A stretch of 64,000 bases of DNA from Rhodothermus profundi (GTDB taxonomy: Bacteria; Bacteroidota; Rhodothermia; Rhodothermales; Rhodothermaceae). The stretch lies in the NCBI RefSeq assembly GCF_900142415.1, contig NZ_FRAU01000012.1:1-64000 (forward strand), given 5' to 3'. Positions 1 through 64,000 of this stretch are shown here, piece by piece. The notes beneath the pieces were generated by a model. The model did no database searches and had not been told where the DNA came from. It worked only from the letters and a program-made list of their open reading frames with translations. The position numbers were made by a program, and so were the translations under genes. The first letter of the stretch is position 1, and each line of letters starts with the position of its first letter.

Positions 1-21
1 GATTTTCCAGGCCGCCGACAT
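1..21 (-). CDS. Redoxin-like membrane-anchored protein, first seven codons only
   Basis: The ATG is at 21-19 on the minus strand and the reading frame runs off the left edge after MSAAWKI, identical to the start of the complete homologue at 33397-33918. Only the beginning of the N-terminal anchor is in the window, so function is inferred entirely from that homologue: a thioredoxin-fold protein held in the membrane. The assignment as a paralogue is secure because the leader and the first codons are nearly identical. Whether the rest of the gene is intact cannot be seen. Confidence 0.8.
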
Positions 22-126
22 GGCCGAAATGCTTCAAAGGGACCCGTACCTCGGCTTTGAGAAGCTGCTGTTAAGTTACACACAATCTGTCAAGGGCCTC
101 ATGCCAGTGAAATTGTAACTTTTATC
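1..126 (-). repeat. Copy 1 of the redoxin-cassette leader repeat (cut by window edge)
   Basis: Read on the minus strand, 126 down to 1 is nearly identical to 33288-33417 on the plus strand. From the TTAACAG motif to the first codons it also matches the block at 63844 onward. It holds a TTGACA hexamer, a short GT tract (three units), a leader of about 50 bases and the first seven codons of the redoxin-like gene. The match with copy 2 starts at GATAAAAG (126 here, 33288 there); beyond that the flanks are unrelated. No transposase or terminal repeat is visible. Confidence 0.9.
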
Positions 127-179
127 TTGTTTTAGAATATGCTGTTGGGCGGGGCAGCCTGCAAAAAACGGGATGGACG

Positions 180-698
180 ATGACCGAACCATGGCTTATT
201 CCGGATGAGCGGCAGGGGCCGGACGCCCGGCGGGCGGATCTGCTGAAAGGGTTGCAACAGGTGCGGGTCTGGATCGAAGCGGCGCTGGACCAGCTTCCAG
301 AAGAAGCAGCGCTGTGGTGGGAGCCGGCGCCAGGCATTCCGTCGATCGGTGCGCGCGTGCAGCACATTTTGCGCGCCAGCCGACGGCTGGCTGCGTATGC
401 GCTGGATCCAGCACCGGATCCGGAAGCCCTGGCTGCTGAGGCCCGCCTGGACTGGCTGCCCCGGGCGATCGCGCTGGCACCGCTTCGGCAGGAGTTGCGC
501 CAGCAATTTGAGGAGCTGGCGCGACGTATCGAGGCGCTTTCCGACGCCGCCCTGGACGAAATCCGATACGTAGGCCGGCGGCGGCTACCTGTGCGGCGGG
601 CCACCATCCTGCACCATCTGATCGAGCACGCCGCGCACCATAGCGGCCAATTAATCCTGTTGGCTCGTCTCTACCGCCACCGGTCTTCAGCAGGTTAA
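180..698 (+). CDS. DinB-like metal-binding four-helix protein
   Basis: A 172-residue protein with the DinB/YfiT-like pattern: amphipathic helices throughout and spaced histidines at H62 (GARVQHI) and at H150 and H154 in the segment IEHAAHHSG. In this superfamily three histidines usually bind a divalent metal, and members include thiol-dependent S-transferases and uncharacterised stress proteins. The substrate cannot be told from sequence. The gene stands alone, divergent from copy 1 of the redoxin-like gene and 66 bases ahead of the permease pair. The ATG at 180 follows an AT-rich promoter-like stretch. The fold is likely, the role unknown. Confidence 0.75.
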   Translation: MTEPWLIPDERQGPDARRADLLKGLQQVRVWIEAALDQLPEEAALWWEPAPGIPSIGARVQHILRASRRLAAYALDPAPDPEALAAEARLDWLPRAIALAPLRQELRQQFEELARRIEALSDAALDEIRYVGRRRLPVRRATILHHLIEHAAHHSGQLILLARLYRHRSSAG

Positions 699-764
699 CA
701 GACGCAACCCCATCGGTTTCTGCTCGTAGGCTACAACAGTCGCTGTTCGGGAGGTCGACCGCGT

Positions 765-2003
765 ATGTCGCTTTTGCTATTCGAAATCTGGGAAGGCCTG
801 ATGGCCGCCCTGCGGGCGATAGCTGCCCACAAGCTACGGGCCGTCCTGACCACGCTGGGCATCATCATAGGCATCGTGGCCGTTACCCTGATGGCCACGG
901 TGATCAACGGGATTGAGCGCGATTTCAATGCGTCGCTTTCGGAGCTGGGGACCGATGTGCTGTATGTGGAAAAGTGGCCCTGGATTGTAGGACCCGGCTC
1001 ACGCTGGTGGGAATACATCAACCGACCGGACATCACGCCCGAGCTGGCCGACATCATTGAAGCGCGGGCGCGCTACGTGGTAGCTGCGGTGCCTGTGCTG
1101 GATCGAAGGGGAACGGCCCGCTATGGGGGGACGACCGTCTCGTCGCTGACCATCGTAGGGGCTGCGGCCGACTATCCCCGGGTGCATGCCGTGGACCTGG
1201 CACTGGGACGGTTCTACACCGAGGTGGAAGAACGAAGCGCTCGCGCAGTGTGTGTGCTGGGAGCCGAGGTGGCGGCCCGACTGTTTCCCGTTGAACAACC
1301 CCTGGGTAAGTTTATTCGACTCAGCGGCCATCGCTGCCAGGTTGTCGGCGTGCTAGTGCGCAAAGGTAGCGGACCCGACAGCCCGGCCTCGACAGACAAC
1401 TGGGTGTTTCTCCCGTTTCGCACCTATGCACGTTTCTTTGGCGTGCGCCATCGAAGCGTCTCCATTCACGTCAAGGTAGTAGATCCGGAACTGATAGAAC
1501 TAGCGCAGGACGAACTGACCGGCATTCTGCGAGCAGCGCGCAAACTGGACGCGCTCGAAAAAAACAACTTTGAGATCAATCAGCAACAGGCCCTGCGGGA
1601 ACAACTGGCGCCGGTCAAAGCGGCGATCTACGGTGTCGGACTGTTCTTGACGGGGTTGTCGCTCTTGGTGGGCGGGGTCGGGGTCATGAACATTATGTTT
1701 GTGTCGGTGAAGGAGCGCACGCGGGAGATCGGCATCCGCAAGGCCGTGGGAGCTACCCGCCGGGCCATTCTGGTGCAGTTTCTGATTGAGGCCATTCTGG
1801 TGTGCATGATTGGCGGGGTGATCGGTGTGCTGTTGGCCATGATGCTCACGGGCGTGGTCAACCTGTTCATTGAGGCGTATCTTCCGGCCACCACGGTAGC
1901 TTTGGCCTTTCTGATCTGCGTGCTGACCGGCATCACATTTGGCCTGGCACCGGCCTGGACGGCCGCCCGCGCCCAACCCATTGAAGCCTTGCGCTACGAG
2001 TGA
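765..2003 (+). CDS. MacB/FtsX-type ABC transporter permease
   Basis: A 412-residue permease. One transmembrane helix lies at about residues 28-50, followed by a large extracytoplasmic MacB-PCD-type domain (about 51-270) and three C-terminal FtsX helices. The loop after the second helix carries the family signature ERTREIGIRKAVGAT. Such permeases pair with a MacB-like ATPase to export peptides, lipoproteins or other envelope substrates by mechanotransmission. GGAGG lies about ten bases before the ATG. The gene is three bases from a paralogous permease, so the two probably form a heterodimer. No ATPase gene is adjacent in this window, which is unusual; it must be encoded elsewhere. Confidence 0.9.
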   Translation: MSLLLFEIWEGLMAALRAIAAHKLRAVLTTLGIIIGIVAVTLMATVINGIERDFNASLSELGTDVLYVEKWPWIVGPGSRWWEYINRPDITPELADIIEARARYVVAAVPVLDRRGTARYGGTTVSSLTIVGAAADYPRVHAVDLALGRFYTEVEERSARAVCVLGAEVAARLFPVEQPLGKFIRLSGHRCQVVGVLVRKGSGPDSPASTDNWVFLPFRTYARFFGVRHRSVSIHVKVVDPELIELAQDELTGILRAARKLDALEKNNFEINQQQALREQLAPVKAAIYGVGLFLTGLSLLVGGVGVMNIMFVSVKERTREIGIRKAVGATRRAILVQFLIEAILVCMIGGVIGVLLAMMLTGVVNLFIEAYLPATTVALAFLICVLTGITFGLAPAWTAARAQPIEALRYE

Positions 2004-2006
2004 GCT

Positions 2007-3230
2007 ATGGAATTTGTCGAAGCCTTCCGTATGGCCTGGACAGCCCTCCGCACCAACCGGCTGCGGTCAGGACTGACCCTGCTGGGCATGGTGATCGGCG
2101 TGTTTGCTATCATCAGCTCGGTAACGGCCGTCAAAGTGATTGATGTGTACTTTCGGGACTCGATGAACTTTCTGGGCTCCTCTACCTTCACCATTAGTCG
2201 CTACCCAAGCATTCGGGTGAGCAACGAACGGTTTGCATACCGCCGGCCCATCACCTACGCCCAGGTCGAACGACTCAAGCGCAGTCTGTCGCAGCCGGTA
2301 TTCATCAGCATTATGGAGTCGTTTGATCTCGGGGCTGTGCGCTATCAGGATCGGGAAACGGAGCCGAACGTGCAGCTCATTGGCACCGATGAAAACTTCC
2401 TGGAGAACTTCAGCTATGAGTTGGACGCAGGCCGTTTCATCACAGCGCAGGACGTGCACTACGTTCGTCCCGTCATTGTACTGGGGTCGGTGATTGCTGA
2501 AGAGCTCTTTCCCAACGAAACGCCGCTGGGCAAGGTGGTCCGCTTCGGGGGGCATCGCTACGAGGTCATCGGGGTGCTCAAAACAAAAGGTAGTTTTCTG
2601 GGCTTTAGCCAGGACCGGCGGGCGCTGATTCCGATTACGACGGCTTTTGCGCGCTATGGATTGCCGGAACGGGACCTGGCGCTGGTCAGCGTGCGCGTAA
2701 GCAGTCCGGAGCGATTGGGGGCCGCCATGGACGAGGTGATCAGCAAGTTGCGCATTATTCGAAAGGTAGCGCCGGGCCAGCCCAATGATTTCGAGATTAG
2801 CACGAACGATTCGATGCGCAGCGTCTTTGAGGCGTTCACGCGCACGCTTTCCATTGGAGGGGCCGGGATTGGATTGATCGCGCTGCTGGCTGCTGGCATT
2901 GGGATCATGAACATCATGCTGGTATCGGTTACCGAGCGCACGCGGGAGATCGGCATTCGCAAGGCGGTAGGCGCCCGGCGTCGCGACATTCTGCGGCAGT
3001 TCTTGCTTGAAGCATTTTTCTTGTGCCAGATTGGCGGGCTGGTCGGTATTTTACTGGGAGCGCTCGGAGGGAATCTGGTGGCGGTGTATTTTGACATTTC
3101 GGCCGTCTTTCCCTGGAACTGGGCGCTGGGGGGCATGCTTCTGGTTACGCTGGTAGCTGTGGTGTTTGGGAGCTATCCGGCATACAAAGCCGCTCGGTTG
3201 AATCCTATTGACGCGTTACGCTACGAATAG
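2007..3230 (+). CDS. MacB/FtsX-type ABC transporter permease (second of pair)
   Basis: A 407-residue paralogue of the preceding gene with the same plan: N-terminal helix at about residues 20-45, a periplasmic MacB-PCD-type domain, then three helices with the loop motif ERTREIGIRKAVGARRRD. Both proteins end in IxALRYE, showing a tandem duplication. It starts three bases after the upstream stop and ends three bases before rpiA, so the three genes are almost certainly co-transcribed. Co-expression with rpiA need not imply shared function. As with its partner, the ATP-hydrolysing subunit is not encoded nearby. Confidence 0.9.
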   Translation: MEFVEAFRMAWTALRTNRLRSGLTLLGMVIGVFAIISSVTAVKVIDVYFRDSMNFLGSSTFTISRYPSIRVSNERFAYRRPITYAQVERLKRSLSQPVFISIMESFDLGAVRYQDRETEPNVQLIGTDENFLENFSYELDAGRFITAQDVHYVRPVIVLGSVIAEELFPNETPLGKVVRFGGHRYEVIGVLKTKGSFLGFSQDRRALIPITTAFARYGLPERDLALVSVRVSSPERLGAAMDEVISKLRIIRKVAPGQPNDFEISTNDSMRSVFEAFTRTLSIGGAGIGLIALLAAGIGIMNIMLVSVTERTREIGIRKAVGARRRDILRQFLLEAFFLCQIGGLVGILLGALGGNLVAVYFDISAVFPWNWALGGMLLVTLVAVVFGSYPAYKAARLNPIDALRYE

Positions 3231-3233
3231 CCT

Positions 3234-3938
3234 ATGCCATTATCGGCAACAGAACAGGCGAAAAAGGCGGTTGGCGAAAAGGTAGCAGCCCTGGTGGTAT
3301 CAGGCATGCGGCTGGGACTGGGAACCGGCTCAACGGCTGCATGGGCCATTCGTGCAATTGGGCGGCGGGTGCGAGAGGAAGGACTGCAGGTGGTTGGGGT
3401 TCCCACTTCCTATGCCGCAGAACAACTGGCCCGGGCTGAAGGCATTCCGCTGGTTACGCTCGCAGACGTGGAAGAACTGGATCTGGCTTTTGATGGGGCC
3501 GATGAGGTCAGTCCCGCGTTAGATCTGATCAAAGGCCGAGGGGCGGCGCATACCCGGGAAAAAGTGGTGGCTACGCAAGCGCGGCGGTTTGTGGTGCTGG
3601 TAGATGCGTCAAAGCTGGTGCATCGGCTGGGCACGCGCTGCCCGGTGCCGGTCGAGGTGCTTCCCATGGCGGCTGCGCCCGTGATGCGGCAGCTTCGGCG
3701 TATGGGGGCCGAGCCTGTTCTACGCATGGGGAAAGCCAAAGACGGACCAGTGGTAACCGATCAGGGGTTCTGGGTAATCGACGCGCACTTCCCGGAAGGG
3801 ATCGACGATCCGCAGGCGCTGGCAATGACGCTTTCCACGATACCCGGCGTGCTGGACCACGGGCTATTTCTGGGCATGGCTACCGATGTGCTGGTAGGCG
3901 AGGCCAACGGACAGATCCGCCATATGCAGCGATCCTGA
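3234..3938 (+). CDS. rpiA: Ribose-5-phosphate isomerase A
   Basis: A 234-residue cytoplasmic enzyme interconverting ribose 5-phosphate and ribulose 5-phosphate in the non-oxidative pentose phosphate pathway. Diagnostic motifs are present: GLGTGSTAAWAI for phosphate binding, the catalytic segment FDGADEVSPALDLIKGRG with its two aspartates and lysine, then AAHTREK with the base glutamate. Length is normal for RpiA. It follows the permease pair by three bases and is followed by a strong terminator, so it closes this operon. Transketolase and a transaldolase lie about 11 kb downstream, giving the window most of the non-oxidative branch. Confidence 0.96.
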   Translation: MPLSATEQAKKAVGEKVAALVVSGMRLGLGTGSTAAWAIRAIGRRVREEGLQVVGVPTSYAAEQLARAEGIPLVTLADVEELDLAFDGADEVSPALDLIKGRGAAHTREKVVATQARRFVVLVDASKLVHRLGTRCPVPVEVLPMAAAPVMRQLRRMGAEPVLRMGKAKDGPVVTDQGFWVIDAHFPEGIDDPQALAMTLSTIPGVLDHGLFLGMATDVLVGEANGQIRHMQRS

Positions 3939-3963
3939 ACCGTTCTCAAAAAAGTAGAAAAAA

Positions 3964-3992
3964 GGCGCAGCCCTTCGGCTGCGCCTTTTTTT
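3964..3992. terminator. Rho-independent terminator, bidirectional
   Basis: Perfect 8-bp stem GGCGCAGC/GCTGCGCC (3964-3971 and 3978-3985) with a 6-base loop, followed by seven T on the plus strand and preceded by an A run that serves the minus strand. It separates rpiA from the convergent tonB-like gene. Confidence 0.93.
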
Positions 3993-4015
3993 CGCACAGA
4001 TGCGCCACGTAAAGC

Positions 4016-4681
4016 TTACTGGAGGCGGAAAACAACCGGCAGAGTGTAACGCACCCGCACGGGACGCCCGCGCTGCCGACCTGGCTTGAATTTAAGCTGG
4101 CTGACGCACCGAAGAGCTTCTTCATTCAGGCCGGCACCCGGACCGCTCAGCACCTGCGGATTGGTTACATTACCATTCTCATCTACCACAAACTGCACCA
4201 CTACGCGGCCCTCAACCCCGGCTTTCCGGGCGATCTCAGGATAGCGGATGCACTCATAGAGGGCCCGCATGCCTCCGATAAGCTGAGGCATTTCCTCTAC
4301 GATCACAAACACCTCCGGCTCCGGCTCCTCTTCCTCCTCGGGCGGCGGCGGAGGCGGCGGCACATTGGTAATGGCTTCGTTGATGTCCAGGGCGGCGTCC
4401 AGATTCAGATCTTCCTCTTCCAGCATCGTTTCATCTGGCACTTCTACAGGTACGGGCGGCCGTGGAGGAGGCGGTGGCTTGACTTCTTGCTTGGTCTGGA
4501 TGATCTCCTCCATTTGCACCACTTCCTGCTCCTCCATCACGAACTGGATCTCCTGCTTAGGCCGCCATTCGACCCGGAAGGCCACAATCAGGAGGAGCAG
4601 CGTAACAACCAGGCCGATCTCAATGTACAGCGGGTAACGCTTTCGCAGATCAGCCTCCTCCGTTTTCCGAACGATTCCCAT
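4016..4681 (-). CDS. TonB-family energy transducer
   Basis: A 221-residue protein: short cytoplasmic N-terminus, one transmembrane helix (about residues 18-37), a periplasmic region with proline blocks (PPPPPRPPVPVEVP and a run of seven prolines) and an acidic stretch, then a TonB C-terminal domain from about 135 ending LPVVFRLQ. The C-terminal domain contains RYPEIARKAGVEGRV and LKFKPGRQRGRPV, typical of Bacteroidota TonB. It transfers proton-motive energy to outer-membrane receptors, normally with ExbB/ExbD, which are not in this window. The proline-rich spacer is fairly short. It is the last gene of a minus-strand run and shares the terminator at 3964-3992. Confidence 0.92.
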   Translation of the reverse strand: MGIVRKTEEADLRKRYPLYIEIGLVVTLLLLIVAFRVEWRPKQEIQFVMEEQEVVQMEEIIQTKQEVKPPPPPRPPVPVEVPDETMLEEEDLNLDAALDINEAITNVPPPPPPPEEEEEPEPEVFVIVEEMPQLIGGMRALYECIRYPEIARKAGVEGRVVVQFVVDENGNVTNPQVLSGPGAGLNEEALRCVSQLKFKPGRQRGRPVRVRYTLPVVFRLQ

Positions 4682-4776
4682 GACCGATGGCTACTGGTTG
4701 GTGTAGCAGCGAAGATACGTCGTTTTCAACGTTCGAGCAACCACGCTTATGCATGAAGGATTGTTGAAGTTCCGAC

Positions 4777-5133
4777 TCAACTGTCGGTAGGATAAGGGGC
4801 CAGCCAGCGATCCAGAAAGTAGCCGGCCAGCAGGCCGAGACCATCGGCTACTAGATCCAACCACTCGGCAGAGCGGCCTATTGGCAGCAGGTATTGTCCG
4901 GCTTCGGTGAGAAAGGCCAGCAAGGTGCCCGTGATGAACACCCATGCAAGACGATGCTTTCCGGAAAGCACTGGCAGCCAGAAGCCAGCAAAGCCGGCAA
5001 AAAGAACAAAATGAGCAATTTTGTCGATCCACTGGAAAACGATGGGTTCGACCAGCTCGCCGGGCGCAAAGCAGGCGACCAGCACGCCCAGCGTCCATCC
5101 CACGGCCAGTAGGCGAAACAGCCGCATGGTCAT
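4777..5133 (-). CDS. VanZ-like membrane protein
   Basis: A 118-residue protein with four predicted hydrophobic helices. The pattern is that of small VanZ-like proteins: a charged KIAHFVLFAGFAGFW segment, then TEAGQYLLPIGRSAEWLDLVADGLG near the last helix. The founding member influences teicoplanin resistance, but most relatives have no known role. Its ATG overlaps the stop of the NAD(P)HX repair gene by four bases, so translation is probably coupled. There is no functional tie with its neighbours that I can see. Confident on family, not on function. Confidence 0.82.
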   Translation of the reverse strand: MTMRLFRLLAVGWTLGVLVACFAPGELVEPIVFQWIDKIAHFVLFAGFAGFWLPVLSGKHRLAWVFITGTLLAFLTEAGQYLLPIGRSAEWLDLVADGLGLLAGYFLDRWLAPYPTDS

Positions 5134-6725
5134 CGGTCAAAACGCGTTCGAAGTACAGCGGGCAAGTAGGTCAGCAAGTCGGATGCCATCATGGTTGCCG
5201 TTCCGTAATGGGCGGCGTAGTGATCGGCAACAGCGCCGCCCACATGCAGGGCGCACACGGCGGCCTGCGTGGGGGGCAAGCCCTGCGCCAGCAATCCTAC
5301 GCACAGGCCGGCCAGCACATCGCCTGTTCCGGCGGTCGCAAGCGCCGGATTTCCTGTTGCGTTAATCCAGACCGTTCCGTCAGGCCAGCCCACCACGCTG
5401 GGCATACCTTTTAGCAGGAGTACGCAATGCCATTGTTGCGCGTACTCCTGCACGACTTTGATGCGGTGGGTCAGGTCTACGTCGCCTGCCAGGCGGCGGA
5501 ATTCGCCGAGGTGTGGCGTGAGGATCCAGCGTCCCTGCGCATGCCGTGGGATCAACTCGGTAAATCCGACCAGCGCGTTCAGGCCATCGGCGTCGATCAC
5601 AGCAGGAAGCGATGTGCGTTCCAGAAGCGTACGGGCAAAACGCTGCGTGTCCGGATGGCGGCCCAGACCGGGGCCGACAAGCAGTGCGCGGGCGCGTTCG
5701 AGCCAGCCGTCCAGCACGTCAAAGGCATCTTCCTGGTCGATACCGCCCCGTTCGGTTTCGGGCAGGCCCAGCAGGGCGACTTCGGTTAGCTTGGTCGCTA
5801 GAACTGGCCGCACATCCGAAGGGCAGGCGCAGAGCACGTAGCCTGCGCCGATTCGTGCAGCGGCGGTGGCGGCCATCACAGGGGCTCCGGTGAACTCTCG
5901 CGATCCAGCTACGATAAGGGCCAGCCCTGCACTGTACTTATGAGCGTCGTGCGCACGCCGGGGCAGCCACTGGCGTATGAGGGCATCGGAGGCGCGCCAG
6001 GCACAACCTGGCTGGCGCGCTGCCTGCTCCAGTACGTGTCGTGGAATACCAATGTCGATCACATCAACGGTGCCGCACAGCCGGGGTCCCTCACCCAGCA
6101 ACAGCCCTACTTTGAGCGCGCCCATGGTGACAGTACGGGTTGCTGCAACGGCAGCGCCCAGGACCTGGCCGGTATCGCTGTCCAGTCCTGTGGGTATGTC
6201 GATAGCCAGAATGGGGGCCGGGTGTTCGTTCAGCCATTGTACCAGTTCTCGGATGGGAGCGCGAAGCGGACTGGAAAGCCCGGTGCCCAGCAGCGCATCG
6301 ACGTACAGATCGGCCCGGGGCAGATGATCCAGCTCGGCCAGATCTGTCAGCCGATGCAGGTGCAGGCGGTGGGCTGGGTCTGCTTCGGCGAGGTGCTCCA
6401 GAAGTCGGTAGTTGGCCGCAGCATCATCGCTCATGGCCGAAGCGTCTGCCAGCGTCACCACGTGTACGTGAGCGCCCCGGGCGTGCAGCACGCGCGCCAG
6501 TACGAAGCCATCTCCGCCGTTGTTGCCTCGCCCGCACAGGCACACAACGGTTCGCGCTGCCACGGTGCCCAGCATGCGGGCAGCCACTTCGGCAGCGCCA
6601 CGTCCTGCCGTTTCCATCAGCACGCGGCCGGGCAGTCCCAGCGTCTCAATGGTTTGCCGATCGGCTTCGCGCATCGCCCGGGCCGTAAGTACGGGTTCAG
6701 GGTGGGCTTCCAAAAGGGGGTTCAT
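5130..6725 (-). CDS. nnr: Bifunctional NAD(P)HX epimerase/dehydratase
   Basis: A 531-residue fusion that repairs hydrated NADH and NADPH. The N-terminal YjeF-type epimerase domain (about residues 15-225) has the signature CGRGNNGGDGFVLARVL. The C-terminal ADP- or ATP-dependent dehydratase of the ribokinase-like fold (about 240-525) has LTPHLGEFRRL and the anion-hole motif NPALATAGTGDVLAGL. Length and domain order match bacterial Nnr proteins. A run of ten A on the coding strand lies 13-22 bases before the ATG, in a promoter-like context. It is followed by the overlapping VanZ-like gene. Confidence 0.95.
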   Translation of the reverse strand: MNPLLEAHPEPVLTARAMREADRQTIETLGLPGRVLMETAGRGAAEVAARMLGTVAARTVVCLCGRGNNGGDGFVLARVLHARGAHVHVVTLADASAMSDDAAANYRLLEHLAEADPAHRLHLHRLTDLAELDHLPRADLYVDALLGTGLSSPLRAPIRELVQWLNEHPAPILAIDIPTGLDSDTGQVLGAAVAATRTVTMGALKVGLLLGEGPRLCGTVDVIDIGIPRHVLEQAARQPGCAWRASDALIRQWLPRRAHDAHKYSAGLALIVAGSREFTGAPVMAATAAARIGAGYVLCACPSDVRPVLATKLTEVALLGLPETERGGIDQEDAFDVLDGWLERARALLVGPGLGRHPDTQRFARTLLERTSLPAVIDADGLNALVGFTELIPRHAQGRWILTPHLGEFRRLAGDVDLTHRIKVVQEYAQQWHCVLLLKGMPSVVGWPDGTVWINATGNPALATAGTGDVLAGLCVGLLAQGLPPTQAAVCALHVGGAVADHYAAHYGTATMMASDLLTYLPAVLRTRFDR

Positions 6726-6772
6726 AGGTCTGCGCAGTTTTTTTTTTGCAAAGAAAAAGTATATCAGGGCGT

Positions 6773-8434
6773 CTAAGGCAAATGAAGCCTTGAAAAACGC
6801 AGCGTATCGCCGGCTGCAATTTCCCAGCGGGGGCGCGTCTGTAGCGGTTCAGGGAGCCAGCTCAGGGGTTCCGGAGGAGCATAGGGAAGGAGCTGGCCAC
6901 CGTCCCAGCGCTGGTTACCATTGTAATCCAGGAAGGCGCGGACGCGGAAGCGTCCTTCGGGCAGAGACTCGAAGTGAAACGTGCCTCCTCCAGGCGGTAA
7001 TCTTTGCTTCTGGACCGGCAGAGCAGGAGTTTCCGGAAGCAACTCGACAATCACCGGAGCCGTGGTGTCGGCTGCCTGCACCACTCCGCTCAGGCTGCCC
7101 AGCATCGCGGCTGGCATGAGGGTCAGCGTAGCGTGCCAGAGCGTATCGGGGTGGCCGCTTATGCGTCCCTCCAGCGTCAGGTGCAACTGCTCACCCGGAC
7201 GAAGGGGCGGATCGGGAATCAAGGTATAGGTGGTGCCATCTGCACTTTCTAGCCGGAAGGCGCGGGGACGACCGGTGGTATCGGTCAGGGTCAGGTAAGC
7301 GGCCAGGTCAGGTGGTGGCAGGTTGAACCGGAGCTGCAGCAATTGATTCGGCAGCAGTCGGGCCTGCGCACCTGGAATGAACCCCAGGAAGCGAAGACGA
7401 AGGGTGTCGCGGCGCGCAAGGCCTGTAAAACGCACCGTGTCGGGCCGGACCGGATTCCCGGCGGTGTCCACTACGCCGCCAGCGCGCAGCCAGTGCGTAA
7501 CGGGTTGAAGGGGAGGTGTGTAGAGCAGCACATCGAACGGACGCGCTGGCACCTGGTAAACAGCCTGGATGGGTATGGCTGTCTCGGGGGTAAACAAGAG
7601 CCACCGAGAGGGGTCACGTGTTTGCAGCCGAACCGGTTCAGAAAAGCGCACCTGTAGGCGTCGGTTAGACAGCGGTCGAACCTGCCGGAGGATGGGCGGG
7701 AGCGTGTCCAGGTGCGTTATCAGCCAGGGGGTCGGCAGGAGCTGACCGCTGGTGTCCGGCTGGAGGGCAGGGTGAGGTGGGGCCGCAAAGGCTTCGCCGG
7801 GATCCGGCTGGCGGTTGCGATTGCGGTCTGCCAGTGCAATTACGAAGTAGCGTTGGTCACTCAGGTAAGCAAATTGAAAACGCCCTTCTGGATCGGTCTG
7901 AGTGCGATAATCTGGACTGGGAGGCCAGGTGCGCAGAGGGAGGCTGTCGGTAAGCGCGTAGGCGTACACGTCGATGTTGGCAACAGGTTGACCAGAAGCT
8001 GCGTCGAGCACGCGCCCGACCAGTTGGCCTCGGTTGATTGTAGGACCCGTAGAGAAAGCCAGCACGATGGGTTCACGAAGAGAGACGCCATGCAGATCAC
8101 GCAGGTCTGTATCGAACGTCAGCACGTAAGTCGTATTGGAGCGCAGCGGAGTGGGCAGCGAAAAGGTAACGGTTCGGCCCCGAACGCGCACCTTGGGCGG
8201 ACGTTCTGGCGCTGGAGTGATCGACAGCGCACGGGCTACGGAAGCCGGATCGATTCCCTCTGAAAAAACCAGCCGGATCCGTGGATCCTGCACGTTGGTC
8301 GCATTGGGAGGAGGGGTGCTTTCCACCAGCGCTGGCGGCGTACGGTCCGGAGGACCGCCAGAAGGCGGAACCGGGTTAGCACAGGCTGTTAACCCTATCA
8401 GGAGAACCAGCCCTTTATGGACGAGGCGCATCAC
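6773..8434 (-). CDS. Ig-like domain lipoprotein
   Basis: A 553-residue predicted outer-envelope lipoprotein. The signal peptide ends in the lipobox LTAC at about residue 18, followed by a proline-rich linker and a bacterial Ig-like domain (SbsA type, about 30-135) with NATNVQDPRIRLVFSEGI. After this come a carboxypeptidase-regulatory-like segment (VGRVLDAASGQPVANIDVYAY), further beta-sandwich repeats and a last one containing FRVRAFLDYNGNQRWDGG. Such proteins are common in Bacteroidota; their function is undefined, probably structural or adhesive. It overlaps the upstream gene by about 20 bases. The second Met (8431) may be the true start. Confidence 0.85.
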   Translation of the reverse strand: MMRLVHKGLVLLIGLTACANPVPPSGGPPDRTPPALVESTPPPNATNVQDPRIRLVFSEGIDPASVARALSITPAPERPPKVRVRGRTVTFSLPTPLRSNTTYVLTFDTDLRDLHGVSLREPIVLAFSTGPTINRGQLVGRVLDAASGQPVANIDVYAYALTDSLPLRTWPPSPDYRTQTDPEGRFQFAYLSDQRYFVIALADRNRNRQPDPGEAFAAPPHPALQPDTSGQLLPTPWLITHLDTLPPILRQVRPLSNRRLQVRFSEPVRLQTRDPSRWLLFTPETAIPIQAVYQVPARPFDVLLYTPPLQPVTHWLRAGGVVDTAGNPVRPDTVRFTGLARRDTLRLRFLGFIPGAQARLLPNQLLQLRFNLPPPDLAAYLTLTDTTGRPRAFRLESADGTTYTLIPDPPLRPGEQLHLTLEGRISGHPDTLWHATLTLMPAAMLGSLSGVVQAADTTAPVIVELLPETPALPVQKQRLPPGGGTFHFESLPEGRFRVRAFLDYNGNQRWDGGQLLPYAPPEPLSWLPEPLQTRPRWEIAAGDTLRFSRLHLP

Positions 8435-9005
8435 CGGAGCGACTTCGCAAGGTGAACAGCAAGTAAATGCTCAGGGTAGTGGCTACCAGTGCGACTGCAG
8501 GAAGCACGTAGCGCTCCAGGAGACCCGGACGCTCGGGAGGCAGAGGCGCCTGGGTCTCCGGGAAGGCCGGGTGTTCCAGATGAGGAAGTAGCCGCTGCGC
8601 AACAGTATCTACGGCTACCGGCTGGCACGACCACACGTCCAGCAGGCGCCCATCCGGACTTAGCAATTCATAGCGCAGGGCCAGCGTCACGGTTCGCTGT
8701 AGATGCTGCGCATCGAGGCGGGCATACGCGACACGAGCGGCTTCGATCCGGTAACGTAGCGTAGGAAGACGCAGGGTATCGCCGAAGTACACCTGCCGCT
8801 GCTCCTGTAGCCAGTGGGCTTCAAGATGAACGCGCAGGTAGGGGAGGGTATCGGGCGCCTCCAGGCGAAACGCCTGTAGCGTATCGGGCAACGCCAGACA
8901 GGTGCGCGCCAGCTCCTGAAAGCGTTCCAGATTAGTAGGTTGGGCTGCGGCCGGCGTGCGGCTGCTCCAGAAGAACAGGCTAAGCAGAAGCAAAAGGCGT
9001 CGCAT
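8415..9005 (-). CDS. Secreted, C-terminally anchored protein of unknown function
   Basis: I chose the ATG at 9005, giving 196 residues that begin MRRLLLLLSLFFW, a good signal peptide ending near AAAQ. An upstream start would add eight residues that spoil it. The middle is mostly beta-strand-like (DTLRLPTLRYRIEAARVAY) with two cysteines. A hydrophobic helix near the C-terminus (YVLPAVALVATTLSIYLLF) followed by basic residues indicates a membrane anchor, with the bulk outside the cytoplasm. No recognised domain. The 20-base overlap with the Ig-like lipoprotein gene points to co-translation and a possible shared envelope role. Confidence 0.7.
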   Translation of the reverse strand: MRRLLLLLSLFFWSSRTPAAAQPTNLERFQELARTCLALPDTLQAFRLEAPDTLPYLRVHLEAHWLQEQRQVYFGDTLRLPTLRYRIEAARVAYARLDAQHLQRTVTLALRYELLSPDGRLLDVWSCQPVAVDTVAQRLLPHLEHPAFPETQAPLPPERPGLLERYVLPAVALVATTLSIYLLFTLRSRSGDAPRP

Positions 9006-9102
9006 GCAACCCTGTGCTTTTACGCTCAAAGATCTGAAATCCCGAAGCCAAAGTCAGCCAGGGGCGTTCTGTAAAAACTTTCAGTAAGCTGAAACTCGCT
9101 TC

Positions 9103-9882
9103 ATGCTGACGCGGCGTCGCCTGAAAGAGCTGGCTCGGTTGCATCAGCGTAAATACCGGGAAGCGCTGGGGCAATATCTGGTCGAAGGGGTTCGGCTGCT
9201 GGAAGCCGCTCTGGAGAGTCAGGCTCCTCTGGTGGAAGTTTTAGTGACCGAGGAAGCGCGCCGCCGTCCTGAGGTGCGAAAGCTGGTGGCGCGGGTTTCG
9301 GTGCCGGTTGCCGTTGTGTCGGAGCCGGTGATGGCACGTCTGTCGGACGTAGAAACCAGTCAGGGGGTGCTGGCGGTGGCGCGGCTGCGGTGGGAGGCCC
9401 CGGAGCACCTGATGCGCTGTCGTTGCATTCTGGCGCTTGATGGATTGCAGGATCCCGGAAATGCCGGGACTATCCTGCGCTCGGCGGCCTGGTTCGGGGT
9501 AGAAGCAGTAGTGGCAGGTGCCGGAACGGTAGATCTGTACAATCCCAAGGTAGTACGGGCCGCCATGGGAAGCCACTGGGATCTGACGCTGGTGCGAGCA
9601 GGCGACCTGGCGGCATTACTCAGGCACCTCCAGCGTAAGGGCTTCAGTTGCTACGGGGCCGATCTGGAAGGCATTCCGGCTCCTCGATGGCAGCCCCGTT
9701 CTCCTGCCGTGCTGGTATTGGGCAACGAAGCGCATGGGCTGCGCCCAGCCGTGCAAAAGCAACTGGCGGAACGGGTCATGGTACCGGGAACGGTACGCCG
9801 ACGAGCTACCGAATCGCTGAACGTTGCTATGGCGGCCACAGTGCTGCTCTATGAGTGGCTGGGACGTTGCAGGCAATGGTAA
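9103..9882 (+). CDS. TrmH/SpoU-family RNA 2'-O-methyltransferase
   Basis: A 259-residue SPOUT methyltransferase. An N-terminal substrate-binding domain (about 1-95, with KYREALGQYLVEGVRLLEAAL) precedes the knotted catalytic domain. The three SpoU motifs are visible: DPGNAGTILRSAAWFG (motif 1), VLVLGNEAHGL (motif 2) and ATESLNVAMAATVLLYEW (motif 3). Members methylate ribose in tRNA or 23S rRNA with SAM. The N-terminal domain resembles RlmB/TsnR-type enzymes, but the target nucleotide cannot be told. It is divergent from the secreted-protein gene and probably monocistronic. Confidence 0.92.
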   Translation: MLTRRRLKELARLHQRKYREALGQYLVEGVRLLEAALESQAPLVEVLVTEEARRRPEVRKLVARVSVPVAVVSEPVMARLSDVETSQGVLAVARLRWEAPEHLMRCRCILALDGLQDPGNAGTILRSAAWFGVEAVVAGAGTVDLYNPKVVRAAMGSHWDLTLVRAGDLAALLRHLQRKGFSCYGADLEGIPAPRWQPRSPAVLVLGNEAHGLRPAVQKQLAERVMVPGTVRRRATESLNVAMAATVLLYEWLGRCRQW

Positions 9883-10006
9883 AGATTCGGGGCGATCCTC
9901 TTCAAAGGATAGAATTTTCAAGCAACCTATAACAGGCTTACGCTTCTATCTGTAAGGGTGCTCATCGTATATTTAAAAAACTGTAGTCATAGATTAAGCG
10001 TCTCCT

Positions 10007-11227
10007 ATGGAGATTCCTGCCCTTCAAGGGATGACCATCGGCCAGGCCCTCCTGCCGATGGAAAAACCGCTGCGGTTACGTGAGCAGCACCGCTCACTGC
10101 GCATTGGAGTGCCCCGAGAGGTGGCAAATGAAGAGCGGCGGGTGGCCCTGGCGCCCAGCGGTGTGGCGACGCTGATTGCCAACGGGCACGAAGTCTACGT
10201 GGAGCAAGGAGCCGGCGTGCTGGCAAACTTTCCCGATACTGAATACATGGAAGCCGGGGCCCAGATCGTGGCGACACCAGAGGATCTCTACAGTCAGTGT
10301 GAGCTCATTGTCAAAGTAGGACGGCCGACCGAAGAAGAACTCAAGCTCTTGCAGGAAAACCAGGTGCTCATCTCGGCGCTGCATCTGGGGTCGGCCACGC
10401 CGGACTTCTTCCGGCGGCTTATGGAACTGGGCATTACTGGGATCGGATTTGAATTCATTCGCGATTCAGACGGCACGCTGCCCATTGTGCGCATGATGCA
10501 TGAGATCATGGGCTCCATGGCGGTCCAGATTGCGGCGCGCTATCTGGAGAGCAACGAAGGGGGCAAGGGTGTTATGCTGGGAGGTATTTCAGGCGTGCCG
10601 CCTGCTACGGTGGTGATTATCGGGGCCGGAGTTGTTGGAGAGTGGGCTGCCCGCACGGCGCTGGGCTTTGGGGCGCATGTTGTAGTGCTGGATACCGACC
10701 TGGGGGCGTTGCGGGCCATTGAGCATTTCTTGGATCGACGGGTAACCACCGCGATGGCCTCGGTTGAATATATTCGCAAGGCGTTGCGGTCGGCTGATGT
10801 GGTCATTGGGGCCAAGATGGGCGAAGGACAGCGCGCGCCTATTCTGGTAACCGAAGACATGGTCGCCGAAATGCAGCCCGGTTCGGTCATTGTGGACACC
10901 ATGATCGACCAGGGCGGGTGTATTGAGACCAGTCGCCCCACCACGCACTCCAATCCTGTGTTCCGAAAGTACGAGGTGATCCACTACTGCGTGCCAAACA
11001 TGCCCTCCAACGCAGCGCGAACTGCTACCTATGCGCTAAATAACGTGCTGGTCCCCTATTTGATTGAAATTGGCGAGAGTGGCTCCATCCATGAGGCCCT
11101 CTGGCGCAATGTAGGGTTGCGGAATGGCACGTACGTTTACCGCCGCCATCTGACCAAAAAAAGTCTGGCTACTATGTTTGGGCTGCCCTACCGGGACATT
11201 GAGCTGCTGATCGCCTCAGGACTCTAA
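10007..11227 (+). CDS. ald: Alanine dehydrogenase
   Basis: A 406-residue NAD-dependent enzyme converting L-alanine to pyruvate and ammonia. The alanine dehydrogenase/transhydrogenase N-domain shows GVPREVANEERRVALAP and VKVGRP. The Rossmann domain carries VVIIGAGVVGEWAARTALG followed by a terminal acidic residue in VLDTD, favouring NAD. The C-terminal part has NVGLRNGTYVYRRHLTKKSLA. It is about 30 residues longer than typical Ald because of an N-terminal extension before LRIGVPRE. An AT-rich box (TATATTTA at 9969-9976) precedes it. Its end overlaps the convergent lacI-type gene by four bases. Confidence 0.9.
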   Translation: MEIPALQGMTIGQALLPMEKPLRLREQHRSLRIGVPREVANEERRVALAPSGVATLIANGHEVYVEQGAGVLANFPDTEYMEAGAQIVATPEDLYSQCELIVKVGRPTEEELKLLQENQVLISALHLGSATPDFFRRLMELGITGIGFEFIRDSDGTLPIVRMMHEIMGSMAVQIAARYLESNEGGKGVMLGGISGVPPATVVIIGAGVVGEWAARTALGFGAHVVVLDTDLGALRAIEHFLDRRVTTAMASVEYIRKALRSADVVIGAKMGEGQRAPILVTEDMVAEMQPGSVIVDTMIDQGGCIETSRPTTHSNPVFRKYEVIHYCVPNMPSNAARTATYALNNVLVPYLIEIGESGSIHEALWRNVGLRNGTYVYRRHLTKKSLATMFGLPYRDIELLIASGL

Positions 11228-12267
11228 GCGGGCAGGTGTAGCGGACGGGTGGTGGCGCGGAGGACTAGCTCAGAATGCAGATGGATTTTTTCAATAGAAA
11301 CGGGCCGGTCCGCTTCAATATGACGGATCAGCATTTCCGTTGCTTTCTCTCCCATGGTTTTTTTAGGGACGTGCACCGTTGAAAGCAACCACGGGGTATA
11401 GCGGAGGAATTCCAGGTCGTCAAACCCCATCACTGATACGTCGTCGGGAACTCGAATGCCCCGTTCTTGCAGCGCCCGAAGTACCCCAAGGGCTACAAGG
11501 TCGTTATAACAGGCGATAGCCGTCGGCCTGGGAGAAGGTCGCCGCGCAAAGTAGGCCTGAGCCGCTTCGTATCCATCCCGAGCGCGGGCACCTGCATAGA
11601 TAACCTGATCATCCGACAGGGATCGGTTGAAAGCGCTGAAGGCGCGGCGAACGCCTTCGAGCCGCTCTTTTGCATGCGGCGAGTATTGCGGTCCGGCAAA
11701 GTAAACAATATGCGCATGTCCTTGCTCAATGAGGTATTGAATCGCTGCCTGAGCGGCGTATGTGTTATCAATGTCTACGAGGTTAGCCTGCAGTCCAGGA
11801 ATGCGCTCCAGCAGCACGAACGGGATGTTGCGGCGCTTGAGTTCAAAGAGGTGGGATAGATCTGCTTCGTCACTGAAAACCGGCGTGATAATAAAACCAT
11901 TGACATCCTGGGCGATCATAAGCTGGATAATCTGCTGCTCTGCCTGAAGCGATCCCTCAGAGCTGGCAACGAGAATGGTATATCCCTGGGCTTCGGCTAC
12001 CTGCCGTGCTCCGGCGATTAATTCCGCATAGTATGGATTATCGCCTTCTTTAATAATGAAGCCTATGCTGCGTTCGCTATCGGAGCGGAATCGATGCCGA
12101 GCGAACTCGCGGGGACGATAGTTCAGTTCACGGATTACGGCCAATACTTTGGCCCGGGTGGCTGCGCTAACCGTATCCCGGTTGTTTAGAACGGCTGATA
12201 CCGTAGCTTTGGAGACGCCGGCAAGGCGAGCTACGTCTGAAATCGTCGGGTTACGGTGGGGTTGCAT
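11224..12267 (-). CDS. LacI-family transcriptional regulator
   Basis: 347 residues from the ATG at 12267; an in-frame TTG at 12291 would add eight. The N-terminal helix-turn-helix with hinge helix reads TISDVARLAGVSKATVSAVL and continues to about residue 60. A periplasmic-binding-protein-like sugar-sensing core follows (GFIIKEGDNPYYAELIAGARQ, ending in ISIEKIHLHSELVLR-type sequence). LacI proteins repress sugar genes until an effector binds. A CG-centred near-palindrome of LacI operator type lies just downstream of its likely promoter, suggesting autorepression. The divergent sodium/solute symporter 0.65 kb away is the obvious other target. The effector is unknown. Confidence 0.92.
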   Translation of the reverse strand: MQPHRNPTISDVARLAGVSKATVSAVLNNRDTVSAATRAKVLAVIRELNYRPREFARHRFRSDSERSIGFIIKEGDNPYYAELIAGARQVAEAQGYTILVASSEGSLQAEQQIIQLMIAQDVNGFIITPVFSDEADLSHLFELKRRNIPFVLLERIPGLQANLVDIDNTYAAQAAIQYLIEQGHAHIVYFAGPQYSPHAKERLEGVRRAFSAFNRSLSDDQVIYAGARARDGYEAAQAYFARRPSPRPTAIACYNDLVALGVLRALQERGIRVPDDVSVMGFDDLEFLRYTPWLLSTVHVPKKTMGEKATEMLIRHIEADRPVSIEKIHLHSELVLRATTRPLHLPA

Positions 12268-12304
12268 AGGAGGATTGCGGTTCCTGCCCAATAAACTGTG
12301 TCAC

Positions 12305-12357
12305 TAAATCGGTTTAAATTCTACTAAAATATAATAGCGCGCGTTTGCTAATTTCAA
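12305..12357 (-). promoter_or_regulatory. Promoter and operator of the lacI-type gene
   Basis: On the minus strand TTG (12357-12355) and TATATTTT (12333-12326) are 21 bases apart, fitting the Bacteroidota-type TTG-N19/21-TAnnTTTG promoter. Ten bases downstream, 12305-12316 reads TAAATCGGTTTA on the plus strand, an almost perfect 12-bp palindrome with the central CG typical of LacI-family operators. Its placement just past the promoter suits autorepression. Inference from pattern only. Confidence 0.5.
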
Positions 12358-12914
12358 TGAGTGACAAACGCCGAGTTCAGCAGTTCTATGAACTTCGATC
12401 CATCAGGCCGATATCTTGCAAATCCTGCGGCTTGCAGACTGTTGACTGGAGATGCGAAGTACTAATGGTGGAGATGTCTTTATTAGTGTTCGTTACCGAT
12501 GAGGTGTGAGGCGTTCAAAATCGGCAGGGAGTGCATTAAAGCCTTTTGTGGCGGCCTTATGCAGCAGGATTTTTTATACTTTATAAGAATTTGCGTGATG
12601 CCTTTGGAGTATTGCGCAATCAAATAGATATTTAGTCTTCAACGACGAGCTTTGCTACCATAAAACTGTCAGGCGGTTGTGGTGCCAATATGCCGAAGCC
12701 AGCCGGTGATTGTTCGAAAAACTGGGAGGATTGCACGCCATCAGGGGGACTTCAAGCAGGATAGCTGCTGCATTGATTGAGGAGCTGTTTTTCCTGGCCG
12801 ACCGGGCAAAAGTGAGCCGATTGGGTTTGCGGTATAGATCTTTATCGGCCTCCAGGCCGAGTTTTGAGCGCATAGCAAGGGGTTGATTCGTTAACAGCTT
12901 AACCTGCTGGACGT
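12358..12914. other. 557-bp intergenic region without a supported gene
   Basis: This stretch between the LacI-type gene and the symporter is more AT-rich than its surroundings. One open frame of 72 codons (12655-12873, minus) has no recognisable motif and I do not support it. The symporter promoter must lie here; GTTAACAGCTTAAC at 12891-12904 is an imperfect inverted repeat close to the symporter start. Possibly degraded gene remains. Confidence 0.5.
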
Positions 12915-14588
12915 ATGACGGTACTCGACTGGTTCATCGTTGCGGCCTATTTCGGGATTCTGGCAGCCATTGTCTGGTGGTCCTCGCGCCGCGTCAAAAC
13001 TTCGACAGACTATTTCTTAGCGGGCCGTGATGTGGGCTGGTTTGTGGTCGGCGCTTCGGTTTTTGCGTCAAACATCGGTTCTGAGCACATTGTCGGGCTG
13101 GCGGGCAGTGGAGCCGCCAACGGATTAGCGCAGGCTCACTGGGAGTTGCACGCCTGGATTCTGGTGCTGTTGGCCTGGGTATTCGTGCCGTTCTATTACC
13201 GATCGGGGGTTTTCACAATGCCCGAGTTTCTAGAGCGGCGCTTTAGCAGCCGGGCACGGTGGATCCTTTCGGTGGTGTCGCTGGTGGCCTATGTCTTTAC
13301 AAAGGTGTCGGTAACGGTTTATGCGGGAGCCCTGGTGTTTCGGACGCTGCTGGCCGACGTATTCGGCTCCCCGGATCAGGCCTTCTGGGTGGGTGCGATC
13401 GCAACAGTGTTAGCAACTGGCATCTATACGATTCTCGGAGGGCTTCGGGCAGTGGTCTACACGGAAGTGTTGCAAACGGCTCTGCTGATTCTGGGCAGTG
13501 CGTTTATCACGGTGTTTGGATTGTCAGCGCTGGGCGGATGGAGTGAGCTGCGCGAGGTGGCCCGCCTGCAGGGCGAGCAGTGGGCCCTGTGGCGCTCGAA
13601 CGAGGATCCGAACTTTCCCTGGCTGGGGGTGATGATTGCGTCGGCTATCACGGGCATCTGGTACTGGTGCACCGACCAGTACATTGTGCAACGAACGCTG
13701 GCAGCTCGCTCGCTGCAGGACGCGCGCCGAGGGGCACTCTGGGGGGGATTCTTAAAAGTCTGGCCCGTCTTTATCTTCCTGGTGCCGGGCATGATCGGCT
13801 ACGCGCTGCATCTAAAGGGCATCATTCAGATTCCAACCGACGCTGCAGGGCGCGTGCAGGGAGATATGGTTTTCCCGACGCTGGTGGCCGAGTTGCTGCC
13901 ACTGGGATTGCGCGGGCTGGTGGTGGGCGGTCTGCTTTCGGCGCTGATGTCGTCGCTATCGTCGCTGTTTAATTCGTGTGCGACGCTGTTTACCGTGGAT
14001 ATTTATGAAAAGCTGCGTCCCGGGCGGCCGGAGGCGGAACTGGTGCGCGTGGGACGCATTGCGACGGCCGTAGTAGTAGGCCTGGGGCTCCTATGGATTC
14101 CGATTATGAAGGTGATGGCCGAGTCGAAGGCGGGGCTCTACGACTATCTCCAGAACGTGCAGGGATTCCTGGCGCCGCCCATCACGGCTGTCTTTCTGCT
14201 GGGCATCATGAGCCGCCGAATTAATGCCCGCGGCGCAGTCTGGGGATTGGGAGTTGGCTTTGTGCTGGGGATGGTGAAGCTAACGTTGCAGTCGATGGTG
14301 CAAAACGGCGTGCTGGACCGTTCGACGTGGCTAGGGGCGATAGGGGATTTTAACGGATACTATTTTGCCGGTATCCTCTTCCTGATCAGTGTGTTGATTA
14401 TTGTGGGGGTGTCGCTGTTGACCGAGGCGCCGCCTGAGGAGAAGGTCCGGGGATTGACCTTCCGGACCGTGTCGGCCGAAGACCGAGCAGACAGCCGCAA
14501 AACGTGGGACTGGCGGGATGTGGCGTTGACGCTGGTAGTACTGGGACTGGTGCTGACCATCTATCTGTATTTCTCCTTCTGGGTGTGA
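12915..14588 (+). CDS. Sodium/solute symporter (SGLT-like SSS family)
   Basis: A 557-residue inner-membrane protein with about fourteen hydrophobic helices, beginning VLDWFIVAAYFGILAAIVWW. The family core is clear: STDYFLAGRDVGWFVVGASVFASNIGSEHIVGLAGSGAA in the first helices, and LMSSLSSLFNSCATLFTVDIYEKL around the second sodium site. The GSEHIVGLAGSGA segment resembles the sugar-transporting vSGLT branch, so a sugar or polyol is the likely substrate. The neighbouring sugar-type LacI regulator and downstream transketolase agree with this. The transketolase gene starts ten bases after its stop, so they are probably co-transcribed. Confidence 0.92.
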   Translation: MTVLDWFIVAAYFGILAAIVWWSSRRVKTSTDYFLAGRDVGWFVVGASVFASNIGSEHIVGLAGSGAANGLAQAHWELHAWILVLLAWVFVPFYYRSGVFTMPEFLERRFSSRARWILSVVSLVAYVFTKVSVTVYAGALVFRTLLADVFGSPDQAFWVGAIATVLATGIYTILGGLRAVVYTEVLQTALLILGSAFITVFGLSALGGWSELREVARLQGEQWALWRSNEDPNFPWLGVMIASAITGIWYWCTDQYIVQRTLAARSLQDARRGALWGGFLKVWPVFIFLVPGMIGYALHLKGIIQIPTDAAGRVQGDMVFPTLVAELLPLGLRGLVVGGLLSALMSSLSSLFNSCATLFTVDIYEKLRPGRPEAELVRVGRIATAVVVGLGLLWIPIMKVMAESKAGLYDYLQNVQGFLAPPITAVFLLGIMSRRINARGAVWGLGVGFVLGMVKLTLQSMVQNGVLDRSTWLGAIGDFNGYYFAGILFLISVLIIVGVSLLTEAPPEEKVRGLTFRTVSAEDRADSRKTWDWRDVALTLVVLGLVLTIYLYFSFWV

Positions 14589-14597
14589 AAAGAAGCA

Positions 14598-16652
14598 ATG
14601 CACATGTGTGAGCAAAAGGCAACGGAGATCCCTACGGAGACGCAGTTTGTGCCAGGTGAAGTGGACGAGCTGTGCGTGAACGCGATTCGGTTTCTGGCGA
14701 TTGATGCGGTGGAACAGGCAAAATCGGGCCACCCGGGGATGCCTATGGGGGCTGCCCCGATGGCTTACGTGCTCTGGACCCGGCATCTGCGGCACAATCC
14801 GCGTGATCCCAGATGGCCCAATCGGGATCGGTTCGTGCTTTCGGCCGGGCATGGCTCCATGCTACTCTACGCGCTGCTGCACCTGACCGGCTACGACCTG
14901 CCGCTTGAGGAATTGCAACGCTTTCGACAATGGGGATCACGCACGCCGGGCCATCCGGAGTATGGGCTGACGCCCGGTGTGGAAACAACGACGGGACCCC
15001 TGGGACAGGGCTTCGCAAATGCTGTTGGGATGGCTATTGCGGAGCAGTACCTGGCGGCGCACTTCAACCGCGAGGGTTTCCCGCTTTTTGATCACTTTAC
15101 GTATGTGATTGCCTCCGACGGCGATCTGATGGAAGGGATCTCGCACGAGGCGGCTTCTCTGGCCGGGCATCTGGGGCTGGGGAAGCTGATCGTGCTCTAT
15201 GATGATAACGACATCTCCATTGATGGCTCAACCGACCTCACCTTCACGGAAGACGTGGGGGCGCGCTTTGCGGCGTATGGATGGCACGTGCAGCACGTGG
15301 ACGATGGCAACGATCTCGCGGCGCTTGACGCGGCGCTCTGGCAGGCTCGGGCGGAAGAAGCGCGTCCCTCGCTGATCATTGTGCGCACGCATATCGGCTA
15401 CGGGAGCCCGAACAAGCAGGACTCGCCCGCAGCACATGGCGCACCGCTTGGCCCCGAGGAAGTACGCCTGACCAAACGTAACCTGGGCTGGCCGGAAGAT
15501 CGGACGTTTTACGTGCCAGAAACCGTGTATCGTCATATGCGGCAGGCGGTAGCTCAGGGACAGCGGTTGCAAGCTGCGTGGGAAGCATTGTGGACGCGCT
15601 ACCAGGAAGTGTATCCGGCCGAAGCCGCCGAGCTAACCCGGTGGCTGCATCGACAATTGCCTCAGGGATGGGATGAAGCACTTCCGGTCTTTGAGGCGGG
15701 TAAAGCAGTGGCAACCCGTCGGGCCAGTGGCGCCGTGCTTGACGTGCTGGCAACGCGTCTGCCCGAGCTCATCGGTGGATCGGCCGATCTGGCCGAGTCG
15801 AATAAAACGCACCCGAAAGGGCGCGCAGCTTTCAGCCGCACCAATCGAAAAGGGGGCTATCTCCACTTTGGCGTGCGCGAACATGCCATGGCGGCTATCT
15901 GTAACGGACTTTCGCTGCACGGACTGCGAGCCTATGCCAGCACGTTTCTGGTGTTCAGCGACTACCTGCGGCCGTCGCTGCGGCTGAGTGCGCTCATGGA
16001 ACAGCCGGTTATCTATGTGTTTACGCACGATTCCATCGGACTGGGAGAAGATGGCCCTACCCATCAGCCAGTTGAGCACCTGGCCAGCCTGCGCGCTATT
16101 CCCAATGTGGTCGTGCTGCGACCGGCCGATGCCACCGAAACGGTAGAAGCCTGGAAGGTGGCGCTGGAACGCGAAGAAGGCCCTACTCTCCTGGTGCTGA
16201 CGCGGCAGAGTGTGCCCGTACTGGATCGGCAGCGGCTGGCACCGGCTGAAGGGGTTCGTCGGGGCGCTTACGTGCTGAAAGAAGCCCAGGGCACGTTGCA
16301 GGCGATCCTGCTGGCTTCCGGCAGCGAAGTGCATGTAGCCCTGGCAGCCGCTGAACAGCTCGAAGCGGAGGGGATCGGAACGCGCGTGGTCAGCGTCCCT
16401 TCCTGGGAGCTCTTCAAGCAGCAGGAACCAGCGTACCAGACTTCGGTGCTGCCTCCAGACGTAACGGTGCGGGTCGCTGTCGAGGCCGGGGTTGAACAGG
16501 GATGGGAACAATGGGTGGGATGCCAGGGCCGAATCGTCAGCCTCGAACACTTCGGGGCTTCGGCACCCGGGACCGTTCTGTTTGAAAAATTTGGCTTTAC
16601 GCCCGAACGAGTGGCCGGCGAAGTGCGCGCTCTGCTGGAGCAGACGTCCTGA
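14598..16652 (+). CDS. tkt: Transketolase
   Basis: A 684-residue thiamine-diphosphate enzyme of the pentose phosphate pathway. Motifs: [20 protein letters not shown] with the catalytic-site histidine, the ThDP/Mg motif [20 protein letters not shown] continuing to [10 protein letters not shown], and the pyrimidine-domain segment [25 protein letters not shown]. Length is typical. It moves two-carbon units between ketoses and aldoses, giving the cell ribose 5-phosphate and erythrose 4-phosphate. It lies between the symporter and a transaldolase gene, and with rpiA it supplies most of the non-oxidative branch. Confidence 0.97.
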
Positions 16653-16721
16653 TGCAGATGGAGCTTTGAGGCACGGAAAGCGTACGCCCAGAAAGTGTAG
16701 ACTCAAACCACGGCAGCGGTC

Positions 16722-17390
16722 ATGAAATTCTTTCTGGATACGGCCGACCTTGGAGAAATTCGCGAAGCGGCAAGCCTGGGCATCCTTGATGGCGTCACCA
16801 CTAACCCGACGCTTATTCGGAAAGCAGGCGCGCGCGACTTTCACGAACATATCTATCAGATCTGCGAACTGGTCGAAGGTGACGTATCGGCTGAAGTAAC
16901 GGCCACCGACTATGAAGGCATGCTGCAGGAGGCGCGGGCGCTGGCACGCATTCACGAGCGGGTGGTCGTAAAAATCCCGCTGATTGCAGAAGGAATCCGG
17001 GCCATCAAGACGCTTTCGGCTGAAGGGATCCGCACGAACTGTACGCTGTGCTTCTCCCCCACGCAGGCGCTGGTGGCCGCCAAAGCGGGCGCCACGTATA
17101 TCAGTCCGTTTGCTGGTCGGCTTGATGATGTATCTTCCGACGGCCTGCGCGTGATCGAGCAGGTGGTGCGGATTTACCGAAACTATGGCTTTAAGACGCA
17201 GGTGCTGGCTGCTTCGCTGCGCCATCCGATGCACGTGTTGCAGGCAGCGCTTATGGGGGCCGATGTGGCGACCATGCCCTTCAACGTCATGATGCAACTG
17301 CTCAAGCATCCGCTGACGGACGTGGGGCTGGAGCGCTTCCTGAAAGACTGGGAGGCTTACCTGCAAGCGCAACAGATGCAGACTACCTGA
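16722..17390 (+). CDS. Small transaldolase (TalC/FSA-type)
   Basis: A 222-residue TIM-barrel aldolase of the short transaldolase subfamily. It opens [16 protein letters not shown], has [11 protein letters not shown] in strand two and the Schiff-base lysine in [12 protein letters not shown], then [32 protein letters not shown]. The short subfamily includes true transaldolases and fructose-6-phosphate aldolases; sequence alone does not separate them cleanly. Next to transketolase, the transaldolase reaction (sedoheptulose 7-phosphate plus glyceraldehyde 3-phosphate) is more likely. A terminator follows 29 bases after the stop. Confidence 0.93.
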
Positions 17391-17418
17391 TCCCTGTGGT
17401 GCAGCCTGATGCGCCTGA

Positions 17419-17448
17419 AGCTCCGGCGAGCGCGTCGGAGCTTTTTTT
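17419..17448 (+). terminator. Rho-independent terminator after the transaldolase gene
   Basis: Stem AGCTCCG/CGGAGCT (17419-17425 and 17436-17442) followed by seven T (17442-17448). It ends the symporter-transketolase-transaldolase unit. Confidence 0.88.
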
Positions 17449-17646
17449 ATCCTCGCCGGACAGCTACGCGTCCGCAGACGCTGCCTGCCCCCGCCCTTCT
17501 TGCCTGACAGCGCATAAAACCGGGGGCATTCGCTGGCCTCGCACTTTGCGAGGCCGGACGCATGGCTTTTGGAGACGACCGGCCACGCGCGCCCGCGACG
17601 AGCCACGTCCTGCAAACCCTGTGCGATTGGATGGCCGGCAGTTCGT

Positions 17647-17685
17647 AAAACAAAAAAGCTCATCCGGAAAGCAGTCCGGATGAGC
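17647..17685 (-). terminator. Rho-independent terminator after tRNA-Ser
   Basis: On the minus strand, the perfect 11-bp stem GCTCATCCGGA/TCCGGATGAGC with a 6-base loop is followed by TTTTTTGTTTT. It lies 14 bases downstream of the tRNA 3' end and terminates that transcript. Confidence 0.93.
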
Positions 17686-17699
17686 TTGCAAAGCTGGTG

Positions 17700-17786
17700 C
17701 GGAGGGGGTGGGATTCGAACCCACGGTGCCCGTAAGGGCACGCCGGTTTTCAAGACCGGTGCATTCAACCACTCTGCCACCCCTCC
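17700..17786 (-). tRNA. tRNA-Ser (anticodon TGA)
   Basis: The minus strand folds as a complete class II tRNA. The acceptor stem is GGAGGGG/CCCCTCC with discriminator G, and the anticodon stem-loop CCGGT-CTTGAAA-ACCGG gives anticodon TGA. A long variable arm GTGCCCTTACGGGCAC and a T-arm with GGTTCGAATCC complete it. The CCA end is not encoded. The first 22 bases lie inside the 3' end of the upstream methyltransferase reading frame. Confidence 0.96.
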
Positions 17787-18469
17787 GGTGAAGCGTCCAA
17801 ACTAACGCCCTGCAGCACTTCGGGATCCAAAGGGCGCTGGCCACGCACCACCACAAAACCGCCACTTCCATAGCCTGGCTGCACAGGATCTGGACGATGC
17901 AGCGTCTCGGGATCGGAAAAAAGGGTCTGCCGCCAGATCAGGTGCGCAAACCCGGCCGCTTTCATAAGCTTCGCTACTTCGCCAGCCGAATAAAACCGGG
18001 CTGCCTGATAGAAAGGGCTGGCATGTTGGCGTTCCAGATAGCGTTGGCCCAGCGGACTTTCCCGGTCGATGAAGCCAATCACCAGAAAGCCTCCGGGTTG
18101 AAGGACCCGGTACGCTTCCCGAAGTGCCCGGGACGGATCGTCCACGAAGCACAGCGTCGTGACCATCAGCACGGCCTCAAAGCGCCGGTCTGGAAAGGGC
18201 AAAGCCTCGGCCACGCCTTCGATCACCTGAATGCCCCGCCGCCGGGCAAGGGCGCGCATCGCAGGCGAGGGGTCCAGCCCGTAGCGGATTCCGAGTGGTT
18301 CGGCAAACCGTCCGGTTCCTACCCCCACCTCCAGCGCTTCGCGTACCGGCGGCCACAGCGCCCGAACGGCCGCCAGCTCCGAGGCATAGGCCGCCGGATG
18401 CCGGGCAAACCAGGCATCGTAACGGCGAGCATGCCGATCAAAAGCCGCTGTTCGGGCCATGAGAGACAT
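17765..18469 (-). CDS. SAM-dependent methyltransferase (class I)
   Basis: A 234-residue Rossmann-fold methyltransferase of the Methyltransf_11 type. The SAM motif I reads ALEVGVGTGRFAEPLG, with the acidic end of strand two in YGLDPSPAMRALARRRG, then VEGVAEALPFPDRRFEAVLMVTTLCFVDDPSRALREAYRVLQPGG. The substrate is unknown; relatives modify lipids, quinones or small molecules. The start may be the second Met (18460). The last seven codons and the stop lie inside the tRNA-Ser gene, so the two share a transcript and RNase P processing would remove the mRNA's 3' end. Confidence 0.88.
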   Translation of the reverse strand: MSLMARTAAFDRHARRYDAWFARHPAAYASELAAVRALWPPVREALEVGVGTGRFAEPLGIRYGLDPSPAMRALARRRGIQVIEGVAEALPFPDRRFEAVLMVTTLCFVDDPSRALREAYRVLQPGGFLVIGFIDRESPLGQRYLERQHASPFYQAARFYSAGEVAKLMKAAGFAHLIWRQTLFSDPETLHRPDPVQPGYGSGGFVVVRGQRPLDPEVLQGVSLDASPEGWQSG

Positions 18470-18517
18470 CGGGAGGACTATGGCTGTAACGTCCGGGGCG
18501 AAGGAAACGATTCGTCA

Positions 18518-18552
18518 ACAGAAAACCCCGTCGGCTCTAAAGGCCGACGGGG
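18518..18552 (-). terminator. Rho-independent terminator after the amylase gene
   Basis: Minus-strand stem CCCCGTCGGC/GCCGACGGGG (10 bp, perfect; 18526-18535 and 18543-18552) followed by TTTTCTGTT. It lies about 80 bases after the alpha-amylase stop. Confidence 0.9.
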
Positions 18553-18629
18553 CCTATCAGGGCACCTGGGTGGGAAAGAGGAAACCGTCCGCTGGTGATG
18601 CCCCGACTGGTAGCTGCCGCGCTCTTATT

Positions 18630-21008
18630 CTATCGTTGCAGGGTGACGATGCGATGCCGCACATAGCGTCGGCCATCGGCGGTTTGGACGTCCAGCCGCA
18701 CCAGATAGGTGCCGCCTGCCAGTCCGGACGCATTCCATGCAATCTGATGATGGCCGGCGGCAAGCGTCCTGTGCACGAGCTGTCGGACTTCCCGTCCCAG
18801 CAGGTCGTACACGGTCATCTGCACCTGTGCTTCTTCGGGTAGCGTCAGCTCGAAGTGGGTCTGGCCGAAGAACGGGTTGGGGGCAGGTCCTTGCCAGTCA
18901 AATCTGGGTGGCTGCTCCTTTATATGCAGGGCAGTATTCAATTCGGACGGGTTCGCGGTAGCAGAAGCAAACAGGGCAGGGTCATATTCTTCTGCCAGGA
19001 CCCAGATGGCGTAGCCGCGCGGCGGCGCCCAGACATACACGCGGCCATCGTTGTAGATATGGGTGGTTTCTCCGGTGGCCGGATTGATCAGGTCTTTGCC
19101 CGCCCAGCTGGGCCAGCCGTTGGGGGCGCTGTCCACCCAGAGGCCTTTGGTATCCGTCTCATGATCGTTCAGCACCAGAATGGCTCCTGAACGGGTGCCG
19201 TTGCCGCCCCGGCGGGCCACGAACACATCGGCCACATCAGTGCTCGGCCAGGGGTTCCCTACCTCGCTGAGCACGACCATGGTACCGCCCAGGTAATTGC
19301 GGCGCAGGTTGATCAGCCGGATCAGGTCCTGGCGCAGCGAGGCCGGCGCCTGCACCGTAATGCTGGGGTCTCGGTGGTCGTGTTGCTGGATGCTGTAGAA
19401 GTGCGGATAGAAAATGGTGGGGCGCCCTTCGGCAAAGAGAATGTAGGCATAGGCCATGTCCCAGTCGCGCCAGAGCCACTTGTCGCTTTCTTTGCCGGTG
19501 TCGTGATTTTCGACGAAGGTGACCACCTGGATGCCCGACAGGTTGTTGCCTCCGTTGTCGCGCACCAGACCTGCGTGGTTCAGCCAGCTCATGTCCCAGT
19601 CGGCCCCGTTCCAGTTGGCCATGTCCGTCAGCGTAGACTTCAGGGGAAAGTCGAAGGCGTCGGCGTCGGCCCCCAGGCTTTCGACCGTCGTCACCCAGCT
19701 TTTGATCGCGGCCTTTCCGCCCCAGTATTCGGCCACCACAAAGCGCTGGCTGCCATCGCTGCGTTTGGGCATGCTGTTGATCCAGGCGGCTGCGAATTCG
19801 GGCTGGTAGCCACGCACAAAGTCCAGGCGATAGCCGTCGAACCCGACCGTATTGGTGAGCCACTGGCCCCAGGTGATCAGCCGGTCCTGCACGACCGGGT
19901 CGAAGGTGTTCAGGTCGTTCCCAAAGAATTTGGTGTTGGGAATGACCTCGTCGGTACCGGGCCATCCCAGGTAGTCCCGGTCGTCTACGGGATGAAAGTG
20001 ACTATAATTCCAGCTCCAGTTGGCCTCGCCGGGACCGGTGTGGGTCACATAGGTGATGCCCGTGTAGGTCCAGGCCTGCAGGGCAGTGGGCGCCAGGTTT
20101 TGCCCGTTGTGCCAGATCTCGAACGGATAGTACCCCCGTCGCTGGTCGGTGGGGACAAAATCGAAGGGGTTATACACTTCGCGCCGCGCCTCCAGACGAA
20201 TTTCAATGGTATGAGAGGTGGTCAGGGTAATCTTGTACTCGTCGATGTCGCCACACGGATCGATGTGGCCCCAGACGTGCTGGCCGGAGCCGGGAAACAC
20301 GTTGTACTGGCCATTCCCATCATTGGGCTCATACTCCCAGTTGGCGTTGCCGGGCGTGTTCGGTTGGTCGGGAGAGCCGTCCCAGTTGATATAGAGGTCG
20401 TAGCCGCGCTCGCCTTTCGGGTCGCTGCAGGGGAGCCAGTAGCCTTTGATTTTGATGTAGTAGTCGCCGGGCTCGGCATTCGGGATGCGCCAGATGATCT
20501 CGTTGGTCGGATAGGGACTGAACTGGTCGTAGATGCCGTCGCCGTCCGGGTCACGAATGGCTTCATCAAACACATACTGCTTGACGGCCGGGTTGGGCTC
20601 CAGGTTGTCGGGGCCACCGAAGATGTGGTTCAGAACGATGTCGGCATACACTTCGATGCCGTAGGCATGCATGGTCTGAACCATGTTCAGCAGCTCATCC
20701 CGACTGCCAAAGCGGGTCTCGACCGTGCCTTTCTGGTTGTAGTTGCCCAGATCGAAGTGGTCGTAGATGCCATAGCCCATGTCGTAGATGCCGAAGTTGC
20801 CCTTGGAGGGCGGAGGCACCCAGATGGCCGTGATGCCCGCGGCAGCCAGTTCTGGCGCCTTGGCCGCCAGCGTGTCCCACCAGAAGCCGTTTTTGGCCGC
20901 GGTATCGACCGGCACGTCCCAGTAGAAAGCCTGCATCATGACGTCGTGCTGCGCCTGCGCCCGAAGCGCCAGGCCCGCCAGCAACAGGAAAAACAGGTAC
21001 CGATACAT
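18630..21008 (-). CDS. Secreted alpha-amylase (GH13) with T9SS sorting domain
   Basis: From the ATG at 21008, 792 residues; the open frame extends upstream but only this start gives a clean signal peptide (MYRYLFFLLLAGLALRAQAQ). The GH13 barrel has ADIVLNH (region I), GFDGYRLDFVRG with nucleophile D396, FVVAEYWGG with acid/base E427, and FVENHDT with D503. About 270 residues separate region I from the nucleophile, far more than usual. The insert (roughly 135-335) carries beta-rich sequence including GDYYIKIKGYW. The C-terminus (about 715-792) is a T9SS type A domain with VYDLLGREVRQLV and GGTYLVRLDV. It degrades starch outside the cell or on its surface. Confidence 0.93.
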   Translation of the reverse strand: MYRYLFFLLLAGLALRAQAQHDVMMQAFYWDVPVDTAAKNGFWWDTLAAKAPELAAAGITAIWVPPPSKGNFGIYDMGYGIYDHFDLGNYNQKGTVETRFGSRDELLNMVQTMHAYGIEVYADIVLNHIFGGPDNLEPNPAVKQYVFDEAIRDPDGDGIYDQFSPYPTNEIIWRIPNAEPGDYYIKIKGYWLPCSDPKGERGYDLYINWDGSPDQPNTPGNANWEYEPNDGNGQYNVFPGSGQHVWGHIDPCGDIDEYKITLTTSHTIEIRLEARREVYNPFDFVPTDQRRGYYPFEIWHNGQNLAPTALQAWTYTGITYVTHTGPGEANWSWNYSHFHPVDDRDYLGWPGTDEVIPNTKFFGNDLNTFDPVVQDRLITWGQWLTNTVGFDGYRLDFVRGYQPEFAAAWINSMPKRSDGSQRFVVAEYWGGKAAIKSWVTTVESLGADADAFDFPLKSTLTDMANWNGADWDMSWLNHAGLVRDNGGNNLSGIQVVTFVENHDTGKESDKWLWRDWDMAYAYILFAEGRPTIFYPHFYSIQQHDHRDPSITVQAPASLRQDLIRLINLRRNYLGGTMVVLSEVGNPWPSTDVADVFVARRGGNGTRSGAILVLNDHETDTKGLWVDSAPNGWPSWAGKDLINPATGETTHIYNDGRVYVWAPPRGYAIWVLAEEYDPALFASATANPSELNTALHIKEQPPRFDWQGPAPNPFFGQTHFELTLPEEAQVQMTVYDLLGREVRQLVHRTLAAGHHQIAWNASGLAGGTYLVRLDVQTADGRRYVRHRIVTLQR

Positions 21009-21059
21009 GGGGAAGCGAAGGCCTGGTTTTACCTGGAAATATGTAATCGCTTTCTCCAT

Positions 21060-21762
21060 TTTTTAGGATGAACAATGAAGATTTAGTGTGTAGAGACATT
21101 TATAATGATGTAAACGCTTTCTTGCAAATTTTCCTTCGAAACTTTATCATTTTTTCAACTCAGAAATGCGTTCTGGTGTCGGAAAAAGCAGTGTCTGTAG
21201 GGGTTCAGAGTGCCCTGCGCCGCAGGGTGCGTCGCCTGGAAGCCAACGCCCGCGTCTGTGGTCAGGCCAGCATGTGTCCGCTCGTCCTCAAGGTGGGAAG
21301 GCCGAGCTGAAACAGGACAATTTCAGGGATTCCCCCGTGGAAAGACCAGAAGCTGCACCTGCATCGGTTCGCATCGTATGGACGGATCGATCTGCAATGA
21401 AAATTGATTTTGCTCGGTCTGAGAGGACGTCCCCACGTCAGGCGTTTTTCTCGGGAAGCGTAGCGCTATTGCTCCCTGCGGCCTCGCTTCGCAGTTCCCG
21501 CTGCTTGCCAGCGTCTACCATGCCGGCAGGCCCGCCAGAATCCGCACGTTGAAGGTATAGGAGTTTTTGGTGGGCAGACTCCCTCTCACCGATTTTTGTC
21601 ATGCTTGGGGGATGCTTTACTCTGGACATGGAATGGAATTATGGAAAGGCGAGGACTTCGAATTGGCACTTCACTTGGCCTACGCCATACCGGGAAGGCG
21701 ACAGAATTTTTGTATTGCTGAAAGAGGCCGTGATATGCCAGACTAAGACAATACCATGGTCT
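21060..21762. other. About 700 bp with no supported gene
   Basis: The amylase promoter probably lies in the AT-rich first 100 bases. Farther on, 21190-21203 shares the 14-mer GTCTGTAGGGGTTC with 53406-53419, a short dispersed repeat. A 37-codon plus-strand frame at 21633-21746 (starting MELWKGEDFELALHLAY) reads like protein but matches no family I recognise; I do not call it. Base composition drops toward 21750, where the AT-rich island starts. Confidence 0.5.
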
Positions 21763-22170
21763 CTATTTATCTACCTTTATCTTAATATATTTCTTTGATA
21801 GCAGCAATATTGCAAATACAAAAGGAAGCCATAACAAAAATGCAATCCATGAAACAGGATTGTTCATAAAACTCTCACCTCTGACGAACAGAGCAAATCC
21901 TGAAATTATCCATAAATACAGCGTTGATATGTAAATTGATTCTCTCGATTTTAAGCTGCCGATCACTAAAACGAAAAATCCGAGGATAAAAATCAGTAAT
22001 TTTGCAGAAAATACTGTAGATTGAAAAAGTATACTTCCTATATTAATCTCTTCTAAGTTAAAATTGTGCTCAAACAGCTTGAAAAAGAAGCTTGTTAAAG
22101 CCATTATTAGGAATACAACAAAAAAAGAGGTTATCAAATATTTATTTTTTATTGTTCTCAGAAAGATCAT
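21763..22170 (-). CDS. Small four-helix membrane protein in AT-rich island (immunity-like)
   Basis: A 135-residue protein with four hydrophobic helices, at about residues 12-31, 46-72, 80-97 and 105-125, and a basic C-terminus (SKKYIKIKVDK). The DNA is strikingly AT-rich, with A/T-ending codons, unlike nearly everything else in the window, so it is probably a recent acquisition. The ATG lies nine bases after the stop of the cysteine-containing peptide gene, so the two are probably co-transcribed. The arrangement of a small Gly/Cys-rich product followed by a small membrane protein recalls bacteriocin immunity pairs. That is inference; no family was recognised. Confidence 0.6.
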   Translation of the reverse strand: MIFLRTIKNKYLITSFFVVFLIMALTSFFFKLFEHNFNLEEINIGSILFQSTVFSAKLLIFILGFFVLVIGSLKSRESIYISTLYLWIISGFALFVRGESFMNNPVSWIAFLLWLPFVFAILLLSKKYIKIKVDK

Positions 22171-22179
22171 GATGATTTG

Positions 22180-22425
22180 CTATTGTGGTTTTATAATTTC
22201 TCCACAAGCTTTTAGGTAATGCTCATTTCGCTTGCAATCTGTATAGTTTTGTCTGCACCACTGAGAAAAGTCTTGATAATACTCATCATAAGCTGCGGTT
22301 AAATAGTCAGCTCCTGCGAATAATCCAACAATTACGCCTCCAAGCGCACACATTACTCCCGCACTTGGCGATGTAGCTAATTGGAAAATTTTTACTAAAA
22401 GCTCGGCGCCACCAGCTACTCCCAT
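22180..22425 (-). CDS. 81-residue Gly/Cys-rich protein, bacteriocin-like, or displaced C-terminus of the upstream gene
   Basis: From the ATG at 22425 the frame gives 81 residues. Its start MGVAGGAELL is preceded by a G-rich stretch. A Gly/Ala-rich hydrophobic segment (about 22-39, GVMCALGGVIVGLFAGA) is followed by a polar tail with cysteines at 57, 64 and 74 (another at 26). Codons become AT-rich within a few residues of the start. It overlaps the frame of 22307-22909 by 119 bases in a different register. Two readings are possible: an independent small secreted or antimicrobial peptide, or the true C-terminus of the upstream protein joined by a one-base shift in GGGGG at 22426-22430. Confidence 0.5.
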   Translation of the reverse strand: MGVAGGAELLVKIFQLATSPSAGVMCALGGVIVGLFAGADYLTAAYDEYYQDFSQWCRQNYTDCKRNEHYLKACGEIIKPQ

Positions 22426-22909
22426 CCCCCACCACCGACCAGAACGCCTCCACCCACGCCTCCCGACCAAACACCAACACCGCAACACTATACAACACCC
22501 CCGAACGCTCCGCCCCCAACGCCGCCACCACCGCCGCCTCATACCGACCCAGCCGCGCGTCCAACTCCGCCACCGTGTGCGACGTCCGAAACACCTCCCA
22601 CAACCGCCCCATCCACACCTGCTGCTCCGCATCCAACCCCAGACTGTCCCACCAGGCCGTCAGACGATCCCCCGAGCGAGCCTCCCCCAACACCAACTGC
22701 GCCCGACGATACCCCGTCAGCACACCCGTCACCCCATGCGTCCGCTCATAAGCTGCCAGCGCCTCCTCCAGCAACCGACCCACTTCCTGACGATCCAGCC
22801 GCTTGCCCGCCCGAAACGCTTCCTGGCGCCGCACATAGCGCACCACGAAACGCGCCAGGCGTTCCTGCTCTTCGACCAGCGCTCGGCGAAAACGCGAAGG
22901 ATCCAGCAC
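22307..22909 (-). CDS. Helical protein of unknown function with abnormal C-terminus
   Basis: A GTG start at 22909 follows AGGAGG closely. Residues 1 to about 160 are strongly helical, GC-rich and host-like in codon use (LVEEQERLARFVVRYVRRQEAF, then DRQEVGRLLEEALAAYERTHG). Beyond about residue 165 this frame enters AT-rich DNA and gives low-quality sequence to its stop. The +1 frame from 22425 looks protein-like to its own stop at 22180. I infer a recombination joint or frameshift at the junction, so the intact protein may combine this N-terminal region with the 81-residue product. No domain recognised. Layout resembles toxins with conserved N-termini and replaceable C-termini. Confidence 0.5.
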   Translation of the reverse strand: MLDPSRFRRALVEEQERLARFVVRYVRRQEAFRAGKRLDRQEVGRLLEEALAAYERTHGVTGVLTGYRRAQLVLGEARSGDRLTAWWDSLGLDAEQQVWMGRLWEVFRTSHTVAELDARLGRYEAAVVAALGAERSGVLYSVAVLVFGREAWVEAFWSVVGDGSSWWRRAFSKNFPISYIAKCGSNVCAWRRNCWIIRRS

Positions 22910-22915
22910 CGCCTC

Positions 22916-23017
22916 CTAGTTCGGCGTTGGTGTCCAGCCCTCGCACCCCGATAGGCCCACCAGCAGCGTGAAAAGCCCGATCGCAACGACAGGGCGTCCG
23001 GATCCAAAACGAGCCAT
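22916..23017 (-). CDS. Predicted 33-residue lipoprotein
   Basis: This frame reads MARFGSGRPVVAIGLFTLLV, then the lipobox LSGC, then a ten-residue tail ending TPTPN. It would yield a lipopeptide of about eleven residues after signal peptidase II cleavage. The stop TAG overlaps the AGGAGG of the next gene, which suggests coupled translation. AAAGGG directly abuts the ATG, which is a poor spacing, and an in-frame upstream TTG (WHISHTK...) is possible. Very small lipoproteins next to bacteriocin genes act as lysis or release proteins in some bacteria. That role is only a suggestion here. Confidence 0.42.
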   Translation of the reverse strand: MARFGSGRPVVAIGLFTLLVGLSGCEGWTPTPN

Positions 23018-23454
23018 CCCTTTCAGGACATAGACCGGTTTGGTGTGGGAAATGTGCCACAAAACCGCTACGGTATTTTTTTAACAGAGCAAGTGATCAT
23101 GTATTATGATTCCATGAATGATAGCCGGTTTTCCTTTGATTGGTAAGCGTTTAGCCTGAGTGAAATTGCTTCTATTTATGCAACAGTTTTGAAAAATAAA
23201 TTATGGTGATCGGTTGCTTTGTGGAACGGAGCGCTTTCCCGTGCAGCGACGATCCGGCTTCGGTCGGGGTGGGCGGATGAGATGGAAGGATTGGACCACG
23301 AGGTTGAGGGGAGGCAGGGAGGCCGGGGCCGTATTGGATGGCTTCTGGGCGCGTGGGACGAAGCGTTCCCTCAGGAAGGGCTTCAAGGCGCCAGGGGGCA
23401 AAGCATCCATCCGGAGGGGCCGCTGGGGAGGCACCCGGGTTTCTGGGAGGGGGG
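23018..23454. other. 437 bp without a supported gene
   Basis: The left 180 bases are AT-rich and probably carry the promoter of the minus-strand island genes. The rest (23200-23454) is GC-rich and lies downstream of the propeller gene; its open frames on both strands show low-complexity, proline/arginine-rich translations typical of chance frames. Confidence 0.5.
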
Positions 23455-24570
23455 TCAGGGGGAGCGGTCGGAAGGGACAGGTTCCAGGCACCAGGGCCAG
23501 AGCGCCCAGCGGTCCTGCCCTTCCAGGTAGCGTTTGAGGTAGAGGCACGAATCTCGGGCCGTTGCAAAAGAACTGTAATGCAACGAGTACTGCGCGCGCA
23601 GCCGCAGCGGAAACGGGATGCGGTCGATTTCCTGGCGCGTGGCGGGGTTGATCACAAGGAGGCGGAGCCAGCGTTTTTCCGGGCCCTGTCCGTGCTCCAG
23701 TTGCACAACCAGATAGCGATCCTGAAGCACAAACAGCCCCCTCGTGCGACTGTTTGTCGTCAGATAATCCACCCATTGCTCCCGGTACGCTTTCCATTTG
23801 CCCTGTTGCAACAGGGCTTCCAGGTCAGGAGGAGGGCGCACCTGAAAGTCGGGGTCCTCCAGCCGGCGCCAGGATCCCTGTCGACCGGAGCGTAAATCCA
23901 GAAAGTAGATATGAGGGGCGTCGGCCGGTGTGGCCAGCACGATCGAATTGCCCAGCAGCGCGAGCCCACCTGAGGCATAGTATCTCAGCAACGCCTCGTG
24001 CGCCGGTGTCAGAAGCGGCCGGTCCAGCGCATGCGTGAATTGCCGGGCCTTCAGGTCGAATACTTCGACCAGGACCGGGCGGCGTCGACCAGCCCAGTAG
24101 AGGATGAGATGCTGGCGATGGAGCAGCCAGTGCTGCAGCGCAGCCGGGAGCACTGGAAGAAACGGATCGCGCAGGAGGCGGCCGTCCGAGATCCGGTACG
24201 CTGCCACCCGACCGCGCATGCCGCCCCGCAGCAGCAACGTATCGCCCCAGACCGCAATCTGGGGTGGGGCCATGAATTCACCGGGACCCTCGCCGCGGAA
24301 ACCCACACGCCGCACCAGGCGCCCCTCTGCCGAGAAGAGGTAAAGCCCGGGAGGTTGCCGGTCGCTTACCAGAAACAACGCGCGGGTCGGGTGGGCCACT
24401 ACCTGATGAGGATCTCCGACCAGTACGCCGGTAAGTGGAATAGGCGGCTGCGAGACCAGTTGCAACCGCTGGCGTTCTCCTACCAGGACGTGCGGCTGAG
24501 CCTGGCGGCAGCGTGCGACCACGCTGCCGCCAACCATCAGGACAACCCCTATTACTCGGGACCACCGCAT
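23455..24570 (-). CDS. Secreted six-bladed beta-propeller protein
   Basis: A 371-residue protein beginning with a hydrophobic signal segment (VIGVVLMVGGSVVA). The body has blade-like repeats and the hallmark GFRGEGPGEFMAPPQIAV of the Bacteroidota six-bladed propeller family (PF17170-like). Later segments such as LFLVSDRQPPGLYLFSAEGRLV and RYLVVQLEHGQG fit further blades. Such proteins are surface or periplasmic and of unknown role; several lie beside small secreted peptides. A second, more diverged propeller sits in the cassette at 34257. The stop is about 440 bases before the AT-rich island genes on the same strand, so a link is possible but unproven. Confidence 0.75.
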   Translation of the reverse strand: MRWSRVIGVVLMVGGSVVARCRQAQPHVLVGERQRLQLVSQPPIPLTGVLVGDPHQVVAHPTRALFLVSDRQPPGLYLFSAEGRLVRRVGFRGEGPGEFMAPPQIAVWGDTLLLRGGMRGRVAAYRISDGRLLRDPFLPVLPAALQHWLLHRQHLILYWAGRRRPVLVEVFDLKARQFTHALDRPLLTPAHEALLRYYASGGLALLGNSIVLATPADAPHIYFLDLRSGRQGSWRRLEDPDFQVRPPPDLEALLQQGKWKAYREQWVDYLTTNSRTRGLFVLQDRYLVVQLEHGQGPEKRWLRLLVINPATRQEIDRIPFPLRLRAQYSLHYSSFATARDSCLYLKRYLEGQDRWALWPWCLEPVPSDRSP

Positions 24571-24723
24571 GGCGGACCATTCAGCGCTTCGGCCAGCCCG
24601 GAACAGATCGGATCCTCGTCGGCCTCAACAGATGAGGCGTTTCTTCCATTCGCTTTTTCCTCAACAACAACTAAAACAAGAACACGTCAAGCACTCGGCC
24701 GCAAAATAATCATCGGAGGCTCA

Positions 24724-25809
24724 TTACCGGGGCACCAGATGAATGGCCGGGGCCTTGATCAGGGCCCAGACGGACCGACCGGGTTCAAGCTGAAGTTCCT
24801 CACGGGAGGGGCGGGTAACCAGGGCCACGAGCGGAAACCCGGCGTCCAGCTCTACGCGCACGAGCGCGCCTTCGGGTTCCACGCGCACGACCCGTGCCCG
24901 CAGCCGGTTGCGGGCACTGGTTGCCTCGGGCGGAGCCGGCAACAGCGTAACCTCTTCGGCCCGGATGCAGACAAACACGCGTCCGTTCAGCTCCGCAGGG
25001 GCTACCGCGGTCAGGGTAGCGGAGCCGACCGCCACGCGCGCCAGGCCGCCTTCCACGGCGAGCACCTCGCCCGGCACCACCGTCTCGACCCCCACAATGC
25101 CGGCCACGCGCGTGCTGGCCGGGCGCGAGAAGACTTCATTGAGGGGGCCCTGCTGCAAGACGCGTCCCTGGTCCAGCACAATCACGTGCTCGCCCAGCGT
25201 GCTGGCTTCCAGCCAGTCGTGCGTTACGATGACGGCCGGGAGGCCCCAGGTCTGTAGCCAGCGTCGTAGCTTACGCCGCAGTCGCTCTCGGGTGGGACCG
25301 TCCAGGGCAGCCAGTGGTTCGTCCAGCAGAAGCAGGCGCGGACGAGGCGCCAGCGCCCGCGCTAAGGCCACGCGCTGCTGCTGTCCTCCTGAGAGCTCAT
25401 GGGGATAGCGATGGGCCAATCCTTCCAGCTCGAATAGCTGCAACAGTTCCGTTACGCGACGGCGTTGCTCCTGGCGGGGCTGGTGCGCCAGGCCGAAGGC
25501 GATATTTTCGGCAACCGTCCGGTGGGGAAACAGCGCATAATCCTGAAAGAGCAAGCCAATGCGACGCCGCTGAGGCGGCATGTGGCGGTTGCAGGCGGCA
25601 TCAAACCAGAGCTCGTCGCCCAGTTGGATGCGGCCTGCGTCGGGCCGTTCCAGTCCGGCCAGGCAGCGCAGCAGCGTGGTTTTGCCACTTCCAGAAGGGC
25701 CAAAAAGGACGGTAATGCTGGGGGGATCAACGGACTGGCGCCAGGCGGCCGCAACCTCAAAGCCGCTCCGGTAGCGCCGGCGGATCTGCACCAGCAGGTC
25801 AACGCTCAT
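24724..25809 (-). CDS. modC: Molybdate ABC transporter ATP-binding protein
   Basis: A 361-residue cytoplasmic ATPase. Walker A is GPSGSGKTTLLRCLAG, the Q-loop is LLFQDYALFPHRTVAENIAFGLA, the signature ELSGGQQQRVALARALAPRP and Walker B LLLLDEPLAALDG, with the switch histidine in VIVTHDWLEA. The C-terminal region has two TOBE-like halves (about 230-361; ARVAVGSATLTAV and RARVVRVEPEGALVRVELD), usual for ModC and absent from most importers. It overlaps modB by four bases. Sulfate or other oxyanion transport is the main alternative, but the match to adjacent ModA and ModB favours molybdate or tungstate. Confidence 0.92.
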   Translation of the reverse strand: MSVDLLVQIRRRYRSGFEVAAAWRQSVDPPSITVLFGPSGSGKTTLLRCLAGLERPDAGRIQLGDELWFDAACNRHMPPQRRRIGLLFQDYALFPHRTVAENIAFGLAHQPRQEQRRRVTELLQLFELEGLAHRYPHELSGGQQQRVALARALAPRPRLLLLDEPLAALDGPTRERLRRKLRRWLQTWGLPAVIVTHDWLEASTLGEHVIVLDQGRVLQQGPLNEVFSRPASTRVAGIVGVETVVPGEVLAVEGGLARVAVGSATLTAVAPAELNGRVFVCIRAEEVTLLPAPPEATSARNRLRARVVRVEPEGALVRVELDAGFPLVALVTRPSREELQLEPGRSVWALIKAPAIHLVPR

Positions 25810-26468
25810 CGTCTCTTCCCCTTGCGTTCCAGCCAGTAAACCAGCGTCAGTACGCCCAGCGCCAATCCCACCAGTATTCCGGCCATGCGGTCGGCCGCCT
25901 CATAATTGAGCGCCTGCACTTCGTCGTAAATGGCAATGGAAAGCGTGCGCGTGATGCCGGGAATGTTGCCGCCCACCATGAGCACGACGCCAAATTCGCC
26001 CAGGCTATGGGCAAAGGTGAGCACCAGACCTGTCAGGATGCCAGGCCAGGCCAGCGGTAGCACGACGCCCGTAACCGTCCGCCAACGCGAGACGCCCAGG
26101 CACCAGGCCGCTTCCACGAGCCGACGTTCAACGCTTCGGAAGGCTGCCGTGAAGGGTCGGACGGCGAACGGCAGGTTGAACAGCACCGAACCCAGCACAA
26201 TGCCTGGAAACGTAAAGGCTACCCGGTCGATGCCGACGGCCGCCAGCATCCGACCGATCAGACTGTCGGGGGCCGTGGCCACCAGCAGGTAAAAGCCGAC
26301 CACCGTGGGAGGAAGCACCAGGGGCAGGGTGATGAGCGCCTCAATCAGGCCGCGTCCGGGAAAGCGGGTAGTGGCCAGCCAGTAAGCCAGTGGCAGGCCC
26401 AGCACGAAAAGCACGCCGGTGGTCCACAGAGCCAGGCGCAGCGTTACCCAGGCAGCGGTCCAGTCCAT
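25806..26468 (-). CDS. modB: Molybdate ABC transporter permease
   Basis: From the ATG at 26468, 220 residues; longer versions of the frame run antisense-like through modA and lack hydrophobicity. It starts MDWTAAWVTLRLALWTTGVL and has about five transmembrane helices. The EAA loop is VERRLVEAAWCLGVSRWRTVTGVVLPLAWPG, and LPLVLPPTVVGFYLL is typical of ModB. The protein forms the homodimeric channel for oxyanion import. It starts six bases after the modA stop and overlaps modC by four bases, so the three subunits are clearly one operon. Confidence 0.93.
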   Translation of the reverse strand: MDWTAAWVTLRLALWTTGVLFVLGLPLAYWLATTRFPGRGLIEALITLPLVLPPTVVGFYLLVATAPDSLIGRMLAAVGIDRVAFTFPGIVLGSVLFNLPFAVRPFTAAFRSVERRLVEAAWCLGVSRWRTVTGVVLPLAWPGILTGLVLTFAHSLGEFGVVLMVGGNIPGITRTLSIAIYDEVQALNYEAADRMAGILVGLALGVLTLVYWLERKGKRR

Positions 26469-26473
26469 GGGGC

Positions 26474-27271
26474 TTACGACTCGGGATGGTCGGTCGCGTC
26501 GGGCAGGGCAAAACCATACTGGCGAAGCACGGCGCGTCCCTCCGGGCGTTGCACGAAGCGCCAGAAGGTCCATACTTCCGGGCGGTGCGCAGCCCGTTGC
26601 AGCACGACGGCGCCCTGCTCGATCGGTGGGTACGTCTCCGGCGGCAGGGGGCGATAGCGACCGCGCTCCTGCATTTCGGGCGCCCGTGCCAGCGACAGGG
26701 CGATGAGGCCCGCATCGGCTGCTCCGCTGGCTACAAACTGGGCGGCCTGCGCGACATTTTCGCCAAACACAAGCCGGTCGCGCACGCGCGCGTAGAGTCC
26801 CAGCGCCTTGAGGGCTGCAACGGCGGCCCGCCCGTACGGTGCATGCCGCGGATTGGCAAGGGCCAGGCGGTGTACTTGCGGACCAGCCAGCTCCTCCCAG
26901 GAGGCTAGCGTCAGCGGCGAGTCTTCGGGAACCCACACGACCAGCTGGCCCAGGGCGTACTGAAAGAAGGACGAATCCACGGCCAGGCCTTCGGCAATCA
27001 GGCGGCGTGGGTAGTCGGCGTCGGCCGAAAAGTAGAGATCAAAGGGGGCGCCGTTTTGCAACTGCGTAAAAAGCTGGCCCGAAGCCCCATAGCTGGGTAT
27101 CAGCCGAATGTTCGGATAGACGGCTTCAAAACGCGCGCGCAGCGCCTCAAAGGCGTAGCGGAGGTCGGAAGCTACGGCCACCTGCACGTCGGCCGGGTGC
27201 TCTGCGCGCCGGCACCCGCCGAGGGCCAGCAATAATCCGAGCAGCAGCTTAAACCAGGGATGCTTTGACAT
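26474..27271 (-). CDS. modA: Molybdate-binding lipoprotein
   Basis: A 265-residue substrate-binding protein. The signal ends with lipobox LGGC (about residue 20), so it is lipid-anchored. The mature part shows VQVAVASDLRYAFEALRARFE, IPSYGASGQLFTQLQNGAPFDLYFSADADYPRRL and NPRHAPYGRAAVAALKALGL, the usual ModA pattern with serine/threonine-type oxyanion ligands, and ends PEGRAVLRQYGF. It captures molybdate or tungstate for ModBC. Its start overlaps the end of the PadR-type regulator gene by 23 bases, tying the importer to that regulator. Confidence 0.92.
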   Translation of the reverse strand: MSKHPWFKLLLGLLLALGGCRRAEHPADVQVAVASDLRYAFEALRARFEAVYPNIRLIPSYGASGQLFTQLQNGAPFDLYFSADADYPRRLIAEGLAVDSSFFQYALGQLVVWVPEDSPLTLASWEELAGPQVHRLALANPRHAPYGRAAVAALKALGLYARVRDRLVFGENVAQAAQFVASGAADAGLIALSLARAPEMQERGRYRPLPPETYPPIEQGAVVLQRAAHRPEVWTFWRFVQRPEGRAVLRQYGFALPDATDHPES

Positions 27272-27755
27272 CCTGCAGCCAGTTCAGCAACGCTTCTACA
27301 TACCCTACGCGGTACCGCCACACCGCATCGGCAAAACTATGGGGCGGTGGCGAAGCCGCACGCAGCGTCGCCAGCCACTCCCGGCACAGCGTCTGCTGGT
27401 TTTCCAGCAGGGTGCGCGCGATTTCCAGACCGTCGCGGCGGGCCAGATAAAGCTTGGCCAGAAATACCTGCCGGATGTCCCGGCCGTGTCGGACGGGTTC
27501 GGTGCGCCATTGCTGGTAGCGGGCGGCGCCGTCGGGGGTCAGGTGAAAGACCCGACGCGTTGGTCGGCGGGATTGGGCCACGAGCTCCGAACGGATCAGG
27601 CCGGCCCGTTCCAGGCGGTCCAGTATGGCATAGAGTCGGGGAAGCTTCAGCCGCCAGACCAACCACAGGCCATCTGGCCGCCGCAGTTCCTGATAGAGCG
27701 CGTAGGCATGGCGAGGCCCCGGCGCCAGCAGTCCCAGCAGTACAAAGTCGATCAT
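27249..27755 (-). CDS. PadR-family transcriptional regulator heading the mod operon
   Basis: From the ATG at 27755, 168 residues; the open frame extends upstream through the operator and has no support there. The N-terminal winged helix reads MIDFVLLGLLAPGPRHAYALYQEL, then LKLPRLYAILDRLERAGLIRSELV, and a helical C-terminal dimerisation domain follows (VFLAKLYLARRDGLEIARTLLE). PadR proteins repress from inverted repeats and respond to small ligands. The gene overlaps modA and sits 12 bases from a perfect inverted repeat, so it probably autoregulates the operon. This would be an unusual alternative to ModE for molybdate control. The ligand is unknown. Confidence 0.85.
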   Translation of the reverse strand: MIDFVLLGLLAPGPRHAYALYQELRRPDGLWLVWRLKLPRLYAILDRLERAGLIRSELVAQSRRPTRRVFHLTPDGAARYQQWRTEPVRHGRDIRQVFLAKLYLARRDGLEIARTLLENQQTLCREWLATLRAASPPPHSFADAVWRYRVGYVEALLNWLQDVKASLV

Positions 27756-27767
27756 GTCATGGTCCGA

Positions 27768-27786
27768 ATATTCACAGCTTGAATAT
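27768..27786. promoter_or_regulatory. Perfect inverted repeat, likely PadR operator
   Basis: ATATTCA-CAGCT-TGAATAT: seven-base arms, five-base centre, perfect symmetry. It lies 12 bases upstream of the regulator ATG and about 70 bases upstream of the divergent threonine synthase gene. It is the only strong palindrome between them, so it may control both directions. Confidence 0.65.
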
Positions 27787-27853
27787 AAAGCACATCCTCC
27801 AAAAGAAGACAGAACCCCGTATTTTGCAGCCGGTCGCAAAACCCGGAAGTACG

Positions 27854-29062
27854 ATGCAGTCGGTTGCCGAGTACGTCGATTCGCTGGTGTGCAGTGCGTG
27901 TGGGGCTGCGTTTGCGCCTGCGCAACGGCACACGACCTGTTCCCACTGTGGCAAACCGTTGCTGGTGCGGTATCGGATCGAAGCGCTTCGCGGCCGGTTT
28001 CGGCCGGAAGTGCTGCCGGGCCGGGCGCGCAGTCTCTGGCGCTACGCGGAAGTATTGCCCGTGCCGCCTGATCCGCGTTGGAGTCTGGGAGAGGGGTGGA
28101 CGCCGCTTCTGCCGCAACCTCGGCTGGGGCGTGCGCTGGGGTTGCCGAAGCTGTATGTCAAGGATGAAAGCCTGAATCCAGGCGGTAGCTTCAAGGCACG
28201 TGGACTGGCGGTGGCGGTAGCGGCGGCGGCCGCGCGGGGCGTGCAGCAGGTAGGAGTGGCCTCGGCCGGAAACGCGGCCGGTGCGCTGGCGCTGTATGCG
28301 GCCCGCCTGGGACTGCGGGCTGTCCTGTTTCTGCCGGAGGAAACGCCGGAGCCGGCCGTGTGGGAATGCCAGATAGCAGGCGCTGAGGTGCATCGGGTAC
28401 CCGGTACGATAGCCGAAGCCGGAGCGGCTTTTGAAGCCTACCGCCAGGAGCACCCGGACATTTTCAGTGTGGCCACGCTTCGGGAGCCGTATCGGGTGGA
28501 AGGTAAGAAAACCATGGGTTATGAGCTGTTCGAGCAACTGGGAGGACGGCTGCCGGATGTGATCCTCTACCCGACCGGAGGCGGCACTGGGCTGATCGGC
28601 ATGTGGAAGGCGTTCGAGGAAATGGAGGCGCTGGGCTGGATCGGACCGGAACGGCCCCGAATGGTGGCCGTGCAGGCGGCCGGCTGTGCGCCGATCGTAC
28701 GAGCCTTTCAGGAAGGACGGGAAACGGCGGCGTACTGGGAAGATGCGCAGACCATCGCCGCCGGGCTGCGCGTGCCGAAAGCACTGGGCGACTTTCTGAT
28801 ATTACGCGTGCTTCGGGAGAGCCAGGGAACGGCCGTGGCGGTCTCTGATGCGGACATACAGGCTGCCATGCGGCGCTGGGCGCAGACCGAGGGGCTACTG
28901 GCTGCCCCGGAAGGCGCCGCCACGCTGGCCGCGCTGATCCAGTTACAGGAGGCCGGATGGGTACATGCGGAGGAAACGGTCGTGCTCTTCAATACCGCCA
29001 CGGCGCACAAGTATCCAGCCGTGGTACGCCAGGTGCTCCGGCAGGCAGGAGGGCCTGTCTGA
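27854..29062 (+). CDS. thrC: Threonine synthase
   Basis: 402 residues from the ATG at 27854 (the frame is open far upstream but antisense to the regulator gene there). An N-terminal zinc-ribbon-like segment has paired CxxC motifs (CSACG and CSHCG) at about residues 13-37. The PLP fold-type II core has NPGGSFKARGLAVAVA with the Schiff-base lysine, SAGNAAGALALYAARLG, and YPTGGGTGLIGMWKA for phosphate binding. It converts O-phosphohomoserine to threonine. The zinc-ribbon form is common in the type found outside Proteobacteria. A related PLP lyase is less likely, given the overall match. Confidence 0.92.
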   Translation: MQSVAEYVDSLVCSACGAAFAPAQRHTTCSHCGKPLLVRYRIEALRGRFRPEVLPGRARSLWRYAEVLPVPPDPRWSLGEGWTPLLPQPRLGRALGLPKLYVKDESLNPGGSFKARGLAVAVAAAAARGVQQVGVASAGNAAGALALYAARLGLRAVLFLPEETPEPAVWECQIAGAEVHRVPGTIAEAGAAFEAYRQEHPDIFSVATLREPYRVEGKKTMGYELFEQLGGRLPDVILYPTGGGTGLIGMWKAFEEMEALGWIGPERPRMVAVQAAGCAPIVRAFQEGRETAAYWEDAQTIAAGLRVPKALGDFLILRVLRESQGTAVAVSDADIQAAMRRWAQTEGLLAAPEGAATLAALIQLQEAGWVHAEETVVLFNTATAHKYPAVVRQVLRQAGGPV

Positions 29063-29362
29063 CACCCGTCACGTGCCACGAAAGCTACAGTCTGCGCGGC
29101 AACGAAGTCGTCGGCTGCCCTCTTTGCGTACGCTGCAAGACGCTACAACAACATGACAACTCCATCCGCAGCGGCTGAAATGCCTGGTAGAGGAAGACAG
29201 GCTCGGCAGGTTGTGGTAGTTCCGGGCCATAACTGCCTTTTGGCCGATCCTGTTTTTTCTTTTCAGCGGCTATATTTTTGGAAGATTTTTGCTTGGACGG
29301 TTAGCGTGCCGGCCTGTAGTGCCCTCAGATAACGGAATAGCCTGCCCGGGAGCGAATTGGCT
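29063..29362. other. 300-bp convergent intergenic region, nothing identified
   Basis: This lies between the 3' ends of threonine synthase and the phosphorylase. It has a T-rich patch at 29250-29290 but no clear terminator hairpin. I see no gene here. Confidence 0.5.
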
Positions 29363-30721
29363 TCAGGACGGAGCGGACGGCTGCACGCCGGTCCATTGAT
29401 TTTCGGCGTAGCGGGCCAGGAGCAGGGAGCGGGGAGGCGGGGGCGTTTCCGCAAAGCGATAGGCGGCCAGCAGGGCCCGTTGAAAATCCGCCAGGCGGTC
29501 GCGCTGGCGGGTGTAAAGCGTAGCGAGCACGTCCCCGGGCGCCACCGGGTCGCCGGGTTTCCGGTGGAGCACCAGGCCGGCGGTGGGGTCCACTGGATCT
29601 TCTTTGACGCGGCGGCCTGCGCCAAGCTGGACGGCCAGGCGTCCCACCGCCCGAGCGTCCAGGTCGGCCACATACCCCTGCGCTTCTGCCGGCGCACGTA
29701 CCTCGCCGGCCGGTTCAGTATCGGGACGCGTGTCGGGGCGTTCGAGCACGCGGACGTCGCCTCCCTGCGCCTGCACCATGGCGCAGAAACGCGTGAAGGC
29801 CTGGCCGTTCTGCAGTGCCTGGCGCGCCTGCCGGCGGCCATCCTCTGGCGTCTGGGCGACGCCGCCCAGCCAGAGCATCTCGCCGGCTAGGGTCAGTGTA
29901 ACCTCGATCAGATCTTCAATACCTGTAAAGTCTCCGCGAAGCGCTTGCAGGCTTTCGACCACCTCGGGCCAGTTGCCCACAGCGCGGCCCAGCGGTACGT
30001 TCATATCGGTCAGCCAGGCGACGGCCGGACGGCCGGCCCGCGTGGCAATGCCCACGAGCGTTTCGGCCAGGCGTCGGGCGTCCGACTCCCGACGCATAAA
30101 GGCGCCCCGGCCACATTTGACGTCGAACACAAGCGCCTCGGCGCCTTCGGCCAGCTTTTTACTCAGGATGGAGGCGGCAATAAGCGGAATCGACTCAATC
30201 GTGCCGGTCACGTCGCGCAGCGCGTAGAGCTTGCGATCGGCCGGTGCGATCTCGTCGGTCTGGCCGATCATCACCACGCCCAGTTCCCGAAGCTGGCGGC
30301 GAAACGCGGCCACGGAAAGGTCGGTGCGCAGGCCCGGGATCGCTTCCAGTTTATCGAGCGTGCCGCCCGTGTGGCCCAGCCCACGGCCGGAGATCATCGG
30401 CACAGGCACGCCGCAGGCGGCAACCAGCGGGGCCAGGATCAGCGAGACCTTGTCGCCCACCCCGCCGGTGGAATGTTTGTCCACCGTGCGTCCGGGCACG
30501 TCCGAGAGGTCCAGCACGCGCCCCGAATGCAGCATGGCCTCGGTGAGCGCGTCCATTTCAGCTTCACTGAGGCCGCGCAGAAAGGCAGCCATCAGAAAGG
30601 CGCTCATCTGGTAGTCGGGCACCTCGCCGCGTGTGTAGGCTGCGACGAGCCAGCGTAGCTCGTCCGGCGCGAGCGCACCTCCGTCACGTTTCGTGATAAT
30701 CAGTTCAACGACATTCGGCAT
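29363..30721 (-). CDS. Pyrimidine-nucleoside/thymidine phosphorylase
   Basis: 452 residues from the ATG at 30721 (MPNVVELIITKRDGGAL). The family signature is intact: DKHSTGGVGDKVSLILAPLVAACGVPVP, then SGRGLGHTGGTLDKLEAIPG, with the phosphate and nucleoside site lysines and serines present. The N-terminal helical domain has ALAPDELRWLVAAYTRGEVPDYQMSAFLMA, and the C-terminal PYNP domain ends near residue 430. It cleaves thymidine or uridine with phosphate for nucleoside salvage. Whether it is DeoA-like or Pdp-like cannot be decided reliably. A terminator upstream insulates it from rpmE. Confidence 0.95.
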   Translation of the reverse strand: MPNVVELIITKRDGGALAPDELRWLVAAYTRGEVPDYQMSAFLMAAFLRGLSEAEMDALTEAMLHSGRVLDLSDVPGRTVDKHSTGGVGDKVSLILAPLVAACGVPVPMISGRGLGHTGGTLDKLEAIPGLRTDLSVAAFRRQLRELGVVMIGQTDEIAPADRKLYALRDVTGTIESIPLIAASILSKKLAEGAEALVFDVKCGRGAFMRRESDARRLAETLVGIATRAGRPAVAWLTDMNVPLGRAVGNWPEVVESLQALRGDFTGIEDLIEVTLTLAGEMLWLGGVAQTPEDGRRQARQALQNGQAFTRFCAMVQAQGGDVRVLERPDTRPDTEPAGEVRAPAEAQGYVADLDARAVGRLAVQLGAGRRVKEDPVDPTAGLVLHRKPGDPVAPGDVLATLYTRQRDRLADFQRALLAAYRFAETPPPPRSLLLARYAENQWTGVQPSAPS

Positions 30722-30744
30722 TGGTTGCAGAAGGAAAATGCACC

Positions 30745-30789
30745 TGTACAAATAGAAACAGGGCCCGTGAACGACAGACGGGCCCTGTT
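30745..30789 (-). terminator. Rho-independent terminator after rpmE
   Basis: Minus strand: perfect 12-bp stem AACAGGGCCCGT/ACGGGCCCTGTT (30757-30768 and 30778-30789) with a 9-base loop, then TCTATTTG. The weak U tract is offset by a long stem. It lies 21 bases after the L31 stop. Confidence 0.85.
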
Positions 30790-30809
30790 CTCCTGACAGA
30801 ATCCTGACG

Positions 30810-31064
30810 TTACGTGCCCTTTTCGTCAGAGGCTTCGGGCTTCTGGTGGCCCTGGGAGGTCACCTTGCCATAACGCCGCATGAACTTCTCGACGCGGCCC
30901 GCTCGGTCCACAAACTGCCGCACCCCTGTGTAGAAGGGGTGGTTCGTTGCGTCCACGTCGGACACGTAAACCGGGCCCTTCATCGTCGAGCGAATCTGAA
31001 ACTCGGTGCCGTCGGCCAGCCGCACAGTAATCAGGTTATATTCCGGATGCAGCCCCTTTTTCAT
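30810..31064 (-). CDS. rpmE: Ribosomal protein L31, cysteine-free form
   Basis: 84 residues from the ATG at 31064 (MKKGLHPEYNLITVRLADGT). The conserved C-terminal part HPFYTGVRQFVDRAGRVEKFMRRYG identifies L31 of the large ribosomal subunit. The zinc-binding cysteines of the classical form are absent, so this is the zinc-independent (C-minus) type. The tail after RRYG is a lineage-specific polar extension. It lies 76 bases downstream of thiC on the same strand and ends at a strong hairpin. Confidence 0.93.
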   Translation of the reverse strand: MKKGLHPEYNLITVRLADGTEFQIRSTMKGPVYVSDVDATNHPFYTGVRQFVDRAGRVEKFMRRYGKVTSQGHQKPEASDEKGT

Positions 31065-31140
31065 GGCAATTCCGTCCGCGTTTTGGCATTCTTTGAACCG
31101 GAATTTCCTGCAACGGAAAAGGGAAGGTGACGGTTCCGCT

Positions 31141-33204
<2,064 letters not shown>

Positions 33205-33287
33205 GGTCTGCCCTCGCCAACGTTACGAAAACCAAACCGTTCCCGCCCTGGATGAGCGAAAAACGGGCATGCACTTCATGCAGAAGC

Positions 33288-33494
33288 GATAAAAGTTACA
33301 ATTTCACTGGCATGAGGCCCTTGACAGATTGTGTGTGTGTATCTTAACAGCAGCTTCTCAAAGCCGAGGTACGGGTCCCTTTGAAGCGTTTCGGCCATGT
33401 CGGCGGCCTGGAAAATCGGCCTGGGCCTGTTGCTCGTCGCCTTGAGCTGGGGCCTCTACGGCTGGCAAACGCAGCGACGCCTGCCGCAGGTGCC
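33288..33494 (+). repeat. Copy 2 of the redoxin-cassette leader repeat
   Basis: From 33288 this matches copy 1 (126 down to 1) apart from the GT tract and one or two substitutions. From TTAACAG (33344) through the coding start it matches copy 3 (63844-64000), the coding part with a handful of silent or near-silent changes. The leader from 33344 to the ATG has a single base difference among three copies (G/A at 33390). Conservation of the untranslated leader is at least as high as that of the gene. Confidence 0.92.
33321..33349 (+). promoter_or_regulatory. Cassette promoter with GT dinucleotide spacer
   Basis: TTGACA (33321-33326) and TTAACA (33344-33349) are separated by 17 bases containing five GT units. 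The same elements are 13 bases apart in copy 1 (three GT units) and 19 in copy 3 (five GT units plus a longer flank). A 17-base spacing is optimal for sigma-70-type recognition. An alternative -10-like reading, TATCTTAA at 33340, is also possible. Confidence 0.55.
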
Positions 33495-33918
33495 CTTCCC
33501 GTCCGAGGCGTTTGTGCCCGTGTGGTCGCCTCGGGAAGCCGCGAGCGCAACGGCCGTTGCTCGGGGCGAGGTGCTGCTGTTTTTCAGCCCGGACGACTGT
33601 GGGCAGACGGTGGCGCGCACAGCGGCGTTCTGGGTCGAGGGGGCGCAGGCGCTGGGCTTTCAGGTGGTGGGGATTCTGGAAGACCGGAGCCGGGCGCAGG
33701 CGTGGCGCTATGCGGCGGGGATGGGCTTTCCGTTTGCGGTGTGGTGGGATTCGCTGGGATGGTACGGGCAACATTATGGGTCGGCGTTGTTGCCGCGGGC
33801 GCTGGTTCGTTGGGAGGGACGGGTAGTGGCGGAACTGGGGCCGGCGGTGTTGCGCACGGTGCGGGGAGTTGAATCGGTGCGGTTGCTGTTGACCGACTCT
33901 TTTCGCGATGAACAATAG
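33397..33918 (+). CDS. Membrane-anchored redoxin-like protein (cassette copy 2)
   Basis: A 173-residue protein. The N-terminal hydrophobic helix (about 5-22, IGLGLLLVALSWGLYGW) is an uncleaved anchor or signal. The rest fits a thioredoxin/TlpA-like fold: strand EVLLFFSPDDCGQT with one redox cysteine C68 where thioredoxins have CxxC (here CGQT), helix, strand VVGILEDRS, and the cis-proline region SALLPRALVRWEGRVVAELG (P133). With a single cysteine it would act as a peroxiredoxin-like or mixed-disulfide enzyme, or as a binding protein. It is followed 44 bases later by the six-cysteine mini-protein gene. The ATG is shared by all three copies. Confidence 0.75.
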   Translation: MSAAWKIGLGLLLVALSWGLYGWQTQRRLPQVPFPSEAFVPVWSPREAASATAVARGEVLLFFSPDDCGQTVARTAAFWVEGAQALGFQVVGILEDRSRAQAWRYAAGMGFPFAVWWDSLGWYGQHYGSALLPRALVRWEGRVVAELGPAVLRTVRGVESVRLLLTDSFRDEQ

Positions 33919-33962
33919 AGCTTTCTGTATTTTTTCAAAAACCAAACGCAAGGAGGTGAGCG

Positions 33963-34172
33963 ATGAGACGCTGGAAGGATCGGCTGGCGACGTTGTTTCT
34001 GGTGGTGGCGATAGGTCTGAGCCTGCTGCCGTGGGTGTATCAGCCAGAAGAGGCCAAAGGAGATCCGTATGTCTGTGAAAAACAGTTAGGATCACGGGAC
34101 AGAGTGCCTACCTGTTTTGATATGCCATGCGAGACGCGACTTTGCTGTCTGGATATATGTGAGCAGCAGTGA
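33963..34172 (+). CDS. Secreted six-cysteine mini-protein (69 residues)
   Basis: AAGGAGGTGA at 33950-33959, a full anti-Shine-Dalgarno match and rare in this window, precedes the ATG at optimal spacing. Residues 1-8 are basic, 9-24 hydrophobic (ATLFLVVAIGLSLLPW), then PEEAKG, a plausible processing region. The last 32 residues hold six cysteines (38, 51, 56, 61, 62, 66), enough for three disulfides. No family is recognised. The plan (short signal-bearing peptide between a thioredoxin-fold gene and a beta-propeller gene) recalls NVEALA-peptide loci of Bacteroides, but the sequence is different. A strong terminator follows nine bases after the stop. Confidence 0.8.
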   Translation: MRRWKDRLATLFLVVAIGLSLLPWVYQPEEAKGDPYVCEKQLGSRDRVPTCFDMPCETRLCCLDICEQQ

Positions 34173-34180
34173 GGTTTACA

Positions 34181-34227
34181 GGGATCAGTATCTATGCATT
34201 AATGTAATAGATACTGATCCCTTTTTT
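34181..34227 (+). terminator. Strong terminator between mini-protein and propeller genes
   Basis: Perfect 15-bp stem GGGATCAGTATCTAT/ATAGATACTGATCCC (34181-34195 and 34207-34221) with an 11-base loop, then six T (34222-34227). It lies inside the cassette and would leave most transcripts covering only the redoxin-like and mini-protein genes. Confidence 0.93.
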
Positions 34228-34256
34228 GTCTCAAAAACTAAAGCCATCTCACTATC

Positions 34257-35309
34257 ATGAAAGTCTTTCCGGTGACGGTTGTGTGTTTGTTGTTCACAAT
34301 AACTGCTCAGGCGCAGGACATTTCAGATGTTATTGAATGGATTGAAGAAATCACGCTGGAAGAAAAAGATAATTTCTGGATTATTAATCCTTACGTCACC
34401 ATCGATCCTGAGGGGGGATTTCTGGTAGCCGATCGGGATAGAGTCTGTGCATATACTCGTTCAGGAAAGATGAAAGTATGTTTTGGAGAATCTGGGGCGC
34501 CGGGAGCGCCCGGGACTCTCCAATCTCCTGATGAACCGGTGCGCGTCAGCTCTGGGCACATTTTGGTTCCAGAAGTAACAACCGGCAATGTGAGCGTTTT
34601 TGATAGCGAGGGAAATTTTGTAAAAAGATACTCTCGGATCATCCAGGGTCCCGTTTTCCTTCGCAATCTGCCGCTGGAAAACAAGGTATTGGTGATCGGC
34701 CTTGTGGAGATAAACCGTGGTACGCGTCCTCGATTGTTGCACGTATTTGAGATTGAACAGGGGCGCATTGTACAGAGCTTCTTTAGTGCCCCTGTTGCCC
34801 TGGGTGACTACGGAGGCTTGCTTTATACGATAGCACCTCTGGCTGTGGCTGATGTGCGGGATCGCACGATTGTGGCTGCTTTTGCGCTATTCGATGAGTT
34901 ATACTTTTTCGATCTAAATGGTAACTTAAAGAAAAAAATTTTACTATCGTTACCGCACTTCCGCAAGGTGAAGCAGCCTGAAAAAGAGATTGCGTCACGA
35001 GAAGAATGGTTTGAGTTTCTTAAAACGTTTTCTACTATGAACGATATATTCTGGTTGAATGAAAAGGTCATCTTGATTCAGTATACGGACACCATTGACT
35101 TACAGCGAAGAGCAGTGCGATGGAATCTGGCGGCCGTGACCCTGGAGGGAAAGCTCCTCTTTGATCTGCGTGATACGCCTCGCCTTTTTGCTGTGGACGG
35201 GCAGCGTGGCGAAATGTTTTTCAGCCACCCGGCTCATGAGACGGAAAACTACTGGATGGTCGGCCGCCTGAAGCCTGAAGTGCTTCGAGCGGCCGATCTG
35301 TGGCCGTAA
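34257..35309 (+). CDS. Secreted six-bladed beta-propeller-like protein
   Basis: A 350-residue protein with a clear signal peptide (MKVFPVTVVCLLFTITAQAQ). The body shows blade repeats: GGFLVADRDRVCAYTRSGKMKVCFG, then HILVPEVTTGNVSVFDSEGNFVKRYS, and LYFFDLNGNLKKKILLSLPHF. It resembles the Bacteroidota six-bladed propeller group, although the GxGPGEF hallmark is replaced by GAPGAPGTLQSP. The start region lacks a Shine-Dalgarno, and the gene is visibly less GC-rich than its neighbours. It lies just past the strong terminator, so it is read by leakage or from its own promoter. Function unknown; binding of the mini-protein is a reasonable guess. Confidence 0.7.
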   Translation: MKVFPVTVVCLLFTITAQAQDISDVIEWIEEITLEEKDNFWIINPYVTIDPEGGFLVADRDRVCAYTRSGKMKVCFGESGAPGAPGTLQSPDEPVRVSSGHILVPEVTTGNVSVFDSEGNFVKRYSRIIQGPVFLRNLPLENKVLVIGLVEINRGTRPRLLHVFEIEQGRIVQSFFSAPVALGDYGGLLYTIAPLAVADVRDRTIVAAFALFDELYFFDLNGNLKKKILLSLPHFRKVKQPEKEIASREEWFEFLKTFSTMNDIFWLNEKVILIQYTDTIDLQRRAVRWNLAAVTLEGKLLFDLRDTPRLFAVDGQRGEMFFSHPAHETENYWMVGRLKPEVLRAADLWP

Positions 35310-35487
35310 GCGTGCTTTTCGGAGACAGAGGGAATTGCGGCGTCCGGAGCTCGCATAATCCCCAGGGTTTTTCTGTTCGGTGGCAGTCCGTGGGATTGTC
35401 CGGCCATTTTTTTCTGATTGGGCGGATTGGTGTCGGAATCGTCGGTTGATCGGGCGCTACCGGGTGGCAGTGCGGCGGTGAGGACGT

Positions 35488-38436
35488 TCAGCTTTCTTCT
35501 TCGTCGAGCAGTTCGTCTTCCAGGAGTTCTTCGGTTGATTCCTCCTCGATGGCGAGCTGGTCGAGGTCGATCCATTCTTCGTCGGCCCCGTCGGTCAGGG
35601 CGGTCGTACGCGCCAGTTCCTTGCGCAGGAAGCGGCCGGTGTGCGTATCCTGCTGGGCCAGTTCCTCCGGCGTGCCGGCAAACAAAATGTGCCCTCCGGC
35701 GTCGCCGCCTTCGGGGCCCAGCTCGATCACATGGTCGGCCGTCTTGATCACGTCCAGGTTGTGTTCGATCACCAGCACCGTGTTGCCTTTGCGCACGAGC
35801 GCCCGGAGCACGGCCAGCAGGTGACGGATGTCTTCGAAGTGCAGGCCCGTGGTGGGTTCGTCCAGGATGTAGAGGGTGTTGCCGGTGCCCGGACGCGACA
35901 GTTCGCGGGCCAGCTTGATGCGCTGGGCTTCGCCCCCGGAGAGCGTGGTGGCCGGCTGCCCCAGCCGGATGTAGCCGAGCCCAACGGCCTGCAGCGTGCG
36001 CAGCTTGCGGGCGATGCGCGGCAGGTGCTCGAAAAAGACCAGAGCTTCCTCTACCGTCATTTCCAGGACGTCGGCGATGCTCCGGCCCTTATAGCGCACC
36101 TCCAGCGTTTCGGCGTTGTAGCGGCGGCCTTTGCAGGTCTCGCAGGTGACATGGACGTCGGGCAGGAAGTTCATTTCCAGTCTGACAACCCCGGCCCCTT
36201 TGCAGGTCTCGCAGCGGCCGCCTTTTACGTTGAAGGAGAATCGGCCAGGTTTGTAGCCGCGCAGCTGGGCTTCTGGAAGCTGGGCGAACAGGTCCCGGAT
36301 GTAGCTGAACAGGCCGGTATAGGTGGCCGGGTTCGAGCGCGGCGTGCGGCCGATGGGCTTCTGGTCGATGTCGATCACTTTGTCCAGATGCTCCAGGCCT
36401 TCGATGCGTTCGTAAGGCAGCGGTACCAGGCGGGCGTTGTGAAAGTGGCGGGCGAGGATGGGATACAGCGTCTGGTTGATCAGGCTTGATTTGCCCGAAC
36501 CCGAGACGCCCGTGACGCAGATGAACGTGCCCAGCGGGAGCACGAGCGGGTCGCCCTTCAGGTTGTGGCCGCGGGCGCCGCGAAGCACCAGCCGGTGACC
36601 GTTGCCACGGCGCCGCGTGCGAGGGATCGGAATGTAGCGTTCGCCTTTCAGGTAGGCCGCCGTCAGGCTGGAATGACCGTTTCGGGGCTCCAGGCGGTCG
36701 GGGGGGCCTGTGGCCACGACATAGCCGCCCTGTTCGCCTGCGCCGGGTCCCAGATCGATCACATAGTCGGCTGCCTCGATCATTTCGCGGTCATGTTCGA
36801 CGACCAGGATCGAGTTGCCCAGATCACGCAGTAGCTTGAGCGCGTCGATGAGGCGGTGATGGTCGCGGGGATGCAGGCCGATGGAGGGCTCATCAAGCAC
36901 GTAGAGCACACCGGTCAGTTGAGAGCCAAGCTGCGCGGCCAGGCGGATGCGTTGGCTTTCGCCGCCCGAGAGGGTGCGGGCGGGGCGGTCCAGCGTCAGG
37001 TATCCCACGCCCACGTCAATCAGAAAGCCGAGGCGCTCCAGAATTTCTTTAAGGATCGGGCGGGCAATGAGGGCCTTCTGACCATCGAACTTTACGGTGG
37101 ATAGGAAGCGTCGCAGCGAGACCAGGTCCATGCGGGCCAGCTCGGCGATGTTCTTGCCGGCGATGCGGAAGGCCAAGCTTTCGGGCTTCAGGCGAGCCCC
37201 GCCGCAGGCGCGGCAGGTCATCTCGCGCATGAACGATTCGGCCCAGCGCCGCTGAGAAACCGACCCGGCATGTTCGCGCATGTGGTGCAGGTACTCGTAG
37301 AGCCCCCCGAAGCGATGGCGGTAGTGCAGCGTGCGGTCTTTGTAGCGGTATTCGATCTCGAACTCTTGATCGCCGGCGCCTTCGAGCAGTACGCGTCGCT
37401 GCCTGTCGGTCAGCTTGCCCAGCGGCGTATCGAAGTCGAAGCCATAAGCGGTGGCCACAGCGCGAAGCTGGCTGAAGATCCATCCGTCGCGGGGTTTGCC
37501 CAGCGGAGCCAGGCCCCCTTCGTTGATGGATTTCGCAGGGTCCGGGATGACGAGCGCCGGATCGATCTCTAGCCGGGTGCCCAGGCCGTTGCAGGCCGGG
37601 CAGGCCCCGTAGGGCGAGTTGAAGGAAAAGGTATTGGGCGAGGGATCGTCGTAGGAGACACCATCTTCCGGGCAGTAGAGATGGCGGCTGAAGACATGAT
37701 CGGTGCCGGTCCCGTCGGGATGGAGCTCGTGCGCAATGAGCACCCCGCCTCCCATGCCCAAGGCGATCTGGACCGAGTCGTGCACGCGGGAGCGGAGGTC
37801 GGGTCGCACCACCAGGCGGTCCACCACCACTTCGATGTCGTGCGTCCTGTAGCGGTCCAGCTTCATGCCTGCTGTGATCTCACGCAGCTCGCCGTCTACC
37901 CGCACGCGCGTGAACCCCTGCCGGGCGATCTGTTCGAAAAGTTCGCGGTAATGCCCTTTGCGTCCCCGTACGACAGGAGCCAGTATCAGCAGCCGGGTAC
38001 CTTCCGGAAAACGCAGCAGTTGGTCGATGATTTCGTCATCGGTCTGGCGGCGCATAGGCCGGCCCGAGATATGCGAATAGGCGGTTGCCACGCGCGCGTA
38101 GAGCAGTCGGAGAAAGTCGTACACTTCGGTGACCGTGCCAACGGTCGAGCGAGGATTCTGACTGACGGTCTTCTGCTCGATGGCGATGACCGGCGAGAGG
38201 CCATCAATAAAATCTACATCGGGCCGCTCAAGCATGCCCAGGAACTGACGGGCGTAGGCTGAGAGGCTTTCCAGGTAGCGCCGTTGTCCTTCTGCATAGA
38301 TCGTATCGAAGGCCAGGCTCGATTTGCCGGATCCCGAAAGGCCGGTAATGACCACCAATTGCTCCCGGGGGATGTCCAGGTCAATGTTTTTCAGGTTGTG
38401 CTCTCGTGCGCCCCGGATGACAATACACTCCTGCAT
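35488..38436 (-). CDS. uvrA: Excinuclease ABC subunit A
   Basis: 982 residues from the ATG at 38436 ([20 protein letters not shown]); the frame is open 57 codons farther but nothing there resembles UvrA. Two ABC ATPase modules are present. Walker A sites are [20 protein letters not shown] and [15 protein letters not shown]; signatures are [19 protein letters not shown] and [19 protein letters not shown]. Zinc-finger cysteines include CPACNGLG and paired CETCKG motifs. It scans DNA for lesions with UvrB in nucleotide excision repair. The acidic C-terminal tail ([18 protein letters not shown]) is unusual. It diverges from marC. Confidence 0.97.
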
Positions 38437-38605
38437 ACGGCGACCAGGCCCGACCACGCGTTGCGCCTCAGAAGGTTCAAGCGTGTTCCAACAGCGACCG
38501 CCGGGGTTCGTTCCGCCGGTTTTTTCGCAAGAGCGTTGCAGATGGCACGGAACGAAACGGATAGTTGGGCTTTGACCGCTGCCGATATTTGCGTCGGCAC
38601 CAGCC

Positions 38606-39199
38606 ATGCATGCCTATTTAGAAACCTTTTTGCCCCTGTTTGTGGCCATTAACCTGCCGGGAATCCTGCCATTTTTTATAGCCCTGACGCAAGGATTGCC
38701 GGCAGCCGATCGGCGGCGTCTGCTCGTGCGGGCGGTCGCGACAGCCTTTGTGGTGGCCGTGCTGATTCTGTTTGCCGGGCAACTCATCTTTCAGACGCTG
38801 GGCATTACGCTGAACGATCTGCGGGTGGGTGGGGGACTGATTCTGCTTGTGCTGAGCATCGCCGACCTGGTGTTTGCGGACTACCGTCGGCGCGACCCTC
38901 GCGATGGGGCTGATGCGGCCGATGTGGGCGTGGTGCCCCTTGGCATTCCGCTAATCATTGGGCCGGCAGCGATCACTACGATTCTGGTGGCGCAGCAGAC
39001 CTATGGCTATCTGCCTACCCTTGTGGCTCTGATCGCCAATCTGCTGTTGGTGACCGTGGCGTTCAGCATAGGGCATGGGGTGATGCGGAGGCTGGGACCT
39101 GTGGCTGTGCGCGCCATGGCCAAGGTAGCCAGCCTGTTTCTGGCAGCCATTGCTGTGGCCATGATTCGGGCAGGTGTGGTCGGCATGCTGGGCGGATAA
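38606..39199 (+). CDS. MarC-family integral membrane protein
   Basis: A 197-residue protein with six hydrophobic helices in the MarC/UPF0056 pattern: LPLFVAINLPGILPFFIALTQGL at the start, GGGLILLVLSIADLVF in the middle and VVPLGIPLIIGPAAITTILVAQQ in helix four. Members were once linked to multiple antibiotic resistance, but transport activity is unproven. It starts 170 bases from uvrA, transcribed divergently, and lies 72 bases before rpoZ. Its function is unknown. Confidence 0.9.
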   Translation: MHAYLETFLPLFVAINLPGILPFFIALTQGLPAADRRRLLVRAVATAFVVAVLILFAGQLIFQTLGITLNDLRVGGGLILLVLSIADLVFADYRRRDPRDGADAADVGVVPLGIPLIIGPAAITTILVAQQTYGYLPTLVALIANLLLVTVAFSIGHGVMRRLGPVAVRAMAKVASLFLAAIAVAMIRAGVVGMLGG

Positions 39200-39271
39200 G
39201 ACCGGAACCTTCCCCGAAACCCTGCATTTACTTGGTATCGCGTATGGCCGCACCAATCAATAATTTTTGCC

Positions 39272-39589
39272 ATGGCCCTGAAGACCCTGGATATCGACAC
39301 ATTGGCTGCCAAGACCGGCAATCTATACGAGACCGTTGCCATCCTCTCAAAGCGTGCCCGCCAGATTGCTACCCAGGTAAAGCAGGAACTGGATGAAAAG
39401 CTTTCCTACTTTGAAGGGCTGGGGCTGGAGGATGACCCGCGGCATCAGGAAGAGCAGCGGCGCATTTCCATTGAGTACGAACTGAAGCCGGAGCCCACGG
39501 AGATTGCCGTAGAGGAGTTTTTGCGGGACGAAATCTATTACCGCGACGCTTCGAAAGAGCGCGCTGAAGAAGAAGAAGAACTTCGCTAA
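39272..39589 (+). CDS. rpoZ: RNA polymerase omega subunit, Bacteroidota type
   Basis: A 105-residue protein. The conserved omega core is LAAKTGNLYETVAILSKRARQIA (about residues 10-33), where the usual family has a DxL...N.y.l..v.aKRARQl pattern. A long acidic C-terminal extension ends RAEEEEELR, as in Bacteroidota relatives. Omega supports folding of the beta-prime subunit and, in some bacteria, ppGpp response. A strong terminator follows 22 bases after the stop. Confidence rests on the NLYE..AILSKRARQI core and length. Confidence 0.85.
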   Translation: MALKTLDIDTLAAKTGNLYETVAILSKRARQIATQVKQELDEKLSYFEGLGLEDDPRHQEEQRRISIEYELKPEPTEIAVEEFLRDEIYYRDASKERAEEEEELR

Positions 39590-39611
39590 CCCATACCCGT
39601 CGGCCACAGGG

Positions 39612-39642
39612 CGGGCATCCCTCAGGGATGCCCGTTTTTTTT
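39612..39642 (+). terminator. Rho-independent terminator after rpoZ
   Basis: Perfect 10-bp stem CGGGCATCCC/GGGATGCCCG with a three-base loop, then eight T (39635-39642). Confidence 0.95.
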
Positions 39643-39974
39643 ATTCTGTAGCCTCTTTAGCCGGAGGCTTGATAAAGGCGTGGCGCTAACAGGCTGATTG
39701 AATAGCGGAGCATGACGCTGGATGAATTAAAGAATCGACGCGCCACGTGTGCAATTATTGCAGGCAAAAAACGTTTCCGCCTGCAGAGAGCTGCTTTCCG
39801 AAAAAACCGACCCCGCCGTTTCGCTGGCGGTTTTTCCGGATAGGAGTGCGGGGGAAGCGGCGCCATGCGTTCCCGTCTGCGGACAATCTGATCTAGAAAA
39901 GAGCGTGATGTTCCCCCGACTTTCTCTGGAGCCGTCAGGTCCTTTCCTGCTGCTGGAAGCCTCTGTCAGACAGA
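39643..39974. other. 332-bp intergenic region with an orphan terminator
   Basis: No protein-coding gene is supported. At 39813-39835 a stem CCGCC/GGCGG with an 8-base loop runs into TTTTT on the plus strand, and six A lie upstream at 39801-39806. rpoZ already has its own terminator 180 bases earlier, so this hairpin has no gene to serve. A small plus-strand RNA between about 39680 and 39835 is possible. It could alternatively serve the convergent aldo/keto reductase gene, although its minus-strand U tract is offset. Confidence 0.4.
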
Positions 39975-40973
39975 TTATCGCTCACGCCAGTTGATTTCCG
40001 GTTCAGGCTTGTTATCGAGAATGGCCTCGATACGGGCCATGACTTCGGGCGTCAGGCGCTGGGCTACCTCCAGCGCCTCCATATTTTCCTGCACCTGCTC
40101 GGGGCGAGAAGCGCCTGTAATGACGGTGCTGACGTTCGGATTTTTCAGGCACCAGGCGATAGCCAGTTGGGCCATCGTGCAGTCCAGCTCCTTCGCAATT
40201 GGCATGAGCTGCCGCACTTTTTCAATCTGCCGCCGCCCTTCTTCGCTTTCCAGGCGCTTGCGCAGCCACTCGTAGCCGGGCAGGCTCATGCGGCTGCCTG
40301 GCGGAATACCTTCGTTGTACTTGCCGGTCAGGATACCGCTGGCCAGCGGGCTCCAGGTAGTCAGGCCCAGTCCATAGTCGCGGTAGAGCGGTGCATATTC
40401 ACGCTCTACGCGGGTGCGATGGAACATGTTGTACTGGGGCTGTTCCATTGTGGGAGGAATCAGGTGTTCACGCCGGGCGAATTCGTAGGCATAGCGGAGC
40501 TGTTCGGCGCTCCATTCGCTCGTGCCCCAGTAAAAGGCCCAGCCCCGGTCGAGCACGTAATTCATGGCCCAGACCGTTTCTTCGATTGGAGTTTCCGGAT
40601 CGGGCCGGTGGCAGAAGATCAGATCCACGTAGTCAAGTTGCAGCCGCTCCAGGGCGGCCTGGGTGCCTTCGATGATATGCTTGCGGGAGAGGCCCACGTC
40701 GTTGGGGCCTGGGCCGCCCCAGAAAATTTTCGTAGAGATGACCAGGTCCGAGCGTTTCCAGCCCGAGCGCTTCAGGATGTTGCCCATGATGATTTCGGCC
40801 TTGCCATGGGCATAGACCTCGGCATTGTCGAAGAAGTTTACGCCTGCTTCGTAGGCCGCGTGCATGCATGCTTCGGCGCGTCCTTCGTCAATCTGATCGC
40901 CGAAGGTTACCCAGGCGCCGTAGGAAAGCGCTGACACTTTCAGTCCGGAGCGCCCCAGATGCCGGTATTCCAT
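39975..40973 (-). CDS. Aldo/keto reductase (Kv-beta/YghZ-like)
   Basis: From the ATG at 40973, 332 residues beginning [19 protein letters not shown]; a GTG at 41000 would add nine. The AKR barrel has [14 protein letters not shown] with the catalytic Asp and Tyr, [12 protein letters not shown] with Lys, and [20 protein letters not shown] with His. The NADPH-binding C-terminal part is [20 protein letters not shown]. The sequence resembles the voltage-gated potassium channel beta subunit/YghZ group, which reduces reactive aldehydes such as methylglyoxal. It is transcribed alone, with the next gene 36 bases upstream on the same strand, so co-transcription is likely. Confidence 0.93.
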
Positions 40974-41035
40974 TGTTTTCTGCTGGGCTGATGAATCCAC
41001 GGTCTGATTGAGCCAGTTTGCAACGGCGCTGCCAC

Positions 41036-41947
41036 TTATGCAACCCGTTCGGTAGTTTCCGGTGCGTTTATAACAGCAAGTTCAAGAAGCGTGCGGAGCG
41101 TCTGCAGCAGGCGTTGGCGGAGGGGTTGGGCTTCCTGGTAAAACTGCGCCTGGCGTTGCCGATAGTGGCGGCGGCCTTCGGGTGTTTCGATGGGAATGGG
41201 TTCCAGGCCATAGGCGCGCAGATCGTAGGGACTGGCCTGCATATCAAGCATGCGAATGCGGTAGGCCAGCAGGAAGGCGTCGGCAATCAGATCACTGCCT
41301 ACCCAGGGATAGAACTTGTAGGCCCAGCGATAGAGGTCCATGTTGGCGTGGAGGCAGCCGGGTTGCTCCAGTTCGTGGATGGTTTCGCGGGTGGGTTGAA
41401 AGCGGTTCAGGGGACGGGCCGCTTCGGTAAAAAAGCGAAACGCGTCGAAATGCGTGCAGGTGATCGGATGGGATTCCACAAGGCGCGCCAGCGCCTCGGG
41501 CTTCACGCGCAGCGGCACATGAGCATGGCGAGGACAGGCAGTGCGATAGAGCATGGCCCATTCGTGCAGGCCGTAGCAGCCCAGATGGGGGCGACGAGCG
41601 GCTGTCCGTTCCAGCAGGGTTACGACCCAGCGCAGCGATGGAATGCGGTGGGCAGGGAAGCGGGCAGGATCGACCGTAACCCCTTCTGGCGTCTCTACAA
41701 AGCCCGGTTCGCGTAGCCACCGGCGGGCTTCGTCGCCCTGCACCGCTATGCCCAGGCCGGGACGCCAGCGCAGCAGCCGGCCCGGCCGAAACGTATAGTA
41801 TTCAAACAGAAAATCCATGACGGGCTGCTTCACCCCGCGACGGCGGGCGGCCAGATATGGATCGAGCACCGGACGCAGCCGCGCTTCGTGGGCAGCGGCT
41901 CGCTCTCGGGCTTCTGCCTCCGTCAGCGTCGTATGAATGGGAGGCAT
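41036..41947 (-). CDS. Conserved protein of unknown function (often labelled 3-methyladenine glycosylase)
   Basis: A 303-residue cytoplasmic protein rich in Trp, Tyr, His and Arg. It has conserved blocks [85 protein letters not shown] and [23 protein letters not shown] recognise these from a widespread family, especially in actinobacteria, that carries a 3-methyladenine DNA glycosylase label. I see no helix-hairpin-helix or known glycosylase motif, so that label is doubtful. The conserved His, Cys and Asp suggest metal binding or catalysis. It precedes the aldo/keto reductase on the same strand. Confidence 0.75.
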
Positions 41948-42054
41948 CTCAGATGCTTGGCAGGCGTTTCGGGGATGCGTTCGGCGTCTTTAAGCGGCAT
42001 GAACTCGATTCGGATCCCGGCGTTGGCCCTAAAAAACAAGCCATCGCAACAACC

Positions 42055-42243
42055 ATGACCCGCATACTCCGCGCACTTTTGCTTTCGACGCTGGCTACCG
42101 GGGTTTTCGCCTGGTTACTACAGCGATGGGGGCTGTGGAAAAAGCCGCGTGGTTCGAACGGCACTGCGTTGGAAATAGAAGCCGACCAGTTGCCGCCCGA
42201 AGAGCAGGAACGGCTTCTGGATGAGCTGGAGCGGATGCTATAG
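42055..42243 (+). CDS. Small single-span membrane protein
   Basis: 62 residues from the ATG at 42055. A hydrophobic helix (about 4-22, ILRALLLSTLATGVFAWLL) and a short basic stretch (WGLWKKPRG) precede an acidic amphipathic tail (QLPPEEQERLLDELERML). A longer frame starts upstream but overlaps the divergent gene and has no support. It ends 105 bases before the peptidase gene. No family recognised. Composition and codon use are host-like, which supports a real gene. Confidence 0.55.
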   Translation: MTRILRALLLSTLATGVFAWLLQRWGLWKKPRGSNGTALEIEADQLPPEEQERLLDELERML

Positions 42244-42348
42244 CATTTTGCACGCGTCGATTTCTTACTTTGCCTGAGCAGGCTACAACCGAGCGTCTGC
42301 TTTTCCGTAAACCGATCATCCTCCCAGAACCAGACCGGAGATTCAGCC

Positions 42349-45117
42349 ATGAAGGCGTTGCAACTGCTCCTGGCCGGCATGCTTCTCTTGTTGGGCATGC
42401 AGCCGGCCGTCGGACAGACCCCCGCCGACACGTCCACGCTGCCTGTCGAGATTCCCTATAAAAAGTTTGTGCTCGATAATGGTCTGACGCTCATTGTCAG
42501 CGAAGACTACAAGGCGCCTATTGTCGCCGTGAACATCTGGTATCATGTCGGCTCGAAGAACGAAAAGCCCGGGCGCACGGGCTTTGCGCATCTGTTCGAG
42601 CACCTGATGTTCAACGGTTCGGAGCACTTCAACGATGATTGGTTTCAGGCGCTGGAACGCGTGGGCGCTACCGACCTGAATGGTACGACCAACCGTGACC
42701 GAACAAACTACTTCCAGACCGTACCGGTTAACGCGCTCGATCTGGTGCTCTGGCTGGAGTCGGACCGTATGGGCCACCTGCTCGGCGCTATTGACCAGGC
42801 GAAGCTCGACGAGCAGCGCGGCGTGGTGCAGAATGAGAAACGCCAGGGTGAAAACCAACCGTACGGCAAAGTCTGGAATATTATTGCAAAGCACACGTAT
42901 CCGGAAGGGCATCCCTATTCGTGGCCGGTAATTGGATACATGGAAGACCTGGAAGCAGCCACGCTGGAGGATGTCCATGAGTGGTTCAAGACCTACTACG
43001 GCCCTAACAATGCCACCATCGTGATTGCCGGGGCCATTGATCCCCAGACGGCGCTGGAAAAGGTTAAAAAGTACTTTGGCGCGATTCCACCCGGACCGCC
43101 GTTGGCCAAGCCACGGACCTGGGTAGCCAAGCGTACCGGAGAGCAGCGCATGCGGATGGAAGACCGCGTGCCGCAGGCCCGAATCTACAAGGTATGGAAC
43201 GTGCCAGAATGGGGCCATCCAGAACGGGATTATCTGGATCTGGCGGCCGATGTGCTTGCCAGCGGCAAAACGTCGCGTCTGTATCGCCGCCTTGTCTATA
43301 CCGACCAAATAGCCACGGACGTCCGGGCCTTTGTTTTCACCGGGGAAATTGGCAGTCAGTTTATGATCATTGCCTCAGCCAGGCCTGGCGTGCCCCTGGC
43401 GCAGGTAGAGCAGGCGATCGATGAAGAGCTGACGCGCTTTCTGCAGGAAGGACCTACCGCCGACGAGCTGGAACGGGTGAAGGCCGATTTCATTGCGGGT
43501 TTTGTGCGCGGCGTCGAACGCATCGGGGGCTTTGGCGGCAAAAGCGACATCCTGGCGCAGTATGAGGTGTACGGTGGGGATCCCGGGCTCTACAAGGTAA
43601 CGCTGCGGCGCATGCAGCAGGCTACCCCCCAGCAGGTGCTGGAGGCCGCCCGCAAGTGGCTGAGCGATGGCGTCTTTGTATTAGAAGTGCACCCTTATCC
43701 AAAACTCCAGGCAAGCGGGGAGGATGTGGACCGCTCCCAATTGCCGCCGGTCGGTCCACCCCCGGAAGTGTCTTTTCCTGAAGTCCAGCAGGCTACGCTG
43801 TCGAATGGCCTGAAGGTACTGCTTGTCGAGCGGCATGCCGTACCGGTGGTCAATTTCCAGCTCATTCTGGATGCTGGCTATGCAGCCGACCAGTTCGCTC
43901 GGCCCGGTACGGCCACGCTTGCCATGAATATGCTGGACGAGGGTACCACCAGCCGGACTGCCCTGGAGATCAGCGACGAACTGGATCGTTTAGGGGCTCG
44001 GCTGGGAACCGGCTCCGATCTGGATGTCTCTACCGTCTATTTTTCGACGCTTCGGGACCGGCTGGATCCTTCGCTGGAGCTGTTCGCCGACGTCGTGCTG
44101 CGCCCCGCTTTTCCAGAGGCTGATTTCCAGCGACTCAAGCAGCAACAGCTCATCGCCATTCAGCGCGAGCAGGTTTCGCCGCTGCAAATGGCCCTGCGCG
44201 TCTTTCCCCGTCTGCTTTATGGAGAAGGCCACGCCTACGGCTTGCCGCTTACGGGGTCAGGCACGCTGGAATCGGTCCAGCAGATTACGCGCGACGATCT
44301 GGTGCGCTTTCACCAGACCTGGTTCAAGCCAAACCATGCCACGCTGATCGTGGTAGGGGCCATTACCATGGATGAACTGTTGCCCCGGCTGGAGCGCCTG
44401 TTTGCCGACTGGAAGCCAGGCGAAGTCCCGGAAAAAAATATCCAGGACGTGCCGCACAAGGAACAGGCAGTGGTATATCTGATCGACCGACCAGGATCGG
44501 AGCAGTCTATCATTTTTGCCGGACATGTCGCGCCGCCGGAGGCCAATCCGCGCGAACTGGCCATCAAAGTGATGAACCGGGTGCTGGGTGGCGCCTTTAC
44601 CTCGCGCATCAACATGAATCTGCGCGAGGATAAAGGATGGTCGTATGGCGCTCGAACGCTGCTGATGAGCGCCCGGGGACCGCGGCCGTTTATCGTCTAT
44701 GCACCTGTGCAAACTGATAAGACGGCGTCTGCTATGCTGGAGATCAAAAAGGAGCTGGATGGGATCGTCAGTGGCCAGAAACCTATCACGCCGGAAGAAC
44801 TGGACAAGGCGCAGCGCAACCTGACGCTCCGGCTGCCCGGCCGCTGGGAGACCGCTAACGCCATCCTCAATGACCTGAGCTATGTGGTGCAGTTTGGATG
44901 GCCGCTGGACTACTGGCGGACCTATCCGGAAGCGGTTCAAGCCCTTACCCTTGACGAGGTCAACGCAGCCGCACGCGAAATCCTCCATCCAGATCGGCTG
45001 GTGTGGGTTGTGGTGGGCGACCGCAGCCGGATCGAAGCGGAAATCCGCCAGCTCGGTCTGGGACCGGTGTATCTGATTGACACCGAAGGCAACCTGCTAG
45101 CCTCCCTTTCCGAATAA
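42349..45117 (+). CDS. M16 (pitrilysin-like) zinc peptidase, two-module
   Basis: A 922-residue secreted peptidase with signal peptide MKALQLLLAGMLLLLGMQPAVG. The first M16 module carries the inverted zinc motif HLFEH (H81, E84, H85) and the downstream glutamate in VVQNEKRQ (about E163). The second (from about 485, ATLSNGLKVLLVERHAVP) lacks HxxEH, having LAMNMLDEGT instead, so it is the inactive partner half. Such proteins form a clam-shell chamber that cuts peptides, here in the periplasm or outside. The ATG is preceded by GGAGATTCAGCC. No operon partner is visible. Confidence 0.95.
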   Translation: MKALQLLLAGMLLLLGMQPAVGQTPADTSTLPVEIPYKKFVLDNGLTLIVSEDYKAPIVAVNIWYHVGSKNEKPGRTGFAHLFEHLMFNGSEHFNDDWFQALERVGATDLNGTTNRDRTNYFQTVPVNALDLVLWLESDRMGHLLGAIDQAKLDEQRGVVQNEKRQGENQPYGKVWNIIAKHTYPEGHPYSWPVIGYMEDLEAATLEDVHEWFKTYYGPNNATIVIAGAIDPQTALEKVKKYFGAIPPGPPLAKPRTWVAKRTGEQRMRMEDRVPQARIYKVWNVPEWGHPERDYLDLAADVLASGKTSRLYRRLVYTDQIATDVRAFVFTGEIGSQFMIIASARPGVPLAQVEQAIDEELTRFLQEGPTADELERVKADFIAGFVRGVERIGGFGGKSDILAQYEVYGGDPGLYKVTLRRMQQATPQQVLEAARKWLSDGVFVLEVHPYPKLQASGEDVDRSQLPPVGPPPEVSFPEVQQATLSNGLKVLLVERHAVPVVNFQLILDAGYAADQFARPGTATLAMNMLDEGTTSRTALEISDELDRLGARLGTGSDLDVSTVYFSTLRDRLDPSLELFADVVLRPAFPEADFQRLKQQQLIAIQREQVSPLQMALRVFPRLLYGEGHAYGLPLTGSGTLESVQQITRDDLVRFHQTWFKPNHATLIVVGAITMDELLPRLERLFADWKPGEVPEKNIQDVPHKEQAVVYLIDRPGSEQSIIFAGHVAPPEANPRELAIKVMNRVLGGAFTSRINMNLREDKGWSYGARTLLMSARGPRPFIVYAPVQTDKTASAMLEIKKELDGIVSGQKPITPEELDKAQRNLTLRLPGRWETANAILNDLSYVVQFGWPLDYWRTYPEAVQALTLDEVNAAAREILHPDRLVWVVVGDRSRIEAEIRQLGLGPVYLIDTEGNLLASLSE

Positions 45118-45132
45118 AACAGCGTAAACAGA

Positions 45133-45167
45133 CCGGGTGCCCGCTCGGTAATCAAGCGGGCACCCGG
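45133..45167. other. Perfect 13-bp hairpin after the peptidase gene
   Basis: CCGGGTGCCCGCT/AGCGGGCACCCGG (45133-45145 and 45155-45167) with a 9-base loop, 15 bases after the peptidase stop. No T run follows on either strand, so it may protect the mRNA end or bind a protein instead of terminating by itself. Confidence 0.6.
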
Positions 45168-45228
45168 CCCCACTAACGGGGTAAAATGAACAGAAACAGG
45201 ATTTTTTCACTAAAAATGACCCGATGCT

Positions 45229-46014
45229 ATGTCGCTCTGGGCCCGATTTAAACGGTGGATCCGCTCAATCTTCGGGGGAGCCATCGCTGCGCTCGAAGAT
45301 CCTCGACTCATTCTGGAGCAGAACATTCGGGAGCTGAACGATCAGATCCCGAAGATGAATGAGAATATTGCCACGGTAAAGGCGAACGTACTGCTGCTCC
45401 AGAAAGAGGTGCGGCGCAACGAGCAGGAAATTGAACGGCTGGTGGCGCGCATTAAAGCGGCGATTCAAGCGGGCCGCGACGATATTGCCCAGCAGTACGC
45501 CATCCAGCTCCAGAAAGCCCGTGAAACGCTAGCGCGCACCCGAGAACAACTGCAGTATGCCGAGGCAGCGTACGAAAAAGCGCTTCAGGTAAAGCAGGCG
45601 TTCCTTCGGGAGAAGGAACGGAAAATCCAGGAAGCAAAAGAAGCCTTACGGGCGCATGAGCGAGCCAAGTGGCAGGCCCGGGTGGCCGATGCGCTGGAGC
45701 AGTTTGAAGTAGGGGGCCTGGACCAGACGCACGAGGAAATGGTGCAGCGCCTGCGCGAAGAGACGGCCCGGAGCGAAGCACGCCTGGAACTGGCGCTGGA
45801 TAGTGTCGATGCCGATGCCCTGAAAATTGAGGCAGATGCCGAAGCGCTTCGAGCAGCCGAGCTGGTGCGCCAGTTCAAACTGGAAATGGGACTGCTGGAG
45901 CCCGAACAGAAGCCGGCACTGGAAGCTCCAGCGCAGGCGTCAGAGCAGAAAGCAACGGAGCAGGCCCGTGAAACGGAAGAGACAAAAACCATCGGCCGCC
46001 AGCGCACGCGTTGA
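45229..46014 (+). CDS. PspA/IM30-family membrane-stress protein
   Basis: A 261-residue, almost entirely helical protein of the PspA/Vipp1 (ESCRT-III-like) family. The N-terminal amphipathic helix is SLWARFKRWIRSIFGGAIAALEDPRLILEQNIRELNDQ, the typical PspA opening, followed by coiled coils rich in Glu, Arg and Gln (FLREKERKIQEAKEALRAHERAKW). It binds stressed inner membrane and maintains the proton-motive force. The C-terminal tail (about 225-261) is Ala/Glu/Thr-rich. Two further coiled-coil genes follow on the same strand, suggesting a local membrane-stress operon without the pspBC/pspF set. Confidence 0.9.
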   Translation: MSLWARFKRWIRSIFGGAIAALEDPRLILEQNIRELNDQIPKMNENIATVKANVLLLQKEVRRNEQEIERLVARIKAAIQAGRDDIAQQYAIQLQKARETLARTREQLQYAEAAYEKALQVKQAFLREKERKIQEAKEALRAHERAKWQARVADALEQFEVGGLDQTHEEMVQRLREETARSEARLELALDSVDADALKIEADAEALRAAELVRQFKLEMGLLEPEQKPALEAPAQASEQKATEQARETEETKTIGRQRTR

Positions 46015-46125
46015 TTTCAACCGCACCCGATGAAGCAATCCTGAAACAACAGGGAGGCAGCTGGTGCGTCGGGCAGCCTGCTGGGCGTTGTCGCCAGGAG
46101 CGCAGCAGACCAGACGGGCTCAAAT

Positions 46126-46533
46126 ATGCATCCGGAAGACTATCAGCGGCTTAAAGAGGCAGAAAAAGAACACCTGCGCGCGTTGCGTCAGTTAAAGCAG
46201 GCCGTGCGAATGCTTCGGCGCCGGCGTGCTATTGACGAGGCGCTGGCGCGCCTGGAACGCCAGACGGAGAAGACGCTGACAGCGCACGATGAGGCCCTGG
46301 CGCGCTTGGCGCTGGAGACGGCCTACCAGGAGGCTCGGTTGGAATTAGCGCTTGCTGGACGCGTGCCTCCGTCTGCGGAAGAGGTGGATCCTGTGCAGAC
46401 TCGCCGTCGGGCTCAGGAGCTGCTGCGTCAGCTCCGCGAGGAAACCGAAACTTCAGCCGCACCCGATTCGTCTCCACAAAGCAAAGAGCGCCCCGAAAAG
46501 ACACTGGGACGGCTCCGCCCTCCTGGATCGTGA
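46126..46533 (+). CDS. Small coiled-coil protein in the PspA operon
   Basis: A 135-residue soluble protein. Residues 1 to about 75 are charged coiled coil (YQRLKEAEKEHLRALRQLKQ, then RRRRAIDEALARLERQTEK), followed by a short linker and a second helix (RRRAQELLRQLREETE), with a disordered tail. The segment TAYQEARLELALAG echoes the PspA segment SEARLELALDS, so it may bind or co-polymerise with PspA. Its stop overlaps the next start (TGATG), indicating coupled translation. No named family recognised. Confidence 0.7.
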   Translation: MHPEDYQRLKEAEKEHLRALRQLKQAVRMLRRRRAIDEALARLERQTEKTLTAHDEALARLALETAYQEARLELALAGRVPPSAEEVDPVQTRRRAQELLRQLREETETSAAPDSSPQSKERPEKTLGRLRPPGS

Positions 46534-47453
46534 TGGAAACCACGGGCATGAACGACCGACCGATCAATTACACGCGCGAAGCCTTTCTACATCCCTGGAA
46601 CCTCACGTTCCTGATCGCGGCCCTGATCACCGCCCTGGGCATTAGCTTTACGGATAATCCCCCCTGGCTGTTCGACGCCGTACTGCTCTTTACAGCCGCG
46701 CTGGAATTGCTCTACCTGGGTATTATGCCGCGCCAGGAGCGATTCCGGCGCGCCGTGCGGGCGCGCCGCGCAGCTGAACATGCCCGCCCTCCCTCCCAGA
46801 AAGAACTGTTTCAGTGGCTGAGCCGAAGCAGCCAGCGCCGTTACGTGCGACTTCGCAATCTGGAAAAACAGATCCGCGCTAACTATCAAAAACTCAGCTA
46901 CGCTTCCCAGGGCCTGCTCGAAAGCCATCTTCAGAAGATTGATGAGCTGCTCCGCTCTTACCTGAATCTGCTTTATCAGAAAGAGCGCTATGAGTTTTAT
47001 CTGACGCAGACTTCCGAGGACGAGCTGGTCGAAGCGCTGCAGGCCCTGCAGGAAGACATGGCTGACGACACGCCTCGAGTGCGCGCCATCAAAGAACGCC
47101 GCCGGCGCATCCTGGAGCAACGGCTTGGACGCATCAAAAAAGTGCGGGAAAATCTGGAAATCATTGAGGCGCAGTTGGACACCATCGATGATGTGATACG
47201 CTACATCCACGAGCAGTCGCTGACGCTGCGCAACCCCGAAGAAATTACCTTTCAGCTTGATACGCTCCTTAGCGAAGTGGAAGAAACCGAAGCGGCCGTG
47301 GCCGAAATTGAAGATGTCTTTGCCTCACCATCGGCCTTGCTGGGCGAACTTTCAACAACTGAGCTGGAACCACCCCGCATGGAATCCGAGTTGCCGGAAT
47401 CCTCTGAAAAGACCGAACCGGAAGCCATTCGGCGCCAGCGGCAGCGTTCCTGA
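46533..47453 (+). CDS. Membrane-anchored coiled-coil protein in the PspA operon
   Basis: 306 residues from the ATG overlapping the previous stop. Two hydrophobic helices (about 22-40, LTFLIAALITALGISF, and 48-66, FDAVLLFTAALELLYLGIM) precede a long cytoplasmic coiled coil (about 95-250) with RYVRLRNLEKQIRANYQKL and KERRRRILEQRLGRIKKVRENLEIIEAQLDTIDDVI. The C-terminus is acidic and ends RRQRQRS, resembling the basic end of PspA (IGRQRTR), a repeated peptide ending. I infer a membrane receptor or scaffold for PspA, comparable in place to PspC but unrelated in sequence. Confidence 0.7.
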   Translation: METTGMNDRPINYTREAFLHPWNLTFLIAALITALGISFTDNPPWLFDAVLLFTAALELLYLGIMPRQERFRRAVRARRAAEHARPPSQKELFQWLSRSSQRRYVRLRNLEKQIRANYQKLSYASQGLLESHLQKIDELLRSYLNLLYQKERYEFYLTQTSEDELVEALQALQEDMADDTPRVRAIKERRRRILEQRLGRIKKVRENLEIIEAQLDTIDDVIRYIHEQSLTLRNPEEITFQLDTLLSEVEETEAAVAEIEDVFASPSALLGELSTTELEPPRMESELPESSEKTEPEAIRRQRQRS

Positions 47454-47557
47454 CGTCCGTCAGCGCGCACGACCCCGGAAGCCTGAAACCCTGCCGGGGA
47501 CGCATCCGTTGGCCTGAGTCTGAAAAAAACAATCGGCAACCAAACGCCAGAGCCTCC

Positions 47558-48355
47558 ATGAGTACCGAAACGACAGCGTTGCAAACCGTCCGCTACGAAG
47601 TGGACAGCGACGGAATCGCGCTGGTTACCATTAACCGTCCCGATAAGCACAACGCGCTGAACCGCCAGGTGTTGGCCGAGCTGGATTGGTGCATGCGGCA
47701 GGCCCGGCAGGACGAAGCAGTAAAGGGGGTTATCATTACGGGCGCTGGCGAAAAGAGCTTTTGTGCAGGCGCCGACATTCAGCAGTTCAAAGAACTTGAT
47801 GCCTATAGCGGCCACCGCTTTGCGTTGTATGGACAGGCGGTTTTTAATCGAATTGAGGAGATGCCCAAACCGGTCGTCGCAGCCGTGAATGGCTATGCTC
47901 TGGGGGGCGGCTGCGAGCTGGCCATCGCCTGTCATCTTCGCGTAGCAGCCGACCACGCCGTGTTCGGGCAGCCAGAAGTAAATTTAGGATTGATTCCGGG
48001 CTACGGAGGCACGCAACGCCTGCCGCGCCTGGTCGGACGCGGACTGGCTACCGAGCTGATTCTAACCGGAGAGCGCATTAGCGCCCGCCGGGCCTTTGAA
48101 ATAGGACTCGTAAATCGCGTGGTGCCTATCGAGCATCTGCTGGAAGCCACACGGGAGCTGCTCCGCAAAATCACGGCCAAGGCTCCGGTGGCGGTCGCGC
48201 TGGCGCTTGAAGCCTTGCGCCAGAGCGACCTGCCCCTCCGACAGGGACTGCGTCTGGAAGCTGCACTGTTCGGGCAGGCCTGCGGTACCGAAGACTTCCA
48301 GGAAGGGGTAGACGCGTTTCTGAATCGGCGCAAACCTTCCTTCAAGGGACGTTGA
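47558..48355 (+). CDS. Enoyl-CoA hydratase/isomerase (crotonase)
   Basis: A 265-residue crotonase-fold enzyme. The oxyanion hole segments GAGEKSFCAGADIQQF and NGYALGGGCELAIACHLRVAAD are intact, and both catalytic glutamates of true hydratases are present (GGGCELA; FGQPEVNLGLIPGYGGTQRLPRLVG). It hydrates 2-enoyl-CoA in fatty-acid beta-oxidation or related pathways; the chain length preferred is unknown. The start is separated by 104 bases from the PspA operon, and its stop overlaps the next gene (TGATG). Confidence 0.93.
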   Translation: MSTETTALQTVRYEVDSDGIALVTINRPDKHNALNRQVLAELDWCMRQARQDEAVKGVIITGAGEKSFCAGADIQQFKELDAYSGHRFALYGQAVFNRIEEMPKPVVAAVNGYALGGGCELAIACHLRVAADHAVFGQPEVNLGLIPGYGGTQRLPRLVGRGLATELILTGERISARRAFEIGLVNRVVPIEHLLEATRELLRKITAKAPVAVALALEALRQSDLPLRQGLRLEAALFGQACGTEDFQEGVDAFLNRRKPSFKGR

Positions 48356-49608
48356 TGACGGTGCTGCTATTGACCGGAGCCTTTGTGCTGGCTATGCTGG
48401 TGGCCGGAGCCGAAGCTGCCCTGGTGGCAGCGAACCGGCTCCGGCTGGAAGTGCTGGCCCGACAGGGGATCCGGACAGCTCGCCTGGCGCAGGCTTTGCT
48501 GGCCGCACCCGCCCGGCCGCTGACAACCACCCTGGCCGGCCTGACACTGGCGCAGGTGCTGCTGGCACTCGGGCTCAGTAGGCCGCTGCTGTCTGCAGAC
48601 AACGCCTTCTCGCCCCCAGGAGTAGTCTGGGGACAAGTGTTGCTGCTGGTACTCGGTGGGGGCTTCGCTTTTTACCTGGGGGGATTGCTGGTGCCTGCCG
48701 CGGTCGCTCGAGAACAGGCCAATCGCCTGGTGCAACCGGGTGCAGCGCTGCTGCGCATTGCTTCTTACCTGCTGTGGCCACTGGTGCGGCCCGCCCAGGC
48801 TGTTTCTGAGCGGCTGGCGCATCGACTGACTATAGAAACCGACACAGTTGCCGCCTTCATGCAGCGGGAACTGTCCTGGCAAGTGCAGGCCGCCGAAACG
48901 GAAACAGCGCCTGCACGGGACCTGGACGAGACGGAAAGCCGATTGCTGGCCAATGCATTGGCCTTTGAGAAACTGCGCGTGCGGGACTGCATGGTGCCCC
49001 GCACCGACATCGTAGCCATCGAAGAACAGGCCGACCTTGAAACGCTACGCCAGCGCTTTATCGAAAGCGGCTACTCTCGCCTGCCTGTCTACCGGGAGCA
49101 TATCGATCAGATCGTCGGGGTCGTCTTTGCCTATGATCTGTTTCGTCAGCCGCAATCGCTGACCCAGATGATTCGGCCAGTACGCTTTGTTCCAGAGTCG
49201 AAACCCGCGCATGCGCTGCTAAAAGAATTTTTGCAAACCAACACGTCGATTGCTATCGTCATTGATGAGTATGGGGGAACGGCCGGGCTCGTCACGCAGG
49301 AAGACTTGCTGGAAGAACTTATCGGAGATATTCAGGACGAATTTGATGTGGACCGAGATGAAGAATACCTGCTGCGACGGCTCGACGACCGTACCTGGCT
49401 GGTCAGTGGACGGGTGGAAATCGAAGAACTGCAGGAAGCCGGTCTGAAACTGCCAGAAGGTGACTACGACACGGTGGCCGGCTATCTACTCGAAAAACTG
49501 GGAACGATCCCGGCCCCTCAGGAAGAGTTCGAGCTGGATGGCTACCGCTTTACCATTCTAAAAGCAGCTCAAAACCGCATTACGCTCATCCGCATCACGC
49601 GCCTGTAA
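48355..49608 (+). CDS. CNNM/CorC-type protein (DUF21, CBS pair, CorC domain)
   Basis: 417 residues from the ATG overlapping the crotonase stop. The DUF21 membrane domain has several helices (about 1-180, beginning VLLLTGAFVLAMLVAGAEAALVAANRL). Two CBS motifs follow (CMVPRTDIVAIEEQADLETL; FLQTNTSIAIVIDEYGGTAGLVTQEDLLEELIGDI). The CorC/HlyC C-terminal domain (about 330-417) has LVSGRVEIEELQEAGLKLPE. Relatives take part in magnesium efflux or cobalt resistance; the hemolysin label is historical. The TGATG overlap implies coupled translation with crotonase, although the functions differ. Confidence 0.9.
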   Translation: MTVLLLTGAFVLAMLVAGAEAALVAANRLRLEVLARQGIRTARLAQALLAAPARPLTTTLAGLTLAQVLLALGLSRPLLSADNAFSPPGVVWGQVLLLVLGGGFAFYLGGLLVPAAVAREQANRLVQPGAALLRIASYLLWPLVRPAQAVSERLAHRLTIETDTVAAFMQRELSWQVQAAETETAPARDLDETESRLLANALAFEKLRVRDCMVPRTDIVAIEEQADLETLRQRFIESGYSRLPVYREHIDQIVGVVFAYDLFRQPQSLTQMIRPVRFVPESKPAHALLKEFLQTNTSIAIVIDEYGGTAGLVTQEDLLEELIGDIQDEFDVDRDEEYLLRRLDDRTWLVSGRVEIEELQEAGLKLPEGDYDTVAGYLLEKLGTIPAPQEEFELDGYRFTILKAAQNRITLIRITRL

Positions 49609-49766
49609 CGTTTTCCCGCTTCCTGTTACATACAGGCAACGCCGATCAAAAATCTGTGGCACGGACGCTCCTGTCGTCAGGCAGACCGTATGCAAACGGA
49701 CTAAAAGCCAACCGAATCGCGCGTTCGACAACGGTAGCAGCACCCTCCATCTAACAGGAGATCACC

Positions 49767-50234
49767 ATGAAAGCTTTCCCGATTAAGCGTGCGTTGCTGG
49801 CCGGAGTAACCGGCACCCTGTTTTTCGATGTGTTCGGACTGATGGTCTCCGCCATAATGGGCAACCCCGCATGGTGGGACATTCCAGCCCTGCTGGCCGG
49901 AAAGCTAGGCCTGCCCCTCTTTTTCGGCGTACTGGCCCATTACCTGAACGGAATCGTGCTGGCCGTGATCTATGCAGCCGTAGCTCCGTTTCTCTGGGGT
50001 TCAAAGTGGATGCGGGCCCTGACGTACATCACCGTTGAGACCGTGCTGGGGGTGTGGCTGTTTATGGCTCCCCTGCTGGGGATGGGCATTGCCGGCGTAA
50101 ACGGACCGATGGGCACCCTGTTTGCCGTGATCTCGCTGGTGCGCCACTGGGTCTACGCCATTGGACTGGCCCTGTTCATCCCGATATCGGTCAGCCTACC
50201 GGCCTCTGATGCCGCTCCGTCGGCGGCCTCCTGA
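49767..50234 (+). CDS. Small integral membrane protein, function unknown
   Basis: A 155-residue protein with four hydrophobic helices: about 8-32 (ALLAGVTGTLFFDVFGLMVSAIMG), 50-75, 82-105 and 115-142. A conserved-looking VLAHYLNGIVLAVIYAAVAPFLWG lies in helix two. The pattern resembles small DUF6789/DUF1440-like membrane proteins, but I cannot name the family with confidence. AGGAG lies eight bases before the ATG. Followed by a strong bidirectional terminator, it is probably monocistronic. Confidence 0.75.
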   Translation: MKAFPIKRALLAGVTGTLFFDVFGLMVSAIMGNPAWWDIPALLAGKLGLPLFFGVLAHYLNGIVLAVIYAAVAPFLWGSKWMRALTYITVETVLGVWLFMAPLLGMGIAGVNGPMGTLFAVISLVRHWVYAIGLALFIPISVSLPASDAAPSAAS

Positions 50235-50252
50235 ATAAATGCTACCCCGCCT

Positions 50253-50287
50253 AAAAAAGCCCGATCGCCCGGACGATCGGGCTTTTT
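50253..50287. terminator. Rho-independent terminator, bidirectional
   Basis: Perfect stem GCCCGATCG/CGATCGGGC (50259-50267 and 50274-50282), six A before and five T after, so it serves both the small membrane gene and the convergent secreted-protein gene. Confidence 0.94.
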
Positions 50288-50362
50288 AGGCGGCATTTTC
50301 TCTCTCAGAAAAACGGCTGCACGAATGGCGGCACCCCCACCGACCGATATCTCCCGGAGGTT

Positions 50363-51070
50363 CTAAAGGGTGCGCACCTCTACGCGCAGGCAGTTGCGTT
50401 CCCGCCAGCAGCGACGGAAATAGTTCCACGTCACGGCCGGCACCCGAAACCGCCCCTGAAAATGCAACTTCGCGTCCGGATACCGACTCCGAATGGAACG
50501 GTGAAACGGCGAAAGCACCATCTCAAACCGCCCCTCGTAAAACACCAGCAGAAACGGCTCGGTCTGCACCGTGTCGATCCGGCTGAAGCGCACCCAGCTC
50601 CGCAACGAATCCTCCCGCGCAATCCAGTACGAACTGATCCCTAAATCCCCATCGATCTCGCTTAAACTTCCTGAACGTCCCAGAAAAATTTCTGGTAGTT
50701 CACCATTCGTCACTTTCTCCCGTTCAAAAGGGTTGGAATTGAACAGATAATAAATCGTGGTGGTCTGTAGGGGTTTTTCGTAGAGGTCAAGTCTGAGTCG
50801 GGCTTCATAGAAGGGAAGATCGGCAGTGGGATTGCTTAAAATAAAGTTGGTTCCAAGATAGATATAGCGCTTGTCGGCGTCGAACATAAAGCCGAGCACC
50901 GAATCTGGCCGCCAGGGCCGACCGTCCAGACAGATGAACGCATAGGGCACAGGTCCCTCCGGCGGCACCACCAGCTCCGGCCGGCGACAGCGCAAATCCT
51001 CCGGACTTTGCGCCTCCAGCAAGCTACACCCCCCAACCATCACCACGACCAGCAACCAACCCTTCCGCAT
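50363..51070 (-). CDS. Secreted protein of unknown function, downstream of metzincin gene
   Basis: A 235-residue exported protein. The signal MRKGWLLVVVMVGGCSLLEAQS could be a lipoprotein signal (VGGC) or a standard one cut near EAQ. The mature part is beta-rich: GPVPYAFICLDGRPWRPDS, KRYIYLGTNFILSNPTADLPFYEARLRLDLY, ending in a Trp/Arg-rich segment WNYFRRCWRERNCLRVEVRTL with cysteines. No known family. It lies 78 bases downstream of the metzincin protease gene on the same strand and may be a substrate, inhibitor or partner. It ends close to the shared terminator. Confidence 0.7.
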   Translation of the reverse strand: MRKGWLLVVVMVGGCSLLEAQSPEDLRCRRPELVVPPEGPVPYAFICLDGRPWRPDSVLGFMFDADKRYIYLGTNFILSNPTADLPFYEARLRLDLYEKPLQTTTIYYLFNSNPFEREKVTNGELPEIFLGRSGSLSEIDGDLGISSYWIAREDSLRSWVRFSRIDTVQTEPFLLVFYEGRFEMVLSPFHRSIRSRYPDAKLHFQGRFRVPAVTWNYFRRCWRERNCLRVEVRTL

Positions 51071-51148
51071 CGCTTCCTTCAGCTTTGGCTTCAGAACAGA
51101 CGAAACCGAGCGCGGAGGAACCCACGCCGGCTCCTCCGCAGCCCCTAC

Positions 51149-53134
51149 CTACCGAACCCGCGTGATCGACTGCGTCAACGTGCGACCACCAGCCCGCAAC
51201 ACCACCACATAACGACCCGCCGACCAGTGGCCCGTCGACAACACCTCCCGGTGCCAGCCCGCCTCCATGCGACCCAACCGCCGACGCACCACCTCCCGGC
51301 CCAGCACATCATACACCCTGAGCTCCACCTCCTGCGCCGCCGGCAACCCAAAACGCACCACCACCTGATCCTGCGCCGGGTTCGGATACACCTCCGCCAA
51401 CACCACCGCCTCCGGCAACCGACCCCGCACCACCCGCACCGAATCCTCCAAAGCCCGCTTGCAAAAGCCCCCCAGCTCATCCTCACATCCCGGATCCAGC
51501 ACATACACCTCCTGCGTGACCGTGTGCTCCTGCCCGTCGCTGCTCTGCACCGTCAACCGAATGTAGTGCGATCCAGCCTCCAGGTAAGTCGTGAACGTCT
51601 CGCCCGTGCTCAGCACCGGACCGCAACTGAACGGACTCGAGCAGCTGCGCCACTGGTAGCTCAAAGGCGCTACCCCACCGCAGGGCATGGCCACAAACGT
51701 ATAAAGACCCGCAAACGGAAAACTGGCCGACGAGTAGGTAAAACGCGCCCGTAGATCGTTCGAGTACCGAAAGTCGGCCACCATGTCGGCTGTCTCCCGC
51801 AATACGCGCGCATTGTGCCGGTCCGGCTGCCCTGTGGCCACCCCCTGGTAGGTCACGTTCGGATCCGAAAATTGCTTGATGCGCACATACGGCCAGGGCG
51901 TGTAGGCCATGACCGTAGCATAGTAGCGCGTGCGACAGTCCGGCGCGCAACTGTACGCCGAAAACCGATGGCCTCGCGCATAGGGAATGCCCTGCGGGTC
52001 AATCCCATCGGCCGGGTGATGCTGCGCCCCCTGAATGTGGCCAAGCTCATGGACAAACGTGTAACGCCCTGCGCTGGCATAATCGACCTGCACAATCGCA
52101 TAGGCGTACTGGTTCACCTGGCTCGCGTTGACCACCGCCTCGCCCGAACTCCCATGCGGAATCGACTCGTCCGCAACCGATCCATACACACCCTGCCCCC
52201 ACCACAAGGTATCCGAGTCAATCAACAACACCACCACGTCGGCCTGATACTGATCCCGCAACAGCCGCGCCTGAGAATCCTGCGAAAGAGCTTTGACATC
52301 ATCTTCGGGATAATATCCCATTACCTCAAAATTAAACAGTTGCTTATGAGCCAGGCGAAGTTCGAGGTTGTTGATGGCGCTGTTGCGATAAGCCTGGTTC
52401 GCATCGTTGAGGGCCGCGTAGATGATCCCATCGATGTCCCGACCCTGCGCCGCCTTCGGCGTGTACAGCACCAACACCCGCACCACCTCCGGACTGCATC
52501 GATCCTGATCCATCGCACGCGCCACCGCGGCACCCTCCTGGACGCACCTTCCCGCCGCCGACGCCTGCCTCGCTTGCTCCACGGGTTGCTCAGGCTGCCC
52601 CCAACCCACCGCATTGCTCACGCCCGCCTCACGAAAAACACCGCCCCCGTCGTAATACGGACTTGCCGGCCGCTCCCGCGGATACTTCCGCGGGTCGATC
52701 GTCACCAAAGCGTGCAACCCACCCCCCAGCGGCCGTACCCAGTACTCCCAATCCCCCAACAACACGTGGCCCGTCACCGCACCCGTCCGCAACACCACCA
52801 GCGACACCTCGCCCACCACTGCCGAGGTGTCCGCCCCCACATAGATCCGCCCGTTCCAGGCCACCGCCTCCTCCGAAAGCACCGAAAGTTCCCCACGCCG
52901 CACCGTCAATGTGCCAAGGCCCTGGCCCCGGCCCGGCACCAACCGACCCGCCGCGTTCACCGCCAGCGTAAAGGAACGATAACGCCAGAGCTCTTCGGGC
53001 AGCCGCACCAGTTGCAGGTGCACCGCCATCGGCAGCCGTTGCAACACCTGCCAGCGTTGTTGGGCCTGGGTGCCCAGCGCCTCCACCGACACGGCCGGCT
53101 CCTCAAATAGCGTAATCGGTTGTCCCAGCAGCAT
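51149..53134 (-). CDS. Secreted metzincin protease with T9SS sorting domain; signal peptide out of frame
   Basis: As read, 661 residues from the ATG at 53134. A zinc motif HELGHIQGAQHH (H362, E363, H366, H372) marks a reprolysin-like metzincin. A PKD-like region follows (about 480-565), and a T9SS type A domain ends the protein (LRVYDVLGREVVRRRLGRMEAG). The frame lacks its signal peptide: upstream codons in frame read LLLLGLWLALSPA, but the natural ATG at 53198 is in another register because of the G7 run at 53173-53179. With six G the protein would begin MRRTRLTPLLLLGLWLALSP. This is a phase-variable gene, a recent mutation or a sequencing error. Confidence 0.85.
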   Translation of the reverse strand: MLLGQPITLFEEPAVSVEALGTQAQQRWQVLQRLPMAVHLQLVRLPEELWRYRSFTLAVNAAGRLVPGRGQGLGTLTVRRGELSVLSEEAVAWNGRIYVGADTSAVVGEVSLVVLRTGAVTGHVLLGDWEYWVRPLGGGLHALVTIDPRKYPRERPASPYYDGGGVFREAGVSNAVGWGQPEQPVEQARQASAAGRCVQEGAAVARAMDQDRCSPEVVRVLVLYTPKAAQGRDIDGIIYAALNDANQAYRNSAINNLELRLAHKQLFNFEVMGYYPEDDVKALSQDSQARLLRDQYQADVVVLLIDSDTLWWGQGVYGSVADESIPHGSSGEAVVNASQVNQYAYAIVQVDYASAGRYTFVHELGHIQGAQHHPADGIDPQGIPYARGHRFSAYSCAPDCRTRYYATVMAYTPWPYVRIKQFSDPNVTYQGVATGQPDRHNARVLRETADMVADFRYSNDLRARFTYSSASFPFAGLYTFVAMPCGGVAPLSYQWRSCSSPFSCGPVLSTGETFTTYLEAGSHYIRLTVQSSDGQEHTVTQEVYVLDPGCEDELGGFCKRALEDSVRVVRGRLPEAVVLAEVYPNPAQDQVVVRFGLPAAQEVELRVYDVLGREVVRRRLGRMEAGWHREVLSTGHWSAGRYVVVLRAGGRTLTQSITRVR

Positions 53135-53172
53135 CGCCGGGCTCAGCGCCAGCCAGAGTCCCAGGAGTAGAA

Positions 53173-53179
53173 GGGGGGG
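53173..53179 (-). repeat. G7/C7 homopolymer in the protease signal-peptide region
   Basis: Seven G on the plus strand (seven C in the coding strand) between the ATG at 53198 and the LLLLGLW hydrophobic core. Loss of one base restores a continuous frame with the protease; the present length gives a short out-of-frame product. Confidence 0.85.
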
Positions 53180-53296
53180 TAAGCCGTGTGCGTCTCATGG
53201 CTTCTTCCGTTTTCGGTTGGGGAGAAAAGGGCTTCCGAGTCAACCGAGAACGGCTGGTGACGGAGAGGGTCACCACGTCGCCGTGGTTTGGATAAT

Positions 53297-53325
53297 ATTA
53301 AATAAAACAAAGGTTTGATTGTCAA
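53297..53325 (-). promoter_or_regulatory. Sigma-70-like promoter of the metzincin gene
   Basis: Minus strand: TTGACA (53325-53320) and TTTAAT (53302-53297) separated by exactly 17 bases, about 100 bases before the ATG at 53198. It supports use of TTGACA-type promoters in this genome. Confidence 0.6.
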
Positions 53326-53360
53326 GTCCAGAATTTGTCTCCATGGGTTTGGGCCCCTTC

Positions 53361-53620
53361 CCCCTCCCCTCTGGGGAGGGGAAAAAATAGAAGAAAGCTC
53401 TGGCAGTCTGTAGGGGTTCGGTGCGGCTGCCGGTGCTGTTCAATAGCGCGTCTGGCAGGGGGAGACAAAAGAACCTGCTCCCCCTTGAGGGGGAGCAGCC
53501 CGGAGGGCTGAGGGGGTGTTTGTTGGGAGGCGGTGTTATCGTTGGAGAGGGCTTGGCGGCCGGGTCGGCATGGCAGGTAGGTTGGCCCCTCCCCCTGCCC
53601 CCTCCCCGGAGGGGAGGGGG
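53361..53620. repeat. Cluster of three GC-rich palindromes
   Basis: Three perfect hairpins: CCCCTCCCC/GGGGAGGGG at 53361-53381, CTGCTCCCCC/GGGGGAGCAG at 53475-53498, and CCCCCTCCCC/GGGGAGGGGG at about 53598-53620. The second is followed by GCCCGGAGGGC and GAGGGGGT. The style matches intergenic palindromic repeats known from many Bacteroidota genomes. No coding sequence is supported here. Confidence 0.75.
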
Positions 53621-53700
53621 AAACAGAAGAAAGCCCTGCGGGGAAGGACTTGTGGGCGGACCGCGCGCGGTTTTCTCTCCGGAGCGTGCCTGCTGTAAGG

Positions 53701-53731
53701 AAAAACCACACCGCCTTCATGAGGCGGTTTT
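53701..53731. terminator. Weak bidirectional hairpin after the citrate synthase-like gene
   Basis: ACCGCCT/AGGCGGT (53710-53716 and 53722-53728) with a five-base loop; TTT follows on the plus strand, and a T run lies offset on the minus strand. It is about 55 bases after the prpC stop. Confidence 0.5.
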
Positions 53732-53782
53732 GAGCGAGACGTTATCCGTATTGCAACGAACACGAAAAGGTGTACCGGCCCC

Positions 53783-54916
53783 CTATCCTCGTGCATCCAG
53801 CGGGGGAACCGATCGCTCGGGCGGACCCACGTAGCGGCTCAGTGGCCGGATGATCCGGTTGTCGGCCAGCTGCTCCATCACGTGCGCCGACCAGCCCGTG
53901 ATGCGGCTTATCACGAAAATGGGCGTGTACGTCTCAATGTCGAAGCCCATCATGTAATAGGCCGGGCCGGTCGGATAATCCAGGTTCGGATGGATTCCCT
54001 TTTGCTGGACGACGACTTCCTGGATGGCATCGTAGATGGCCATCAGTTCCTGATAGCCCAGGCGTTCGGCCAGCCGACGCGTATAGCGTTCCATGATGGG
54101 CACGCGGGAGTCGCCGTAGCGGTAGACCCGGTGCCCGAAGCCCATGATCTTCTGCTTGCGGGCCAGGGCGTCCTGCACCCATTGCCGCGCTTCGTCAGGC
54201 GAGCGGAACGGTTTGAGCATGCGCATAACTTCTTCGTTCGCTCCGCCGTGCAGTGGGCCTTTGAGCGCGCCGATAGCGCCCGTGATCGCGCTGTAGTAGT
54301 CCGAGAGCGTCGACGTGATCACGCGGGCCGTGAACGTGGAAGCGTTGAAGCTATGTTCGGCATACAGGATCAACGAAACATCGAAGGCCTTGACTACCTC
54401 GGGATCCGGCACCTCGCCGAAGTACATGTGAAAGAAGTTTTCGGCAAAGGTCAGGTCTTCGCGGGGAGGAATGAAATCCAGCCCATGTCGGCGGCGGCGG
54501 TCGGCAGCCACAATGGTGGGCAGTTTGGCCAACAGACCAATAGCCTTACGTCGGATCGTGTCGAGGTCCGCACCGGTCGCTTCCGGATCATTTGCGCCGA
54601 TCAGACTAACGGCCGTGCGGAGCACATCCATCGGCGCGGCATCCGTGTGAATCAGGCGCAGCAGGTGGTGGACCGTCTCATCCAGTTCGCGCTGGCGGCG
54701 TTCCTCTTGCTCGAAAGCCTCAAGTTGGGCGCGCGTGGGCAGCTCGCCGTAGAGCAGCAGGTAGGCCACCTCTTCAAAGCGGCATTGCTCGGCCAGCTCA
54801 TGCACCGGATAGCCTCGGTAGTAGAGGGCTCGCTTTTCTGGAATAACGTTCGAAATGGCCGACTCGTCGGCCACAACGCCTGCCAGCCCTTTCTTTACTT
54901 CGGTTGTTTCAGCCAT
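53783..54916 (-). CDS. prpC: 2-Methylcitrate synthase / citrate synthase
   Basis: 377 residues from the ATG at 54916 (MAETTEVKKGLAGVVADESAIS); the open frame extends 23 codons farther over the prpB end. It has the short-form citrate synthase pattern: active-site histidines in LKGPLHGGANEEVMRM and GFGHRVYRYGDSRVP, and the catalytic Asp in NLDYPTGPAYYMMGFD. The opening KGLAGVVADESAIS resembles methylcitrate/citrate synthases of the short type. Adjacency 13 bases downstream of prpB favours condensation of propionyl-CoA with oxaloacetate, though citrate synthase activity is also possible. No methylcitrate dehydratase gene is in the window. Confidence 0.9.
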   Translation of the reverse strand: MAETTEVKKGLAGVVADESAISNVIPEKRALYYRGYPVHELAEQCRFEEVAYLLLYGELPTRAQLEAFEQEERRQRELDETVHHLLRLIHTDAAPMDVLRTAVSLIGANDPEATGADLDTIRRKAIGLLAKLPTIVAADRRRRHGLDFIPPREDLTFAENFFHMYFGEVPDPEVVKAFDVSLILYAEHSFNASTFTARVITSTLSDYYSAITGAIGALKGPLHGGANEEVMRMLKPFRSPDEARQWVQDALARKQKIMGFGHRVYRYGDSRVPIMERYTRRLAERLGYQELMAIYDAIQEVVVQQKGIHPNLDYPTGPAYYMMGFDIETYTPIFVISRITGWSAHVMEQLADNRIIRPLSRYVGPPERSVPPLDARG

Positions 54917-54929
54917 AGGTTTGCTGCGG

Positions 54930-55850
54930 TTAGTGATGGTCGGAGGGTGCGTCTTCCAGACGGAAATTGTACACGTTCTGGTCAAAGACCGTATAGCGTT
55001 CGTATTGCAGCAGTTCGTAGAGTTCTTTGCGGGTTTGCATGCGGTCGAGCAGAGCTTGCTGGGTACCTGCCTCCAGCAGGTGCCGCAGGCCGTCCTCGAC
55101 GGCTTTCATGGCCAGTCGCAGCCCGGTGACTGGATAGATCACCAGATTGTAGCCCAGCGCTTGCAACTGCTCGGCCGAAAGCAGGGGCGATTTGCCAAAC
55201 TCAGTCATGTTGGCCAGCAGCGGCACGTCGGGCAGGGCCTTTCGGAAGGCTGCAAACTCCTCGGCAGACTGAAGCGCCTCCGGAAAGATCATGTCGGCAC
55301 CTGCCGCTACATAAGCCCGGGCGCGTTCAATGGCGGCCTCCAGCCCTTCAACGCCCCGGGCATCCGTGCGCGCAATGATCAGAAAGTTCGGGTCGCGCCG
55401 GGCCTGCACCGCCGCCCGCACCTTACGCTCCATTTCTTCGACAGGGACCAACGCCTTGTGGTCCAGGTGGCCGCATCGTTTGGGGTTGACCTGATCCTCC
55501 AGGTGACAGCCGGCCAGCCCCATTTCTTCCAGTTCCTGCACAGTGCGGGCAACGTTCAGCACCTCGCCAAAACCGGTGTCGATGTCCACAATGGCCGGCA
55601 GCCGGGTGACGCGGGCAATCTGGCGACTTCGCCCGGCTACTTCGGTCAACGTGGTAAGCCCCACGTCCGGCAATCCCAGATCGGCCGATAGCACGGCACC
55701 GGAAATATAAACACCATCAAACCCCAGCCGCTCGATCAGCATGGCTACCAGGGGCGAGAACGCTCCGGGGAAACGGAGCAATCGTCCACGCTGGAGCGCT
55801 TCGCGCAGGGCACGCCGTTTTTCGGCAGGCGATGTGGTGGCAAATAGCAT
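54930..55850 (-). CDS. prpB: Methylisocitrate lyase
   Basis: A 306-residue ICL/PEPM-superfamily lyase. The TIM barrel has FPGAFSPLVAMLIERLGFDGVYISGAVLSADLGLPDVG, then metal site DIDTGFGE and the catalytic loop QVNPKRCGHLDHKALVP. The KRCGH motif and the short length point to methylisocitrate lyase and not isocitrate lyase. It splits 2-methylisocitrate into pyruvate and succinate, the last step of propionate breakdown. It leads the prpB-prpC pair, which together recycle propionyl-CoA from odd-chain fats and some amino acids. Confidence 0.95.
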   Translation of the reverse strand: MLFATTSPAEKRRALREALQRGRLLRFPGAFSPLVAMLIERLGFDGVYISGAVLSADLGLPDVGLTTLTEVAGRSRQIARVTRLPAIVDIDTGFGEVLNVARTVQELEEMGLAGCHLEDQVNPKRCGHLDHKALVPVEEMERKVRAAVQARRDPNFLIIARTDARGVEGLEAAIERARAYVAAGADMIFPEALQSAEEFAAFRKALPDVPLLANMTEFGKSPLLSAEQLQALGYNLVIYPVTGLRLAMKAVEDGLRHLLEAGTQQALLDRMQTRKELYELLQYERYTVFDQNVYNFRLEDAPSDHH

Positions 55851-56076
55851 GGTTGGTCCAGAGAGCGTTCCTGGATATCGTTAAGCTAAACGACGCGTCG
55901 CAGAAATGCTTCCCGAACAGGGAGTCGAACGCTGAAACTTTTCAGAAAAGCGTTTTCAGCGCGGCCGGAACAGGTATTAGCGGAAGCGACACACAATTCA
56001 ATTGTCAGGCAAGTCGGATTGCTGGCTGGTCGGGCGTTATCGGGTTAGGCGCAGCGCTGAGCCGACCCGGATTGCT

Positions 56077-57246
56077 TCAGGGATGGGAACGTAGCTGTTG
56101 GAGCAGTCGCTGATACAGTCCGATAAAGCGCGCGCGGTCCAGACGCTCCGAATGGTTCCAGGTAGCACTGACGCAATAGTGCTGATTCTGATGGTCAATC
56201 AGGTACGTGGTGAAGTTCAGCACGCCGGGCTCCGAGCCGCCTTTATAGGCAACAAGCTGCCAGTCTTCACGGCGAGCCAGTCCAGGATTGATTTGGGTAA
56301 GGGGCAGATCGTAAACGGTCGCTATCAGCTCACAGAGTTCGCGGGTGGTGAAGAACCACTCGACTTCCAGCAGGACGGGACCACCGGCAAACAGGGCTTC
56401 GTCCGGCAGGGGAAGGGACTGCAGTTGAGGCAGCAGCATGCGGCGATCTGCCGTGTCGGCCGCCAGAAATCGGCGCGCCCAGGCCTGGTTGGCCGGATTC
56501 TTCAGCAAAAAGGCTTCGCGGGTCGTCAGGAAGGGCCGGTTGCGGGGACTGTAGGCTTCAATGGCCGGGCGGCCCAGCAGATGAATCAACGCGTCGGTGG
56601 CTGTGTTGTCGCTGCGCGAGATCATCAAGGCTGCCAGCGTGTGCAGCGTCAGGGGCGCCTCGTCAGGCCAGGTATGCAGAAAACCCGAAGGCAGGCTTTT
56701 CCATTCGGGACGCAGGCGAACCACGTCGTCCCATCGGTGGTGCCCGGCTTCGATCGCCTCTCGGAGTGCCCGCAAAACCGCCAGCTTGAAGGCGGAGCCG
56801 ACCGCTAGCGGTGTATCGGCTCGGAGGGTCAGCAATGGCTGGCCGTTCTTCTGCACAAACAGACTGACGGTCCCGGGAAGTTGCCGAAGAGAATCCAGCA
56901 GGGCTTCAAGGCTGACGATCTGAGGCACCGGCGGACCGAAAAAGAGGCCGGCAATACGCCCCTGAGCGTCCAGTACAATCCGGGTAGGAATCTGCGCCCG
57001 TTCAAGGATCACTTTGTATTCGAGGCCATGTCCCGTAACGCTCAACAGGGATCCATGCTGTTGCTTGAGCTGCGCAACGATCCGGGCTACCTGTTGGGCT
57101 GAAACCTGCTCCAGAAACTGCGGCGTGAACCATTCGGTGGCAAGGGTATCTCGCGTGAACAGCAGCCGCAGCCAGTCGGTCGGCGTCTGAGTCAGTGCCA
57201 CTTGCGGGAGCAATAGCAGGGCTCCCAGGAGGGCCAGGCGTCGCAT
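56077..57246 (-). CDS. Class A beta-lactamase-like serine hydrolase, secreted
   Basis: A 389-residue exported protein; signal MRRLALLGALLLLPQVALTQ. An N-terminal region (about 20-110) of the kind seen in DUF3887/Cpx-type modules precedes a penicillin-binding/class A fold with SAFK (S151, K154), SRSDN (SDN motif) and AYKGGSEPG (KGG). All three active-site motifs are present, so it is probably catalytic. The lack of the usual class A E166 omega-loop context is uncertain by eye. It may be a low-activity beta-lactamase or an esterase/peptidase. It stands alone between prpB and the biotin operon. Confidence 0.85.
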   Translation of the reverse strand: MRRLALLGALLLLPQVALTQTPTDWLRLLFTRDTLATEWFTPQFLEQVSAQQVARIVAQLKQQHGSLLSVTGHGLEYKVILERAQIPTRIVLDAQGRIAGLFFGPPVPQIVSLEALLDSLRQLPGTVSLFVQKNGQPLLTLRADTPLAVGSAFKLAVLRALREAIEAGHHRWDDVVRLRPEWKSLPSGFLHTWPDEAPLTLHTLAALMISRSDNTATDALIHLLGRPAIEAYSPRNRPFLTTREAFLLKNPANQAWARRFLAADTADRRMLLPQLQSLPLPDEALFAGGPVLLEVEWFFTTRELCELIATVYDLPLTQINPGLARREDWQLVAYKGGSEPGVLNFTTYLIDHQNQHYCVSATWNHSERLDRARFIGLYQRLLQQLRSHP

Positions 57247-57320
57247 GGTTGGTTGGCAGCTTAGAAAGCGCTTTTCGTGGGATACGAACAGGTATCTGCA
57301 AGGTTACGCGCGCTGTCTCC

Positions 57321-58046
57321 TCAATTGTGGGCGATACGCTGTTGTAGCGTTCGGTAACGCGTAAGCAGCGCGTCGAGCGTCATCCCTTCCGCCACGGCCG
57401 AGGCGGCCTCGTCGGCCGAGCGGATAGCCGGCCGACGCGGAATACGGCCCAGCACGGGCACATGACACAGCTCCTCGATCATAGCCGGGTTGGTCCGGGT
57501 AGCCACATCGGGATGCTCAGGATAGCCGCAGAGCACCACGCCCACCACCGGCAGGCCCTGGCTCCGGGCATAGTGCACGGTCAGAAAGGTATGGTTGAGC
57601 GTGCCCAGTCCCGGACGCGCAACCACCAGCACGGGCAGCCTCCAGCGGGCGGCCAGACCGGCATAGTCCAGGTGTTCGGTCAGCGGAACCGACAACCCGC
57701 CGGCCGTTTCGACAAGAACCCAGTCGCGGTTCTGCAGGCGTTGCCAGGCCGCTTCGATGCGGTCGAGGTCCACGGGGCGGCCTGCTCGTCGCGCAGCCAC
57801 CAGCGGGGCCAGGGGTTCGGCGTAGACGCACGGGACTACCTGTGCAGGCGGATCGTTCACCCGGGCCCCTTCGGCCAGCATACGGGCGTCCGGCGGCCAG
57901 TCGTCCGGCGATCCCTCCCAGCCTGTTTCGACTGGTTTAAGCACGCCTACCTGATAGCCAGCGTCGCGCAGCAACCGGGCCAGACCGGCGCCTACTACCG
58001 TTTTGCCAACGCCCGTGTCCGTGCCAGTAATGAGTAATCCGTTCAT
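57321..58046 (-). CDS. bioD: Dethiobiotin synthetase
   Basis: A 241-residue P-loop enzyme closing the ureido ring of dethiobiotin using CO2 and ATP. The P-loop reads LLITGTDTGVGKTVVGAGLARLL, with the substrate lysine in GVLKPVETGWEG, and VLVETAGGLSVPLTEHLDYAGLAARWRLPVLVVARPGLGTLNHT follows. Length is normal. It is the last gene of the biotin operon, five bases after bioA. It acts after BioA and before BioB. Confidence 0.96.
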   Translation of the reverse strand: MNGLLITGTDTGVGKTVVGAGLARLLRDAGYQVGVLKPVETGWEGSPDDWPPDARMLAEGARVNDPPAQVVPCVYAEPLAPLVAARRAGRPVDLDRIEAAWQRLQNRDWVLVETAGGLSVPLTEHLDYAGLAARWRLPVLVVARPGLGTLNHTFLTVHYARSQGLPVVGVVLCGYPEHPDVATRTNPAMIEELCHVPVLGRIPRRPAIRSADEAASAVAEGMTLDALLTRYRTLQQRIAHN

Positions 58047-58051
58047 GGTTT

Positions 58052-59431
58052 CTACAAAAGCGTCTGTGCCAGCGATTCCAGCTCAGGGAGTGCATCCTCA
58101 AAGGCCGCGTGCAGGATCGCGGTCATCTCATCCAGCTCTGCTTCGGTGGCAGCCAGCGGTGGCATGAAGATCAGGACGGAGCCAATGGGACGTACAAGCA
58201 TCCCTCGGCGCCGGGCGTGCCGGGCTACGATGAAGCCGACCTGGGCCCCATAGGGGAAGGGAGTGCGGGTGGAGCGGTCGGCTACGATTTCAATCCCCAC
58301 CATGAAGCCTGCCTGGCGTACCTCGGCCACAAAAGGATGCGCCTGTAGCGGCGCCAGTCCGGTGCGCAAACGTTCGATTTTGTCCGGAAGCGAAGGAATC
58401 AGCTGGAGGAGCAGCTCCAGGCTGGCCAGCGCTACAGCGCACCCCAGCGGATTACCGGTGTAGGAATGGCCGTGGAAAAACGTCTTGCGTTCCTCCACTT
58501 CTCCCAGAAACGCCTCGAATACCTGTTCGGTGGTGAGCGTAGCGGCCAGCGGCAGATACCCGCCGGTGAGCCCTTTGCCCAGGCAGAGCAGATCGGGCGT
58601 GATGCCTTCGGCTTCACAGGCAAAGAGCCGTCCGGTGCGGCCAAAGCCCGTAGCTACCTCATCGACGATCAGCAGCACATTGTAGCGGTGGCAGAGCGCC
58701 CGCAGCTCCCGCAGAAAACCTCGGGGTGCCGGCAGGATGCCCCCGGCCCCTTCGACCGGTTCGACGATCACGGCTGCCAGTTCATGCCCGCGCTGCTGCA
58801 ACACCTGTTCGACTGCCTCCAGGCTTTCGGCAAGGCGGTCGTGCGGATAGGGATACGGCACGCGTGGATGACCGGGCAACAGGTCCAGAAAGGGCCAGTG
58901 AAAGAGCGGGTCTGGCGCCACGCCCACAGCGCCCAGCGTGTCGCCGTGGTAGTTATTGGTGAAGCCGAGCACGTAGCGTTTTGTGCGCTGCCCCTGATTG
59001 GCCCAGAACTGGATGGCCATTTTCAGGGCTATCTCGACGGCCGTGGCGCCGCTGTCGGAATAAAAAACGCGCTGCAGACCGGGTGGGGCCACCTCAATCA
59101 ACCGTCTGGCCAGCACCACGGCCGGCACGTTCGCCTGCCCCAACAGGGTAGCGTGTGCCACGCGCCGGAGCTGGGCTTCGATGGCGGCGTTCAGCTCGGG
59201 CACGTTGTGGCCGTGCACGTTCAACCAGATCGACGAAGTCCCGTCGTAGTACCAGTTGCCGTGAATGTCTTCCAGCTTAATGCCCTGGCCGCGCCGGATG
59301 ATGACCGGATCGCTGGCCAGATACTGCTTCATGGGCGTAAAGGGATGCCAGACGTAGGCTTTGTCCCAGGCAACGAGCGTTTCCGGATCCAGGGCGTCGA
59401 GCAGGTCACTGGGCTTGGGTTTCTCTATCAT
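58052..59431 (-). CDS. bioA: Adenosylmethionine-8-amino-7-oxononanoate aminotransferase
   Basis: 459 residues from the ATG at 59431; the frame is open 144 codons upstream, antisense into the neighbouring gene. Class III aminotransferase pattern: AYVWHPFTPMKQY (BioA hallmark), SSIWLNVHGHNVPELNAAI, EPVEGAGGILPAPRGFLREL, VDEVATGFGRTGRLFACE, the PLP lysine in DLLCLGKGLTGGYLPLAATLTT and HSYTGNPLGCAVALASL. It converts KAPA to DAPA using SAM. It lies 14 bases after the FabH-like gene and five before bioD. Confidence 0.97.
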   Translation of the reverse strand: MIEKPKPSDLLDALDPETLVAWDKAYVWHPFTPMKQYLASDPVIIRRGQGIKLEDIHGNWYYDGTSSIWLNVHGHNVPELNAAIEAQLRRVAHATLLGQANVPAVVLARRLIEVAPPGLQRVFYSDSGATAVEIALKMAIQFWANQGQRTKRYVLGFTNNYHGDTLGAVGVAPDPLFHWPFLDLLPGHPRVPYPYPHDRLAESLEAVEQVLQQRGHELAAVIVEPVEGAGGILPAPRGFLRELRALCHRYNVLLIVDEVATGFGRTGRLFACEAEGITPDLLCLGKGLTGGYLPLAATLTTEQVFEAFLGEVEERKTFFHGHSYTGNPLGCAVALASLELLLQLIPSLPDKIERLRTGLAPLQAHPFVAEVRQAGFMVGIEIVADRSTRTPFPYGAQVGFIVARHARRRGMLVRPIGSVLIFMPPLAATEAELDEMTAILHAAFEDALPELESLAQTLL

Positions 59432-59445
59432 CGTAAATCGGCGAT

Positions 59446-60477
59446 TTACCATTGAAGGAGGATCGCGGCCGAGAGCAGTCCAGCGCCGACGGCGGTGAGC
59501 AGGAGGAGATCGCCGCGCTGAAAGCGGTGAGCTTCGAGGGCCAGTGCCAGCGGAATGGTAGCGGCCGAGCTGTTGCCGATGCGTTCGACGACATTGATGG
59601 TTCGGCTGGCCGGGATGCCGAGCTGCCGCCGGGCTTCTTCGATCAGGCGATGGTTGGCCTGGTGAGGGATCCACCAGGCTACGTCGGCAAGCGTCAGACC
59701 GGCCTGTGCAAGCACGCGGCGGCCGGCTTCGGCCATGCCGGCGGCGGCTTTTCGGAAAAGGGCTGGGCCATTTTGCAGGTGCATCAGGTGTTCGCCGCGG
59801 GCGACGCGTTCGGGAGTCAACGGGAGGCGGCTGCCGCCGGCCGGAATGTAGAGGTCCTGCCAACTGGCCCCATCGGCGCCCAGCCAGGATGCCACAATGC
59901 CCCGGGAGGCGTGCACAGGGCCCAGTACAACGGCTCCGGCGCCGTCCGCAAAAAGCGCAGACGTTCGGGGGTCGTTCGGGTTAATGCGGCGGCTGAGCAC
60001 GTTGGCCCCAACGACCAGCACATGGGTCTGTTGCAGGCGCACGTAGCTGTCGGCCAGCGTCAGGGCATACAGAAAGCCGCTGCAGGCGCCGGCCAGGTCG
60101 ATGGCGCCGGCGCGCGTAAGCCCCAACCGGTGGGCCACGATAGGCGCCGTCGGTGGAAGGAGATGGTCGGGCGTGCTCGTGGCCAGCAGGAGCAGGCGGA
60201 TGGTCTCGGGGGGCAGATTGGCCTGTTGCAGGGCCGCTGCGCCTGCCCGGACGGCCAGATCACTGGTAGCTTCATCCGGACGCACCATCGGCCGCTCTCG
60301 GATGCCGGTGCGTCGGACGATCCAGCCTGCCGGCAATCCCAGCCGACGTTCGGTTTCGGCGCTTGTCTCGCGTCGGGCCGGAAGGGCGGCGCCAACTCCC
60401 AGCACCGCTGCGCGCAGGTCAACAGGTGCAGGTGTCTGAGACAGGGGACGTTCGGCAAATGAGACCTCAGGCAGCAT
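59446..60477 (-). CDS. FabH-like ketoacyl synthase in the biotin operon (BioZ candidate)
   Basis: A 343-residue thiolase-fold enzyme of the KAS III family. The Cys-His-Asn triad is complete: C132 in IDLAGACSGFLYAL, H272 in WWIPHQANHRL and N302 in ERIGNSSAATIPLAL. It lies inside the bio operon, overlapping bioF by 11 bases at its 5' end. Genuine FabH usually sits with plsX/fabD. Some alphaproteobacteria use a FabH-like BioZ to condense glutaryl-CoA with malonyl-ACP for pimelate synthesis. No bioC or bioH is present in this operon, so a BioZ-like role is the best inference. Ordinary FabH is the alternative. Confidence 0.85.
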   Translation of the reverse strand: MLPEVSFAERPLSQTPAPVDLRAAVLGVGAALPARRETSAETERRLGLPAGWIVRRTGIRERPMVRPDEATSDLAVRAGAAALQQANLPPETIRLLLLATSTPDHLLPPTAPIVAHRLGLTRAGAIDLAGACSGFLYALTLADSYVRLQQTHVLVVGANVLSRRINPNDPRTSALFADGAGAVVLGPVHASRGIVASWLGADGASWQDLYIPAGGSRLPLTPERVARGEHLMHLQNGPALFRKAAAGMAEAGRRVLAQAGLTLADVAWWIPHQANHRLIEEARRQLGIPASRTINVVERIGNSSAATIPLALALEAHRFQRGDLLLLTAVGAGLLSAAILLQW

Positions 60478-61648
60478 GGCGTTTCAGTTGATCTGCTTCC
60501 GGAAAAGCGGCCAGCGCGGCTTCGATGTCGTCATCGGTATGGATGGCCATGGGGGCCAGACGAATGCGGCTGGTTCCGGGCGGGACGGTAGGTGGACGAA
60601 TGGCCGGCGCCAGCACGCCGTGCGCCTCCAGGTGGGCCGACAGTTGGAGCGCCGCCGCGGGTGACCCGACCAGTACGGCCAGCATGGGCGCGGGCGCTTC
60701 GTGCCGAACGGTGTAGCCTCGGGCTTCGAGGCCGGCCTTCAGCCGCGCGACATGCGCCTGCTGGCGCTGGCGTCGGCGCGCGCCTTCGCCAGACTGAACC
60801 AGCCGGACGGCTTCCAGGGCTGCAGCGGCCAGCACAGGGGCCAGTCCGGTGCTGTAGATAAACGCCCGGGCACGATGCACCAGGTAGTCGATAAGCAAAC
60901 GAGTGCCCAGGGCAGCACCTCCCTGCACGCCCAGCGCCTTCGATAGGGTGGCCACCTGGACGGGAATCCGGCCAGCCACGCCCAGATGATGGGCCGTGCC
61001 CCGGCCTTCGGGGCCCACGACCCCCGTGCCGTGCGCGTCGTCCACGATGAGCAGGGCTTCGTAGCGTTCGGCCAGCTCGGCCAGCTCTGCCAGAGGGGCT
61101 ATCGTGCCGTCCATGCTGAAGATAGCGTCGGTTACGATAAACCGACGGCCCCCGCGGCCCGGGCCTGGCCCGCGCAGCAGGTGTTCGAGTTGCTCCAGAT
61201 CACGATGGCGGTAGTAGCGGAAGCGGGCGCGGCTCAGGCGCGCACCATCGTTCAGGCTGGCATGGTTGAGCGCGTCAGCAAAGATCTGGTCGCGCGGGCC
61301 GGCCAGCGCCGAAAGCACCCCGACATTGGCCGCGTACCCGCTCGGAAAGACCAGCGCCGCCTCGGTTTCTTTCAGGGCAGCCAGGGCCACTTCTAAGGCG
61401 TCATGTACCGGCCGGTCGCCCACCACCAGCCGGGCAGCACCGGCCCCGATGCCCCAGCGCGCCAGCGCTTCGCGGGCAGCTGCCGTCAGGCGGGGATCGG
61501 TACTCAGCCCCAGATAGTCGTTCGAGGCCAGGTTCAGCAGACGACGCCCCTCGCGTTCCACGTAGGGGCCCCCGCTGGAAAGGGGACGAATCTGCCGGCG
61601 CAGGCCCTTTGCTTCAAGCTGCTGGAGCTGTTGAGCGAGCCACTGCAT
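60467..61648 (-). CDS. bioF: 8-Amino-7-oxononanoate synthase
   Basis: 393 residues from the ATG at 61648 (MQWLAQQLQQLEAKGLRRQ). Alpha-oxoamine synthase pattern: LNLASNDYLGLSTDPRL, GAGAARLVVGDRPVHDALE, FPSGYAANVGVLSAL, VDDAHGTGVVGPEGRGTAHH and the PLP lysine in VQVATLSKALGVQGGAALG. It condenses pimeloyl-ACP or -CoA with alanine to make KAPA. The start lies within bioB's last 35 bases, and its end overlaps the FabH-like gene by 11 bases, showing tight operon packing. Confidence 0.96.
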   Translation of the reverse strand: MQWLAQQLQQLEAKGLRRQIRPLSSGGPYVEREGRRLLNLASNDYLGLSTDPRLTAAAREALARWGIGAGAARLVVGDRPVHDALEVALAALKETEAALVFPSGYAANVGVLSALAGPRDQIFADALNHASLNDGARLSRARFRYYRHRDLEQLEHLLRGPGPGRGGRRFIVTDAIFSMDGTIAPLAELAELAERYEALLIVDDAHGTGVVGPEGRGTAHHLGVAGRIPVQVATLSKALGVQGGAALGTRLLIDYLVHRARAFIYSTGLAPVLAAAALEAVRLVQSGEGARRRQRQQAHVARLKAGLEARGYTVRHEAPAPMLAVLVGSPAAALQLSAHLEAHGVLAPAIRPPTVPPGTSRIRLAPMAIHTDDDIEAALAAFPEADQLKRHAA

Positions 61649-62648
61649 GGGAACGGGCAGGTTGCGGCGTTTCGGGCACAAAGCCCAGGTCCTCGATCAT
61701 CTGCCAGTCGGCTTCCGCTGCCTGACCTTTTTCGGTCAGGTAATCGCCCAGAAAGAGACTGTTGGCCACCATAAGCGCCAGGGGTTGGAGACTGCGCAGG
61801 TGCAGCTCGCGGCCCGCCGAAGCCCGGATCTCGGCGCGAGGATTCACAAAGCGAAACACCGAGAGATAACGCAGGCAGGCCCAGGGGGTCAGATGGCGGA
61901 CGGTCTGCCCTTCTCCCAGCGGGGTGCCCTTGATGGGAATTAGAAAGTTGACCGGAATGGACGTGGCCCCGGCCTCTCGCAACGCGTAGGCCATATCGAG
62001 CACGTCTTCATCCGTTTCACCCATACCGAGAATTACGCCGGTGCAGGTTTGCAATCCGGCTTTGAGGGCGATCTGTACCGTGCGCACGCGGTCTTCATAG
62101 GTGTGCGTCGAGCAGATGCGTTCGTAGTGGCGCGCGCTGGTGTTCAGGTTGTGGTTGTAGGCGTCCACGCCGGCTTCTTTGAGCAGGCGGGCCTGGGTTT
62201 CGTCCAGAATGCCCATGCAGGCGCAGATCTCCAGCGGCAGTTCGGCTTTGATGCGGCGCGTGGCTTCAAGGACGGTCTCCAGCTCGCGCCGGTGCGGCCC
62301 CCGACCCGAGGTGACGATGCAGAAGCGCTGCGCGCCGGCCGCGTAGGCCTGACGGGCCCGGGCAAGGATTTCTTCGACCGAGAGCATGCGGTACCGCGGA
62401 ATCGGCGCCTTTGAGAGGCGCGACTGGGAGCAGTAATGGCAATCCTCGGGGCAGAGGCCACTCTGCGCGTTCAGCAGTACGTTGACCTTGACCCGGTTGC
62501 CAAAAAAGTGACGTCGCACGCGCCAGGCAGCCTCGACGAGCCGCAACGTTTCTTCGTCGGGAAGCTGAAGCAGGGCGCGGGCCACTTCCCGCGCAGGCGG
62601 ACGGTCCTGGAGTGCATCGGCAACCAGTTGATCCCAGGCAATTTCCAT
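61614..62648 (-). CDS. bioB: Biotin synthase
   Basis: A 344-residue radical SAM enzyme that inserts sulfur into dethiobiotin. The 4Fe-4S radical SAM motif is CPEDCHYCSQS, with NVLLNAQSGLCPED just before, then YNHNLNTSARHYERICSTHTYEDRVRT and GVILGMGETDEDVLDMAYALR. The second cluster (2Fe-2S) ligands are expected from C in CACMGILDE and the HNLNTSARHY region. The C-terminus is about 20 residues longer than core BioB. It starts four bases after the birA stop. Confidence 0.97.
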   Translation of the reverse strand: MEIAWDQLVADALQDRPPAREVARALLQLPDEETLRLVEAAWRVRRHFFGNRVKVNVLLNAQSGLCPEDCHYCSQSRLSKAPIPRYRMLSVEEILARARQAYAAGAQRFCIVTSGRGPHRRELETVLEATRRIKAELPLEICACMGILDETQARLLKEAGVDAYNHNLNTSARHYERICSTHTYEDRVRTVQIALKAGLQTCTGVILGMGETDEDVLDMAYALREAGATSIPVNFLIPIKGTPLGEGQTVRHLTPWACLRYLSVFRFVNPRAEIRASAGRELHLRSLQPLALMVANSLFLGDYLTEKGQAAEADWQMIEDLGFVPETPQPARSHAVARSTAPAA

Positions 62649-62651
62649 GGT

Positions 62652-63605
62652 TTATGCAGGTAGGTTCGGTGGATGGTTGGCGGAAACAGGGGATAGGAGG
62701 GCAACGTCGCCGGCCGAGATCGTTCGCAGCGTGCCGTCGGCCAGCCGGACCTGCAGGGCGCCGGAGGAGGCAAGGGCTTCGGCCACGCCTTCGACCAGGC
62801 CTGCGGGCGTGTCGATGCGGACCGGGCGACCGAGCGTATAGCTGTAGCGACTCCAGGCCGTGCAGATCGCAGCAGCGTCCGTCAGCCGTTCGGACCAGTA
62901 CTCCAGGCGCGCCAGCAGCTTCGCCAGCAGGTCCACCCGCCGCAGACCCGGCCGATAGGCCTCCAGGTAGGTCGCCTCTGGCGGGAGCGGTGCCGCGTGG
63001 ACGTTCAGGCCAATGCCCAGCAGGAGAAAACGCACCTCTTCCCCTCGCAGCTCGGCTTCCACCAGCACACCGGCCAGCTTGCGTCCGTCAGGCGCCAGCA
63101 GGTCGTTGGGCCATTTGAGTCCGCCTACTTCGGCTGTTTCGGCCAGGGCTATCCCGGCGGCCAGCGACAGCCGGAGCAGTTCGGTAAGCGGCAGCCGGGG
63201 GCGCAGCAGGACCGAAAAGTACAGGCCAGCGCCGGGCGGGCTGACCCACGAACGCCCGCGCCGTCCCCGGCCACGGGTCTGCTGCTCGGCCAGTACGACG
63301 GCGCCTTCTGGCGCACCGGCTTCGGCCCAGGCCCGCAGCGCATCCTGCGTGCTGGTGGTGCGCCCCAGGTAGCGATAGGCCCGGCCAAAGCGCCCCTGAA
63401 GCCGTGCGTGCAGCAGGTGCGGGGCGGGACTGCCCGGACGTAACCGGTAACCCTGCCCCTGGACCACTTCGACCGGATAGCCGGCCGCCTGCAGCCGGTG
63501 CGCCTGCTTCCAGACCGCTACGCGGCTGAGCCCCAGCCGTTGGGCCAGGACCGAGCCGCTCGTGAACGTCTCGCTCAGATAGGCCAGCAACGCTGCATCT
63601 TTCAT
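62652..63605 (-). CDS. birA: Biotin-protein ligase and biotin repressor
   Basis: 317 residues from the ATG at 63605. An N-terminal winged-helix domain (about 1-60; QRLGLSRVAVWKQAHRLQAAGYPV) precedes the catalytic domain with STQDALRAWAEAGAPEGAVVLAEQQ, the biotinoyl-AMP loop GRGRRGRSWVSPPGAG, KWPNDLLAPDGRKLAGVLVEAEL and a C-terminal SH3-like domain. The HTH means it represses as well as ligating biotin to carboxylases. It is the first gene of the operon. A clear BirA operator overlaps its promoter and ends one base before the ATG, so it autoregulates the operon. Confidence 0.95.
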   Translation of the reverse strand: MKDAALLAYLSETFTSGSVLAQRLGLSRVAVWKQAHRLQAAGYPVEVVQGQGYRLRPGSPAPHLLHARLQGRFGRAYRYLGRTTSTQDALRAWAEAGAPEGAVVLAEQQTRGRGRRGRSWVSPPGAGLYFSVLLRPRLPLTELLRLSLAAGIALAETAEVGGLKWPNDLLAPDGRKLAGVLVEAELRGEEVRFLLLGIGLNVHAAPLPPEATYLEAYRPGLRRVDLLAKLLARLEYWSERLTDAAAICTAWSRYSYTLGRPVRIDTPAGLVEGVAEALASSGALQVRLADGTLRTISAGDVALLSPVSANHPPNLPA

Positions 63606-63641
63606 GTTAACCAAGATAAGACAACCCGGTTAACCAGGCAA
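63606..63641 (-). promoter_or_regulatory. BirA operator overlapping the bio operon promoter
   Basis: GTTAACC-N15-GGTTAAC (63606-63612 and 63628-63634) is a perfect BirA-box inverted repeat. On the minus strand TTG (63641-63639) and TATCTTGG (63618-63611) are 20 bases apart, a Bacteroidota-type promoter. The -7 element is only five bases from the ATG at 63605, so the transcript is probably leaderless. Confidence 0.9.
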
Positions 63642-63824
63642 TACGGAGGCAACGGCAAGACGGCCAGGTGCGGAACGGTTCGGAAACGTTTGCAACGCGG
63701 CAGCCTCGGGCCGACGCAGCAGGGGATGCCGGGATCAATCCATCGCCCTGTTGAAAAGCCACGCTTTCAAACCCTCACGCTCCGACCAACTACGCGTCTC
63801 CTGGTTATAGTTCGGACCTGGTAC

Positions 63825-64000
63825 TTGACAAATCCTGTGTGTGTGTAACTTAACAGCAGCTTCTCAAAGCCGAGGTACGGGTCCCTTTGAAGCATTTCGG
63901 CCATGTCGGCGGCCTGGAAAATCAGCCTGGGCTTGCTGCTTGTCGCGCTAAGCTGGAGCCTCTACGGCTGGCAAACGCAGCGACGCCTGCCGCAGGTGCC
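63825..64000 (+). repeat. Copy 3 of the redoxin-cassette leader repeat (cut by window edge)
   Basis: From TTGACA (63825) through the leader, which is identical to copy 1 from TTAACAG to the ATG, and on through the coding start. Upstream of TTGACA no similarity to the other copies remains. Five GT units and a changed flank (AATCCT) give a 19-base spacing between TTGACA and TTAACA. Confidence 0.92.
63903..64000 (+). CDS. Redoxin-like membrane-anchored protein, 5' part (cassette copy 3)
   Basis: The ATG at 63903 opens a frame that continues past the window end. Its first 32 residues differ from copy 2 by two substitutions (SAAWKISLGLLLVALSWSLYG against IGLG...SWGLYG), followed by the identical WQTQRRLPQV. 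It therefore encodes the same N-terminal membrane anchor and the start of the thioredoxin-like domain. Most nucleotide differences are at third positions, so the protein is under purifying selection after duplication. Whether a six-cysteine mini-protein and propeller follow lies outside this window. Confidence 0.85.
   Translation, partial: MSAAWKISLGLLLVALSWSLYGWQTQRRLPQV

What the first reader, a model, noticed from the sequence alone, without database searches (positions are those of the whole stretch)
33288..35309. Undescribed cassette: redoxin-like protein, six-cysteine mini-protein, secreted beta-propeller
Three exported or membrane-anchored products are encoded in order: a thioredoxin-fold protein with a single CGQT cysteine, a 69-residue signal-bearing protein with six cysteines in its last 32 residues, and a 350-residue beta-propeller. 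The layout recalls NVEALA peptide/propeller loci of Bacteroides, but the peptide is different and a redox partner is added. I infer a secreted disulfide-rich effector or signal, folded with the redoxin and bound or sensed by the propeller.
Basis: partly seen in the sequence, partly recalled or inferred. Interest (0 to 1): 0.86.

Follow-up and report, generated by a model that had tools for sequence, protein, structure and literature searches.

The report
Redoxin, cysteine-peptide and beta-propeller cassette
A heat-loving Rhodothermus bacterium carries a repeated, undescribed three-gene cassette in which a single-cysteine thioredoxin-like protein and a conserved export leader stay constant while the small disulfide-type peptide and its partner propeller protein are swapped together as matched pairs, which suggests a matched peptide-partner system of unknown purpose.

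Summary
It is not a chance grouping. The trio recurs at several fixed chromosomal sites in five of seven Rhodothermus genomes, in a second family of the order (redoxin-peptide-propeller in all five genomes with an intact peptide gene) and, with MauE and a CAPC thioredoxin, in a third family. Every confident peptide gene with downstream sequence has a propeller directly behind it. Inside Rhodothermus, redoxin and peptide leader are conserved between paralogous copies, but similarity collapses at the end of the signal peptide: tail and propeller change together (six-Cys tails with non-lipoprotein propellers; four-Cys C-x(5-10)-C-x6-C-x-C tails with lipoprotein propellers). All tails are acidic. 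Distant DUF6520/MauE loci elsewhere in the phylum show a similar theme. Best reading: an exported disulfide peptide, matured by a monothiol redoxin, binds its cognate propeller. Pairing is well supported; folding by the redoxin and the biological output (signal, effector or enzyme subunit) are inferred. Not an NVEALA or methylamine dehydrogenase member by the tests run.

The parts
33291..33396 (+). conserved 5' region of the cassette (promoter and leader region)
   Evidence: shared with other copies in the genus, about 75-95% DNA identity; no consensus sigma-70 promoter scored there
33397..33918 (+). membrane-anchored monothiol thioredoxin-like protein, 173 aa; only Cys is C68 (33598-33600), DCGQT
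   Evidence: C68 and cis-Pro-type P133 invariant in 9 homologues of two families
33963..34172 (+). 69-aa exported six-Cys protein; conserved leader (residues 1-33), variable core
34062..34169 (+). inferred mature peptide DPYVCEKQLGSRDRVPTCFDMPCETRLCCLDICEQQ (36 aa, net charge -3)
   Evidence: AKG|DP cleavage inferred from sequence; charge and spacing; similarity between copies collapses at about 34030-34068
34180..34228 (+). strong hairpin followed by T run: probable terminator/attenuator between peptide and propeller
   Evidence: -28 kcal/mol, z -6.9; hairpins at the same place in other families
34257..35309 (+). exported NHL-type beta-propeller, 350 aa (type B'), SPase I signal (AQA|QD, by eye)
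63824..64000 (+). 5' end of a second cassette (birA/bioB site), continues beyond the window with a six-Cys peptide and type B propeller
1..126 (-). 5' end of a third cassette (dinB-macB | uvrD site) cut by the contig end
31141..33024 (-). thiC, left flank of the site (TPP riboswitch at 33107-33212)
35488..38607 (-). uvrA, right flank of the site

Best explanation
The cassette makes an exported, disulfide-bonded, acidic mini-protein of about 31-44 residues and the propeller that specifically binds it. Shown: the peptide gene is always followed by a propeller gene; peptide core and propeller are exchanged together while the redoxin and the peptide's export leader stay constant; the cysteine scaffold is fixed. 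Inferred: the redoxin, a membrane-anchored monothiol thioredoxin-fold protein facing the cell envelope, forms or shuffles the peptide's disulfides (the role that MauE or a CAPC thioredoxin may take in related loci); the leader is cut off by signal peptidase; the peptide is made in excess over the propeller where a terminator lies between them; and the propeller, usually an envelope lipoprotein, is its cognate receptor, carrier or neutraliser. Most likely use: a ligand or signal (or a mild effector) whose recognition is allele-specific.
For: Gene order redoxin-peptide-propeller in Rhodothermus and in all five genomes of family f13 with an intact peptide gene; peptide-MauE-propeller-thioredoxin in f18. 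Tail type and propeller type match in all 10 distinct intact Rhodothermus loci (1 in 210 if random, ignoring relatedness). DNA similarity between two cassettes of the same genome is mostly 67-98% through redoxin and leader and about 36-58% after the signal peptide; type B propellers of different species are 87-91% identical but about 47% to the window's and about 20% to type A. The same chromosomal site carries different types in different species. Cys scaffold and acidic charge in 16 of 16 cores. Hairpin between genes. Single active-site-position Cys invariant in 9 redoxins. Purifying selection. Similar theme with DUF6520 peptide, MauE and a MauE-fused or adjacent ~350-aa partner.
Against: No interaction, secretion, processing or disulfide was tested. 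The redoxin lacks the second Cys, so it cannot be an ordinary oxidase or reductase. Rhodothermus has no MauE over the cut-off, so the electron path is unknown. Two Rhodothermus species lack the cassette altogether. Structure models were too poor to confirm folds or docking. The f31 partner is not detectably homologous to these propellers.
Confidence: 0.5

Rival explanations
1. Bacteriocin-like system: the peptide is an antagonistic effector against close relatives and the propeller is the immunity or sequestering protein; cassette swapping is strain competition.
For: Conserved leader with variable core, several copies per genome, joint exchange of core and partner; the thiC|uvrA site is variable and holds a dGTPase-like gene in one species and an NTase-HEPN pair beside a redoxin fragment in another.
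Against: All cores are acidic (-2 to -9), unlike most cationic pore formers; the C-terminal NC-x-C-x-[IV] motif is conserved across families, unlike fast-evolving toxins; no dedicated peptide exporter or GG leader seen; no PADLOC or PHROG hit.
Confidence: 0.2
2. Small-subunit/propeller enzyme like methylamine dehydrogenase: the Cys protein is a catalytic small subunit folded by MauD/MauE-like helpers and docked on a propeller large subunit.
For: Same cast of parts as the mau operon as known from general knowledge (propeller, Cys-rich small subunit, thioredoxin-like MauD, MauE); MauE present in the f18 and f31 loci.
Against: Core only 31-44 residues, no conserved Trp pair for a tryptophylquinone, no Pfam hit to the amine dehydrogenase subunits at E up to 10.
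Confidence: 0.12
3. Metal or electron carrier: the cysteines bind a metal (for example through the CxC pair) delivered with the help of the redoxin.
For: Four invariant Cys with a CxC pair; thioredoxin-fold proteins of the SCO kind deliver copper (general knowledge).
Against: No conserved His/Met ligand pattern; redoxin lacks the second Cys; the six-Cys version has a CC pair and other spacing.
Confidence: 0.08
4. Unrelated neighbours: three genes that happen to lie together.
For: A hairpin separates peptide and propeller in the window.
Against: Order kept across families and many sites; joint exchange.
Confidence: 0.03

Closest known systems
DUF6520 (PF20130) peptide loci with MauE (family f31, Sphingobacteriaceae-like)
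   Same: small exported protein with about four Cys beside a thiol-redox membrane protein and a ~350-aa partner domain (propeller by inference); profile comparison with the four-Cys minis prob 80, E 1.4e-5; one mini hits PF20130 at E 0.012
   Different: mini scores below the Pfam cut-off; MauE instead of redoxin, often fused to the partner domain; AraC-type regulator; partner not detectably homologous
Methylamine dehydrogenase (mau) operon
   Same: propeller, Cys-rich small subunit, thioredoxin-like MauD, MauE
   Different: no quinone tryptophans, much smaller peptide, monothiol redoxin, no MauE over cut-off in Rhodothermus, no Pfam match
NVEALA peptides of Bacteroides (PF14055)
   Different: no profile hit; not found over cut-off in any of the 198 phylum genomes searched
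MauE/MauD clusters with Cys-rich precursors in Streptomyces (decRiPPter, PMC7794033)
   Same: MauE/MauD genes beside a small Cys-rich precursor gene
   Different: other phylum, no propeller mentioned in the passage read, at least 8 Cys

Membership tests
NVEALA (PF14055) | match to the family profile | tested here: not met
   no hit at E up to 10 for window and other minis
DUF6520 (PF20130) | score over gathering cut-off 25.4 | tested here: not met
   best mini 16.3 bits, E 0.012; remote relation suggested
Methylamine/aromatic amine dehydrogenase | light and heavy chain profiles | tested here: not met
   no Pfam hit
Methylamine/aromatic amine dehydrogenase | two Trp for the TTQ cofactor in the small subunit | tested here: not met
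   no conserved Trp in the cores
Thioredoxin-like (TlpA/ResA/tryparedoxin) fold | fold, active-site Cys at the start of helix 1, cis-Pro before a later strand | tested here: met
   PDB profile hits E 0.0036-0.06, C68 and P133 invariant; AF2 model low confidence
Thiol-disulfide oxidoreductase (CxxC) | second active-site Cys | tested here: not met
   CGQT, CYSS, CYSN, CYTN, CYRN, CQPS; CAPC only in L126
6-bladed NHL propeller (DUF5128/NHL) | profile match | tested here: met
   family profile vs PDB NHL propellers E 2e-40; relatives over Pfam cut-off; the window protein alone does not score in Pfam
Class II bacteriocin | double-glycine leader and dedicated exporter | tested here: not met
   Sec-type leader; flanks are thiC and uvrA
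Class II bacteriocin | killing activity with cognate immunity | not testable with these tools
   needs experiment

The most novel reading that the evidence does not exclude
A recognition system of a new kind: a constant module (promoter region, monothiol redoxin, peptide export leader) at fixed chromosomal sites onto which interchangeable specificity modules (disulfide peptide core plus cognate envelope propeller) are recombined, giving Rhodothermus lineages different sets of matched peptide-receptor pairs for strain recognition or signalling.
Probability: 0.3. Interest if true: 0.88.

Novelty: new variant of a known kind. Interest (0 to 1): 0.68.

Why it matters
If the pairing is real, this is a spread but undescribed class of Rhodothermota/Bacteroidota loci that couples a disulfide peptide, a thiol-redox protein and a propeller. 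It would give many anonymous DUF5128/NHL propeller lipoproteins and DUF6520-like peptides a first testable role (peptide binding), and would offer a thermophilic source of small disulfide scaffolds with natural binding partners.

Tried and rejected
AlphaFold2 of the propeller (pLDDT 40) and redoxin (pLDDT 54) from shallow permitted alignments: too poor to use; Foldseek with the redoxin model returned mostly tRNA synthetases at TM about 0.3 and was discarded. NVEALA search gave nothing over cut-off. Mini against PDB gave mainly SecG signal-like noise. MauE in Rhodothermus: one sub-threshold hit only, G000:C4:95385, not pursued. Phages (peptide) and plasmids (redoxin): no relatives. Papers: none found holding NVEALA or DUF6520 and none seen on this combination; the library lacks most subscription journals. 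Weak mini hits in other families of the phylum were mostly inside long unrelated frames and not used, except L160, which proved to be a DUF6520-type locus.

Full report
What is there. The window is contig C12 of a Rhodothermus assembly (same genus as MAGs titled Rhodothermus sp.). None scores in Pfam or NCBIfam except a weak hit of the propeller to an NHL-type model.

The cassette is multi-copy. The peptide's leader MRRWKDRLATLFLVVAxGLSLLPW and the redoxin recur in five of seven Rhodothermus genomes. In the window's own genome the 5' end of the cassette matches six places, several at contig ends where the assembly breaks; the window itself begins (1-126, minus) and ends (63824-64000, plus) inside further copies. 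The copies at C12-left and C7-start are probably one copy split by assembly, and C12-right and C4-end may be one copy or two, so the exact number is open.

Fixed sites, changing content. Reading the neighbours shows the same sites in different species: thiC|uvrA, dinB-macB|uvrD, birA-bioB|ROK kinase, and murF|rho. Their content differs. At thiC|uvrA the window strain has a six-Cys peptide with propeller type B', G005 a six-Cys peptide with type B, G003 a four-Cys peptide with type A, G002 a frameshifted four-Cys gene with type A, G004 no cassette but an HD phosphohydrolase (PADLOC dGTPase model, E 4.9e-57), and G006 an NTase-HEPN pair beside a redoxin fragment. G003, G005 and G006 are fragmented; their two sides were assigned to one site by flanking genes.

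Constant module and specificity module. Between the window cassette and the C12-right cassette DNA identity is mostly 67-98% from about 33349 through the redoxin and peptide leader, then collapses at 34030-34068, the end of the signal peptide, to about 36-58% for the rest. Propellers of the same type are 87-96% identical between some species yet about 47% (B' versus B) or about 20% (B versus A) between types. Tail type and propeller type agree in all ten distinct intact loci: six-Cys tails with non-lipoprotein propellers, four-Cys tails with lipoprotein propellers (lipobox judged by eye). Peptide core and propeller therefore travel together, the strongest evidence here for specific pairing. 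Relatedness of loci means that the simple 1-in-210 figure overstates independence.

Beyond the genus. Class-wide profile searches found the peptide in family f13 (G049, G055, G131, G169, G176, and a broken copy in G535) and f18 (G101, weakly G074). In all five f13 genomes with an intact gene the order is redoxin, peptide, propeller, and G131 adds a second peptide-propeller pair. In G101 the order is AraC-type regulator, MauE (39.3 bits against cut-off 27), four-Cys peptide, DUF5128 propeller lipoprotein, thioredoxin-like CAPC protein. Every confident peptide gene with sequence downstream has a propeller directly behind it.

Anatomy of the peptide. The four-Cys cores share C-x(5-10)-C-x6-C-x-C in 12 of 12, mostly followed by an IVI-type strand and Pro; the six-Cys cores, including the window's, share C-x(12-13)-C-x(4-5)-C-x(4-5)-CC-x(2-3)-C. 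Inferred mature lengths are 31-44 residues and net charge is -2 to -9 in all 16 (cleavage sites inferred by eye). dN/dS is below 1 for redoxin, propeller and most peptide comparisons, with one peptide-tail comparison at 1.39 on only 39 codons and a very small dS, which is not informative.

Expression. In the window a hairpin of -28 kcal/mol (z -6.9) followed by six T separates peptide and propeller. A hairpin in the same gap is seen in the other-family loci G131 (both), G169, G176 and G101 (z -4 to -6.5) and more weakly in G049 and G055 (z about -2); the type A and B Rhodothermus copies examined lack it, genes being abutting or overlapping. The z-scores come from mononucleotide shuffles. This suggests more peptide than propeller in many loci.

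The redoxin. Profile hits to tryparedoxin and ResA (E 0.0036-0.06) and the predicted order of strands and helices support a thioredoxin fold. One Cys at the active-site position and a cis-Pro-type proline are invariant in nine sequences of two families, the second active-site position being T, S or N. A monothiol protein cannot run a normal CxxC cycle; it could isomerise disulfides or hold the peptide as a mixed disulfide. This is inference.

A phylum-wide theme. In the f31 family DUF6520 peptides (over Pfam cut-off) sit directly behind a MauE protein fused to, or followed by, a ~350-aa domain that I take for a propeller from its sequence character; Pfam does not name it and it is not detectably homologous to the Rhodothermus propellers. 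The four-Cys minis and DUF6520 align at prob 80, E 1.4e-5, largely over the signal region, so kinship is possible but not secure. The decRiPPter study reports MauE/MauD genes beside small Cys-rich precursors in Streptomyces and cites a speculated role of MauE in disulfide formation of methylamine dehydrogenase (PMC7794033).

Verdict. The grouping is real, conserved and larger than reported. I commit to a matched peptide-propeller pair with redox maturation (0.5 for the whole chain; the pairing step alone I would put near 0.8). The output remains open between signal, effector with immunity, and enzyme subunit. It is not a member of NVEALA, DUF6520 or amine dehydrogenase by the tests run, though it may work like the maturation part of the last. 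I rate it a new variant of a known kind because the component families and the peptide-plus-cognate-partner logic are known, although no description of this combination was found.

Noticed in passing
window 22180-24570 (minus): A second propeller gene (23455-24570, DUF5128 over Pfam cut-off) lies upstream of a degenerate-looking ORF whose 3' part encodes a Cys-containing hydrophobic tail in another frame (22180-22632): possibly another, damaged peptide-propeller locus.
   Followed up: partly
L054 (G000:C5:187000-198000) 2964-5440; L065 1-2007: Variant cassettes: a redoxin fragment is followed by a small glycine-rich hydrophobic peptide (GISAGTTALVGFAIGVVGAVVCA, bacteriocin-like by eye), a membrane protein and a type A propeller. 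In L065 only the membrane protein and propeller were clear.
   Followed up: partly
L217 1397-2791; L220 492-1252: The thiC|uvrA site in other Rhodothermus species holds a dGTPase-like HD protein or an NTase-HEPN pair: it looks like a variable site that also takes conflict-type genes.
   Followed up: partly
L068 8474-8700 (G002:80k): The peptide gene is broken by a frameshift while redoxin and propeller stay open.
   Followed up: no
window 1660-1826 and 2881-3047: Two neighbouring MacB-type permease genes share a diverged direct repeat: ordinary tandem paralogues.
   Followed up: no
window 33107-33212 (minus): TPP riboswitch ahead of thiC, ordinary.
   Followed up: yes
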